A DNA stretch of 64,000 bases from Ancylostoma caninum (lineage: Eukaryota; Nematoda; Chromadorea; Rhabditida; Ancylostomatidae): the NCBI GenBank assembly GCA_037903475.1, contig JBAJFG010000545.1:1178001-1242000 (forward strand). The letters are read 5' to 3'. Of this stretch, positions 1 to 64,000 are shown in pieces. The position numbers and the translations under genes are program-made. Each line of letters begins with the position of its first letter. The first letter of the stretch is position 1. The notes below the pieces were generated by a model. The model saw nothing but the letters and a program-made list of their open reading frames with translations, made no database searches and was not told the DNA's origin.

Positions 1-16
1 GCCGGACCGGATTGTA
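1..16. repeat. Outer end of a composite inverted-repeat element, cut by the window edge
   Basis: The first 16 bases match the outer terminus of the element seen complete at 5850-7027 and 55441-57641, where the last bases read CCGGACCCGACTGTA or close variants. Only the tip is inside the window, so the rest of this copy must lie to the left. The match is short but includes the whole distinctive terminal block. Confidence 0.6.
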
Positions 17-99
17 CATTTGACTGTAAATTTTCATTCCTATTTAAGTTTTTACTCCCATGTTTCATTCAAAACGCTTTGAGCCTTTTGAACTGACGA

Positions 100-360
100 G
101 GCTTTGAAAGTTAGATGAAATTATGGTCAAAAGGACATCTTATAGGATAACCGACGCTGATATAGGGCCGGTAATGGCAAGCAGGTGTGGGTGAGCTTTG
201 TAAAATACGTTTCCGTGTGAAGGTCAGGTGGTTCACCCTGAAATGAGGTAAAAAGCGAAGATGACGATGAGGACCGGGCTGTAGATAGGCATGGTACCGT
301 AGTGCCAGTTTTACGACTGAATTTCCCCTTAACTTATTGTATATAAATAAATAAATAAAA
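100..360 (+). repeat. Probable 3' tail of a non-LTR retroelement
   Basis: The segment ends in a run of TAAA units (about 342-360) after a unique stretch. This is the usual form of a LINE/RTE-type 3' end. Similar TAAA-type tails occur near 18818-18835 and 30295-30345. No reverse transcriptase coding was recognised, so the family is unknown. Confidence 0.35.
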
Positions 361-509
361 AAAATATATATACAATGGAAGCAAGGAGGCTAGAGATGAC
401 CGACGCCTTTTTTTGATTCCTATTGAGTATGTCTGGTTTAGCATTTTTCCATGTTTGACTAATTTTCGTCGAATCATTGCTGCTATAATGCAATAACGCA
501 ACTTTCTGA

Positions 510-515
510 TTTATT
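510..515 (-). promoter_or_regulatory. Candidate poly(A) signal AATAAA for the peptide gene at 653-1028
   Basis: The plus strand reads TTTATT, giving AATAAA on the minus strand about 140 bp beyond the stop codon. The position suits a short 3' UTR. Confidence 0.4.
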
Positions 516-652
516 TGAAGTGAAGGTTCAGGTGGCATAAATATTTATAATACAGCATAAAACAACAGAGCAGGAACTGCACACTGGGAAAATGCTTAAA
601 TAAAATGAAAAAAAAAACATTCAGGTGATCTTTGGTAGGACACGATTCTAGA

Positions 653-1028
653 TTAACCGCTAGTGCGTGGCATAATTCCTGGCTGAGGAGGCCCCATCCA
701 GCCAGGGCGGCCGGGTCCAATGCCGCCAGGCATCCAGGGTGGACGGTGGTATGGAGGATAGTATGGTGGGCGGAAGTATGGTGGTCTATAGTATGGTGGA
801 TAGTATGGTGGCCTGTAGTATGGTGGGTAATACGATGGATAATAGTATGGTGGCCGGTAATATTGACGTTTCACTCGTATTATTCTGAAAATAATGAAGT
901 TTGTCAGCGAATGAGAACATAGAAATGCTTTGATTTTGGACGTACTCATTTTCGGCATGGTGAGGAATTGGTAGAGCATGAACAGAAAGTAGAACAACAG
1001 TTAACAGCAGCACCGAAAAGGACTCCAT
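653..1028 (-). CDS. Secreted Tyr/Pro-rich peptide precursor (R-V-K-R|Q type), two exons
   Basis: Exons are 1028-946 and 884-653, with a 61-bp intron (GTACGT donor, TTTTCAG acceptor, phase 2). The product is 104 aa. Residues 1-19 form a signal peptide (MESFSVLLLTVVLLSVHA). A short pro-segment follows and ends in the furin-type site R-V-K-R. Then comes a roughly 70-residue mature peptide beginning Gln-Tyr-Tyr, built of YRPPYY and YPPYY repeats, with a Gly/Pro/Met-rich tail. The start is fixed by TTTCAG two bases before ATG, which looks like a trans-splice acceptor. Exon length, intron phase and processing site match the genes at 7766-8453 and 11962-14276. By analogy with nematode NLP/caenacin peptides it may be an epidermal or secreted antimicrobial peptide; this is inference. 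A cuticle-associated structural role is the alternative. Confidence 0.78.
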
Positions 1029-1393
1029 ATCTGAAAGCTGTTCTTTAACACAATGCGTAACACTCCACTTCTCTCCACAGCGCTTTTTTGCCAGCACAAA
1101 TTTTTGACGCTTTACATATTTCAGTCATAATAATTCTTGGAGCTGAATTCTATTTCGAAAAGCTTCCAAACAGCAGGTAGCGGATTAACCATCCCTCATC
1201 TATTATCTCTGTGAAATCACTGTTATTTCTAGCTATACTACCTGATCACTGTGTCATAATTGCAATTATTCGGGTCGATGATTCCACAAGGGATACATAA
1301 TCTCATATAACAATAGGAATTAGATGCCATTCTTTGACAGACTGATGCTTTTTTTTTGTTTTTAATAGGAGATAGTGACTTGTAATACTTCTT
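1029..1393 (-). other. Upstream region of the peptide gene at 653-1028
   Basis: No gene was found here. The last bases before the ATG contain GCTTTCAG followed by AT, a probable spliced-leader acceptor. No convincing TATA box was seen on the minus strand. Confidence 0.4.
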
Positions 1394-1527
1394 AGCTGTA
1401 GCTGTTTAACCGGTCATAGAGCTGTTTAACCGAAGATGAAGCTATTTATCCGGTGATGGAGCGATTTATCCTGTGATGGAGCGGTTTATTCGGTAGCGTA
1501 GTAGTTTATCCGAAATAGGCCACGCCC
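1394..1527. repeat. 20-bp tandem array (six units) ending in GGCCACGCCC
   Basis: Six degenerate 20-bp units follow the pattern TGTAGCTGTTTATCCGGTGA and run straight into the block GGCCACGCCC. A four-unit array of the same family, ending the same way (AGCCACGCCC), lies at 9503-9593. This is a minisatellite or the end of a repeat element, not a CRISPR array, because there are no spacers. Confidence 0.75.
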
Positions 1528-1959
1528 TCAGCGAAGAAACAGCTCCCCCCCCCCCTCCCCCGAGAAGAACGGCTAAACGAGTACACCAACTCCACGTCAA
1601 CACTAGGCCCATGTAGCTGAAGAGACCCGTGAACAATTGGAGGAGCCAGGCTGAGACAGTGTTCCCCAGACATCCTATTCCCCTGTCATTGTCCCTCTGA
1701 CTGTCACTTATTTCGCCCCTTTGAGACATTTTTGTCAAAGAAAAAAGAAAAAATTCATCAATTGGAAGATGTTGAAATGGCGGTCAGTGATGTCTTTGAC
1801 TGTCAGCGTCCCCAGTTCTGAGAGTGCTGACCTGCCGAGTAGGTGCGACAGTGTATTCAATAACGATGATGATGATATTTTTAATAAATTCCATTGCTAG
1901 CTAATTTCAAAAAATAAAACCGAAAAAAGATGTCAGACTGCTCAGGACTCTGTTAGCAC
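1528..1959. other. No gene seen
   Basis: The stretch contains a C-rich run near 1546-1560 and short A-rich tracts. No exon with supported splice sites was found on either strand. Confidence 0.4.
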
Positions 1960-2605
1960 TCAACACTTAACGGACAGTACCCTCCGGTGGGTCATTCCTG
2001 TTTTAAGTAGCTTTGGTTGGTGGAATTTTCCCGAAATCTTTGCAAAGGGCTCATTCCACACGCTGATCAGTAATATGATACCCATTTCGTACAGCCGCGC
2101 AGTACTATGCGATCACTGTAAGCACTCTGTAATTACTTAGATGTATAATATTTTCACCCATAATTAAGTGAATCTTAGCACAATAGGATTATTTGACAAG
2201 CTGAATATGGACGCGATTTCCATACTGCGCCAAAGCACATCTTTAGAGGATTTCTGTAACCACATCGTAAATATAGTTTTTCTTTTAGAATACATTAAAA
2301 CCCTGTAGACAGAAGTAATTTCACATGCTGATCTCGAATATAGCATCCAATTTGCATTCTGACACATTTTTGAGAAGTCACTGAGCAAAGTCGGCTCATT
2401 GTGCCCAGTACCCTATATTCCGACTGGTATTGTTATGTGTACCGTAACTCTCCAGCAGCATGTTTCAGTGCAAAATGGATCCCATATTCGTGACAAGCAA
2501 GTGAAATCGCTCTCTTCTCGCAGCTTTGCCAGATTCTGAGGGAGATGACCACCTACAGTACCTACAGTGTGATTATCGTAACCTTACAAAAAGGCTTCAA
2601 CATGC
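1960..2605. repeat. Old diverged copy of the element nested at 55625-56601
   Basis: It starts with CAACACTTAACGGACAGTAC and CCGGTGGGTC, which aligns with the left end of the nested element (CACATAACGGACAATACG and CCGGTGGGTCG). Homology continues through the GCTGATCAG / CCATTTCGTACAGCCGCGC region and the TACAGTACCTACAGTGTGATT region in the same order. It is heavily mutated and its right terminus is not clear. Confidence 0.5.
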
Positions 2606-3817
2606 ACAAACATGCACAACTAACTTCACATTCATTATGTGCGCACCAAATGTACCCTTTCTACAGCTAACTACATAAAAATTAGAGCACAAATCTGCAT
2701 AAATTTAAAGTGGCTCAGAAGGAAAAAACGCTGGTTATCGTCAACGTGTTAGAATACATGGTTAGCTCTTCATGCTTTCGTGGAAAAAAACCACATGACT
2801 GGAAGTAAATTTTAGCGGTATCCTGCGAGACAAACCCAGCTAGAGCAACATATGTAGTCAGTTGAAGAATGAACCACGAAAGAATTAAGGCAGATAAATC
2901 GAGCAAAGAAAATTCAGTCAATTCTCGCTTCGAACGTACCTGTCCCGGTGCGGGGAAGACTCGAGGGACAGATGCGGAACTGCGATGGTTTGGGTGATGG
3001 ACTTCCGCGGCTTTTATATAGGGCAAGTAGAAAACAAAACCCATCTTCCGTCGCAGGTCAACGCCCAATCACAGGACATTCGGCGACCGAAGCTGCACTT
3101 TCGCATTGTTTTTTAAGTGCGTGACGAATTGAAGATAAAACTCTGTTGAAGAAAAATATACTTCAAATTGTGAAAGGTTGTTTTCCACCAATAAAGAAGT
3201 GTTTTCCACGAATGAAATTGTCATCAATGATTTCAGTAACATTTCACTGAAAGCGGTTGTTGGCTTGCTTGATAAGTTCTGAGACACTTTTAGCACATTT
3301 TTCTCAAGTTGACTTCCTAGATTTCTAATTCCAACCAACATCCTGTGAAGTCTTGGTCATCTACGGTGTCCGTCTTTGTTTTTCTTCACCAAACTCCGCG
3401 CGATATGCGTCGACGCAGCTACAGTCCCACTTTTAACCTGATGTTGGAAATCGAACGTCACTTGTCCTCTGGTGATCCATCAGGGCTCTGGATGAGGACA
3501 GCTGGACAGTCATCAGTGCTAGGCTAGTCTTGAATAGTACGTTGTTTAGCGTAGAACTTCTCGATTCCTCAATTTTCTGTCCAGTTTTACAGTTTGAGCA
3601 TGAACATTGCCATACAGAATGTCAACATTCTTCACTTGTAACAGCTGGTCCGTCTTCCAACTTTCCTCAATGGAGTAGCCATTCCTGTAGCACACAGAGA
3701 TGCAAATGAACCCGACGTTTGCCTCCACATAATTCTTCTTTATTCGTGGTAAGGGAAAAGCAAGCGTTGTTACTGTGCAAAAACAGCTGAGACCTATTAT
3801 TTTATTAATATTTATTA

Positions 3818-3852
<35 letters not shown>

Positions 3853-5849
3853 TGTTACCTATTATTTTATTAATATTTCCATAGCCTTTAGTTAAAACTT
3901 CAGAGGGATTTACTTCAGGCCGATTCAAAATCTCACCCATTAACCTGCTCATTCAGAAGTGCAGATGAAAAGTTTCTTGGAACTTATTACCCAATACATG
4001 TGCTTTACCACTGATTTCTATCGCTGGCATTTAAATGCTTATTTTTGGAATGAGAACCATGGTAAAATGTGCTATTGCTGCTCAAACTGAGCATCTCTGT
4101 TAGCTCAATCTTTTATCTCCCTTATCCGAGGGGATGTGAGTCCGAAAACTAATCATGCCAGTTCAGAAAAAATTCCCGAAATGTGCAACTGAAGGTTTTT
4201 GTCGTAGAGCTAGGGTTGTGCGAAAATTTCCGTTTTCCGTTATACGCCCATTTTGGGGCTTGTGTTTCCCGTTTGGGATTTGAAATTTTTACTTCTGCAT
4301 TAGTTCGGACTCACTGCGCAGCGACATTCCTTGTTAGTGCACTCTCTATTCGCACACAATATGGCAAGGGCTCACTCATAATGCTTGTGGTTCTGTTCTC
4401 TATTGAACAGTTTCGCTACTTTACTCTATTGTAATTAGAATAATCTTTGTTCTATGGAAATCGGCCATTATAGATTAGCAGCTATGAGCACAAATCACAT
4501 TGTCCACAAGCCGGTTGATGTCATGTTTCGAAAGATTCACGACAGCTCATCACGGTTTCCTTGACATCATTGTTTTTTCCTGCAACAAACCACAACTGGA
4601 CCGGTCCTGCGCTCCTCGCAAAGATATTAGGGCTGTCTTCCTTATCTCCGCGTTCGTCCTTTTTTTGCTTCATTTTGTTCCATAACTTCTAACGACCCCA
4701 TTTAGATCAGCGGATGTTTGAAGACGGTATCTGCAGAAGTGTTCTTGCCGGAGATTTATGTGTTTTGCAACCTTTGGAATTGATTCGACAATTCTACGAA
4801 AAGTGAAACTCCTGCAAAACTTCCTGGTTCTGGTTCCCTGGTTTCCAAGATATCACAACACGAATCTTCGAGATTGATCTTCTCCGAAAGCTTCATTCCG
4901 AGTATAGATCTTTCCAAACGTCTCTGTTCTATTCTGTTCTGGTGAGTTCTGCGGGAAAAAGAGGGTTTAAAGACCGGGTTACTACAGCATTACAAAGAAA
5001 GTGAAACTACACCGCTCGTCTTTCAAGAAGATCACCAGAGAGCACATGGGCTCGCGCCACAACTGACCGGATACTACACGGAAAAAGTCTGTCGGTCGCC
5101 TTAGAGAAGGGTGGCTAGACGATTCCACCCGATTTACTGGAGTAAGGACCAAAGAATTGCTGGGATATGGACAGATCTGTTCAGTGGTGCCCGTTCTTCA
5201 AGATTCTTCGCCCAGAAAACTAGGAAGAGATTGCTCGTGTCTGTGCGGTAAAGAATCGATAATTGTAATTGTAATTGGGATTTTCGAGATTCAGGATTAA
5301 CAGGATTATCGATTGCGCCGTTCGATCAAGTTGCAAAGGGAACGGAGTGCTACTGTCGACCGATTTAGTGTGGTGCAATTTCTTTTCCTAGGATTACCTA
5401 GCGCACATTTATAGGAAGTGTAGTAAAACAACGACACTTGGAAGACGAGGACGAACGCAAATGGAAACGTAGATATTACAATCATCCACAATTAAGAGAG
5501 CTTTTTTGCAGCATCTTGCGACTTATCCCAAGTTTGACATCCTTTAAATTTTGGCATCATTCTTCCGAATAAGTGAAATGTGCCGTAGCGAAGAAGAGAA
5601 TGAAATATAAAGAATTGTAATAATCTTGGCAATCACAGCTATAAAAAACGCTTCATCTTGAGACTACTATCGAACTTGTTCTGACTTCTCAGGTTGTGTT
5701 TCTTGCAGGGTTCAGCGCAGTGATTTCTGCTCCTCCTCTTTTACTATATGTTATTATTTATTCAGTCAAACTGATCTCGTCGATATTTGATTCCTAAAAT
5801 CTCTCCCTGATTTTAGAACGTTTGGTTTTTTTTGGTTTCAAACGTTGTG
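2606..5849. other. Mostly unannotated; one minus-strand TATA-type promoter candidate
   Basis: No gene could be assembled. On the minus strand CTATATAAAAG (about 3011-3022) is a good TATA box. It is followed about 70 bp downstream by ACAG/GTACG, which could be a 5' UTR exon donor, but no coding exon was placed behind it. A TTA trinucleotide microsatellite lies at about 3795-3855. Confidence 0.3.
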
Positions 5850-6119
5850 TACAGTCCGGTCCGGCAGCCACTGCAAATGGGCGCCGGCGGGCGCCGTCCG
5901 CCGCCACCCTCCGGCGCCCCGGTATTAATGAGCTGTAAATCACTTGAGCTTGGGAGAAAGCGAAGAAAAATACAATTTTAGTCCATAGTAGACAGGGTAG
6001 ATAAGCCTAACCCTATGCTCAAGAATGGGTTTAAGGCTTAGGCTTAGGCTTCACAGGTAAGTGCAAGTGTAAGTAAGATTAGACACTATTTGACACTATT
6101 TGTATGTTGCATCGCGTGC

Positions 6120-6191
6120 GCGCATAGCTCAGTGGGTTGAGCGAATGATCGACGTTGTGGTGGTCAGGGGATCGAATCCTGCCCTGTGCCC
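6120..6191 (+). repeat. tRNA-like module A inside the composite element (not a functional tRNA)
   Basis: A box A match TAGCTCAGTGGG and a box B match GGATCGAATCC sit at tRNA-like spacing, and GCGCATA can pair with TGTGCCC. The cloverleaf is imperfect, so this is a tRNA-derived Pol III promoter relic. The same module recurs in every copy of the element in this window. Confidence 0.7.
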
Positions 6192-6263
6192 CCGCTTTGC
6201 AAATACATATAGTATGCTGCCTACGACTGCTGCAGTTATCTAACAAACTCCAACATAAAAAGT

Positions 6264-6335
6264 AGCCCGGATGGCTCAGTGGTTTGAGTGGCAGATTGCA
6301 ATCTGTCCCTATCGCTGGTTCCACTCCGTTGGAGA
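6264..6335 (+). repeat. tRNA-like module B inside the composite element
   Basis: Box A is TGGCTCAGTGG and box B is GGTTCCACTCC, with a possible anticodon-loop region around AGATTGCAATCT. It lies in the same orientation as module A, about 70 bp downstream. The repeated short ORFs read from it in each copy are not genes. Confidence 0.7.
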
Positions 6336-7027
6336 TCCAGAGTTAAGTATCGCAGTGTTTGGGGTTCACTGCTTGGAACGTCCCCCGTGATCTCCTTCGG
6401 GTAGTCCAGGAAGGCATCCGGCAACGTTTTGCATAAATTTCGAAGATAAACTACGATAAGTGTAAGTGTAAGTAATAGTAATAGTGTAAGTAATAGTGAA
6501 AAACCACTTTTTCAAAGTTGAGGGAAACCGGGAGAGAGTAACTCCGCCGTAAAGGACTGCTCCACGAAAGATAAATGACAGCGGTAGAACTACTTCGCAA
6601 TGGATATGAAACAATTTATACGGATTTCAATTATTTCTGAGGATCCCGAATTGGATGAGCTTTATTATTCAGATGGGATAACTGAAGTACTGTGTCCATC
6701 TATAGAAGAATAACGGCCATTTTTGTATTCGCGAAGCAGTGTACTATAGCAGAAAATGGAAGAGTTGGCTTCGCTTATTGTGTATTCAGAAATCTTTCCC
6801 CATGAAAATCACAAAAATGAAAAAACGTGAAAGTTGTGAAAATGGTCCCCTGCTTTATAGCCTTAACATATCCACTGCACTCTGTCTACTATGGACTAAA
6901 ATTGTATTTTTCTTCGCTTTCTCCCAAGCTCGAGTGATTTATAGCTCATTAATACCGGGGCGCCGGAGGGTGGCGGCGGCCGGCGCCCGCCGGCGCCCAT
7001 TTGCAGTGGCTGCCGGACCCGACTGTA

Positions 7028-7765
7028 GCTACATATATTAAACAAAAAAATAACAAACCAACTTGTTATAAACCTGCAAACATTTGTATACCCAGGACAT
7101 TTACCCCGCTCTACCATTCAAACAGGTGATCGAGCTACACACCAGCTCTTGAGGCCATCATATTTTTTGAACCTTCAGTCCAAGATTGTTATAACCCGAG
7201 TGATTTTCTTGCTCCATGGCACACCTTGCTGTACGATATACATATCTATATAAGCAAATAAAATAGCTAATCAATTCTGTTTTCATATCACTTGGGCATA
7301 TTCCCTGGTAAAACTCTACCAGCGGAAATCTATGTATTAAACGCAATGAAGAATTTCCATTTACGTTCACTAGAGAACGAGTATTATATACATGAAATAG
7401 TCCAGGTATTACAAGAGGGAACGTGCCAATCAGTGGAAATTCATCCAAAATCCGACGGAAAATGCATGAGTGCGCTGCTAATGCTGATTATGTTGGAAAT
7501 TAGCCAGAAATTCGCCAGAAATTTCCGTATTACAGGGAGCAAAGTGCTCCCTTACAGGGTGTGTCGTTGTTGAGCACGTGTTCTACTCGAAACTACCGCT
7601 AAATGGTAAACTGGTGCAGATTGTGGATGAGGTGGAACCTGAAGTGTATTGGTGACAAGTGACGTTCAAATTAGAATTAAAATTTTTATTTCTATATTTT
7701 ATCAAATATACATGTTTTGTTGGGAATGCTTTCAGTGGTAGAGGAATCCCGATTCGGCGTTGTAC
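7028..7765. repeat. Intergenic; carries a dispersed repeat shared with 12447-12549
   Basis: Bases about 7533-7643 (from GAGCAAAGTGCTCCCTTACA to GAGGTGGAACCTGAAGTG) recur in inverted orientation inside the left arm of the composite element at 12380. A 93-codon plus-strand ORF at 7292-7573 overlaps the repeat and shows no family resemblance. A minus-strand AATAAA at 7685-7690 is a likely poly(A) signal for the next gene. Confidence 0.55.
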
Positions 7766-8453
7766 TCATTTGCCCCATCCCATTCCGCCCATTCCGCCCA
7801 TACCCCATCCGCCCATGCCGCCCATGCCCATTCCACCCATCATTTCTGGCGGAGGTCCTGGTGGTGGTGGTCCTGGAGGTGGTGGTCCGGGAGGTGGTGG
7901 TGGTCGTCCCCATCCGCCCATTCCTCCCATCATCCCTCCCCACTGGCGTTTTGAGCGTATTTGCCTGTAAATAAGTTCAATATGCAGAAAAAGCCAACTA
8001 TTTTCCGGAATTTCCTGAAAATCTGAACAAGATAAGAACAGTGAGGCAGCTGAGTAGCGATGCTTGAGGATCAATCTTTTTTTTTCACACTGACTGCCAG
8101 AATATGAAAATTGGATGGTCTGAGACTAAAACATGTTTCCTTTCTTCAATCTCTCGTGACCCTCCACTCCACAAGAATTCACGGATGATTCGGCAGAATG
8201 TTTCAAATATTATATAATGTTGTATTCATTCGAAATCAGTCCTTCTTTCACGGCCAAATTTTTCAAATTTTTTTACAATTTTTGAGTGTCGCTGTAGTTC
8301 GTAACAGCACAAGGGTGTTTAATATAGGAACTTTAGCTAGTCCAGTTGGACAGGACTCCAAAAGAAAACTTACACATCATCCTGTGCTAACGAATACGAG
8401 ACAATGGAGCAGAGAATCGTGGCGAGTACTAAGGCGACCACTGATAACTGCAT
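7766..8453 (-). CDS. Secreted Gly/Met/Pro-rich NLP-29/caenacin-like peptide precursor, two exons
   Basis: Exons are 8453-8374 (80 nt) and 7964-7766, with a 409-bp intron (GTAAGT donor, TTTACAG acceptor, phase 2). The product is 92 aa. Residues 1-24 form a signal peptide (MQLSVVALVLATILCSIVS...). A short acidic/basic pro-segment ends in R-S-K-R. The 59-residue mature peptide begins QWGG, has GGM/GGW repeats around a P/GPPPP core, and ends in MGWGK. An initial Gln (pyroglutamate) and a terminal G-K (amidation signal) are the pattern of C. elegans NLP-29-group antimicrobial peptides; function here is inferred. The acceptor TTTTTAG lies two bases before ATG, suggesting trans-splicing. A minus-strand AATAAA at 7685-7690 gives a short 3' UTR. 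Confidence 0.85.
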
Positions 8454-8787
8454 TTCTAAAAATGGATTTTGAGGAAATTGAGCTATGTGCACGTTGAAAA
8501 TAGCGTCGTGCGACCAACTAAAAACTAACAAAATGTTCGCGGTAATGTGTATTCTGGGGACGATCCATCTTGTCCACAACAACACGAAACGACGAGGAAC
8601 ATGGTTGAAAATCCCACAAGCTTCTCGGAATGTTCCCTCTTGGGTAAAATATGGGAAATGGGGACGAGGAATGCTGTACGAATCCTCTTGCCACTCATCA
8701 AAGAGATAGCGGCGAATTTGGGGTGACACCTTTGGAGGAACCGTTCCACTCGGGATAGGTTCTGAGATTCTCAAGTGGAAAGAAACT
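8454..8787 (-). promoter_or_regulatory. Upstream region of the peptide gene at 7766-8453
   Basis: About 330 bp separate the ATG from the composite element copy at 8788. The region ends in CATTTTTAG/AAATG, a likely trans-splice acceptor. No clear TATA box was seen. An in-frame upward extension exists, but the acceptor and signal peptide fix the start at 8453. Confidence 0.4.
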
Positions 8788-9502
8788 TCCCTCAACTTTG
8801 AAAAGTGGTTTTTCACTATTACTTACACTGTTACTATTACTTACACTTACACTTATCGTAGTTTATCTTCGAAATTTATGCAAAACGTTGCCGGATGCCT
8901 TCCTGGACTACCCGAAGGAGATCGCGGGGGACGTTCCAAGCAGTGAACCCCAAACACTGCGATACTTAACTCTGGATCTCCAACGGAGTGGAACCAGCGA
9001 TAGGGACAGATTGCAATCTGCCGCTCGAACCACTGAGCCATCCGGGCTACTTTTTATGTTGGAGTTTGTTAGATAACTGCAGCAGTCGTAGGCAGCATAC
9101 TATATGTATTTGCAAAACCGGGGCACAGGGCAGGATTCGATCCCCTGACCACCACAACGTCGATCATTCGCTCAATCCACTGAGCTATGCGCGCACGCGG
9201 TGCAACATACAAATGGTGTCCAATCTTACTTACACTTACACTTATCGTAGTTTATCTTAGAGATTTAGGTGAAAAGGGAGTTGTGTGGGGCCACTCCTGT
9301 GAAGCCTAAGCCTAAGCCTTAAACCCATTCTTAAGCATAGGGTTAGGCTTATCTACCCTGTCTACTATGGACTAAAATTCTATTTTTCTTCGCTTTCTCC
9401 CAAGCTCGAGTGATTTATAGCTCATTAATACCAGGCGCCGGAGGATGGCGGCGGCCGGCGCCCGCCAGCGCCCATTTGCAATGGCTACCGGACCGGACTG
9501 TA
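8788..9502 (-). mobile_element. Composite inverted-repeat element, truncated copy, reverse orientation
   Basis: It matches the complete copy from the TCCCTCAACTTTGAAAA region through module B, module A and the GCCTAAGCC repeats to the GC-rich arm ending GGACCGGACTGTA. The other arm is missing. It sits about 330 bp upstream of the start of the QWG peptide gene and could affect its promoter. Confidence 0.8.
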
Positions 9503-9593
9503 GCTGTTTATACGGTGATGTAGCTGTTTATCCGACAGTGTAGCTGTTTATCCGGCAATGTAGCTGTTTATCCGCAAGAAGCCACGCCCCATC
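9503..9593. repeat. 20-bp tandem array (four units) ending in AGCCACGCCC
   Basis: Four units of TGTAGCTGTTTATCCGnnnn start directly at the end of the composite element and end in AAGCCACGCCCC. It is the same family as the array at 1394-1527. The abutment to the element arm suggests both belong to one larger repeat or a common insertion hotspot. Confidence 0.75.
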
Positions 9594-11961
9594 GGATAAA
9601 CAGCTCGCCGTCCGGAAGGAATGTAGCAGAAAACCGAAAGAACCGCAGGTCACCTGCTAGAGATGTCATGTCTCTGAGATGTCATCGTCTTGACGGCGAA
9701 ACCTGGGAAATCGCCCGACACTGGAGAAGCAATCATCCTTTTTGAAGGATGCTATGGCAATCTAATTCTTCTAATCTTGTTTCTCCCTATATTACCACAC
9801 TAAAATAGGTAGAGAATGCATAGAATTCAACACAGAAAGAATATAATAAGTTCTAATGTTTGAAGAGATGTAGGCGATGTGACTTACTGATTATCCGGTA
9901 ACTAGTTGCCCTTTTATAAGACGTCGCTGATCCACATCTATTACTTCGTTCGCTGTTCGTCCAACAGCGGAAGGCTATTTCACGAATGAGTGCTTGCAAA
10001 ATGTAGAAACTGCGGTGCTTTGTTTCTCAGTTCGTTTTGATTACACGAGAAAAAAGCATGGAACAGGTACGAAGTTGATCTTGATCTTGTGCACTTCGCT
10101 GGGAATGCTGCAGTTCCACAGTATCTTTGGATGAAAACAAGAATAAAACCACTTAGTGACGCTTCCATTAGTGTAGTTTGCCTAGTAGGATCGACCGCTC
10201 AAACAAAGTTCCGTTCCATTTTCCTGAGTGAACACTCATCCTCTGCGTCCTCTGCAACTAAGCCATTAGGTTTTGTTTCTTGAGACTTATTAGAATATTT
10301 CGTAAATGACTCACTCTCATTTATCAGCAACGGGCCATAATTAGTTAGCTATCTGCTCAGCCCATTAATTTCTTTTAGATTGGGCAAGTCTTATTCATAG
10401 GTTATTTTTCATAGTTGCTCATACGGATGAGAAATAACTAGTTTTTCTCTTCAATAAACACATAGCACTTCCGGCCGAAGACTTTGCACCCTACTTCAAT
10501 ACATACTTTTGGCTTGATCGATCCGTGTTCCCACTCACAGGTCGCTTTCGGAATCCATGCTGTGTTGAAGATTGGGTTCCTTGTTTTCGTGTTGACTCTA
10601 TCTCATCAGGGTTTTCCTAACGGTATCTTGCACATTATTCGTGTCGCTTGCTTCATGCTTTGTTGCATGTGGCTTGGTGATCATTCGATAGGGCCCACTG
10701 ACTCACGGATTTGCATCACATGTCATTCCTGCATGGTCATTTTGCTATTAGAAGTTCCTTTCTGTGTTCCTCAGATGTTTACGAAAGGTGTACAGGGTAC
10801 GTGAGAAGTACTGACCATCAATGACCAATCTTACTTACACTTACACTTATCGTAGTTTATCTTAGAAATTTAGGTGAAAAGGGAGTTGGGTGGGGCCACT
10901 CCTGTGAAATGAAAGGTGGTGTCGCAGCGTAGACAATACGCATGCAACCATGCGACTCTTACATATGAGTGGAAAAAATTTGTAAAAAAAAATAGTTTCC
11001 TCGATTGGACCGCCTCTGCCCTGCATACTCTGATGAAGACGATGCACTGGAGGTAGTGAACTTAAAGTTCGTCCCAGGATTTGACCAGATCTGCTTCCAG
11101 CAAGTTAACTCTTTTGTAGGGGAAGTGTAGTGCTTCACCCACAATTGTGTCTAGGAGAAGGTCAGGACAATTAGGAGCCCATTTTGCCACCAGTGCCATG
11201 TAATGAATTGCGCATTATAATCGGAATCGGATTAGATTTTCCATCCTATAGGCAGATGTGAGTGGAAAAATTCCTGCAGTTCTTAGCTCTTGACCCTCTT
11301 TTTTCTGATTGGAAAGCCGTTGATTCCGCTGCTGCATCTCTCATTTTCTGCTTGGTGTGTTGCAGCAGTGACATTTAAGCAGTACCAGTTTCGCTGGCAC
11401 ACTGACTGCTAAATTTCGAATGGGAGAACTGCTCAAATCGTTAGAGATTGGGCACTGAAATGAAGAGAAGACATCAATTATAACGCGGCAATGAGCGTTT
11501 TTCTGAACTCAAAAACGTGTTGTGTCGTTAATTTGATGGTTTCGTCTCGAAAATTCCTTCAACTGTCTGTGTTGCGGTCAAAGAATATGCGTTGAATCAA
11601 TTTGTTGGGGGTTTGGAGCTCGAACGGATACATCATCAGGATCATCATAACCTTTGGATGGCTCATGCTTCTGTAGGAAAAGCGTAATTTGCGTGAGGTT
11701 TGCATGAAATGCGTGCCGATTTCTTGCCTCTGCTGTCAGAAAAAGTGAGATTTGCATAACTTCAAGCACATGCTCCTGAATCCAATCATGGATTACGACC
11801 AAAAAAAAAAACACGAGCTCCTCTGAAGATTTTATGTATAGCACAGCATGCATTCGTATTTACATGAAAATTCCGAAAGCTTATCAAGGAGAAGTAGCAC
11901 AGCATACATATAAAGATCGTTACAAATATATCCAATGAGATTTCTACGAGCACCGACGTGT
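9594..11961. other. Intergenic; one fragment of the composite element
   Basis: About 10820-10906 matches the internal TTACTTACACTTACACTTAT / AGTTTATCTTAGAAATTTAG segment of the composite element. No coding exon was confidently seen elsewhere. A plus-strand segment after CACTCACAG (10540) encodes a hydrophobic run but lacks other support. Confidence 0.4.
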
Positions 11962-14276
11962 TCACTGCCTCCAGGGTCCGAAGCCGTACCATGGGCGTGC
12001 CCATCCCATGCCGTATCCCCACCAAGGACGGTAGTAGTAGCCCCACGGTCTAAATCCGAAGCCCCATGGACGCCAGGGTAGCCATGGTCGATAGAATGGC
12101 ATGCCCCAGCCCCATTGACGCTTGGTGCGGAGTGATCTGGAACATTTCATTCTTGTTTATCCCTCTTATTTTTGGATATTTTCGCAGAATTTTATTTCTT
12201 TTCCCAGAATGCGATTCGACAGGACTCTCGAAATAACGTAGTAGTAATAATATATATTAGTAGTAACACTGAATGATATCACTTACTACTACATTACTAT
12301 TGTATTATTACATTGCTACTACTACATTATTATTATACTGTTACATTACTACTACAGTAATACAATAATAAACATCAAATACAGTCGGGTCTGGCAGCCA
12401 CTGCAAATGGGCGCCGGCGGGCGCCGGCCGCCGACGCCCTCCGGCGCTTCAGGTTCCACCTCAGCAAATTTCACCATTTTACCAATTAGCGGTAGTTTCG
12501 AGTAGAACACGTGCTTAAAAACGACAGACCCTGTAAGGGACCACTTTGCTCATCGCCATCCTCCGGCGCCCCGGTATTAATGAGCTATAAATCACTCGGG
12601 CTTGGGAGAAAGCGAAGAAAAATACAATTTTAGTCCATAGTAGACAGAGTGCAGTGGATATGTTAAGGCTATAAAGCAGGGGACCATTTTCACAACTTTC
12701 ACGTTTTTTCATTTTTGTGATTTTCATGGAGAAAGATTTCTGAATACACAACAAGCGAAGCCAACTGTTCCATTTTCTGCTATGGTACACTGCTTCGCGA
12801 ACACAAAAGTGGCCGTTGTTCTTCTATGGATGGACACAGTACTTCAGTTGTCCCATCTGAATAATAAAGCTCATCCAATTCGGGATCCTCAGAAATAATT
12901 GAAATCCCTATAAATTGTTCCATATCCATTGCGAAGTAGTTCTACCGCTGTCATTTATCTTTCGTGGAGCAGTCCTTTACGGCGGAGTTCTTCTCTCGCG
13001 GTTTCCCTCAACTTTGAAAAAGTAGTTTTTCACTATTGCTTACACTATTACTATTACTTACACTTACACTTATCGTAGTTTATCTTCGAAGGAGTTTTCC
13101 ACTGTTACTTACACTTACACTTATCGTAGTTTATCGCCGAAATTTATGCAAAACGTTGCCGGATGCCTTCCTGGACTACCCGAAGGAGATCACGGGGGAC
13201 GTTCCAAGCAGTGAACCCCAAACACTGCGATACTTAACTCTGGATCTCCAACGGAGTGGAACCAGCGATAGGGACAGATTGCAATCTGCCGCTCGAACCA
13301 CTGAGCCATCCGGGCTACTTTTTATGTTGGAGTTTGTTAGATAACTGCAACAGTCGTAGGCAGCATACTATATGTATTTGCAAAACGGGGGCACAGGGCA
13401 GGATTCGATCCCCTGACCACCACAACATCGATCATTCGCTCAACCCACTGAGCTATACGCGCACGCGATGCAACGTACAAATGGTGTCCACTATTACTTA
13501 CACTTACACTTATCGTTGTTTATCGCCGAAATTTATGCAAAACGTTGCCGGATGCCTTCCTGGACTACCCGAAGGAGATCACGGGGGACGTTCCAAGCAG
13601 TGAACCCCAAACACTGCGATACTTAACTCTGGATCTCCAACGAAGTGGAACCAGCGATAGGAACAGATTGCAATCTGCCGCTCGAACCACTGAGCCATCC
13701 GGGCTACTTTTTATGTTGGAGTTTGTTAGATAACTGCAGCAGTCGTAGGCAGCATACTATATGTATTTGCAAAACGGGGGCACAGGACAGGATTCGATCC
13801 CCTGCCCACCACAACGTCGATCATTCGCTCAACCCACTGAGCTATGCGCGCACGCGATGCAACGTACAAATAGTGTCCAATCTTACTTACACTTACACTT
13901 ATCGTAGTTTATCTTAGAAATTTAGGTGAAAAGGGAGTTGGGTGGAGCCACTCCTGTAAAGCCTAAGCCTAAGCCTTAAACCCATTCTTAAGCATAGGGT
14001 TAGGCTTATCTACCCTGTCTACTATGGACTAAAATTGTATTTCTACAATATATAATAATGATACTACTACTATAGTGATACTACTACTACCACTATTTTT
14101 TATATATTAGTAATTGCGGAGTTATTACATGATATAAACATTTTTCAGAAATAAAGTTGGAAACAAACCAAACTGTAGACAAAGCTAAAAACGAACCTAG
14201 GCTCGTACTCGATCTCTTCCAGAGCACTGCATGCCACAATTGCAACTACGAAAATAACTAGCAGTAGCGGTCTCAT
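11962..14276 (-). CDS. Secreted Trp/Arg/Pro-rich peptide precursor (R-T-K-R|Q type), intron invaded by an element
   Basis: Exons are 14276-14197 (80 nt) and 12136-11962, with a 2,060-bp phase-2 intron (GTTCGT donor, TTCCAG acceptor). The product is 84 aa. The signal peptide MRPLLLVIFVVAIVACSA is followed by an acidic pro-segment (LEEIEYEP), the site R-T-K-R, and a 51-residue mature peptide starting QWGWG. That peptide contains five RPW motifs and about 11 tryptophans, an extreme composition suggestive of a membrane-active antimicrobial peptide (inference). TTTTCCAG lies two bases before ATG. A TATATATT box lies about 70-80 bp upstream (14345-14353). The long intron contains the composite element at 12380-14041, while the two paralogues have introns of 61 and 409 bp, so the insertion explains the size. 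Confidence 0.82.
12235..12379. repeat. TAC/TAT trinucleotide microsatellite, left part
   Basis: A run of ACTACT/ATTATT triplets ends exactly where the composite element begins. A similar run (TACTACTACTATAG...) resumes at 14042-14100 after the element. The element therefore inserted into a microsatellite within the intron. Confidence 0.7.
12380..14041 (-). mobile_element. Composite element copy with internal 389-bp tandem duplication and a disrupted arm
   Basis: It starts with the arm TACAGTCGGGTCTGGCAGCC. The arm is interrupted at about 12447-12549 by an inverted copy of the repeat at 7533-7643. The block carrying tRNA-like modules B and A is present twice with a period of 389 bp (landmark GCCGAAATTT at 13136 and 13525). 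The far end stops at GGACTAAAATTGTATTTCT, so the outer GC-rich arm is missing. The copy lies in reverse orientation inside the intron of the peptide gene at 11962-14276. Confidence 0.85.
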
Positions 14277-14344
14277 TTCTGGAAAATCCTTAGTTTATCC
14301 TGGGAAACATGAGGAAAGAGTAAGACGCAAGGTGTTGTCGAACA

Positions 14345-14353
14345 ATATATACG
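14345..14353 (-). promoter_or_regulatory. TATA box of the Trp-rich peptide gene
   Basis: The minus strand reads GTATATATTG about 70-80 bp before the ATG and about 60 bp before the TTTTCCAG trans-splice acceptor. That is a sensible short outron. Confidence 0.5.
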
Positions 14354-14845
14354 AGGGATCATTGGGCCGGTAAAACACAGAATGAACTGCATGAAGGGCT
14401 ATTAACCCATGAGAATGCCACTAGCATGCTAAAATTCAGTAGATGATCATCATCATCGACGCTGAGGATATAAACCAAACACCACTAGCGACTATATCAT
14501 GAGAAGATGTGAAACTCTTCTATCACTCGAAAGACTTCCAAAAAGTTTAAGAGGCTTTCAGAATAATTGCATGTTGTCATGCATCATGCACTTGGATTTG
14601 CGAATTTGGGATTATATGCTACCGCAACGTTGACTAATCACATGGAGAGTCTCTTAAAAACTCTGCTCAACGCTGGGGTTTCACGATAAATTTTGGGGTT
14701 TTGCGATAAATTTGTCATTGAATTCTGGGATGCGGAAGGATTAGAACTAAATGGAGTTGATATGAGCTAGAACAAATAAATGTTATTTTCTGAGAATTCG
14801 GTTTCCTCTCTTTTCATTTTTTTTTCAAAAATTATGGAGAACTAG

Positions 14846-15205
14846 CTAGGAATAGGTACCGCTTTTTACCCAATTATTTGTTATTGTTATTTTTAAAGTG
14901 AGAGTGCTTTGGCTTATGGAGTTTTGAGAATCGAAATTATCATCCGTAGAAAAAAAAAGAATGAGCTTAATGTTCAAAGTCTTCTCGTATATGTAATGTC
15001 GTATGTCGTATGTGTATGTATCTAGGAAGTCATACTGTGGCGAAATTACCAATTTTTCATCCAAATTTGTGCCGAGACTGAAGCCACTGTAGTTCGCACA
15101 CGTAGGTGCCAAGGAATAAGAAAATCCAGAACTCTTCGCGATATTTACATACAGAAGAAAGGAGACAATTGTTAAGAAAGTGATGAAAGCTTGGGAGATG
15201 TGCAT
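14846..15205 (-). CDS. Unrecognised secreted protein ORF or first exon
   Basis: From ATG at 15205 the reading frame encodes a signal peptide (MHISQAFITFLTIVSFLLYV...), then a region with one Cys and several Asn/Ser, and runs 119 codons to a stop at 14846. A possible donor (AAATTG/GTAATTTCG, about 15050) suggests only the first 52 residues may be coding, but no matching downstream exon was found. No trans-splice acceptor abuts the ATG. The sequence belongs to no family I recognise. Confidence 0.4.
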   Translation of the reverse strand: MHISQAFITFLTIVSFLLYVNIAKSSGFSYSLAPTCANYSGFSLGTNLDEKLVISPQYDFLDTYTYDIRHYIYEKTLNIKLILFFSTDDNFDSQNSISQSTLTLKITITNNWVKSGTYS

Positions 15206-15352
15206 TATTAAGTTTTCACCGGCGTATTTAAGCCCACGTAACGGGGTTAATGCTGTAAAGAAGCGATAGTGGCTATCCTTGGAGAGGACTGCTTTCACGG
15301 ACACTTTCTTTCCTTTTTTTTTCTCAAGCCGAATTATGTCGAATTAACAGCA

Positions 15353-15556
15353 ATGACAAATGTACGTATTCGCCCATTGAAGGCGTGTGCACTGCATCCG
15401 GACTTGATCCTGGCGAAAAAGGCGACGGCTTTGGATTTGCTTTGCAAGGATAGAAATTGCTTGGAAAAGCAAAACGTTTCAATGTCTTTGGAGAACCTCT
15501 GCAAGGATTGTGTTGTACAAGCGTTACAGTGGAACGTTACACATATTTTCCAATAA
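15353..15556 (+). CDS. Possible small Cys-containing ORF
   Basis: The ATG follows GAATTAACAG, a possible acceptor, by two bases. The ORF is 67 codons with a cluster of Cys at its C-terminal half (CKDRNC...CKDC). It has no signal peptide and no recognised family. It could be a chance ORF; it lies divergent from the ORF at 15205. Confidence 0.2.
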   Translation: MTNVRIRPLKACALHPDLILAKKATALDLLCKDRNCLEKQNVSMSLENLCKDCVVQALQWNVTHIFQ

Positions 15557-16261
15557 CATGGCGTAATGCTTGCGTACTTTTATATTTTTCTGCAGAGTAC
15601 TTGTGTTTGCGTGAGTCTTTCCAGGAGCCCAACCAGTGGCTGAGTCTTTCCAGGGATTACCCAACGTCCAGAAATCAGGTGTTGGGTCTCCCACGCTCCT
15701 GTTTTCTCGTCAGAGGCAGCAATCTCCCTAGCGTCACCCACCTGCTTTCTTGGTCAGACTGTTGCTAAGACGAGGTGAATGGACTCTACACTTTATTCTC
15801 AGTATTATCCATGGACACTACTTTCGATACCGTTGTTGAGATCCCTGTACCTCGGGTCTAATTCCTTCTGGGGAATTGGTCACAACATTACTCTCGTGTT
15901 TTAGTTTCTCATGATTAGGTTGCTTTTCACAGCTTTCCGTTTTACGCGTGGTTCTTTCCTCCAGTTCTGTCCCTTCAACTAGTGCCTTCACTTATTTGTT
16001 CGGCGTACGTAAGAACGCATTCAAATAGGTAACAAACTAACTATAACGAATAAATTAAATAAATAGATTAATTGAGTGAATGAATTAACAAAAACCTTTA
16101 TTCCATCGATGTTGTAGCCGTAAAAGCATTGTAAGGGGATAGACTGCCAATATTAGTTTCGGCATGTTTTAGAGATGAACATTTTCCAGACAATAACCTC
16201 CATGTTCTTTCTTCTTTGAACCTGAGCATTCTGCCATATCAACTTCACACTTAGTTGGGCC
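15557..16261. other. No gene seen
   Basis: T-rich DNA with short ORFs only. Nothing with supported splice signals was recognised. Confidence 0.35.
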
Positions 16262-16539
16262 TTACCAGGTTGTAGAGGAATATATTTATTTATTATTTTG
16301 CGTGACAGTTCGACGTGACCGTGTTCTTCGGAGGCCTAAAAGTGGCTCACAGTTTTTATCTGTCTATCTTTCGTCTTGAGCGTTTTCGAGGTAGTAAGCT
16401 GAAGAGAAAGTTGAACTAACAGAGTTGGAGGAGTCTAGAACACATGAAACTGTGAGCCACTTTAGGCCTCCGTAGACGACAGTCACGTTGAAACGTCAGG
16501 CAAAATAGTAAATAAATATATCCACCTACACCCGGGTAA
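16262..16539. mobile_element. MITE-like inverted-repeat element, 278 bp
   Basis: Left end TTACCAGGTTGTAG and right end CTACACCCGGGTAA are complementary. The inverted homology continues inward for roughly 100 bp through TTATTTTGCGTGACAG and GGAGGCCTAAAAGTGGCTCA to the matching TGAGCCACTTTAGGCCTCC. It is a non-coding fold-back structure with no clear target duplication. Confidence 0.8.
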
Positions 16540-18611
16540 TGCTCAGAAAGTGTAAGTTTTCAGACTGTTCATACATTTACCACGTGCTTCAACAACTACC
16601 CGCAAAGAATAGGAGCAGGGTAATGTTCAGTTAAGAGTTGGATGAACTCCTCTGAGCTTTTTTTGTTGAATTTCCTCGTACTTTTTCACTTATTTCATTA
16701 CATATCTTTTTTCACCATGGAATAGCTACGAAAACTTGATGGTAACTGATGATATGTTGAAAACTTGTAACATTCTAGTAGGACAGTTCCCCCTTCTCTC
16801 CCAGAAAATGCGCTATGAATGCCTTTCGCTGCAGTGAGAGCGGCAGAGAGCTTGAAAGAAGTTGGCGTCAAGGATTTTTTTCGTGTTCTTCCGAATCCGC
16901 AAGCAGTACAAAATCTTTTCTCAGGTACTTCATTTTTTTGCCAACGCTTCGTAAGCAGCTGACCGTGTGACACAGCAGAAAAACTTTTGCATCGGCCTTG
17001 GTTCCACTCCACAAAATTTCATTGATTGTGTGTTCAAATTACGAAGAACTGTTGCTTCTTAGTGTCATTTGACGAACGGGATGTCCTTGCCCTTGAGACG
17101 ACCATTGTCCGCTTCAAGCGCTTCCGCTGAGAATGTGCTCCCAAAGCTATTTTACTCCTTCCAAACCTACGTAAGTAACTTACTTCTTTGGGACGAGTTG
17201 TTGAAGGTTGTCTTTCTACAGTAGTCTCCTCTAATTAATAGCAGTTTCTTATGCAAACGTAGCATTGGTACTGCTAAGATACCGGAAATTCCTTTGGATA
17301 CTCGTACCGACTGTTAAGTGCAGCAAATACTTTGCCTGTACAGTGCAAGGCTAGGATTCACGAACGTATAACCAGGTGAAACCAGGATTCTTAACCAATT
17401 TTCTATTTATTTACTTATTTATTCATTTATTCATTATACCAACAGGTGTACCATAACGGATAAGCATACTCTGGCAAATGACAAAAACAAAGGATGAAAT
17501 TTTAAAAAGTAATTATAAAACAACAGGCTAAGACGGGTCCTGTCTTGGATCCCCAATCGTATTCGAAGATCTCCCATGAATACCTGCCAATGTAAAGTGG
17601 TGAAAGCAACAAAGAATGGCACCTGGATTCGCTACCTTAAAACCATCATTCTTAAAACACGTTTGGAGATTCAGATTCTGATATTACTTCAAGATCGGGT
17701 GATGCCAACAGTTCTAAGGAGTGAACCACTCACGTTGACCATCGTTAGGTTGCATGGTCAACGTTTTATGGAGAATGTAGAGCCACCCATGAAAATCCTG
17801 GACGTGTCAGTGTCGCGTCTGCTGCGGTCGGACCGCTCACTTTCTAATCGTGGCACGGAAAAAGGCTTCCAGTCCTGCAAAAATGAGGATATACGGGGCG
17901 CTGATAGTGCCGATGCTACTTTATAGAGCTGGAACCTGAAAAACAAACCTTTTCCTATGCCATCATGATGTCTTATATGTAGATTAAAGTCTAAGCTGGA
18001 TTCCTGGCTTTTTCTAGATTTTTATTCGAGTGATGCTTTATTTGATTCTACAAAGTTCTTTTTTCTTGAGCTTCAAAGTTACCTTTATTGCAGTTTTCTT
18101 GGCCTAATTAAGCCTAATTTCTGGATGTGGTAAGCTATACGTGGAAGTGACGGAGCGGCCAGGCTTTCTCATTGCTTTGGACTGATTACATAGTCAATCA
18201 AGGAGTTCGACCTCATCACCATCCCACGTAGGACGCTCCTCAACCTTAATTCTCTCTTTAGTTGGCGTGACAGTCCGTACGGTGTAAATATCATATATTA
18301 GATGACTGTATAGGATTCACACCTTTACAGGAAAAAAGGAATATGCAGTCTGGAACTGGTTTCTGGCCAAAATCGGCCACGATTCTAAAAACTGATTTCA
18401 CGCTATTTTGATCGTTTCCGCGTTTGCCCAATGACAGTGATCGATTTTCAAATTCCATGGACTGGTAAACTCCTTCTAACAACTGTTCATAGAAACCCGT
18501 CTGTAGTAGTACCCTGCCTGGTATGAGACGACACACGCAGCGAGTATAAACTGAATACATACATATTTATCAGCTTTATGCCATGAAATTCACTCGAATC
18601 CGCAGTTATAT
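16540..18611. other. Intergenic; no supported gene
   Basis: A plus-strand 116-codon ORF (17576-17926) starting at an ATG is present but has no recognised domain and no splice context. Other ORFs are short. Otherwise nothing was identified. Confidence 0.35.
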
Positions 18612-18619
18612 TTGAACTT

Positions 18620-18840
18620 GGCAGTATTTTCTCATCTCTCCAGTAATATCGCACTATCTCCCTGTTGCAGTAACGGAACAGATATGCTGTTGTTTTGTGT
18701 ATTATTTTTAAGTACTTTCAAATTGAGTCTGGTTTTTGAGCGATTACTCGCATTTAATCTGATGTTGTTCTGCGTTTCATCTTGTTCCAGTGATTGTAGT
18801 GCACCTAGTGTGCAGTAAATAAATAAATAAATATTGTGAA
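18620..18840 (+). repeat. Probable 3' end of a non-LTR retroelement
   Basis: A unique segment ends in GTGCAGTAAATAAATAAATAAATA, a TAAA tail typical of LINE 3' ends. The long minus-strand ORF across it (to 19207) starts at GTG and includes the tail, so it is treated as non-genic. Confidence 0.35.
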
Positions 18841-19214
18841 ATATTGATGGCCAAATAAATGTGAATGTAAATGTAATAATGATCTTATTTAGTAAAGAGT
18901 AAATAGTGGCAGAGCTAATTAAAACTCCTAACTCAAGATTTGCAGCATGTTTCCTGCTGAAAGGAAATAAGGCGTAATGTTTGCCAATCAAAAAATGGAA
19001 GCACTTCGAAGGGTACGAGGGAGTGACCAATAAGAGACCTCTGAAGCCTCCGCCCTCTCCGCACAAGTACCCATGCATCAAAAAATCACTAAAAACACTA
19101 TTAACCATTTTCTTTGGTAAAAATTTTTCTTTTTGATGAATCGAATGATGATTGATCGATTTGATGGCGAATGAGGTAATAAGAAAACAAGTACTCGGAA
19201 CTTCCACAAAAATT

Positions 19215-19220
19215 TTTATT
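19215..19220 (-). promoter_or_regulatory. Candidate poly(A) signal of the DOMON/cytochrome b561 gene
   Basis: The minus strand reads AATAAA about 310 bp past the stop codon of the gene ending at 19532. Confidence 0.4.
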
Positions 19221-19531
19221 AAAGCGAAACGCTCTCATCACTGTTATTGAGAATGGAAGACTAGAATCTTGAGCATGAAAATAGTGAAATTTTTCGGTGA
19301 ATACAACAAAATTGAAAAAAAATGAGTGGAAAACGTCTACGGAAAACGTTGAACATGTCTATACTCTTTAACAACATACATATACAAATATGAAATTTAG
19401 TACCACACAAGGACAGAATCATTAAAATTTGGCGATTAAAGCATACGTGTGACAGGAACAACACACAGAAAGAATTGAAAGGATCTGTGAGTATCGCTGA
19501 GGAGCTTAAAAAAACTAACCGAACGTTAAAA

Positions 19532-22500
19532 CTACACAGCGTTTGGTTTTAGCCCGATTAGGACCGAAATCGCCACTGCCGTACCGACGGCGACAACGAC
19601 GAAGAAGAGGAGAAGGACTACTTGAAGACGTTGAGCCTGAAGTACAAGTACTTGATGGGGGAATCAACAAAATAGCGGCAAAATGGAGTAGAAAATGCAT
19701 AGAAAACAACCTTCTCTATAGCCTCCGATGATGTGGTAGCACTTGATCCCACACGGACCATCTCCATTTCACCGCTGACCCGATGCCGGCCCGTCCACCA
19801 GACTTAAAAGAATTCCATGAGCACTGACAACGTTAATGAGGAGGAAGGTAGCTTACTTTTAAAGGTTAACGCCTCCATAATTATTATAGTGAGCCCAGCG
19901 ACGGCGATGAACGCGATGAAGAGACCGAGGGCAGCGTCGCGATCACTGAACATGACGGGGAAGTGCACGACAGCGATCATGATCGCTGATGCTGAAATCT
20001 CAGGAATGAGCCGAAGATGGGGCAGAATTACGCTGTTCACAAGGAAGTCATTAGGAAATATTTTCTCTCAGTTTCATCTTTTCCCTTGGGAAAAAAGTAT
20101 CAGTACAAGTATCAGTATAGTATAAAAGAAAAAGAGTAAGTAAAGCAGTAATGTATAAAAAGTAGGAAATAAGTAGGAAAAAAAGAATAAGTATAGAGAA
20201 AAATAGTAGAGTAGAGTAAATAAGGAAAAGTAATTAAATATAAATGTGCTAGATATAGCTATTGACTAGCTATTAACTTTTGGTTTTTCTTGCAACCAAT
20301 GCCATTTCCACTTTGGCAAAGGTGAAATTTGTAGTTCAAAATTCCCTGAAGAACAGTAAGGAGGACATAAATCAGGAAGATGTAACCAGAAAATCTGGAT
20401 GACTGAAGGTTATGCTTAGAGTCCAGGATTTTTTGTAACCATAGCGGATACCTGCAAAATCGTTACTCCAGATCCTCACAAAGAAAAAGTGACTCAAAAA
20501 CTAGTTTCCTGTTATTTTTATTTAAAAAAATCATGCTTGCCATTGCAATCAACGTCTCATGTTGATTTTTCCAAACAAAAATCTCGATGTTTTGATGAAG
20601 TAGCCCTTCCTCGTTGCTAACGAGTGGACCAGCTGTTGTAAAAATTCAGTTCAGCTCACCTGCACAAAGCCATGCTCCCACTCCAAAGAAACCGTGAATA
20701 ATGTTGAAGATGAAACGTCCTCGTTGATCCGGATGACACCTGAAAACAATATTTTTTTTACTTCTTTTTACAAACACGATTAGCCTTAGCTTGGTAAAGG
20801 ACAAAAGGATGAAATGACCGACATTAATCAATCTTTTTTTTCTTTGAGATGGGGCACACATTTGAATTCGAAGGCTCCTCTCATACCAGTTCAACAATCC
20901 CACGAGAGGGATGAGAAGCCTGGTTGCTCCAGGATCAAAATATCGACCATGTGCGCGGCAGTAGCTTATTTTGCCACTAGGGTTTTATACATAGAAGTAC
21001 AAGTTAGGGGGAGTGCTTACCCTACAAGCACTCTCCCCAACTTGTACTTCTGTGTATAAAACATAGCAAGACTCATGGCATTTTTTTAAAATTCTAGGTG
21101 ACGCGCGTGGGCGCCAAAATTCAAACACTTGAGTCCACGGGCATGAGACAGATCGAAATACTGCTGAGGTGGTGGTATAGTTGTCGTTGGTAATTATTGA
21201 TTAGGACACCGGACTATCGATCGATTTTATCGAATTTTACAGTTTCCTCGAGTCGAGGTCGAAATGTGCTAACGAATTGCAAGTGAATCTGCCACAAAAG
21301 TGCTGCATTATTGACTTTATAAATTTTTTTCCAATACTACATGGAAATTGGTGAACACCCGCCTGCTAGTAGTATAATATAAAAAATTATGGAAAATAAA
21401 CAAAAGAATATTACCGGAAAACGGCGTTCAACGGCTGTGCCCATGCGACTACACAAGCTGTCAAGCCCAGCATGGCGTGCACCGAACCCCATCTGTTGTT
21501 CTGAGAAGTAATTTTTATAACGTTAATCAGAAAAAGAGATGAGAATGATTGTAAAATGACCTACAAGTTCAGCAGATTGGTAAGCTTTGGGGCCAACCCA
21601 TCGCCAATCCTTCGCTACAAACACCATCACAAAAGCGGCAATCGTGCCAGCAATACCGATCATGTTCAGAGTGCGATGAAACTATAGAAGAACAAAATAT
21701 TCAAGAAAATCTGTATTATATTTATCTTAAAAAAGCTCACATGGAACCACAGCTTCAGGCCACAAATCGTGCTGTTTGGAAAGTGTCCCTTCATGTGTCG
21801 GGCGAAAAGAATTCCAGTGGAGATGAAAATCGACCATGACAGCACCATCAGAATTCCTTCAAAATATTAATATATGAATAGCGGGTAGATAAAACAGAAC
21901 AGACGGCTCATTTCAAAATTTTGGCTGTGGGCGGGGCTTCCTTGCACGCACATTCTGCATCCGCGGCGCGCTTAGCTCAGCTTTGTGGGCGGAAGCGACT
22001 CTACTGGCTCTGCGCATGGGAAAGGTTTTTTTTTCTCAATAAGAGAAGAAATCAATGGAAGAAAAGAGCTTAGAAAGTGATTTGCTCATCCAGCGCCTAT
22101 GGGGTAAACCACGCCCACAGTCAATCCTTTCGTCTTTCTTTATAGCAGGTCACTACTACTGGGTAATACCTAATAAGTTTCACGATGTAAATAGGAATAT
22201 GACTTGCTGCGACGAAGAAGAACGAACATTCGCGACAGAGAAATCATGGGGACCAGTTCTCGCAAATGAGAGGAAAGTATTTTGCTCCCTTTTGGTTGTT
22301 TATTTTTCTTTGCTTGAATTTTTTTTTGCTGCGAAACATGCGAAAAGATACGGATAGCATTATTACTGGTTGTATAAACAAGAACGATAGCGATGCTAGT
22401 CCTGCATGGCAAAGAAATTTGTTAGAGACCAGTTCTCGCACAGTATCGCTCATCAGGAAACCATCAAGGGACTAGTTCTCGTTCGATGCCGCGTGGCAAG

Positions 22501-25500
22501 GATTTTTATTTTGCACAAGTTTCCGCAATGCCGCAAGGAATGGTAGCTTGTCCAGAATCTGTTCTGGAACAATGAGGCGCGTCAAAGAAACCTTTCGGGG
22601 ACCAGTTCTCGCATAATGTCAGAAGGGGATACTTTTCTCCCTCTTGCGCCGCTTTCACGGCAATAAGAATAATTCGCATACCGTGTGCCATCATCAACCT
22701 GTCGAAAGTTGTCCTGCTGCCTTCATCTCGTTGTACACCTGCAAATTTGCGTACCTATTGAAGGACCTATTGATTTCGGAAGTATTATTGATTGATTTTC
22801 CCTTAACCCTCACCTTCTACTAGTCCAACGCCTTTTACATAGGCAGAAAGTTTTGTATATGGCATCATGAAACGATTTGTGTTGTGGTAGGTCAGCCCTA
22901 AAATTGGACGATTGCCAAAAAAAACTATAGATTTCAAAAAATCAACTATCGAACTTACTATTGCCCTGAGTTGGTCCGCTGGCGAGCAATATGTAATATG
23001 ATCCATTTAGGTTGTAGAGATCCCTTTGATTTGGATCCAAACGTTGACTAAAAAGATCGATAATCGATTGGTTGCCAATTAAATGAACGACGTTAGGAAA
23101 TACTACTTTATTGCACAGTATATTGAGCCACCACTGGCTTGAGTTCGTATGACTGCTTGAATGCCAGCGCCATTCTATAAAAGGCAATGTAAAATTCGCT
23201 TTTTTCCTTCTCTGGATGAATCCTCAACGACAAACACCGCTCTTGTTCAAGGTGAACTCACAACTATAGTGTTACTTGGGCTTCCTTGGGGACCATTTCT
23301 CGCTAATCCTCCTGCTACTTGGCCATTAAAATTTGCACAGTATACCACCATGTCATCGCCCTGTCAAGATAGAGGTGCGGAACAAAAAACAAAACAAAAC
23401 AAAACAAAACAACAAAGTCACAAGTGAAAAATGAATGCACAAATAAATAATAAGTTGTCGGCCTGATTTGAGAAGCCCCTGGGATATGGGTTAAAGGCTC
23501 CGCCCACATTTGTTACTTCTTTATACAGATTTTCTCTTGGTATGTAAGTCTTCAACAATTTTTAAAAGACACAGGCGAAGTACAAAGAGAGACAGATTTT
23601 TCAGAAATAATTTTTATTCAAGAAAAATTTTCCGAAAGGGTAAGTGGATCACCCGTCCAATAGATTGCTGAGTTATCTCTTAAAAATCAAGCAGAATTAT
23701 ACACAGGAAAACTAATTTTTTCTGTTGCATCCGGTACAAATGTTATACTTCTTAGTAACTCAATGGAAGGGTTGTTCGCCGACAATTTCGCAGCGAGGCC
23801 ACGCCCATATTACCATCGAGCAAAACATGACGAAGTGTATACGCAAAAAAAAAACATAAATACTTGGGGAATTTCACAGGTAGAGCGTCTTCAGCCCCTC
23901 TACTACCAGCGTTATTTTCTCCGAAATATTTCACGACCTTACGTCCTCATTTACGCAATAGTGCATACTAGTACATGTGTCCTACAACAAGTAAATCGTA
24001 CATTTGCCAGTCGTTCACCACGTGTTACGGCAGTACAATACAGTTCCGACTGAGCAAACAACGATCGCCGTGCTTTGGCCGAAGTGTGAGTCATAGCCGA
24101 AAATGAATGCACTCATGGATATGGTAACATGAAATGTGTGGTCTTTGGGTGATCTTTATTACTCATGAGAAACCGCGCAATGGTCGTCAAAGGATGTGGA
24201 GAAATGTTGGACAATCGTACATGGGATAGATAACGCCCCTTATGCGGGAAGGGCTGCGTGACAAGAGATACGCTGCTGGTCTGTGATTGGTCGATTCATG
24301 TGCGCGTCGCGTCTGCAGTCTTCGAGGGTATGAGCGGTTCTGCTTGGATATGGACAACCTTTCTAAGCTTGAGTGGGACAGATGAATGTTATCGTAACCC
24401 ACAAACTTGACAGGGTGGCCATCAATGTCATTTAATGCTTCGAATTTGAAAAAAAAAACAAAATTGAGAAGCATACGCGTGCGGCGCGGTCGCGTCGCGG
24501 CGTACGTCTTGACCGCCACCCTGCGAGAAGAGAGAGACGTTTAGATTTTGAGTGTAAATGTTTGCTGCATAAGGTTATAGTGCTGACGAAAATAAATAAG
24601 AATTCTTGCGAGATACACAGAACTTCTGATTGGGTTGGCTATGGAAGGGAGACAGCCCTAGCGAATCTTCAAATCTTCAAAAGCCTCTCGGATTAGGGAC
24701 AGAAAACCCAAAATTCGTTCCCAGAGTTTCGTCACGTTTTACGGCACAGCCCTGTTTCGGGTTAAATTAGATAAAAAGATACAAGAGGATAGGTTGAAAG
24801 ATCCAGAACTTACCATTTTCTCGTCCTGTGAGAAACCTACGGCCACATATCCATTGGATGAATATTCTGGAGCTAGCGTACCAGCTAGCTCCATGTCTAG
24901 GTAGGAGCCATCCACCTAAAAGCGAAGCACGCTACTGTTACGATGAAGATCTGATGATAATTTTAAAAGGTGCCAAGGGCGGGAAAAAATAATAAGAATA
25001 TTCGTAGGCTGCGAAAACAGATAGAGGTGTGATTAGACACGATAGTGTTTCACTCTAACGCCTCAAAAAGTTCAACCAATACTACGACGGTGAAGCCACG
25101 CCCCTCTTAAAGCCACGCCTCTCTAGTATGTATGGTCAAGAAGACGGGGACATACAGCGTAACAAATGATATAATACAAATAATACAAGGATGTAAACAA
25201 TGATATAATATATAAACGATATAATATTCAAACAAGTAGTATCAAAATAATATACTTAGGACCGAATAATGCATTAGATAACTATCCATTTATTGGAAAT
25301 TCGAAAATTCGATTACGAAAAAGTCCATAGTTCAGGTGTTTGAGAAAGAGGAAGCAAAACAATCCTTTAGGAATGAGAAGCAAGCCTTTAGGTCTCTCCC
25401 TTTTTTTGAACTTTTGAACTCTCCTTTCGGATCTGGTCCTGCATGAATAATTGAATGGATTGAGTTATTCGATTTTTATCCGATCGGTCCTAAGTATACA

Positions 25501-25921
25501 AAATAATGTATAAAAAATTACGTGTGTGGAGATCCTGCCCCTGCGTGCAGTGGAAAACAACTTTGATGTTTACTTCCTCTTTACCAAAATCCGCGCAACA
25601 ATTCCAGGAAGACTCGTACACAAGTTGCTCATCGTACCTGATAGCTAAATTCAATGGTGCAGTCAGCTCCAGGTCGACATCCAGGTGGCGCGAACAAACA
25701 TCCCTTCATTGTGCCACACGTGGATATGTCAAACTGCGCATGAACCACCTTGAATACGGTGATCACAAAAGGATTAATGTAACTGTACAATGACAGGCAT
25801 CTGATCGAAATTTTGGAAAAGAAAAACAAGTGGCGAAGAAAATGTGGAAAAAAAACTCGTTACGTATGGAACTTACGGCTAATAGTGGGCCAGCTAATAA
25901 TAATAGTATTTCAGGAGGCAT
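19532..25921 (-). CDS. DOMON plus cytochrome b561 membrane oxidoreductase (ferric-chelate-reductase-1-like), 15 exons
   Basis: Exons: 25921-25877, 25748-25638, 24915-24814, 23360-23262, 23174-23107, 23047-22959, 22897-22814, 22738-22682, 21856-21741, 21681-21565, 21500-21415, 20739-20660, 19991-19857, 19802-19711, 19636-19532. All phases join to give 1,386 nt, 461 aa. Order: signal peptide (1-20); Cys-rich segment (about 26-45); DOMON domain (about 50-190) with YVAVGFSQDEKMGDD and SIYC motifs; cytochrome b561 core (about 212-400); and a last hydrophobic helix (about 435-455). Candidate haem-ligand histidines are H217 (MMAHG), H257/H259 (WFHFH), H304 (SVHAMLG) and H340 (NIIHGFF). The family passes electrons across membranes to ferric iron or similar acceptors; the substrate here is unknown. 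TTTTCAG abuts the ATG, suggesting trans-splicing. Exon 14 (acceptor TTTTAAG) is the least certain. Confidence 0.9.
20982..21062. repeat. Near-perfect intronic hairpin, 37-bp arms
   Basis: GTTTTATACATAGAAGTACA...GGAGTGCTT pairs with AAGCACTCTCCCCAACTTGT...GTATAAAAC around a 7-base loop (ACCCTAC), with about three non-Watson-Crick positions. It lies in the intron between exons 11 and 12 of the DOMON/b561 gene. It could be a miRNA-like precursor or a tiny fold-back MITE; the short loop and perfect stem favour recent origin. Confidence 0.8.
22247..22612. repeat. Four copies of a dispersed GGGGACCAGTTCTCGC motif
   Basis: Copies lie at 22247-22263, 22424-22440, 22466-22482 and 22597-22612, all in the same orientation in the intron between exons 8 and 9. 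They are preceded by related AAAGAAA-type sequence over about 20 bp. Another copy lies at 28024-28039, and a one-mismatch version lies inside coding exon 4 (23288-23303). Confidence 0.7.
24187..24535. repeat. GC-rich imperfect inverted repeat in an intron of the DOMON/b561 gene
   Basis: CAGGGTGGCC...ATGTCATTTAATGCTTC is mirrored by GAGAAGCAT...GACCGCCACCCTG. The intervening GCGGCGCGGTCGCGTCGCG resembles cores of the inverted-repeat elements at 42055-42336 and 52277-52555. It is probably a degraded MITE. The 110-codon minus ORF across it is not considered a gene. Confidence 0.45.
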
Positions 25922-28900
25922 CTGAAAAGTCAGAGAAATCAATCGATGGTCAATTGATACATATAAATATGCAAATATGCACATAGATGAAATGATCGAC
26001 ATGAAGCAGAACTGGAGATGGAAAATGGCGATGTAAACGCAGAGAAAAGAAACTGCGAAAGAGATGAACTTCACAGTATCGATTAACGTAAAAAGGTTAA
26101 GAACCAGAGCGGAAAGAGCTCTTTCTCTAACTACACACAATATACCCTAACCAGAGAATAATTATGGGTCAATAAAATGACACAGAATGAGAATTCAGGA
26201 GGAGGAAGAATCTAGGAGAAGAGTAGTAGTTCGGCAACGGTCTCGATCAATTTCATAAGAAAATCTGGGCGAAAACTGGTCCCAACGCCTAGAATCACAT
26301 GATTTGTGCATTTCCCCACTTTAGACAGCAAGTTCACTGTGCTTTCGCTTGTTTATAAGCATATTCTGCATTCTTTTTGGTCCAGGATATATTATTAGAA
26401 GGAACGGTATTCCCACATCTATTGATTGTGATTACCCCTGGATAGCAGTTGGGTATAGATAAAGACACGTAGTGTTAAATATTTTTATGTTTGTCGAGCA
26501 GAAACTAAATTTGGGTATGTTAATGCACTTCTCAATCTCAATGACGCACTCAGGCCGGGGGTAATCTCAATGACGCATTCAGGCCCACGATGACTTCATC
26601 ACGATAGCAGTTGGAAACGTTAAAGCATTGTGGGATATGTGAGGTTACCAGTTACAAATATGTATTTACCTCCTCAATCCCTCGCCCCCCTCCCCCCCCC
26701 CTCCCCCACCTCCACTGCTCTTCAAATTCGGACTACACCCATTATGCAACATTTTCTGAGTCGACGTTATGATTGAGGCCGAATAACATTCGAATAAATT
26801 TAACTTATTCAAGAAATAATCTAAAAGGCTATTTAAAAAGTCGAATATTTGAAGGTGAGAGGTGAGAAAGGTAAGCACTTCAATTTATTGCCCCACAACT
26901 GGTAGGTCTCACTTTCCTGAGAATTCGGAATCTCGGCTCATTCGAAATTGAACACTCGGACTGAAATATGTGCGTATATCCAGTACATTTTTTGGTTCTA
27001 ACTATAGTCGACAGCTAATGCGAATTCAAGCATGATTTATTCCAGAAATGCAGAAATTTTGGAAGCAGAAAGGAGCAACTAGACTGACAAGTAGCGGTTC
27101 TTGAAGCAGTAAATCCGCATGGTTTTGGCCAGATAACGAAATTGCACGGTACCGCCCACGCAACGCAAACAACCGGCCGAAAACACAAACAGAATTGGCC
27201 GACAAGCGTAACTTTTGTGAACGTTGAACCGGGAAATGGCTGAAACTTCGATCATTCATGCTTTTTTATTGAAAAAAAAATGAAAAATATGTTTGGGTCT
27301 GAGCAAAAGGATACATATTAGTTGCTTTGTTCTCACGCGCAAGAACAACTTGAAGCATAAAAGACTGCCAACATATAGTGAAAGACTGACACGAAAATTA
27401 AGAACAAACTGGATAATTGCCTAAACTTCGATGGTTTCTTGGCATTAGTACCTAATTGCCGAGGTAGAGAACTATGCGAAAGTGAGAGAAAAAAGAAAAG
27501 AAAGAAGAGAAGAAAGGAAAGCGCCTTTTAGAGAATTCTAACGCAGCTTGTGTAAGCCATTATAAAACTGGAGTTTGTTGTTTATTGGGTCGCACGTACA
27601 TACTCTTTGCAGAGGCCAACTTTCGACAACTATGTACAAGTTTGCTTCACTGAAAATGTCACCTCGTCACCCCCTAGCAAACTGAAAGCGCGAAGGGGTG
27701 GGGTTGAGTCCGAGCTCACCATATCACTTGCTCGTGGGGTTGAGAGTGGGGAGAAGGGGGTGGAGAAACTTTCAAAATTGCTGTACAACAAAATTACGGC
27801 GATAGATCAACAGAATCTCGCACTGCTTGTTTTCAATTCCTCAATTCATTTCTAACACAAGTTTTTAAATGTTTATTAGCAACTATCTGAAATTTAGCTA
27901 CATCCCTAGTATAGCTTCAGTTTCGAAATCCAAGCCGCGAAGGTCTCTTCCAAGTTTTTTTTTTCGCAACTTCAGTGGTGAGTGAACGTGAGTTGCAGCG
28001 AATCTTATAGGAAGGAAGGGATCGGGGACCAGTTCTCGCTGTGACGTGGAAAAAGCAGCAGCCGAAATTCCGTAGTTTGGCATACAATTCGAAGAAATAA
28101 GAGGTAAATGTCGAGCAGAATCTGTGATTATCGAGGTAGTTAGGCTCACTGGTACGGGCAGGGGGTTTAGGCACACAATTGCGCGCTGTCACCTGAATTT
28201 ACTCAACTCGGAGGAAACGGTACAATCCCGAAGCAAGAACCAGGAATGACTAACTAAAGGTAATCGATTGAAGGACAGAAACCTGCTCTCTTAATTTCAA
28301 TGTCCCCTGAAAGGCTGGATCAGCCACTTGTTCTGCTTGGGTAGAGATCTTTGACCCAATGCCGAAAAGCGTCAAACCTAGACCGTGATCAGTTCCACAG
28401 CAAATATTGACCGATCGCGTGGAAATATGTTTATTTCACGGTGATCACAAACAGCTCTAGTTGTTTGAAAACAAATAGAAATTCTTATTTCTGCCGACGG
28501 CATCGCTAAGCTGCCCAAACATCCGCCTGTAGCACTCCAACACCACATGATGAGTCAGGATCGAGGGCAAATCAGCTGACTGTAACCAAATGTAAAAACT
28601 CCGAGCTATGAACTTTCAAACATGTTGCCTAGAAAACACCTCCATGCTTGTCAATATTTGCAAATTTTTGACTAAGCTTTCGACAAACATTGGGAACTAC
28701 CGGTGGCTCATAAATTTTTAAGATGAGATTCCTCTGTTTCTCTCGAGAAATGGGAAACTGTACAAGCAACAGGTAAGAGTTCAATGCTGTTGGTACAGTG
28801 CAAATCGCTCGAAATATATTAAATCAAAACATAGAAAGATTAAACGATGAAAAAAAAAACTTGTTCTTTTAATTACGGAAAAATTAGACCTCGTCGGGGA

Positions 28901-29740
28901 TCGAACTTTCGATTAGTTCAAGCATGAATATCGCCACTCTGTCATTCATAATGTAGTTTCTTCAATGTAGGGAAGAGTTCTGGGAAATCTCAGAAATACA
29001 TAGCTGCTAAATTTTCAACATCTTCTGGCAGAGAACAAGAGAAAACTATGAAAATCCATTTCATCTTTGCATTTACTGTCTTTTTTTTCTCGAGAAATGA
29101 ATAAAAACGCTCATCAAACAAGTTTCTGAGAGACAAACAAATCCGGAATCATCGAAAATTTCGTTCGAATTTCAAGTCCAAAATCTATTCAAATCCAGAA
29201 CAAAGCCGGAGAGACAGGCCGTCCAGGAACTCGCTTTTCAAAATTGACCACTTTTGAACTTGTTCGAGATTGAACTGTTGAGGCCTGAAGGTTAGGCATT
29301 ACACACTGGACCAAATAAGAATCAAATAATTCTGCTAATTTAGTTGAAAATTCAGGAAACAGTTTAAATATCTGAACACGAGAAATCCCCGGCGAATACT
29401 CCACCACTAGAGACCAATGCGGTGCTGTATGAGAGAGGGGAAGAGTTCCAAGGCTTTCTCATTCTCGAATATGCGGATGTTTGAACTGTTTCTTAAATTG
29501 TTGACTGAAGTGATGAAATTATTCGGTTTTATTCAGTAAATGTATATTAGTCATATCTACATTGTAGTATAAGAATGAAAAAAAAACTAAGACAAGTTGA
29601 AAATTCGAAAAAAAAACCACTAGTACTTTGAAGAATAGTTCAGAAAAACTGCGCAATTGTCTAACCACATAAGGCTTCTTATAGCATGAGCATGCACAAA
29701 AGTACATATTTTTAAGAAGTCACGCAAATGCCAAATATAG
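25922..29740. other. Intergenic, no supported gene
   Basis: It contains a C-rich tract at about 26683-26706, one dispersed motif copy at 28024-28039, and a tRNA-like remnant on the minus strand near 28870-28950 with a box-B-like AGTTCGATCCC and a T run after it. Short ORFs have no family resemblance. Confidence 0.35.
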
Positions 29741-29750
29741 GATTAGACGT

Positions 29751-30119
29751 TTGTTTCGTTATTTACCTACTACTTCACTGTTTATCACTTCCCTTATATT
29801 TATTTTGGTGCCTCGAAGTGTTCCAAAGGAAAAAAAAACAGAACAAGTAACAATGCTGAGACAAAAAGAGCTACAAAAGACCAGTAAAGATAAGCAAATG
29901 AATGAAGCAAATAAACGTGAACATATAAAGAATAATAGAGCAACTCCAGAGAAAAATTCATGCCTTATTGAAATCCAAACGTCATGCATTTCGTCGGATC
30001 AATTACATGTCAAGAAAGTGTACGAAACTTCCAAGGACCAACCAGTACGAAGCGTTGGAGAGTGCGCGATGACGTCAACATCAAAGCTACTTTCTCCGGA
30101 TTCTTGCTGTAATGGTTGA
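29751..30119 (+). CDS. Possible exon: hydrophobic segment followed by Lys/Glu-rich tail
   Basis: An open frame of 122 codons without an initial ATG encodes an N-terminal hydrophobic stretch (SLFITSLIFILV) followed by a highly charged Lys/Gln-rich region and a Cys-containing end. No acceptor was convincingly identified, so it may be a terminal exon or a chance ORF. Confidence 0.22.
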   Translation: MFRYLPTTSLFITSLIFILVPRSVPKEKKTEQVTMLRQKELQKTSKDKQMNEANKREHIKNNRATPEKNSCLIEIQTSCISSDQLHVKKVYETSKDQPVRSVGECAMTSTSKLLSPDSCCNG

Positions 30120-30219
30120 AAACATCTTATGGGCTTCACGACGCTACTACCAGTTCATTACCAGTATCAGCGTCTTAGACTCTCCCTGTCTTTCTCTAGC
30201 CAACTAGTTAGTGGACGCT

Positions 30220-30345
30220 GCAGTTACTGCATATTCACTAACGTCAGGTGGCACACACAACATATGGTATCAAGCACATCGATTGTGATGTATTAATAAA
30301 TAAATAGGTGAATAAATAAACAATAAATAAATAAATAAATAAACC
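30220..30345 (+). repeat. Retroelement-type TAAA tail
   Basis: The stretch ending TGTGATGTATTAATAAATAA and continuing in TAAA units to about 30345 looks like a LINE 3' terminus. No coding part was recognised. Confidence 0.35.
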
Positions 30346-30734
30346 CTATGCTCTTATCAGAAAATTGAAATCTGCATGACAATGAGGAGAAACATCAACT
30401 CTCCAACGTATACAACTTCATACGAATTTAATGTGCAACTTAACCCCGCACAGCTCATGGCAACATCAGTTCAGACAGCATGAAATCTGTAGGAGGTTTG
30501 CATGACGCAAATATGGTGCAAATTTGTTGCGATTAACGGGTCAACCACCCCCTACCAAACGCTAAGAGACAGGGAAATCAAAATCTCCCTGCAGTGTTCA
30601 TAAATACAATGAATATATCTGGAAAGATGCACAAAATCGGCATGAACGAATGAATGGATGAATGAATGGATGAATGAAAAGTACTAGTAGCAGCCAAAAA
30701 GTAATAAGAGAGGAATTCACACTCGAATCTCCAG

Positions 30735-31040
30735 GTGCAAATCGATTTCGTCAACCTGCCTCAGTGTTGCATTCTCCTACTTCCGGTGCAGGCTAGTGTG
30801 GGTGACGTTATCCAGACGCCATTGTTGGAGAAAATCCAGCGAATTCAGGAAAGCGACGCGGCTGCACCTTATTCAAACCCCTATCTTAGCAAAGATTCCC
30901 CCCTAAATGTCAGGAGGAGCAATGTGAAGTGTGGTCTAGGTCGTTGTGGAAACGAGTTGGTCTCTAAGTACGAGTCATTTGCCACTGCTAAGCACTTCCA
31001 GACCATTTACTACAGTGATTTATGTTTCATGAACCCGTAA
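30735..31040 (+). CDS. Possible terminal exon of an unrecognised gene
   Basis: The open frame begins directly after the acceptor CGAATCTCCAG and runs 101 codons to a stop. It encodes a mixed sequence with CGLGRC near the end. A second acceptor, CCGGTGCAG, lies in frame. No upstream exon was placed, and the family is unknown. Confidence 0.3.
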   Translation: MQIDFVNLPQCCILLLPVQASVGDVIQTPLLEKIQRIQESDAAAPYSNPYLSKDSPLNVRRSNVKCGLGRCGNELVSKYESFATAKHFQTIYYSDLCFMNP

Positions 31041-31964
31041 ATGAACTGCTTAGAATGTTTACTAGTAATATGCATGCACATGAAACAAATAGTACATATA
31101 TGCCCAAAACTGTATTGCTCACAACGTATTGCTATTTACATAGAAATTTGCCTCTTGCAACTATGAACGAACCTATTCACTAGGTGAATCACTGTTAGTG
31201 TTCCGTGTGGATCATAGAGACCACCCGTAGTTAACGTTAACGTATTAGCGAACCCCAATTTATCCTTTGACCTCCAACCCACAAACATGTTTACCCACAC
31301 ATGACTTTGTCTATACGCTCAACTGCTACACATAGAAAATCATACCCTCGGGTATGGGATCACTCACACTTCCAATGCTGCATCAGTGCCCTGGCAAGAA
31401 ATCCCTTTTGTCCTTGTGCTTGGGCCTAGAGAGAGTGCCTAAACTAATTTTTGGATTTCTCAAATTTAGCTATTCCTGATTCCTTGTCGAATTCTCAGCT
31501 CAATTTTGCCCGTCCTATGTGAAAAATGAGAAAATTAGGGAAAACCAATATTTCTGATGAAGACTGAAATGAATAATGAATGAGGCCCAGAACAAGCACA
31601 TGTCCCACTTTCAGTTCTCACGAATTTCTCACAAATAACAAAGGTGGGGTTGAAAGGAACATAGTCTGTTTCACTGCGAAGATAGTTGGAGGAACGCCGC
31701 AGAGAAGAAGAGCGCGGAAATGTGTGGGGAAATTGGAGAGGGTGAAGTGAAAAAGAGGCAATATGGACGAACAATCAACTACCACTGCTTTTGAAAAAAA
31801 CTATATTTATTTTACGTGAGATGAATATGCAAAATTCTTGTTTCTGGTTCCTGTGTGATGGTTCCTTGCACTTTAACCCTCCTTGGTACACTTATACAAA
31901 TGAGTAAGTAAACTAATAAACAAGTACATGAATGAATAAGGCGCAGCTGCACTTCTACATTTAC

Positions 31965-32178
31965 CAACTCGGTGGAATCGAACCGTTCTCTGACATTTAC
32001 AGTCATAATTTCTATATTTCTTGAGCACGGCTGCATTAACGACATTCGTCGCAAGAGCAAAGAGTCCCAGAATTATGATGGAATGCTGACTTTTCACCTC
32101 ACGAACAGGTTCGCGTTCTTTTGTATCGCTTGAGTGTGGCATAAAAGCGGCTCTTTCACTAACAATAACATCATTCAT
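31965..32178 (-). CDS. Possible exon with internal signal anchor and Cys-Lys-Cys motif
   Basis: ATG at 32178 follows GTTGATGCAG/T, a possible acceptor. The frame has a charged N-terminus, a hydrophobic stretch (IIILGLFALATNVVNA), then DCKCQ, and ends at a donor TTG/GTAAATG. A downstream minus-strand segment with AATAAA near 31805-31812 may hold the last exon, but the phase could not be matched. Not recognised. Confidence 0.3.
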
Positions 32179-35100
32179 ACTGCATCAACGATCATGAGGT
32201 GGTTTTTCGGCGTGTTCAGTCACTGAAATAGATTTGGTGTCTGCAAGATTGAGGCTTCCAGCAGAGTATGTGCGATCCTGAGGAAATTAGACACTAAATA
32301 CGACCTTCTCCTCAACTCTTCAGTATGGAGGGAAGGGCGTATTCATCCAAAGACAGAGGTAGTGGGCAAAACATTCGTAAACGCCGCCATGCCATCGAAT
32401 ACTCCATCTTACAAATATCAAAGCTGAGAATTTTATTTAGAAAAACAATGAATGGGTCCTACACGAGAATTTATTTATTTGTCGGACCAGGTATGAACTT
32501 ACAAGAAGATCTTCGTGCTTAACTAGCAATTAGCAACATGATCCAGGATTTTCCGGGTATGTCAAAACCAGTAGAAAATTATGCGTACAAAAGGGCAACG
32601 ATGCTCTTGGCGTTCCTTACATATTGAACAGAGGTACAGGTAGTTTCAGTCGTAATTGCACACCCGAAAACAAGGCCGCGCATCAGCTGGGCACAGTGAC
32701 TATGGCATCGCTGCTTTGTCTATAGTTTCCATCGCTAATTTTTTATGTGTGGATATGGTTACATGGACTCAGACTGCTTTGTATGGAATACGGCAATCCT
32801 CTCAACGCTCAACCGCCGCAGTGCAAAGCTGGTCTACCGCGACGCGTAAGTGGAGCGGCGCGGCCTAATTTTCATGTGTGTAATGACGCTTGATGCACCT
32901 TGCAGGACCACAAAAAAAGGAACGAAACTTTGACTGCCCTCGGAATTCTCCTTTTCTCGCTAATTTTTGTCACAAATTTTTAGTAACTTCTTAGTTGCAG
33001 GAGATCCATATTCGTAATATTCGTAAAACATCGAATTAAGATTTCAATTAATTCTGAGGAGTTGTCAAAGAAAGAGAGAGCGGGTTGCACTCACAACTTC
33101 TTATTAGTACTTTTGAGCACTTTTATACATTTGGTTAAAATTATTCAACTTCTCCTAACGAGCCACATATATGAGGTCCACAAAAAGAGAACACAATACT
33201 TGTTTAGTGTCTTATTGGACCTAAACGAACAGTAAACAGGAAGTTATTTGGAGCCTGCTTTGAAGCCTATGATTCAAATGCAGAGGAACTAATACCTCAC
33301 AAGCACGTAATGTGGAACAAATGGCTGCGGCATACATCTGTAAGAATACTAGTAGATCTAAGCCGTGAAACAATCATAAGTCCAACAGATATCACAAAAA
33401 CCACGGCTTCTGAAGATTCCGCAACTTCACATCGAGAAGAAAAAAGCTACAGAACTCGCAAACTCATTGTAATCTACTCAAACACTTGAGAAGGCCGCGT
33501 TTTCCTCCTATTTAAAAAGTTCGCCTGAAAATTGCGCACAACTAGGACAAAGAGACAATGACACGACGGAGGAAACAAGAGAAAAGCACTTCAGCACTGA
33601 ATGGCATTCACTGCTGCTATTTTATTGCACTTGTCGTTTCGATAAAGAACCTATAGAAATACTCCGAAAGGATTTGATTTGCCACTTATCAGTGCTTCTT
33701 TCCACCTTATTCTATTTCCGACCTACTGCCACCTACTTCCAATTTTTGTTAGATATTATGCCATCAAATTTATTTATGAATACACCAGCCAGGAAAGCGC
33801 ATGATGCAAAAATAATGGAGATGTAGATAACTGAAGATGGAAAAAGTGGCGAGGAAATTTAGAGGAGAATAACATGTTTACAATGCAAGATACGTAACTG
33901 ATTGAAGCAAAAGTATTAGATTGTTGCAAAATTGATGTCGGATTTTCGAACCTCGAACTCTGGATTAATACGCTGGGAATAAAAGTGACGTTTCAGTCGC
34001 ATATTTGATATTGACTTGAAGGCTTGAAAGCTTATTTCTTCCTCTTTCTACTCTTCCATTTCCATCCGGACCTTTTAGGGCTTTCTCGCGGTTGAATCGA
34101 AGGGTGGTCGCTAGCAAAAATTCGTCTCAAACTGTATCATGGATTCGAACTTGGTAACAACGGAACAACAAGGAAGGAGGATATTACCAACGTATGCAGG
34201 AGGGAATGTAAAATAAAATCATAGCCCAATGTTGGTCCAAGTATGTAATCCAGTTTTGCACATGAACGTCTCAGAGTTATGGACTAATGACAATAACGTC
34301 AACGTCGTTCTGGAAGCACTGGTGGAAGCTATCACCAGAATATGTGTTCATTATCTTGAAGGTGGCCTTAAGGTTCACTATTTTCCTATTTTTGGCGCGT
34401 GGAAGGGACAAACAAGGTAGAAAAATTGGGCAAGTGGATTCTCTTCTGGTGTTTTACAACAGCATAACACTACACTTCGCTCTCCAGACGATCTGGTTCG
34501 AGACTCGCCTTTACATATCTTACTCAATGGACTGTTCTCCTTTAGATGACCTTCATTGGTTAGATCCATCCTGTGAGGAGAGTAGGCCGTGAAAATACCT
34601 CAGCTTAAAACGCTTTTGCAGATTTTGCTGATTCCAAAAAGCTTGGCGCCAAATCCATTGGAACCAAAATTTTGCTAAAAGATAGCGAAGATGTGCTGAT
34701 TCAAGTAACACCTTAATCGAGGAAAACATATAGTTTCAGCCGAGTTATGACAATTCAAGATCAATTGTCAAAATGCGACATAGATTTTGCAACAGGATCG
34801 GAACGAGATCCATTCCCGCGTTGAAAAGACTAATTGTAGAATCTGTGTATGCTATGGATGTTATGAGAATGCAAAATGAAAGCACCTAAGGTGTTCTCGT
34901 GTAAGCAAAACCAATTTGAATAAGGAGAGAATTGTTTATATTACTTGCTTTCATATTGCAATTTGTGGTCAAATGGAATTAGAACGAGAAAAGGCTAACA
35001 AATCAGAGATCAAAGACCAAGTGGCTTAGTTTTGTGGAGCACTTGATGCAGTTAAGTATTATACTACAAATCCAACGTTGGCAAAAAGGTATAACCCCAC

Positions 35101-35502
35101 CTCAGAATCGTTTTCGAGCTTTTCACATGGCGCGAAGAAGATGTACGGAAAACGGTGTCAACTGCTCTTACGCACTACGTCTCATAACTATGCACATATA
35201 TGTCCGCCCTATCCTTTGCAGTGGTGCTGGATGCAGCAGCTTTGAGATTGTCCTATGATTGACAATAGATTCAGCAGACAAAATAACCAATTTCCTATAC
35301 CGGGTTACAATTTTCTACACTGCACAATTATTTCCTGAGTTTTGGAATTCGGTGTTACCGTTTTTTCCACGTTTCATATCGATACATCCACTAACGAATA
35401 ATGAGAATTGGTGGAAGTTTGTATTCTTAGCTTAGGTGTGCAGGAATGGCAATTGTTGCTTTTCACATTTTTCTAAATATAACCCACTGCACACGCCTAA
35501 GT
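32179..35502. other. Intergenic, no supported gene
   Basis: Short ORFs only. A GC-rich segment at about 32800-32868 (GCGACGCG...GCGGCGCGGC) resembles one arm of the inverted-repeat element at 42055-42336. Confidence 0.35.
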
Positions 35503-35589
35503 ACAAAAGAGAAAGCTCAGATCCGTGCTCTGAACGATGAAATACTAAGCAGCCGAGCCATCGGAAGGAAGATCGGTCGCACTCGCTGA
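35503..35589 (+). pseudogene. Relic of a Tc1/mariner-type transposase DNA-binding segment
   Basis: The frame reads EKAQIRALNDEILSSRAIGR and ends in a stop. The spacing and the SRAIGRKIGRTR segment resemble the N-terminal helix-turn-helix of Tc1/Tc3-family transposases. The downstream sequence has lost the frame, so it is a dead fragment. Confidence 0.45.
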
Positions 35590-36944
35590 CACATTTGAAC
35601 TTAGTTGTGAAATTCGGATGGATACAACAAGAAGAAGGATATCGACATATAACAATAGAAGCAATGAAAATTGGTGCTTTGAAGCCACTTTTACCCATAA
35701 ATCTGATGGATGAAACAGCAAAAGTGTCCTTGGCTACATCTCCTAATACTGCATAAGGATGTACAGTCTACTATAATCTATTTACATATATATGTAATAT
35801 TTCAGATTTGTCTACTAGACGTATAGCAATGAAAAGCAGTGAACTATCACCTATTTAGTTAATATGTATTTCGAATCTCTCTGTACTTATCTACTACTGC
35901 CTTATCATTACTTTATTTACTTTTATTTCAAATATTTCAATGTAACAATGTGACAGGCCTTCACAAGTACCGAGCCTTCATAAAGGCGTCGTCACTTAAG
36001 TAGGCATCATCAACTCTTCTAAGGTTCGGTGTAAGAGTATACTTACATTAGAAAGGATGGGGAACGCTGTGCAGCTCTCTTTTTCAAAAAGAAAATTCAA
36101 GTCACTCTGAATTGAGCCTTGAATTATTTTTGAATTAATTCAATTATCTGATTTCTATCGGGCCTGAGTATATTTTCTTCGTTAGATAAATGTTGAAGGT
36201 CCAATCAACCATGAATTGCATGACCCAAATAAGTAGAAGTCTCAAGCTCATTATGGAAAACACGCCAAATTGTAGCGTAAAATCCATGCGTAATGACACA
36301 ATTCGCACTGAATGGTGAGAAAGAGTCCAAGGTGTGGAAATAATGAGCGCTGACGCAAGGAGTCCGTGAACATTCCACGAAGTTCGACGAACATCAATCA
36401 ATAAATATAATGAGTCCTTAGTAAACAGATCTCATGACGGTGTCTTTAGGAGTCCTTGAACGGAATACCGCAGCCGAACGAGCTGCTCACCCTCGCATGT
36501 GGTAGGTTGGACACTAAGCCACGCCCACAAGCGAGGAGAGCTTCCATGGATTCGGCGTACAGTGTGCGATTTTGCGAATCTAGCCGCCCAAAATGTATTT
36601 TTCGACCTATCATATCACATTGTGATTACTGACCAAAATATTCGCCGATAGGCATACGATATAAGTGGTTTTTTGTCGACCGATCGCCTGGCGGGGCGTG
36701 AATAGATAACGAAAAGATACCATTTCTATACAGCACTGCCTACGTATAACAGATGAGTACTTTATGAGTTGTCTCTGTCGTCTATGTTGTCGCCTGAACT
36801 TGCTATTTAGGACTCTTTCAATAGATTTTGGAACAAACTTTCATGTCTCCTAGTAATCACATTTCTCAGGCATAGGAAAGAAATCCAAACATGTCTGAGA
36901 AATGAGCGATAAAGCACATGGCCTGTTTGTGTTTTCGGGTAAAT
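35590..36944. other. Mostly unannotated; one hydrophobic minus ORF
   Basis: A minus-strand open frame at 36144-36401 encodes a hydrophobic, membrane-like sequence but lacks an ATG start and confirmed splice sites. A GCCACGCCCAC block occurs at about 36520. Confidence 0.3.
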
Positions 36945-37594
36945 ATGAAAAAATTCCACGAGATTCCGTTAAGAATGTATGTGCAAAAGCTGGCGGTAAT
37001 ATTCCTTTATACGGTCATGTATGTTATTTTTGCGACTCTCCACAGAAAACACTTCCATGTAGGCTCAAGCTGCTACTCTCTAGGACAGATCTTTCCCATA
37101 TGTTTGAAGGAAATGGGCTTGCAATCCCGCAAGGGATAGTTTCTCGGAATGTCTTTGCGGGTCATGTTACGCAAGACTTTTGTGGGTGAAGAGGTCTATT
37201 CGACCTGTGGTTTGTTAGCCTCGCGCCAGTAGCGCACATCATGAAAGCAAATGAGAAAAGACGAAGCGCCACTTTTGAGGTCACAACGTGAATAAAAAAT
37301 GTTGAAATTGGAGAAGGAAAGACCACTTAGAAAGTTAACATTAATGGAAAGTTTGGTGGAGAAAATACCTGTCGAAAATGGAATAATATCGTCTTCAAAG
37401 ACATCCTACGTTGGGCTACCCTATGGGCGACCATCTTTATCAAGCAAAATCTTAACAAATCCTACTGGAATCCTCAAGAACTGTGAGATTTCCATTCAAA
37501 TTAACATTCCGATGCCGATTAGGCTATTTATGTGAGCAGCAGTCCTAGAATTACTATTTTCTTAATTGCAAAAACAAAATATCCAACAGTTTAA
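36945..37594 (+). CDS. Possible three-exon type II membrane protein, unrecognised
   Basis: Exons are 36945-37058, 37331-37482 and 37543-37594. Phases agree (0, then 2) and give 105 aa. The N-terminus is a short basic segment followed by a signal anchor (LAVIFLYTVMYVIFATL). The second exon has a Trp-rich segment, and the last begins PRITIFLIAKTKYP. This layout recalls the start of Golgi glycosyltransferases, but no catalytic motif is present. The gene may be truncated or the model incomplete. Donors are GTAGGC and GTGAGA; acceptors are CACTTAG and GAGCAGCAG. The second exon is supported only by phase and composition. Confidence 0.35.
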
Positions 37595-39732
37595 TATATC
37601 AGCTCACGCCATGCTCATCATGTGGAAGAGTATGCAATTCTGAAGCTTAAACGCATATTTATGCTTTACATACTTATTTGTTTGCAAACACGTATAGAAA
37701 CTCAGATTTGCAGTCCTTGTCGAATAGATAGACTGATTCCGTGACTGCAGAAACGTGGTGGGACCTAAACAATGGATGTAGAGAGAGTATGCTCCTAGAG
37801 GGAGGGTCGAGTAGGTCCTGAGCGATTCAGCGGCCGCAACGCTTTGAAACCGCGCACGGAATCCGTCTATCTTTTCGACAAAGAGATCATGTGGCGCGGC
37901 TGCTGCGCCGAAAATTATTCCTCACTACATGAATTTGTGCTCTCAGGTTCTATTGCAGAAGTATTAGAAATTGCCCTAAATGCTTGGCTTCAATGGATCA
38001 CGTGGAGTGGATAGAAGCAGCAGACCGGACAGACTAGGTATGCTGAAAAGTAAAAAAAAAATTATTCAACGGTTCTCTAGAAAAATAATTTTGGTCGGCT
38101 GGATGTTCGAAATTACACACTGTGCGGATGTGGGCTCTGTATGGAGTTCAAGATGTCAAATTACCTAGAGATTTATCCAGGAACTGTGTGGAGCAGCCTG
38201 CATGAGTGAATACCTAGCGAGCTGACAGCGGTGCAAAACATGAATCTATGCTTGGATAAGTCGTAACCGCAAAATTCAAGAGGCACGGTTACTGTAAGCA
38301 AGAAATTACTATTTACATGATGTGCGCACTTGAAAATCCCATTGTTGAAGTCTGATTTCTACAGAGCTGTGCAGTTGCAGACTTTGCTAACAATCGAAGT
38401 GAAAATATTAAGAGAGTACTGTAAATTTCGAAGCTGCAGGATAACCTAGACGAGGTCTCTAACTCTAAATCTTTAACTTACCGACCTACAGATTACATTG
38501 CTGTAATTTTGGCTCACGTCCAATAGAGGTTTAGTTCATGTCGAATAAAGCATATTTTTTGCAACTATGTATACCCAATGTAAGGAGACTCTATACGTAT
38601 ATTCTGAAATCCAGGACCTGGATGCATCATGGAGATCACTCGTGGTGAACATGTTAACGTACCCAAGGTTATCGCTCAACTAGTACCCATCAACATGTTT
38701 ACAGCATGCGTGGTGTTGCCTCTACCAAGCAGCTCAGGGTAGGAAATAAATAAATGAAAGATCATCATCACTGTGTCAAGCTTCGGGAACTATCCCACAG
38801 CGAATAGCTTTTTGATCTATATTCTCCAGTTTAAGTTGGGAAAAGGTCCCGGGATACCCGGGAGTGGTCGACGGGATCAGCTGCTTCCCTGCACCTCCAA
38901 ATCAGCTGAACGCAACATTTTGGCCGGGTAGATGTGCAGTATGAGGATGAAAAAAAAAAAAACAAAGGGAGAAAAATAGTAAAATGTAAGGATAATTAAG
39001 AAAATAAACAAAGAATCAGCATCACTACGGATAGAAATCGGTTGTTTCGCGGATGTCTGTGGAAACTTCTTGATTTCTCTGTTCGCTTCAAGTGGAATTC
39101 AAACTGACGATGCGTCAAAATGACGATGAATTGCTACTGAAAGAAAACAAGGGAAAATCGCAGTTTTTCATAGAAGATTCACTCCCACTAAGAATTGAAA
39201 ATGGGCAATGTGGTCCTTGACTTATGTTTGGGAGAGAGCAGGCTGAAACACACATAGGGTGTGTCTACGGATACGGCCAGTACGGCCAGGATTGTACCCT
39301 TTACATCAGCTATTCAGGAAATTCTCGCGACCAGAAGATTATAGAGAACAATTTGAAATAACAACGATACATGTACTTTAAGGTCCTACAGAAACTATTG
39401 TGGTCATGTAATTGCTTGAGAAATTGCAAAATCCGTTAGCCTATTTTGAATCATCAAATACATGAAAAAAAAAACACCTTCAAAGAAACAGCTGGAAATG
39501 AGAAGCCCGCTGGAAAGCGGTGATAAATTCCTCTAACGGCGAGAACACGTAGTGTTTTCCTGATTAGAAACCACCTGCTCTAGATGAACGAACTCTCAAT
39601 CTCACGACTCCCACAACAACTTGTTTTCACTGGCGCCATCCAGAGACAATTCTTTTTCTGTAATTCCCCACAAAAAATTACCTCGAGGCACCATAAATCG
39701 TAAAGTTCTGGAAGTTTCCTTGAATAGTTTAC
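37595..39732. other. Intergenic; retroelement-like tail near 38940
   Basis: The segment about 38755-38965 ends in a run of A after ATGAGGATG, which suggests a retroposed sequence. No coding exon was recognised. Confidence 0.3.
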
Positions 39733-40066
39733 CTGGAACACGTTCCAGAGCAATTTCATGGTTTCCTGGAGATACTGGGCTTTTTCGCCTTGCAGAGCCA
39801 GCCTCGCAGCCAGCAAAACGTTTCCGTCCTTTAAAAGTTCATCGCGATTTTTTCGGCACCGGTGGACAAGTGGGCGTAGCGGCGTTCGCGCACCCAAGTG
39901 CACTGGGGCTACTGCTGGCCTGATGGTGCCCTTTCTCAATGCGAACTGCACCGGTCGTCCACGACGACGACGGCGATTTCCTCGTAGCAGCGCAGGGGTT
40001 TTTTTCGCCTGGGAGTGAGATGTGGAATGCAAATAGGTCGTTATTGAGGAGCGTTTGGGCACCGTG
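39733..40066 (-). CDS. Possible exon of an Arg-rich/helical protein
   Basis: The exon lies between the acceptor GGGTCACAG (before 40066) and the donor TTCCAG/GTAAAC. It encodes 111 codons with an Arg run (RGNRRRRRGRP), a basic Pro-containing middle and a predicted helical end (DELLKDGNVLLAARLALQGE). A short terminal exon after TTTCCAG near 39525 would add a few residues and a stop. The shadow frames are also open, so frame choice rests on the splice sites. No family was recognised. Confidence 0.4.
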
Positions 40067-40308
40067 CTGTGACCCTAACGCGCGTTAGCACAGCGTCCTC
40101 TCAGGGACAACATCAGACCGACCGTGTTGCACCCCTTTTTAGGGGAGGATGAGAGGATTTTAGAAGTCGTCTCAGGTTGATTATAGGGTCTTGATTCTAT
40201 CATTTACCATTCGGGCGCCTGAGGCCCTGGTAGAGAGGCCACGGAAAACTGCTGTTTCCATTTTTCCCAGCGGAGACAACACAAGGGTTTAGCTTTCATC
40301 TAACAAAA

Positions 40309-40680
40309 GAGGTGCGAGAGGTTCGGCTGGCAGATAGGAATGAAACCTATCTGACTTGAATCTTTGTTTGAGAAGCTGCTACAGCAAATGTTTCACGCGG
40401 GATCAAAAAATAGAGATGCCACTACATTACTATATGTATTACTACACAGGGTAAGGAACGGAGTGGCCGAGTGGAGAAGTAAGCGGACTGCTAGGCAGAG
40501 GGTCGAGGCTTCGAAGCCCTTTATGAGCATCAGTTCTGCATTCTTGTTCTTTCGTTTTTTGGAGTCGAGGGCAGTAATGAAGTACATGGTGTAGCACCTA
40601 CTCAAACAAAGATTCAAGCCAGACCCATTTCATTCCGATCTGCGAGCCGAACCTCTTGCATTCCCCCCCCCCTTGTAAGG
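40309..40680 (+). mobile_element. tRNA-Ser-derived SINE with an inverted partial copy at its left
   Basis: The right part (about 40430-40680) has a tRNA head with box A GTGGCCGAGTGG, anticodon region GGACTGCTAG (Ser-GCT-like) and box B GCTTCGAAGCC. A body GAGGGCAGTAATGAAGTACA and a CAAACAAAGATTCAAGCC tail end in a C run. The same element is at 49918-50190. Bases 40309-40384 are the inverted complement of the tail at 40592-40662, so two copies lie head-on or the element is a fold-back form. Confidence 0.7.
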
Positions 40681-42054
40681 AGGTCAATAAAGGGCTAAAG
40701 TAGTAGGCTATCTAGCGAGTGACTTTTCAGTGTTTTTTTTTCACGAAGTCAAGAACTGCTTGAAGTTAGTTGAGATGTGTAGATATTTTCACTTCTCATT
40801 TTCTAACCATTTCAACCAGTTTCAAATCAGCTCAAGAATTTCATTAACTATGATTCCCTCATGAAAACATGCAGATGCTTTCGATCCGTACGAATTCTTG
40901 AAATCTCTGGATTCCTTCGATGAGCATAAGCTTCTCAGTCTTTTCACATAATCACTGGAACCAAGGACAGAGCTGCATATCGCTGGCCATATTGCTTAAA
41001 TCGGATGCTGTTGCTAATGGGAAAGTTACTATGTACGTATCGCTCTGGTTTCAAAATTTGTGTTTAATGTCGTGTTTAATGTATGTCTTACCCAATTTTT
41101 GATGCTGCATCAATTTCATTTATTACGAAAATGAATAAAGTAATAAGCGAATAAATAAGCGCCTTAGCCAGAAATATTCGTCAAATACTCTACAAGTGGT
41201 TCAGACGTATTATCACAGCAGTTGGTGAATGCTCTGAAAGACGAGCCTCAGAAAAAAAAAACTCTACATTTTTTCTGGAAACATGGCAGAAGAGCATCCT
41301 CAGCAAATAAAAATTCTATCACACAGCTACCGCTCAACGCCTCGAAGTGCACAAAACTGGAAGCGCAAAATGGGTGTGACTTAGCGAGATGCTGCCTTGC
41401 TACACTAGTGCCCATTTTCTCTTGGCCATTACATTTATGTGCTGTGTCTAACGATGATTCGGGAAGGAAATAACGGAACTCTCAGGATAAAATGAACCTT
41501 CCTCAAAAAGCACGTGAAGAGAACTGGTTTCTGGCCATTTTGCACTCTACAGCATTCTCATACGCCTAGCGCAATTTCCTTGTTCAAGGAAGTCATGGTA
41601 GCCAAAATGGATATTCCACTTGGTCACTCCTAAATCCAGGAATTAGAAGCTTTCTACAGTTTCAGAACCTCTCAAGCAACAGATAATGATCGTCTTTCGA
41701 GAAAGAGAGATAGAGATATGAAGTTTAGAGCAGTAGTAACTGTGATGAAAGAGCGTATAGCACCAAAAATGTCAATAATAACGCTGAAAATGTATCAATT
41801 CTGCAAGAATTTATCAATAGTTTAGTATTCGAGGGAATTGCTGTCGTTACAAGCTATTGTTACACATATTGAATGTCAATTTTTGTTCGTAATGGGAGCA
41901 GTACCCCTATTTTAGCTACATAAATTACCAACGAAGTTTCTGTTACCTAGAACCGAGGAGTAATAAGTGGAACTGCTCTCTTAGGGGCGGCAGCCAATTC
42001 AATGCTACAGGAATTTCTAGAAGAAGATCATCTTAACTTCAGGAAAATATGTAA
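40681..42054. other. Intergenic, no supported gene
   Basis: Only short ORFs in A/T-rich sequence were seen. Confidence 0.35.
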
Positions 42055-42336
42055 AGTGTCGGTAGATCACTCTTGCATCACAGAACACCACTGGTCCGCC
42101 GCATTGCACCACCTATGCGGCGCGGCAGACCAGTGTGGCGCTGTGGTTGTCAGGCGTTGTTGGTAGCGATGTTTCGCTAATGTTTTATTTGGAATAAAGA
42201 CAAAGGAACAATGAAAAACGGCGGATAAGATGAGCAAAACATCAATACTCAGTTGACCTGCCGCGCCGCGTAGGTGGTGCGGCGCGGCAGATCAGCTAGG
42301 CGCTATTCTGTGATGCAAGAGTGATCAACTGGCACT
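42055..42336. mobile_element. MITE-like inverted-repeat element, 282 bp
   Basis: Left terminus AGTGTCGGTAGATCACTCTT continues to GCATCACAGAA and is mirrored by TTCTGTGATGC to GAGTGATCAACTGGCACT. Inverted homology extends about 75 bp inward through GCGGCGCGGCAG blocks. Non-coding. Confidence 0.85.
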
Positions 42337-42978
42337 GCATTCGAGGAAAAATTAGAAACAGAATGTATCAAGCGAGAAATTTGGTCAATTAGCGGGATAA
42401 ATCCTAGTGTAGGTATAAATTTAAACAATGTACTCAAATAAATAAATAATTCTTCTCGGGATGTACATAGTCAAGGAATTAGTTTTTCGTATATAATGAG
42501 GATAGATCACGATTTCCTATAGCATTTTCTGCCTGCAACTTTTATCACAATCCCCAGACCACTTCTGAACGCAGAAACAAATAAAGAATAAATAAAATGA
42601 ATATATAAGTAACGTTCACGGCAAACCCAGCAGCAGTAGACCGAGAATGACTCCGGAAATCCTAGAATTCCAGGCTTCATGGCGCGAAAAACGCTCAAGC
42701 AGCACTCAACGGTTGCTTAACATGAATCAACTCAGTGTTGACAGAGTAACTACGGAGGTCTTCCGGAAAAACGAGTCACGGCAAAAGTTGAGGAGTTTGT
42801 TCTCTACCCAAACAATGCATTCGGAGAGCTGATGTTGACTCTACCACAATACAACAGTATAGCTTGGATGAGTAATCGTCTTTCAGCGTGACAATGAAAG
42901 GGTTATCCAGAAAACTTGGGAGTTTTACTGCAGTGGCATTGAAAAGGCAGGCAAAAGCCGGGGATTAGGCGGGTGTCA
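42337..42978. other. Intergenic, no supported gene
   Basis: TAAA-containing simple sequence lies near 42430-42450. A 61-codon ORF (42647-42832) has no recognised features. Confidence 0.3.
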
Positions 42979-43518
42979 TGCGATTCCAGTGGCCGTCCAT
43001 TGAAACGATTCAAAAGGACGCCCACGTGAAATCGGCTCGATATTGGTAAGAGGATAAAGATCAGGCGAGGAATACAACGTCAGCCAAGCGCTCAACATGC
43101 TGTTGTGATCCTTGAAGCAGTATCGAGAATTAGTTATGTGTGAGGGGAGATCCTGGTGAAATAGAACGTGAAATCCCTGGATTCTCAACAGTATTCGCCC
43201 TTTCTCAAAGCAAAAATAGGGAAATGAGATAGTGCCTAGGTAAACATAAGCAAAGAAAAGAAACAATAAAATAAAAGATAGAGAAGGTTGAAAATTTCGT
43301 GGGCGCTGGTAATTCCATGAGTATTTGCTATTTCTGCTCAAATTCCCAGTGAAATAATGAGGACTCCGCCCTGGATTCAAGTGCACTTTGAACACAATTC
43401 TCGCAAAAAATACCGAATTTATAGCGTGTTTCACAGGAAAACATAGCTGTGAAGATATTAGAGAAGTAGAGAAAGCGAGAAATAGTGACGTATTCGGAGA
43501 GGCAGACGAGAAAAGCAT
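42979..43518 (-). pseudogene. Tc1/mariner-family transposase remnant (C-terminal part)
   Basis: In a 180-codon minus-strand ORF the segment VLFHQDLPSHITNSRYCF, then about 15 residues later YSSPDLYPLTNIEPI, resembles the Tc1/mariner catalytic block (Q-D-N-x-x-x-H followed by S-P-D-L-N-P-I-E-N). The N-terminal part of the ORF does not match. Key residues are altered (HQDL, LYPLTNIE), so it is taken as a dead relic. Confidence 0.45.
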
Positions 43519-44831
43519 ATCATAGACACAAATACTGAACTATTGGCGTTTCTGAAACGGACTAAATAAGGAAATTATCTGGGTCGTTCGCCTAGATTTA
43601 TAGCAGTTGAACAACAAAGATTAGTTACTCATTATGAACTAATTAATTACTCTTACAATTACTTATTTTACTATATTACAGGGGTGAGACCGTGCGACAA
43701 TCGCTAGTGCTGAAGACGATTGTGTACGATCTTCACAAGACGGATGTGAATCCAAGAACTCAAAAGCTACGGAGATTTCATGTGGATTGTGGACTGACCG
43801 TATCCAGAAACATCCAGCTTGCGTGCGTAAACTAGCACTTTCCAGGTATAATTTGGCGCTATAAAAACATTTCACACAACTAAGTACTGGATCTGCTAAG
43901 CGACGTGGATGTGGATTCGCCAACGACTCACATAAAGTCAACAGTTTTCCAGTGAATTATTTTTGGAGAACATCTTCGAGAAAATTGTAGGGACTGATAC
44001 TGGAATAATTGAAAACCCTCTAGAACTATATCCTGGAGAGTTTCGTAGCAACGCTCCTTAGTAGAAAAAAAATAGTAAAGGAAACCTTTCTAGCAAGTAA
44101 GTCAGATAATAGTAAGAGCGAGCAATTTTTGTTGTAAACACTCACTGTACTAATAGTAGTAATAACAGTAGTAGTGATAATAATAAATAGTATGTGAGAG
44201 TAGTAATGGTAGCACTACGTAAATACTGTTTAGAAGACCGCAAAAACACACAAATGAGTGCTTATGCCCTCATTTTCACGTAAATATAGAGTACTAGCCA
44301 TAATCTCCCTGATGTTTGTATGCAATAAACAGGGCGGATGTCCATTATCTCTCTCTAAATCCTGCTAAATCTCTGTATTAAGCTATTTTTGGTGGAAGAA
44401 ATGGTTACAGAGCAAATAATCTATCCAGTAAATCATTGGTAAAAGGTTTTTGCCAGCTTGGTATAAGGGTTGCTGAAATGTTTCCAAAAATGAAGCAATT
44501 CCACGAAACATGGTACGATTTCCAGAATAGGGGTATCCTCCATCCTAGAACGCTATAATGGTGCTAGATTGGGGGAGTGGCGATTATTTAACTGTCGGAG
44601 GGTTTTGGTACAAATAAATCTTGATCTAGGGCTTAGGCGTAGCTACATACTGTAACTGGTAATGTAATGAAAATGGTAAATAGTACAAAAAATAGTAGCA
44701 TTGGAGATGACAACCCGTACAACTCGTGTTAACAAACTTCTGTTCCTCAAAGTGGTGTGGGTACTCCTTGAGAGAAATGTCTTAAAGGCAGAGGGCCACC
44801 TCGTTCTGCCTGTTGGATTTACCAACATATC
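43519..44831. other. Intergenic, no supported gene
   Basis: AGTAGTAATA-type simple repeats lie near 44150-44210. No exon was recognised. Confidence 0.35.
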
Positions 44832-45072
44832 CTAGACCTTCTCATCATGTTGATCCCTGGGATGTACATCAACAGGCACAGAAGCGACGAAATCCCCATT
44901 TTTGAAAGGCTCGAACTGGACAAAAATTTGGAGCCCGGAGGCGGATCGCTCCAACCAGTGCTGGCTGCCTGCCACGACTGCCACGTCGGTCAACGAGTCT
45001 TGGCGTGTCCAATCGATAAGATCAACGGCTTCACATGTCAACTCGGGTTGGCAAATTGTTACCGACCCCGTT
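44832..45072. other. GC-rich segment open in frames on both strands; possible exon
   Basis: The minus-strand reading from the acceptor CGTCTTCCAG (before 45072) to a stop at 44832 gives 80 codons with purine-first codon bias (VDLIDWTRQDSLTDVAVVAG). Plus-strand frames over the same bases are also long and coding-like. A real exon is likely, but strand and family are undecided. Confidence 0.35.
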
Positions 45073-48000
45073 CTGGAAGACGGGTTTGTAGATCATTCTG
45101 AGACAATTTATGTATACCGTTGGAACCATCGCGCCGAGTAGATGCAGAATCTGCTGTTAGCTGAACTACGAAAATGAGGTGGACCCCTGCCTTTAAGTTA
45201 GCAACTATCAGATGCGTTTTGCAGCTAGGCCACGCCCAGCCGAAGCTGGCAGTTGGTTATGGGCATACTTTTGTGTACCACAAGAATGAGCTGCTAGTCG
45301 CACGGCTGGAAAGATTCGCAATCTGGCCAACTTCGTTTTTCTTTTTAAATTTTTATTGTGTTGTTCTTGAAAACATGTGGTCCGATGTGGTCCGGAAAAT
45401 GTACACTGTTGTTCGAGATCCGAGTCCAACAATGGTTCCCTAATATCAAAAAGAAATATAAAAACAAAGTGACATTTATTTCTTTACTTGTTTACTCAGT
45501 ACGTTACAGTGAACGAATCCAGTCATGATTTCCTTCCAGCGGAGTATTGCATAGGTCAATGAAATAAATAGAAATCAAATAGAAGAATTTGAAGAAATGA
45601 ATCAAATTAATGAAAGTCGTTCGATCGAGAAGTAATAACCTACGGTTTGTGAAGCTGAATTTAGAGATAAGCCGCTTTACACATAGAAGCGAAACAGTGA
45701 AAGTCTCAGGATACAATATGAATGTTCAGGGGAGCAAAGAAGCCTAGGAGCATTTGCCAGGATCAGACCGCACCGCCAGCCGATCTGTATTAATGCGTAG
45801 TATGCTACTACTATGTTGTTGTTCTATGTATGCACGTATAATTGGCTGCCGATACATGACACAGTAGCCAGTGGCCCTTTAATTGCAAGGATTAGCTGAG
45901 GTATTAATTAGGCAAATATTTGCCACCACGAACAGCGCGGCTGTTTCGTAAAGCGTGGCGCAAACATATATAGTATAAAATTGGTCTGCAGACATGGCAG
46001 CTGCGGCCAAATCCTAGGATTCCGATGCTGTGGGTACCTTCTTCAGGCGTGGATAATGCTAGGAATTAGGTTACTAAAGCGTGCTGACTATATATATTTA
46101 GAGCCGAATAAGAACTTACTTATGTAAATGCCTAAATTATTGATCCAGTATCCGATCCAAAAAAAATTCAAATTTCCAAAGAATAGGAAGCCCCAATCTC
46201 ATATCATTATTCCTCAAAGGCTGTGCTGCTCTCCTTTTTTGGAAATCCGAAACTTCTGGCTTTTTAAATTTAAATTTCTGGATTCGAGTGTATCTAATAC
46301 ATTATGTAATCGGCCGTACGCAGGGCGCTTATGTGCGGTGCTCACAGTGTCGGGATCCCCAATCCTTGAAAGGGAGGTTCAAGGACCGACCGATTAGCCG
46401 ATTTTTTGGACTTCCTTGGAGGAATTTCTATTTTAGGATGTTCATAGATACGATATCGCCTTCATTGGTTCCTGGAAATAGCAAGAGCCAATCCGTGGGA
46501 TTTACAGACGGCTGCTCAGGAAAAAGCTCCTCGAACATGGATAATGCACAGACAATCCAATCCTTCCTTTTCAAGGAATAAGGGCTAATTGAGGTTCGCT
46601 GAATTTTGTGTCGGAATGGGGAGGGGGCAGCTCTGCCCTGTTTAGTGGACGATAGCGTCTTTTTAGGGTATGGGGCTACAATGACTGCCATAAGATGTAA
46701 CAGCATCTTGAAGAATGTGAGTGGGCGACATCTTCTTCATTATTTACAGATAAGTGATTGTGAAAATCGTCAAATTGTGAAAAATTGTCATCCTTATGAA
46801 TTTTTAGGAGCGCAATAATCGAAATTTCTCCAATAATATTATTTTAGTTTCGAGGAAACATCTGATTTTTGTGCTGAGATATCCATCTTGAAAAATGCGA
46901 CTCAAAAACGGCCATTATTTTTGGGACAACCTATGCATCGAAAAAGAAAGTATGAAATTGCAATAAAATTTGGTAGAAGAAACGAAACAACTACTATTTC
47001 TACATTGTTTACAGTTCAACAAGATTTACGATGAATTCAACAAGAGATTCTCCCTAGACTGTGCAATAACAAACAACTAAAAAGAAAAGCAGTGTGGTTG
47101 ATAAGGATGTTTATAAGGAAGTAGGAGGTTATTGCGGTGCGGTAAACAAACTGTTTGCTTTCCTGACAAAAACTTACTACGGCAAAGAACTTGAAGGTAT
47201 GTAAAAAACCGAAGTCCAGTCAAACTCTCGACGCAAATTTTTGCAGCGGCGTTAAGGCGAATACGCCCCAATGGCTACAGGTATCCTGCTGTGCAAATAG
47301 CACTCTGCTGACAACTTTTTCCCAGGATTTTTTTCGGTCAAGAGCAAGTTGACATTTGAATTTCCTCCTAACTGGATTCCTTCTGCAGGTTTTTCCTGCT
47401 CTATGGTGAAAAAATGCTGAACTTTTGCTGAAATTTTTTTTCAACTGGAAATTATGCACATGTTGAACTTCATCTAAGGTGGAATCGTGGAAATGAGCAA
47501 TGCGGTCACAGAAAGAGGAGTTGATAGCAAAAAAGCTAGATCGGTCCTGGAGAAAGAAATGGGACATCCAGAATCTCAAAGCGAAAATTTTTTCAGGATA
47601 TGACGAATGAGTGAAATGTCCGCGTAGATAAAAAGGTAAATGAGGGACCAAGAAGGTTTGCTAGCGATTTATGGACACACTAAACCTTCATCCTGACAAT
47701 TGAGAAGGGTGTTTCCTGTAACTGGTTGTCCATATACTGAAGAACGAACGCAACAATTAGTCCGCGGTCATAAACTGTCATCTAACTGCAACCAAAACAA
47801 CCAGACATGGTTTTGTTCAGAAAGACTGGTCACCTCAAGTCCTTTTAGCGGCTTGAGACCTTTGAAACACGCAAGACATGGGAATTGTTCAGACTTTTGC
47901 CTGTATATTTCAAGAGTAGTGAAGATATGAGAATGGAAAAAATCGCAAGGAAATTAGGTCTCGGCCTTGCACAATCAAACTAAAAACAAAATAAAATTAG

Positions 48001-49917
48001 TAGAAAATTGGATAAAACTAAATCATAGAAACTCAAATTATGAAGAATGAGCCACTCTTATTGGTTGTTCTCATTAGAAGCTCCGCCCCAAGCCGGGCTC
48101 ATGAATAGGCGTTTCCCAGCGACAATTGAGCTCCTAATATGCGCGTAATTCATAACATTTTTTTTTTGAGAAATGTGAATAAAATAAAAGAGTGATGATG
48201 GAGATTTTTGCTAGTACTCTACAGCAAATTTCTACTGAGAATAGCAAAGTAACTGATAATGTGTGTGAACATTGGAGGAGGCGGTACTGGACCTGTGAGA
48301 AAAAAATGCACATGTTCATCCCAACTTCCGTTTTACCGACGGATTAAACAAAGTAAACACTGAGAAAAACGAGTTTTCAGATGACAAAGATCAACGAATA
48401 GGCACAGTCCACTAACCATCAGAGTTCAACATCAAAAACAATGAAATCGTGGGTTCGAGAAGGTGATGACGTCACTGGCGATTTTTTACGAAACGAGAAG
48501 AAGTGCGAACTCGTTGTGAAACCAACGCTGGCAGACTAGCCCGCGCACGCGCCGGGACGAGGCCGAACCGGCCTCATCCGGGGGCCGCATAGAACAAACG
48601 AACACCACCACGCAATTTCTCGTGGATATTTGTTCGGAATAAGAGCTGAGATCAACATGATTCCCCTTGGTGAGGTGACATGCAGTGAGGAGCTCGAATT
48701 TTCGAGACAAATAGAAATGGAATTCCGAATTGTTTTGCCAATGTTGCATGAAACTTGCAATCACTCAGCTGGAATTTTTTAATAATGTTATTGCTCATTG
48801 AATGGGCATTTAGATTATGTCATTAGACCTTGAAGAACTTGGAAATGAAGGAGTGATGTTACTTCTGACTAAGACAATGAAAATCGCTATGGAATTCATT
48901 TTATACTTTACGGGTATTGCCCTGGAAAATGATTGGAATTGTAGGTGCCACGGAGATTTTCTAGCAGGGGATATTTTGAAAGTACATTTTTTGACTAGTT
49001 ACCCTTAGGTAAAGTTCATTTATTAACAAAAACAAACCATAGACAATGAGGAACAAAGATTTGAACTACGTGCTTCTCTCATTAAGAATATTTATTTGTT
49101 TTTTTTTGAAACCATCTTTTTCATGGAAAGTAGTGGTCCACTCCTCAAGGGGTGAAGCGGTTCACCTGGACTCATATTCATGCACATAGCTGGAAAGATT
49201 GCAACCTAATGCTTCTTCTGAAGTTGACGAGTTTTTAAGGTAAAATGAGGCAGTATGGAGCGTGTATCAAACGTATAGGGACACCCTGAATTTTGCAAAT
49301 AACTATACCTGCACTCTTCTAGTCAGATTTCTTACCTATTCGATTCAAGTAACCCTACGATACATGGTTTCAGTCAAAAACACCGACTTACAGAATTTTT
49401 ATAATTTTTTGAAGAGAAAAGTTGGGAATTTGGATAATTCCTTGTATCAAAACTCTAGGGACACTTGCTGTTGAATGACCGTCTCACTTGGGAAAAATCA
49501 TGGAACGCTTGTGAGCAGGGGCTCTGGAAGGGGCGGTTTAGCCAAGAGGTTTGATTGGCCAACTCGACGAACTGACCAATCATGGAGTCGCTCGGAAGTC
49601 GGAAGGAAATCGGCGGTGCTGCTCTCCTCAGATATCACGCTCCACATCAAAAACAATAAGTAAGATGTCTCCTGTGTTTGTTCTCCGTGAATAGAATATC
49701 AGCATTAAAAAAGAAGAATAAAAATACAATAATAAAAAATACTTCCGCCCTTATCTATCACATGAGCACAACTGTGTCAAAAGTGCTCAAGCATGGCTTT
49801 CATGCAACTCGACCAAAGGGCAAGCAAACAACAAACAAACAACACAACACAATATTTTTTCTCTTTTTTGAAGCCGAACAAGGAGAGTTATCGTTCCTCC
49901 CCCCTCTCGAAAAATAG
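45073..49917. other. Intergenic, no supported gene
   Basis: A GGCCACGCCCAGC block occurs at about 45228. A minus-strand segment near 46430-46570 (LSMFEELFPEQPSVNPTDW) is an isolated coding-like ORF. Direct repeats GTATCAAACGTATAGGGACA and GTATCAAAACTCTAGGGACA lie at about 49265 and 49444. Nothing else could be supported. Confidence 0.3.
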
Positions 49918-50190
49918 AAATCCTACCGCATTACTATATGTGTTCCTGCCCTCGTCAACGACAGGGAGGCCGAGTGGGGAAGAGCTGCACTTTTAAGCGG
50001 AGGGTCGAGCGCTTGAACCCTGTCTTAAGCATCCGTTTTGCATTTTTATTTTTAGTGGGGTTCCCATTTTTTTGGGACCGAGGGCAGTACTGAAATACAT
50101 GTTGTAGCACTTACTCAAACAAAAATTCAAGCCACATGTGTTTCATTCCGGTATGCGGGCCTGGCCTCTTGCACCCCCCACCCCCTCTTG
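49918..50190 (+). mobile_element. Second copy of the tRNA-Ser-derived SINE
   Basis: It shares the CCGCATTACTATATGTGTT lead, GGCCGAGTGGGGAAGA box A, GGAGGGTCGAG box-B region, GAGGGCAGTACTGAAATACA body, and the AAAATTCAAGCC to C-rich tail with 40430-40680, in the same order. The tRNA head is more decayed here. Confidence 0.7.
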
Positions 50191-50292
50191 GGAGATACAT
50201 TTATGATAATGACGACGATGATTTATTATCAGCAAATTTGAAATAGGGATTAGTATCTAAACCTAAGCACGGTGATAAATATAGATTAATAT

Positions 50293-50556
50293 CAGTGGCG
50301 AACGCAGAAAGTGGACGGGAGGGGGGGTGGGCGTAGGAAAAAAGTGGGGTCTCCGCTGCTTTGAGGACCCAGATGGAAAATAAAATTAATAAAAATGCTA
50401 ATTATAACAACAAATAATAAATAAAAGTTATATTAAAAATAAGAATAAAAATAAACGATCTGAGATACAACTTAAACTAATACAAGATTTTTATTTGTAT
50501 TGTAAAGCAATTTCGAAAATTTGGTGCCCCCCCCCCCCCTCCTGCGTGCGCCACTG
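50293..50556. mobile_element. hAT-like MITE, 264 bp
   Basis: It starts CAGTGGCGAACGCAG and ends CTGCGTGCGCCACTG, an inverted repeat of the CAGTGGCG type seen in hAT-family elements. The interior is A/T-rich with a G run beside the left end and a C run beside the right end. A clean 8-bp target duplication could not be confirmed. Confidence 0.65.
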
Positions 50557-51287
50557 ATATATGTATATATTTTTTCACGCCTGGTTAAGACAAACGTTAG
50601 ACAAACTTCCAAAATAAACAAGGAAAAAAATGTAGAACAGTAACCAACATATAGCACACATTGAAAAGTCAGATACATCAAAACTTCTGGGGCAATGCAA
50701 ACATTTTTTCGAAGCCATACAATATAGAAAACCAAAACTTCGTTCTCCAACAAAATGCGCCCCCACAGGGCAATTGGACTGAATCTGTGCGAGGGCGGAG
50801 GAAATTTTTTTGTTACCCGAAGATAGGCGCTAGCTGCCCAAATTGTTGATTTCGCCCTGAAGTTTTTCGCAGCTGAGTCACTGAAAATTCTAAATAAGGC
50901 ACCGCTGTGCTGATTTTCATTGTTCTGAAGAATTTTTCCACTCCTCCTGAAGTCCATGGACGAGAACTTCTCTGAACCAGGCAAGATAGATAAGATAACT
51001 GCAAATATTCCGGAAACCAGGTGAAATTATTCTTCGTCTGGGTCACTGCGATCGCAATGCAACATGAGTTGTGAAAAAAAGTTAAATAGCAAGTGTGGGC
51101 AGACACATACGTGGTATTTTTGCTCTTCGTGCAAATGTTCATCGTAGCGAATGTTTGTAAATCGTTCCCTCCCTAATGGCTGAGTCGTAATCAGATCAAC
51201 ATCGCTTTTTGATATGATATAAATGGCATGGTAAATAGAGGCTCGGTGCAATAGACGGTGGTTCATTTATGGTTGGCAAGATATCTA
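50557..51287. other. Upstream intergenic region
   Basis: No gene was identified. It precedes the seven-exon gene at 51288; no obvious TATA box was recognised. Confidence 0.3.
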
Positions 51288-53487
51288 ATGTGGTGGATGG
51301 TAACCCTCATATCTGGCACGTTAGCACAGACAACTGAAGCGCCATGTGATCAAGTGAGTTACCCTTACAAGGAGGCCAGAGGTCTCCTGAACGGATGAAA
51401 TTCTCCAATTACCTTCATTTCCAGATACTATACATGCCAGATGCTGGCTATCAAGAAAAGCGTGTGACAATCTATTATAATGATCAGTTCAAAGACCTGG
51501 CCGAAGATATTGAATGTTATCTGGAAAGCCTGGAAATAGCCTCTTCTGCATTGATTGCTGTGCAACCAACCACTCCTACGTTGCGCCAACTCTGTGGATC
51601 TAGTGATGTACGTTGGAGTTCTTATAAAATCCGGGCAGAGATCTCTCTTCAAACCTTCTCATTGGGATTTCCCGTGAATTCTTGGGGCAAGGTGCGAGAC
51701 CATGGTACGCCGTTGCACTCAAGTTCTCTGCTGCTGGCAGAAGCAGACAACCAGAGTCGGCATACGAAGCCCCTGTGTTTCTGCGCAAGAGAGCCGCGCC
51801 GTGCCCCCCCCCTTTGCACACGGCCTTTTTCCCTGTAGATCACAAAACACTAGAAATTATTTTTCAGATCATGAATAAGACGAGCAAACTGCATCTCACT
51901 GTAACCATCACCGAAGCATTACACGTAATAAATCAATCGATATTCGATCAAGTTCAGAAGCTCTGATTTGTTCTCTCAGGTTGAAGAAATGTGCCAGGAT
52001 AATGTCCTGTTGTTACATATGAAGGCAATCGGCGAAAGATGGCTGGCGCACATTATAACACCGCGCAGCGATGTGATTATTCCACTAGAAACTGAAGGAG
52101 GAGGAGCAGGAGGAGGTACAATTGGTGAAAACTACTGTTTACCCTTGATATCTTGGTATCCACAGCATGTAAACAATATATATGTTCAGCCGGAGTTTTA
52201 GCCAATTTTACGTTGAATTTAAAAGGAAATTGCACGCGAATAAGGGACATTGAAGCTTTTTTATGGTCCAAAGCACCATCTATGTACATTAGGTGTCAAT
52301 GGAGGTGCGCGGTTTTTGCGGCCTAAAAGTGCACGCTGCGCGACCGCGCCGCTTATGATGGAATTGTCGCAGCAGTGACAAGTTAGATGTTTCCTGCCCA
52401 TCACATTTGACGTTAACTACCAAGAAAACTACCTAAATATCAAGAAAACCCTATAATGTGTTATCCCAGAGAGGATTCAGGCTCGAGCGGCGCGGTTGCG
52501 TCGCATGCTCTTCGAGGCCGCGAAAAACGCACCGTCATTGACGCTCACTATATGTACCGCGAGATTAACACTACACCCCTATTAATGAGGACTCGCCCAT
52601 CATATTTTTAATCAAAAGGCATTCCATGTGTAGGGTTTAGGGCGTTGTATCAGGAAAAAAACTAACATATCCGCTAGAGCGCATTTATCCGACTGGACAA
52701 AGCATATTGGATACAGGCCCAGTATCGGAAGTCGATCGCGCCACCCTTTCCAATCATAGGGTATTTTATACTAGATGCATGCTTTTGACGCGTGTGTGAT
52801 CATGTGACGAAGGTTAGGGCCAGTCGGATCGCTGATCGCGATGAATTATCAGTTGTGTTTAGGGACGACACCGACATGGGATTCACTGCGGATGGCGATG
52901 GAGGCCGTGGCACTGCTATGGGGTCCTGTCTACTTCACTCCTGATAAGTCCAGGTATAAATATCTGAAATTTATCATAGAAGCGCTGAAGGTGAGTTCTG
53001 CTTCTCATGCCACTCTCTTCCTCCGAAAATCTTGTCTCCATCACATCCAGAAGAAAATAGTTATCATCCCTACGCTAGTTGTTGGTATGGTATTCCTGGT
53101 CGGCGTAGTTGGACTGATCAGTTTCTATGCGAAACGGAAAAAGCAGAAGGCTGAACAGAAAACGTTGCGGAAACGGAAAGCTCTACTGCTTGCGGAGTGG
53201 GGCAATGAGAGCTATCAGGTACCTGTCGCCCTACAGGTATGCAGAATAAGTTTACAGTTACTATAGGCATCACCTAGGGTGCTCCCATCTGGAATATCGA
53301 AAGTGAACAGCCCACTGACACGAGGGTGTCGAATGTGAGCGATGGGAACCAGGAAGTCGCGGTTTCACTCGAGGATCGCCGACCCAAGGGTTCCAATGAG
53401 GTGGCGATCACAGACTCTCTGAGGAGGTGCGGTTACAAACAGGGTGAATTCTGCACAACATCCGCGACCAGTCTGACCGCAACTTAG
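51288..53487 (+). CDS. Seven-exon single-pass membrane protein of unknown family
   Basis: Exons: 51288-51353, 51425-51607, 51868-51924, 51980-52115, 52863-52990, 53051-53218, 53278-53487. Phases agree throughout (948 nt, 315 aa). Residues 1-14 form a signal peptide (MWWMVTLISGTLAQ). The extracellular part has a few Cys (CDQ, IECY, RQLCGSSD, EEMCQD) and a Gly-rich stretch (ETEGGGAGG). A transmembrane helix (IVIIPTLVVGMVFLVGVVGL) at about 190-212 is followed by a strongly basic stop-transfer segment (YAKRKKQKAEQK). The cytoplasmic tail is acidic/polar, about 100 aa. Exon 5 is the weakest: another frame through it also looks coding. An inverted-repeat element occupies the intron before exon 5. 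A receptor-like role is only a guess. Confidence 0.7.
52277..52555. mobile_element. GC-rich MITE-like element in the fourth intron of the gene at 51288
   Basis: GTACATTAGGTGTCAATG, then GGTGCGCGGTTTTTGCGGCC, is mirrored by GGCCGCGAAAAACGCACCGT and CATTGACGCTCACTATATGT. Inner blocks CGCGACCGCGCCGCT and AGCGGCGCGGTTGCGTCGC also pair. Arms are roughly 75 bp. Non-coding. Confidence 0.8.
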
Positions 53488-55440
53488 GCGTGAAATAAGG
53501 TGCATTGATGGATGGAGGCACACCAGAGACTTCATATTTGACGACAAAACGATTGTGATTCAAATTTTCCTCTATTTTCGCGAGCTATTCATCATTCAGC
53601 TCTTCATAAGAGCTATTCATCTGGCTTAGTTTAACGATAAATGTCCTTTAAGCGGGAAATATGCGAGATACAAGAATATTTTGGCAAATCGGAGGAAAAG
53701 AAATCGCTTCTGGTTTTTCGACTGATTTCAAGGACATGAATATTCCTATCAAACAAGTTTAATCATCGCTCACGTGTTATACAAGTTAAATTGCGGTTTC
53801 AATATTGATTTTCCGTCAAGTATAGGGCGGTGCAGCCTATGCATTTAATTTCACGCCCAAACTACGGTCAGACTGGCTGCGGACGTTGTGAAGAATTCAT
53901 CTTGTCGGTTAGAAACATGAATATTGCCTAAAGATATTCAAATAGTTGTTCTGATCAAGAGACTAAATGAAATGTTTTAGCCCTCCACTCTAGGATCACT
54001 ACATCGCAAGAACCATTTTATGGGTAGAACACTTTCTGTTGGGAAGATTTTATGCGTACATCGTCATCAATAACTTAAAAACTTTCTTAATAAAGTTTGA
54101 GAAAAAAGGACTACTAGCACTTGTTGAAATAAATCTCTTTGGAAGAAGTAAACTGCAACGGTTTGAAAAAAAATTTGGCCGTCCGAGTCAAGTAAGAAGG
54201 AAAAACAAAAAGCCTAAGCTACAGAAAAGCCTGTTAGAACAGGAACAGAAGAGCATAGGAACAAGAAGCTTTCTCCCGGAGTTGTATGAAAAATAATGAA
54301 CAGGTTGTGACAAACATTTATAATAGTTGAAGACCTATTCCCATCATGGATTGGGTCACATTTGTAAGTTCTTAGTTTATTCACGACATTAATCCGGAAT
54401 ACTTGCTGGCTTTTTTCATTTCTCCGTGGTGAAAAACTGAATATAGTAAATAAATAAACAATAAATAAAAAGCCGCACACTCCACTTTCTCAGATGTTCT
54501 ATGTAACATGTCAGTGAATATGATTTGCCGGAAATTAAGGAAAAAGTGTAAAGTAAGAAAAGTAGGCAGCGAATCGCCTCAGAAAGCACTTGTATCCATG
54601 CGACCCTATAGATCAGTCCACACACGTTTGCTATGGCGCCAACTCGTAGATCACAGTGATCCATTTGTGGTTACGATTCAATCGTGTATCTCTAAACATT
54701 ATCCGGAAAGCCTTATAGCATTTTCAATGAGCTAAGTTCCTCAGAGAATGTTTATACCAACAACAGTTAGAACATCGCTATCTCGAAACATGTGCGAAAG
54801 AATAAAAGCGATGATCACATGGGATCTGCAGCACTGTACCGTCATGTATGCATCATGCAAATGTTGTGCAAACATCCTGCACCTTGACTCAACGATGACA
54901 TCGTAGTAGAGTACGCATAGAATCTGTAGGGTCAACATATTGCAGTCAGTGTGATGCACATGGTGTGTCACGGCCTTCCGTCCTCGTGTTGGCACGTGAT
55001 GCACGGTGCGTCACGCCATTCCCTGCGTTTGAAACTGTCCTTTTTTGACGGTTCTTTCAGACAACTGCAGTGTTCAATACAGAGAACAAAATGTCGCATG
55101 GGGCCGGCCGGTAGAGCTCCCATTTTAGCAAAAGTCTCAAGTGAAGTACTTCTTAAGAAAATGAATTCATGTCATAACTTCTGAACAGTAAGGAATGTAT
55201 TACTAAAATGCAGAATAAGAAACAAGCTTCACACCAGAAGCGAAGAAAAACAGAAATTCGTGGAAAACGCGAAGTGTACGACTCACATTGAAAAAACCGT
55301 TCCTTTGTGGTCACTAGTGTGCTGCACATGGTGCACCACGCATTGCGTCAAAAAAAGATATCGATTGACTACGCGCACCTCGCCATGCGAAAATGTGCTC
55401 GGGCCGCAATGTGTTAAGCACAAGTTTTGCATGAAATGTA
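53488..55440. other. Intergenic; isolated ORFs
   Basis: A plus-strand frame at 54039-54296 (Lys-rich, LPELYEK end) lacks an ATG start. A 75-codon ATG ORF at 54508-54735 has no recognised features. Palindromic GCACATGGTGCA-type blocks occur near 54955 and 55322. Confidence 0.3.
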
Positions 55441-55624
55441 TACAGTCCGGTCCGGCAGCCACAGCAAATGGGCGCCGGCGGGCGCCGGCCGCCGCCACCC
55501 TCCGGCGCCCCGGTATTAATGAGCTATGAATCACTCGAGCTTGGGAGAAAGCGGAGAAAAATACAATTTTATATCATAGCAGACAGGGTAGATAAGCCTA
55601 ACCCTATGCTTAAGAATGGGTTAA

Positions 55625-56601
55625 CACATAACGGACAATACGACCCACCGGTGGGTCGTACGGGAAGTTACGTAGAGGACAATACGACCCACCGGTGGGT
55701 CGTATCCGTTTTATCCCTTTTTCTTAGGTGGAGCTCCCCCAAATTCTGCCCCTGGGGGTTATTCTACCCGCTGAACACGAAAATGGCATCCATTTTGTAC
55801 CGTAACTGCGATAGTGTAGGATTACTGTAGTCATACTGTAGATACTGTTGATGTATTTTCTCACAGCATCTACAGTAAATTTTAACTTTGGGGTTACTTG
55901 ACGTGCTGGACATGAATACGCCATCAGTCCTGCACCGTAGAGCAGTACTCTAAGGCTACTGTAGCGTTATCGTATAGTCAGTGTAGGCATACTGTAGATG
56001 CATTTTATTCACCAAATTCAGTGAAACTTTGGCAAGGGGGGTTATTCGACATGCTGAACACGAAATTGACATTCATTTTGTACCGCAGCGCGGTACTGTA
56101 GGGTTACTGTAGGCATACTGTAGATGCATTTTGTTCAACAGATTCAGTGAAACTTTGGCAAGTGGGGGTTTCTGACATGCTGAACACGAATTTGAGATCC
56201 ATATGCGAGATAGGTGCAATGTTCGAGATCAGATTTTAAAATAACCCCAGTTTCGGGCAAGTCCTGATGCAAAACATTTCCCACAATTCCTACAGTATGA
56301 TTACAGTAACCCTGCAGTGATGCCATACGGTAGACAATGAATATCATATTCTTAATCTGTATGTAAAATAACCCTCCTGTGCAAATTTTGGTTGAATTCT
56401 GATAGAAGAAGGTCTTCCTACAGTTTCTACAGTATACCTACAGTAACACTACAGAAGTGCTTTACCAAGTAAAACAGATGGCATATTTGTGATCAGCATG
56501 TCAAATATGCCCTAAATCTCGCAACTCCAATGAGAAACAAGCGCAAACTCGCTTTGGTCCAAAGTGGCCCTGAGCGGAAAATCTGCGTTGTCGCGAATGT
56601 G
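55625..56601. mobile_element. Nested piggyBac-like non-autonomous element with TTAA target duplication
   Basis: The ends are CACATAACGG and CGCGAATGTG (short inverted CACAT termini), flanked on both sides by TTAA. Uninterrupted copies of the host element show the single target. Inside the left end are two perfect 20-bp palindromes ACGACCCACCGGTGGGTCGT (about 55641-55660 and 55684-55703), then roughly 130-bp imperfect tandem units containing GTTACTGTAGGCATACTGTA. No transposase is encoded. An old relative is at 1960-2605. Confidence 0.75.
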
Positions 56602-56726
56602 TTAAAGGCTTAGGCTTAGGCTTCACAAGAGTGGACCCACCCAACTCCCTTTTCACCTAAATTTCTAAGATAAACTACGATAAGTGTAAGTAATAGCGGA
56701 CACTATTTGTATGTTGCATCGCGTGC

Positions 56727-56798
56727 GGGCATAGCTCAGTGGGTAGAGCGAATGATCGACGTTGTGGTGGTCAGGGGATCAAATCCTGCCCTGTGCCC
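56727..56798 (+). repeat. tRNA-like module A, best-preserved copy
   Basis: GGGCATA pairs fully with TGTGCCC (7 bp). The D-arm region GCTCAGTGGGTAGAGC and the T-loop region GGATCAAATCC are tRNA-like. The arms do not sit at exact tRNA spacing, so it is treated as tRNA-derived. Confidence 0.6.
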
Positions 56799-57641
56799 CG
56801 TTTTGCAAATACATATAGTATGCTGCCTACGACTGCTGCAGTTATCTAACAAACTCCAACATAAAAAGTAGCCCGGATGGCTCAGTGGTTCGAGCGGCAG
56901 ATTGCAATCTGTCCCTATCGCTGGTTCCACTCCGTTGGAGATCCAGAGTTAAGTATCGCAGTGTTTGGGGTTCACTGCTTGGAACGTCCCCCGTGATCTC
57001 CTTCGGGTAGTCCAGGAAGGCATCCGGCAATGTTTTGCATAAATTTCGAAGATAAACTACGATAAGTGTAAGTGTAAGTGTAAGTAATAGTAATAGTGTA
57101 AGTAATAGTGAAAAACCACTTTTTCAAAGTTGAGGGAAACCAGAAGAGAGTAACTCCGCCGTAAAGGACTGCTACACGAAAGATAAATGACAGTGGTAGA
57201 ACTACTTCGCAATGGATATGGAACAATTTATACGGATTTCAATTATTTCTGAGGATCCCGAATTGGATGAGCTTTATTATTCAGATGGATAACTGAAGTA
57301 CTGTGTCCATCTATAGAAGAATAACGGCCATTTTTGTATTCGCGAAGCAGTGTACTATAGCAGAAAATGGAAGAGTTGGCTTCGCTTACTGTGTATTCAG
57401 AAATCTTTCCCCATGAAAATCACAAAAATGAAAAAAAAACGTGAAAGTTGTGAAAATAGTCCCCTGCTTTATAGCCTTAACATATCCACTGCACTCTGTT
57501 TACTATGGACTAAAATTGTATTTTTCTTCGCTTTCTCATAAGCTCGAGTGATATATAGCTCATTAATACCGGGGCGCCGGAGGGTGGCGGCGGCCGGCGC
57601 CCGCCGGCGCCCATTTACAGTGGTTGCCGGACCCGATTGTA

Positions 57642-58595
57642 AGCGTTCAATAGGTTTTTTTTTCCTCGTAAGCGCCCAAATTTATTCGTGACTTCTCGCA
57701 GTATTCTTTATGGATTTTTGTTCCCACTGCCATTCTCGTTGGATGTCAGGGTGAGTACCGGAACAAGATGTTGGCGAACAACTTATGCTTCACCTCAAAT
57801 TATAGAATTTTTTCAAGGTAAATTTGTTGGGCGATTTCTGTAAAATCCATTAATTTTGCCTAAGAATCTCAACTCGGAAGCATTAAACTTATCTGGGAGA
57901 GCATTCATTACAGAAGTTACTTTTGACTGAAGGTGTTCTACATCGCGCTAAAGCTCTCTGCATGTAACATTATAACATACAGATTACTTTTATACTTATT
58001 TCGTCAAAAATCACAACATCAGGGAGTGTTTGAGGTGAGTCGAACGTTCAAGTCGCACGAATGGATTTTTTGAAGAAATAATAACAAATGTAACAATCAC
58101 AAGGCTGTTTCAGTCACTTTGCTCTTTCCGCAAGCAATCCGAGACTTCTCCGTCAGGATCCCATTCCTGGACAGTTGGTAGAGAAGGAAGAACGGCTATA
58201 TGTGAAGCTGGGTGCCTGAATTCTTGTTTGTATTGCAGTAGACATAAGCCTGGCAATTTTTCTCAGGGCACGGATATGGAGGGATAGACAAACCCATACC
58301 CATAGGTAGCAACTGGGTAGGAACAACGTCACCTATGGTTAGGCATGTTGATGAGCCCCAAGTATAGGGTCAATTCAGGTAGGTTAACGTATAAACGAGT
58401 CTACTATTATACTATAGGTAACCTGAATGATACGTCCTGACCCAGATGATGTCAAACACCCACCTGTTCAATAAAAACTCAACATTGCATCCTTCACGAA
58501 AGCACGCACATCCTAGATGCTTATCCTCGCCCGTGTGGCGCTGAAATATGCAGTAGTGATGGCAGAGAGAAGTTGAAATTTAAAAAAAAGCTAAC
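57642..58595. other. No supported gene
   Basis: A plus-strand segment after CTTCTCGCAG (57688-57751) encodes a hydrophobic, signal-peptide-like run (SLWIFVPTAILVGCQ) ending at GTGAGT, but no start or following exon was placed. Confidence 0.3.
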
Positions 58596-58785
58596 CTTGC
58601 ACGCAGATGGTGTAAAGGTGTCGTTTCGCGGAAAACATTTGAGGGTTACGTGAGTTTCTTGCTCTTCATCTCTTTCCTGAACGATATTTCTATGATCAAT
58701 GACCATACGTGTGTATTCCTCATCAGTGTGTTTTAAATAGGGACCGCATGCATCATTGAGGTTACCCAAGATGAACGTATCAGCA
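58596..58785 (-). CDS. Possible extracellular exon with Cys residues, unrecognised
   Basis: The minus frame encodes DADTFILGNLNDACGPYLKH and continues through an acidic region to CFPRNDTFTPSACK at a GTTAGC donor (phase 0). Purine-first codon bias supports coding. No acceptor AG lies just upstream within the open frame, so the 5' boundary is unresolved. Confidence 0.4.
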
Positions 58786-59439
58786 TCACATAAGTTTACC
58801 CATCGTTAACATGGGCGCCAGAACGCTTACCCTGGGTAATTTCAATGTGCTTTCAGGCCTAGAACTCCATTAAAATCAATTATTAAAATTTGAAACTAGA
58901 ATTTTTTCACTTTTATTTCTCCGCCCGGGTCCTAAAATGGCGGAGACCTCAGTTTATTCTCACACCCTCCCTGACCGAACATTTCAGCGTCTACTACAGT
59001 TATCGAACCTCATACGAGCATGCCCCTACCTTACTAACCTCAAGTTACTAACCTCGTATGAACACGCTTCTTCACAGCTCGTGGTAGAAAGTCCTTCCAT
59101 GGCTTTCCACTTTCCATTGTGTTCTTGAAAGATGCCGCTTAAATGTGTCTCAATGAACAATTGCAAATTAACACGACGTTACTAGTAGTATGATCCAGAA
59201 TCAGTAGGCCTTCTCCTTCCTTCTTGTTTCTGTGAACGACAAAGAAAGCTACGGAAAATGGTATGAAATTCGCTGACTCGTAACACATAATACAGTATGC
59301 TGTTGGTAGAAATAGCAGATAGAGTGTACGGCCAATCATAACCCGGTAAAGCTAATAAATGATTACATGAATCAATCTCTTATCAACGTTTTCTCTAATG
59401 GTATACTTTCACTTCCTCTGATGTTCATTGGCGATACAT

Positions 59440-59945
59440 TTGGCAACCTCGCAGCCGAGCTTGTATGTATTACCAAAGGAGTCCCGCCAAATATATTGCC
59501 AAACAAAACTCGTCAAATGTATCGCCATGCAAAACTTGCCAATTGTGTCGCTACGCAAACCTTCTCAAATGTACCGTCAAACAAAAGGGTTATCAAACGG
59601 GCGAAAATTTTGATATCATCAGGAATCGTACCATGATACCAACCTTCGGAGTCCGTTGCCTCACCAGCTGAGCCATACGGATCGAAACCGTCGATGGTTG
59701 AGCCTCCAACTAAGAATGAAATGAACGCCATATCAGAACACCCGTAAAATGTTTCGCCACGCAAACCTTGTCACTTGTATCGCCAAGAAAATCGCGTTAA
59801 ATGTATCGCCAACAGAACCTCTCGCCTTTTGTATCGCCAAACAGGATCTCAACTCATTCTTCCGTAAGATGTATTGCCAAGCTAAATTTTATCCCATAAA
59901 ATTATTGCCAAACACATTCTCTTGCCAACTGTATTGCTAGAAAAC
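59440..59945 (+). repeat. 26-bp minisatellite split by a tRNA-like insertion
   Basis: Degenerate units of CAAATGTATCGCCAnnCAAA with a period near 26 bp run from about 59478 to 59590 and again from about 59745 to 59940. Between them (about 59617-59700, minus strand) lies a tRNA-like sequence with box A TGGCTCAGCTGGT and box B GGTACGATTCC. The ORFs across this region are repeat translations. Confidence 0.65.
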
Positions 59946-60192
59946 ATCAGAGTGTAGAGTTCCCATTCTTGGAAATCCTCCATATTCGAGCATCTTGCTT
60001 GTCGTTCTGGTGAAATTTGTGCAGAGAAATCGTGCATACCCAATGTGGACGACCACCTCATATCGAGCATTTTAGCGCTTTGCAGGAAATATGTTAGCTA
60101 AACTTTTATATTGTGAGAAGTTAGCATAAGTGGTGACTTCTCCCTACACTCGAGGCTACCTTAGCGGATAGTCGCCTCTACATATTTCTTAC

Positions 60193-60425
60193 AAACTGGG
60201 CGTCCACAGCAATTTCAAAGTCAAAATTGCCCTGTCTAGAGCGGGCATTCCATTCCTGTGCTATTCTTTCAGTAATAGAGATTCCTCTATAGACGTCAGT
60301 GATATCCAGAGCCACTTGAGCTACATTTGGTCCGAAATTGAAGTCGAACGGTAGTCGGTAGAAACGGAATATTGTCGATTTGGAGGGACACATTCCATGC
60401 GGTAGGAAACAACGTGAAGCGAGAA
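60193..60425 (-). CDS. Possible exon of an unrecognised secreted or membrane protein
   Basis: The segment lies between the acceptor GTGTTTCTCAG and the donor CAGTTT/GTAAGA. It encodes FGPNVAQVALDITDVYRGIS followed by a polar region to VDAQF; entry phase 1, exit phase 0. A second overlapping frame is also open through the first half. No family was assigned with confidence. Confidence 0.4.
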
Positions 60426-61116
60426 CTGAGAAACACGGTTGTGTCACCGGTAAAGAGCACGTCAAGCGCTATAAATTGGCCCATGAGCGCAATTCAAGCG
60501 AAGTTCAAGTCATTGTGAAAAAATAAATTGATAAAAAATCGCCCTAATTTACTCCCCGACCTGATACTACAAAAAAGGTGAAACTCTCCCAATTATATGA
60601 GAGCAATCCTTCGTCGTAATCATCATCACAATGGAAACCATTACTGACAAAAATTTATTAGTTGACTAACTGCTGGTGCAGCAGTATGCGTTAGGTTGCA
60701 GATTAAGTTAAGAAGGATACCAAAACTTTGATATGAGGTAACGAATAGTCACGTATGCAACTCAATAGACATCGTTAGTTTCATGTTGAGCAGGAAAACA
60801 CGCTAAGCGACGAATCAAGAGATATGAACACATCGATATGATACAGCTATGTACTGCAACGATTTCAAGGCGATTTCGATTTCGTTTCTTTCAACGAATT
60901 CCCAGCTTTGCGCCTTTTGTTTTGTTTTTGCTGAAAAAATAGTGGTTTCAGAAGTCAGATGAAATTTCCAGGAACAACTAGCTTACATCTAACGCTGCTT
61001 CAGAGGCATGAGTGTTGTTGATTTCCTAGAACAGGGAAGAATTGAGAGTTTACTGGCTTGGTAGCACAATAGACAGGCGGCTTATTAAGTTAGACTTACT
61101 TTATCACTGATATTAA
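60426..61116. other. No gene seen
   Basis: A/T-rich sequence with no supported exon. Confidence 0.3.
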
Positions 61117-61400
61117 TTATACATTTGTAATTAAGCTAGGGTAAGAAGATGGTAAACGAGGAGAAGAACGATGACCCACGTTGATCAGCTCGACATTCGT
61201 GCCGATTTCCACAATTTCGTTCTGGTGGGCATCAAACTGAACGCCCTGTATGGCTTCTGAGTTCTCATCCTCCAATGCATGCCTCTGTAAAGACTCGTGA
61301 GCAGTCACATCTGCTAATTTCTCCGATTTTCTATAGTTGGCTTCACCGAGAAGGGTAGTTGGAGAGGTATTAAAGAAGAAGAGTGCGGTAAAGTGTGTGG
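61117..61400 (-). CDS. Possible terminal exon of a cytoplasmic tail
   Basis: The minus-strand frame encodes YRKSEKLADVTAHESLQRHA, then an acidic/polar stretch and LPSSYPSLITNV before the stop at 61117. It looks like an intracellular tail and could belong to the membrane-protein exons at 63105-63728, but the connecting exon and phase were not resolved. Confidence 0.3.
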
Positions 61401-63104
61401 CACTCGAGAAGGCAGGCAGCAGGCACGAACGCTCAACTATCCCTGTTTTTGAAACAGATTTTAAACAGGCATCGGCTGGCGTGAAAGCATGGAGGGTATT
61501 GTGGGCGAAGAATAACGCTGACAGTGGGAGTGGTTTACCCCACAAATAGTGGTTCCGCTTCCATCTCAACGACAGCGTGTGGAAGATAATTTATACTGGG
61601 TGCGGGCGTTCGACGCGCGTGCGTCTGTATGATGAGGTATAGGGCCGGTCGCATCACTGACGCAGCCCAGGCGCACGCGTGCAGCCTCGCGAGCCATTCG
61701 CAGCATTTCGCGCCACACCGTTGGTAGGTGTTCCTGTGAAAAAAAAACCCTATTGCGACATTACTCTATGGATTCCGAGTCTTTTAAAGCTTTTTCACCA
61801 ATACAAAGTAGCAATGAATTAATTTCGTCCTACCACTGGTCCATGCAGTCCCTTGTCCATGATAAGCGGCCCTGCTACATTGAATTTCACACGGTTCAAG
61901 TCTTCTGCCTCCATCTTTCGTGGTTTTTTCGCCTGAAACCGAAGCAAAACCACGGATCTGTCATTCGCGTGTATGGAAAATAATGAATAGGAATTGAAAA
62001 ATGATACAAACCAGTAGTACTCTTTTTTCTCTTTCGCTTCCTTTCTCTGAAACTTTTAATGAACAATAAAAATATGATTTTAGAAGCAAGTCTACTATTT
62101 TACATCCAGTGGGGTGCACAGTTCAGAACCATTGTTTGCAGATTAAGGGCTTTCACATCAAAGTCTACATACCTACTCATCCCTACCCTGGGCATATTTA
62201 TTCCGACGCGATTTAGTCGCAGCGATCGGGTTTTCCAAAAGCGATCCAATCGCCGTGACTAACGTTCGCGACCGAAACCATTCTTCGTTCTTACTCCACT
62301 AATAACTCACAACCTGAGCTTCAGCCACAGTTAAATTCTTTATTTAGCTTTACTTATCTGACATGAAATTCTTACTTAGTTGAACAAAAAACGCACGGCC
62401 CATCATGTGAATTTTTTAAGTTCGCTATTGATAAATCTTGTATTTAATTATCACAATTGTCAAAGGAATTCCCACCAATGGATATTGCGGTTTGCCATTT
62501 GTGATTTGTGGATTAAATTCACAGCCTCTGTTGCTGAGCAACATGCTCCTGGGCGAAACTTCCAAAGTGGGTGAGATATCTATTTGATTAGTTCCCTAAC
62601 ATGTTTTCGCATCTTTTACCCCTAACGAGCATTCTTACTCAATGTTCCTGCTGATTTACTTTGAATTACCATGAGTGTCGTGTTGTTCTACCAGTTTATT
62701 TGTATCCAATGTTGCGCGCATTCTTGAGGAATATAAGGCCATTTATTCCAGATGCGTACGTCAGTCGGGCATCAGATGCACGAACAATTTATGGAGAATT
62801 TTCTATAAAGACGGGTCAACGCAGCATGTAAAATCTGGATGAAAACACCGCGACGCCGCTGCGAAAAGCCGCGATACCATAAATGCGTGCGTCTTAGCTG
62901 CGTCTGAACGCGCGCATCAAGTATAGACCGCCGCCTCTAATAGTAAATTGATAAAATGATTGGCTGATTATGAGCGGATAGGTGTAGTCGTCATAGTCTC
63001 ACCGCCCACAATCAATACATATCAAAAATAAAGCTGCTGAGATGACGGCGATGCCTGGTGCTATACTACTCGAGAGTATACCAGCAGTCTTACAGAGAAC
63101 TCAC
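61401..63104. other. Unresolved region, probably intronic
   Basis: A possible minus-strand exon follows GCTTCGGTTTCAG near 61930. Its frame could not be decided. GC-rich repeat-like blocks lie at about 61600-61720 and 62850-62935. Confidence 0.3.
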
Positions 63105-63728
63105 TTTTCTTACGCAGCACAGTAAACAACACAGCAATAATTATCGCTGCGGCCAACAGAACACCTCCAGTTACTCCAAGAATAATAAATAGCATCGTAC
63201 TGAAAAAAACATGTCCTCGTCAGTGCTGAATGCTTAGATCACATCTGCTTCAACAACGACGTCTCTCGATTGAAATAAACCTAATTTCACAGTGTTCAAG
63301 AAAATTTTTGCTTCAAAAATATGTGAGCTCACTTATCGTTTTTGTTTTTTGACTTCTCCTGGATGTCCCGTAATCTCCGATTAGGTAAACCAAAACCACC
63401 TATGACCCTGAAAAATAACCACGTTCGTCGTCTGGTTACACACATACGCACCCCTACGCAAATAGTGATTCGCTCGGCAACCAATCAAAATAACATGTAG
63501 CTTTCTTGTAACGAAAACAAGTTAAGAAAAATTTAGACATATTAGCCGCTTTCGTGGTCCTCAACAAACTTCGGAATTCTTCCACAAGAAATTAGGGAAA
63601 AAGCTCGAAACTTTGAAGTTTGAAATTTGTAACAGTACAAAAACAGGTTACTGAAGAATAAAAAACTGCACATGCCACATACCCATCAATCTGCTCCGGC
63701 CCAGGTGTTTCGCTAGGTTTTGGAGAAT
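63105..63728 (-). CDS. Three exons of a single-pass membrane protein, continuing beyond the window
   Basis: Exons are 63728-63683, 63407-63333 and 63199-63105. Donors are GTATGT, GTGAGC and GTGAGT; acceptors are AACAG, TTTTTCAG and TTTTTTCAG. Phases agree (2, 2, then 1). The first encodes a Pro-rich stalk (SPKPSETPGPEQIDG). The second is a Gly then basic segment (VIGGFGLPNRRLRD...). The third is a transmembrane helix (FIILGVTGGVLLAAAIIIAV) followed by LRKK. The 5' end lies to the right, partly outside the window. The tail exon is uncertain. Family unknown. Confidence 0.65.
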
Positions 63729-64000
63729 CTGTTATAACCGCTTTTATAAATAACGCTGAAACAACATATAAGGTGCAGATTTTCTACAGTGCAATAACGA
63801 TTGTACTTCACCGTACATACAGTCTATTCGAAGCTGACGGGGTCACAAAACTTCGTGGCAGCATGGCTGCGGCGATCAGGGCTCCAGGGCTCCATGCGCT
63901 TGGGAACCCGAAATAGATGCCAGCCTGCTAATGGCGGTCATGAACTGTCAGTAAATCTGCTGCAGATTTATTGGCAGCTTCACTGAAGCCTTGCGTTATG
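63729..64000 (-). other. Probable upstream exon of the same membrane protein, frame undecided
   Basis: After GGCTTCAG (about 63985) two minus-strand frames stay open across 63830-63930 (one reading YFGFPSAWSPGALIAAA). No donor gives the phase 1 needed for the exon at 63728 without doubt, so no exon is called. Confidence 0.25.

Follow-up and report, generated by a model that had tools for sequence, protein, structure and literature searches.

Three small genes on the minus strand of a 64,000-nt stretch of Ancylostoma caninum DNA (the window), predicted from sequence at positions 653-1028 (A), 7766-8453 (B), and 11962-14276 (C), appear on balance to belong to a nematode family of small secreted peptides whose genes are spread over the genome. 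Each would be made as a pre-pro-peptide, released by a convertase, and deposited on a surface. The peptides probably protect or build the surface of the worm. The parts of the three genes are as follows.

946..1028, minus strand: gene A exon 1 (gene model), 83 nt, signal peptide and prodomain start, MESFSVLLLTVVLLSVHALPIPHHAEN plus a split codon, donor GTACGT
653..884, minus strand: gene A exon 2, prodomain end, RVKR, and Tyr/Pro-rich mature part of 70 aa, charge +7, 11% Gly; acceptor ATTTTCAG
866..877, minus strand: gene A putative convertase site RVKR-Q (sequence motif)
1031..1037, minus strand: gene A trans-splice-type acceptor CTTTCAG, 2 nt ahead of the ATG (sequence)
510..515, minus strand: gene A possible poly(A) signal AATAAA (by eye)
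8374..8453, minus strand: gene B exon 1 (gene model), 80 nt, signal peptide and prodomain start, MQLSVVALVLATILCSIVSYSLAQDD plus a split codon, donor GTAAGT
7766..7964, minus strand: gene B exon 2 (gene model), prodomain end, RSKR, and Gly/Met/Pro-rich mature part QWG...WGK of 59 aa, 41% Gly
7946..7957, minus strand: gene B putative convertase site RSKR-Q (sequence motif)
8456..8462, minus strand: gene B trans-splice-type acceptor TTTTTAG, 2 nt ahead of the ATG (sequence)
7685..7690, minus strand: gene B possible poly(A) signal AATAAA (by eye)
14197..14276, minus strand: gene C exon 1 (gene model), 80 nt, signal peptide and acidic prodomain start, MRPLLLVIFVVAIVACSALEEIEYEP plus a split codon, weak donor GTTCGT
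11962..12136, minus strand: gene C exon 2, prodomain end, RTKR, and Trp/Arg/Pro-rich mature part of 51 aa with 11 Trp, charge +6; acceptor TGTTCCAG
12118..12129, minus strand: gene C putative convertase site RTKR-Q (sequence motif)
14279..14285, minus strand: gene C trans-splice-type acceptor TTTCCAG, 2 nt ahead of the ATG (sequence)

The shared anatomy that an earlier note had described for these genes is borne out in the models. A signal exon within the proposed 80-83 nt (83 nt in A, 80 nt in B and in C) is followed by the expected phase-2 intron, of 61, 409, and 2060 nt, respectively. The second exon, said to begin six to seven codons ahead of the mature peptide, begins six full codons plus the split codon before it; the prepro-region is 34, 33, and 33 residues long, matching the 33-34 claimed, and R-x-K-R directly before Gln reads RVKR-Q, RSKR-Q, and RTKR-Q. 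The mature peptides, of 70, 59, and 51 aa in the gene models, are of the different low-complexity types that had been noticed (Tyr/Pro, Gly/Met/Pro, and Trp/Arg/Pro). What had been seen as a cluster of three is part of a clustered gene family, and the earlier note overlooked both that wider, genome-wide family and a fourth gene, A2, a near copy of A at window coordinates -5492 to -5861, 5.5 kb past the left end of the window. Pfam gave no match to A, B, or C at E values up to 1 and just weak matches, under the curated cutoffs, to ten other open reading frames of the window. Rfam at the gathering threshold and a tRNA scan gave no lead, and a literature search on the peptide strings found no papers.

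Because exon 1 of A, B, and C shows no homology among the three, their common descent rests on architecture and proximity. Unrelated low-complexity secreted genes could have gained RxKRQ and a phase-2 intron independently, with at most B and C, through QWG, belonging to the wider family. The lack of exon 1 homology fits such separate origins, as do the missing QWG in gene A and the protein searches of the whole genome with A, B, and C, none of which retrieved another of the three. Against them stand the common strand, intron phase, intron-to-site spacing, and cleavage site of A, B, C, and A2 within 20 kb. Comparable sites are also rare: in 264 kb around the cluster, read in six frames, [RK]x[KR]R followed by a tail of 25-160 residues with four residue types above 60% occurs at just five places, four of which are this family. 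We consider separate origins rather unlikely.

Support for that family extends to the 348-Mb genome of the same nematode, in which codons for RxKRQWG occur 31 times compared with 13 for a reversed control. Twenty-four of the 31 matches, B and C included, start a short exon of a small secreted peptide, and most are clustered on contigs C49, C595, and C183. Gene A, whose mature part starts with QYY, is hence outside the 31. The QYG version showed no excess in the genome scan (10 versus 24 in the control), so the scans demonstrate an excess for QWG alone, and a general excess of RxKRQ-aromatic-Gly is rejected; members with QFG are present (L075-L077). We modeled 29 genes, namely A, B, C, A2, and 25 further loci. 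Left out were seven RxKRQWG matches: six are not gene-like (L066, L068, L069, L071, L072, and L074, the last of which does not encode KRQ), and the RxKRQWG exon of L051 is preceded by a phase-2 acceptor, but its product is odd and we could find no signal exon for it. Outside the models, L078 on contig C175, with RVKRQCG, seems to be another member, and a weak match of B on contig C232 (E 0.87) gave no lead, the listed frames holding no RxKR peptide. The family size is a lower bound from pattern scans for QWG and QYG and five protein queries.

Some of what the models share was built into them. Phase 2 was imposed while building most of the 29 and was checked separately: when the best-scoring acceptor is picked with phase left free, it turns out to be phase 2 in 21 of the 22 loci tested. 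R-x-[KR]-R follows the predicted signal peptide in all 29, which is no independent test for the 24 found via the motif, and the hydrophobic N-terminus of the models also served as a selection condition for most of them. Exon 1 measures 56-122 nt over the 29 models, so a length of 80-83 nt does not characterize the whole family. Upstream, a trans-splice-type acceptor lies ≤6 nt from the ATG in 18 of the 29 genes compared with 128 of 4072 control ATGs, a stricter cutoff adopted after a looser one had given 19 of 26 genes versus 24% of control ATGs. Eleven genes, A2 included, do not have such a close acceptor. The SL1 leader is present in 388 copies in the genome and 0 in the control. GATA sites are expected for epidermal genes driven by ELT-3. 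They are not enriched upstream of the family (0.48 versus 0.86 per 300 nt in the control), and TATA elements, which were listed only and without a control, gave no lead.

The chemistry of the precursors is also consistent across the models, which are 59-104 aa in total with mature peptides of 32-70 aa. The prodomain charge is negative in 23 of 29 and zero in six, the mature charge is positive in 26, and 1329 mature residues hold 8 acidic versus 103 basic ones. The C-terminus is Gly in 21 models and Gly-Lys in four (either end in 19 of 23 nonredundant models); four models, among them gene C ending in -WRQ, have no amidation end. Together with the N-terminal Gln, these C-termini make pyroglutamate and amide ends possible. 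From these features we propose that the mRNA would be trans-spliced, as the acceptor sites suggest, and that the signal peptide would be removed in the ER. On the way out of the cell, the short, usually acidic prodomain could then keep the mature part, which is mostly cationic and rich in aromatic residues, Gly, and Pro, inactive and in solution until a BLI-4-type proprotein convertase cleaves, presumably, after the observed RxKR. Pyroglutamate could form from the new N-terminal Gln, and an amide from the C-terminal Gly or Gly-Lys, leaving both ends blocked, and the peptide would be deposited on an epidermal or pharyngeal surface. A neuropeptide pathway would differ only at this last step, with one amidated pyroglutamyl peptide per precursor coming from neurons or glands. 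The convertase site and the possible end modifications suit it; the single low-complexity product of 32-70 aa, with no repeated short peptides set off by dibasic sites in any of A, B, and C, the four models lacking an amidation end, and the duplication of the genes in large clusters speak against it and make it very improbable.

How the family has changed differs from what had been proposed. From the earlier interpretation, the secreted nature of the precursors, the phase-2 intron that separates the signal exon from a furin-type site, and the clustered family are all supported, but conservation of exon 1 with replacement of exon 2 is not. Apart from RxKR itself, the three window genes have leaders that resemble one another about as much as shuffled sequences do (z 0.4, -0.3, and 0.8); the A/L058 leaders reach z 2.6 (p 0.02), one among 15 shuffle comparisons, and are not counted as homology. 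Near copies also contradict the proposal, with the mature part better kept than the leader: 95% versus 82% identity in A/A2, 93% versus 60% in L046/L047, and 98% versus 89% in L049/L060. Over 17 pairs within subfamilies, mature identity, which low-complexity composition inflates in the more distant pairs, is higher than leader identity in 13, tied in one, and lower in three, all of them C595 genes. Pairwise tests gave no sign of adaptive change: mature dN/dS is <1 in every pair with usable dS. The leaders of three C595 pairs give ratios close to 1 (0.97, 0.91, and 1.06). Rapid host-defense evolution is thus not borne out, given these ratios and well-kept near copies, and host defense as the function is possible. 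The processing module is the constant part of the family; mature composition differs from one subfamily to another, but the closest copies preserve their mature part well. One could go further and suppose that a single module (signal exon, phase-2 intron, short prodomain, and RxKR-Q) took on unrelated low-complexity mature sequences of Tyr/Pro, Gly/Met/Pro, Trp/Arg/Pro, Gly/Trp, His/Gly, and Tyr/Arg types, the last with a conserved KTVxYR tail, and so furnished a large repertoire of surface peptides gated by a convertase and blocked at both ends, an idea that we hold to be doubtful.

Comparison with known systems leads us to favor, with somewhat better than even confidence, surface peptides like NLP-29/caenacin and the glycine-rich secreted peptides (GRSPs), matured by a BLI-4-type convertase. 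The QWG start and WGK end of the gene B mature part resemble those of NLP-29 peptides. In NLP-29 the peptide directly follows the signal peptide, whereas here a prodomain and RxKR precede QWG. The likeness to NLP-29/caenacin otherwise lies in small clustered genes encoding secreted peptides, and the nlp-29 cluster of C. elegans is described as such, with Gly/Tyr-rich antimicrobial products (PMC2453101). Branch tests reported there find adaptive change in four branches of the nlp-29 cluster, in contrast to the pairwise mature dN/dS <1 here, although the methods differ (PMC2453101). The GRSP criteria given in PMC10506718 include a length ≤200 aa, a signal peptide, mature Gly >17%, and a C. elegans GRSP in the top five BLAST hits; the same source reports that clade 9/V, to which the hookworm and trichostrongyle superfamilies belong, is rich in putative antimicrobial peptides. 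All 29 models are within this length, their N-terminus is hydrophobic, and 25 exceed 17% Gly; A (11%), A2 (13%), L062 (9%), and L064 (just under 17%) fall below, so B (41%) and C (20%) can be called GRSP-like and A cannot. A and A2 share with the others the architecture only, neither QWG nor Gly content, a point against one family. GRSPs are defined by composition, whereas the family here is defined by its shared RxKR-Q precursor design.

The main alternative concerns only the last step. The peptides could be cuticle or precuticle proteins secreted at molting, released by BLI-4, and built into the epidermal or pharyngeal cuticle by packing or by cross-linking, for instance via tyrosines, with any defense incidental. 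BLI-4 cleaves cuticle collagens at RxxR, with a role in late secretion or in preventing premature aggregation (PMC11304992), and by eye we found RxxR-Q in 13 of 20 cuticle collagens from this genome, with the exact RxKR-Q in four, so that RxKRQ is rejected as a signature of defense. Alongside this N-terminal site, attributed in collagens to BLI-4 (PMC11304992), A, B, and C differ from collagens in having no Col_cuticle_N domain, no collagen repeats that we saw, and a family product of 32-70 residues. The C. elegans pharyngeal cuticle is described as rich in secreted low-complexity families (IDPA, IDPB, IDPC, APPG, NSPB, and FIPR), similarly low-complexity surface proteins that occur in families, with furin or RxxR unmentioned in the main text of PMC9629831 and the comparison made by description. 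A structural role also agrees with the Tyr/Pro-rich, Gly-poor gene A, the mature dN/dS below 1 of near copies, and the unenriched GATA sites. Very short, mostly basic peptides with few acidic residues sit less well with it, and ends in Gly or Gly-Lys point away from matrix proteins and toward soluble peptides with blocked termini. For the deposited peptide, an antimicrobial barrier role such as that of NLP-29/caenacin and GRSPs, which we put at about even, has a slight edge over a mainly structural cuticle role, which falls somewhat short of that.

Shared RxKR-Q with differing mature parts is by itself no proof of rapid defense evolution. The family nonetheless looks worth testing. If a BLI-4-type convertase does release these peptides, one enzyme would govern both the maturation of cuticle collagens and an arsenal of surface peptides, and molting, barrier repair, and defense would be linked through it. 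An acceptor, a few codons, and RxKR-QWG would in that case serve as a search motif for short peptides that GRSP searches by composition are unable to tell apart.

The anatomy claimed in the earlier note for genes A, B and C, three minus-strand secreted peptide genes that each pair a signal exon with an RxKR|Q exon, is borne out by gene models read from the sequence. These models predict products of 104 aa (A), 92 aa (B) and 84 aa (C), with Gln directly preceded by RVKR, RSKR and RTKR, respectively, and in each of the three a trans-splice-type acceptor lies 2 nt upstream of the ATG. A local scan of 264 kb (the window, C10:1178001-1242000, and 100 kb on either side) for basic tetrapeptide sites that precede a low-complexity tail returned five places: A, B, C, one other and a new gene, A2, to the left of the window.

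Modelled genes (positions relative to the window start)
1028-946, minus strand, gene A exon 1 (gene model)
884-653, minus strand, gene A exon 2 (gene model)
8453-8374, minus strand, gene B exon 1 (gene model)
7964-7766, minus strand, gene B exon 2 (gene model)
14276-14197, minus strand, gene C exon 1 (gene model)
12136-11962, minus strand, gene C exon 2 (gene model)
-5492 to -5861 (C10:1172139-1172508), minus strand, fourth gene, A2 (264-kb scan, model)

Gene A2, nearly a copy of A, shares 95% identity with it in the mature part; A's acceptor next to the ATG is not preserved in A2, the closest lying 14 nt upstream of the A2 ATG. When the whole genome (348 Mb in 638 contigs) was searched with protein queries, A matched only itself and A2, C matched only itself, and B matched itself plus one place at E 0.87. 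A dispersed repeat, seen as shared translated stretches in the ORF list, stands between and within the genes at 6079-6511, 8710-9260, 13018-13917 and 56842-57123, with two copies inside the 2060-nt intron of gene C. Some 2 kb upstream of A, on the minus strand at about 3020-2940, TATATAAAAG precedes a stretch that by eye ends in CAG|GTACG; the two may represent a promoter and a non-coding first exon.

The motif RxKRQWG, whose mature QWG start we take to be like that of NLP-29 peptides, has 31 matches across the whole genome versus 13 for the reversed control. These comprise B and C, 13 on contig C49 (616.9-910.7 kb), 5 on C595, 2 on C183 and 9 scattered. All 29 matches outside the window were inspected in sequence. 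Gene-like structure, with a short open exon and a signal exon, was present in 19/20 of those in clusters and in 3/9 of the scattered matches. At these loci the acceptor falls 1-4 codons before RxKR and the signal-exon donor 56-259 nt upstream of the acceptor (the donor of L048 was shifted to agree with neighbouring genes). A protein query brought in three further members of the QFG type (C49, two; C35, one), and a C595 member used as query found a QCG member on C175 that is outside the 29 models built in all, A, B, C and A2 included; the family size is a lower bound. Across the models, exon 1 spans 56-122 nt, the prepro-region 27-48 residues and the intron 56-2060 nt. Intron phase is 2 in 29/29, a phase imposed when most were built; with acceptors scored without this constraint at 22 loci, the best was phase 2 in 21, the exception being L070.

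The C49 cluster (C49:616946-910703) spans roughly 300 kb and holds 14 modelled RxKR-Q[WF]G genes (L046-L050, L052-L058, L075, L076), of which 11 are on the minus strand. Four loci at C595:826573-841874 (L061-L064) and the one on C175 (L078) form a subfamily with a variable middle and a kept C-terminal tail, approximately RRP-x-V-[VI]-x-KTV-[IV]-Y[RK]. L058, with a six-cysteine run following QWGG, and L052, with a C-terminal FCWC, are unlike the other modelled members. L051 (C49:747800-749700) has an RxKRQWG exon with a phase-2 acceptor and a product carrying a run of nine cysteines; a signal exon was looked for there and none was found.

The SL1 leader is present in 388 exact copies in the genome (reversed control, 0); these copies and the cuticle-collagen domain matches given below identify the genome as that of a nematode. 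A trans-splice-type acceptor (score at least 10) is found no more than 6 nt from the ATG in 18/29 genes versus 128/4072 control ATGs, at a threshold tightened after a looser first count of 19/26 genes versus 959/4072. Below the tighter threshold are the five C595 genes, L052, L054, L056, L067, L070 and A2. The prodomain, with signal cleavage set by a simple -3,-1 rule, is negatively charged in 23 models and neutral in 6. Mature peptides are positive in 26/29 and together hold 8 acidic versus 103 basic residues among 1329. They end in Gly in 21 cases and Gly-Lys in 4 (exceptions C, L052, L056 and L065), as do 19/23 non-redundant peptides, and such ends could be open to amidation. The binomial value for a Gly-only ending against 36% Gly, 6.9e-5, overstates the case because paralogues are not independent.

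Exon 1 had been described as conserved among A, B and C. Once RxKR is left out, their leaders resemble one another no more than do sequences shuffled region by region (z 0.4, -0.3, 0.8), which removes that claim; the same test gives 13.1 for A/A2 and 18.1 for another near-copy pair, L049/L060. Outside the site, neither exon of A, B and C is recognisably conserved between them. The companion claim, that exon 2 is replaced, is contradicted among near copies, where the mature part is usually the more identical. For A/A2, the mature part (dN 0.031, dS 0.160) compares with a leader of 82% identity (dN 0.100, dS 0.437), and DNA identity is 82% in exon 1, 84% in the intron and 95% in exon 2. Among 17 within-subfamily pairs, mature identity exceeds leader identity in 13, ties in 1 and is lower in 3; low-complexity composition inflates mature identity, so only pairs at 90% or above carry much weight (B and L049, scarcely aligned by descent, reach 71%). 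The tied and three lower pairs are all from C595, where a fifth pair is nearly level; in these pairs leaders are 67-78% and mature parts 62-72% identical, with a mature middle variable in length. Pairwise mature dN/dS is below 1 wherever usable, and leader dN/dS reaches about 1 in three C595 pairs; these values are gene-wide, leave room for episodic selection and take no account of length differences that arise as repeats are gained or lost. The mature values differ from the C. elegans nlp-29 cluster, for which one study reports adaptive branches (PMC2453101).

The site type of the peptide family also occurs in cuticle collagens of the same genome. The Col_cuticle_N domain has at least 150 matches (150 of 208 candidates scored) and 0 in 14 control genomes. 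In 20 of the 150, hand-picked mainly from the top of the list, RxxR|Q was read by eye in 13, four being RxKR|Q (L031, L032, L042, L043), and RxKR ahead of another residue in three (L040, L044, L045). According to PMC11304992, the convertase BLI-4 apparently cleaves many C. elegans collagens at RxxR, and collagens with a mutated site show poor secretion and intracellular puncta. Taken together, RxxR|Q in collagens and BLI-4 cleavage suggest that the site belongs to the surface secretory route. As a discriminator of defence versus structure, RxKR|Q was ruled out, since collagens have it too.

By the length and Gly content used for glycine-rich secreted peptides (GRSPs) in PMC10506718, B and C qualify and A fails. 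That study included furin-site prediction, so some relatives may already stand in its supplement. No paper was found in the literature for the family's peptide strings, nor was a description of this precursor design seen among the papers listed for furin, GRSPs, cuticle and the secreted peptides of nematodes. Upstream GATA sites are not enriched (0.48 versus 0.86 per 300 nt). Counted against a defence-like role are this lack of GATA enrichment, mature dN/dS below 1 and the Tyr/Pro make-up of gene A; counted for it are short, mostly cationic peptides with almost no acidic residues, a mostly acidic prodomain, possible blocked ends and clustered genes. The family most likely consists of surface barrier peptides, with a defence-like role slightly favoured over a structural one.
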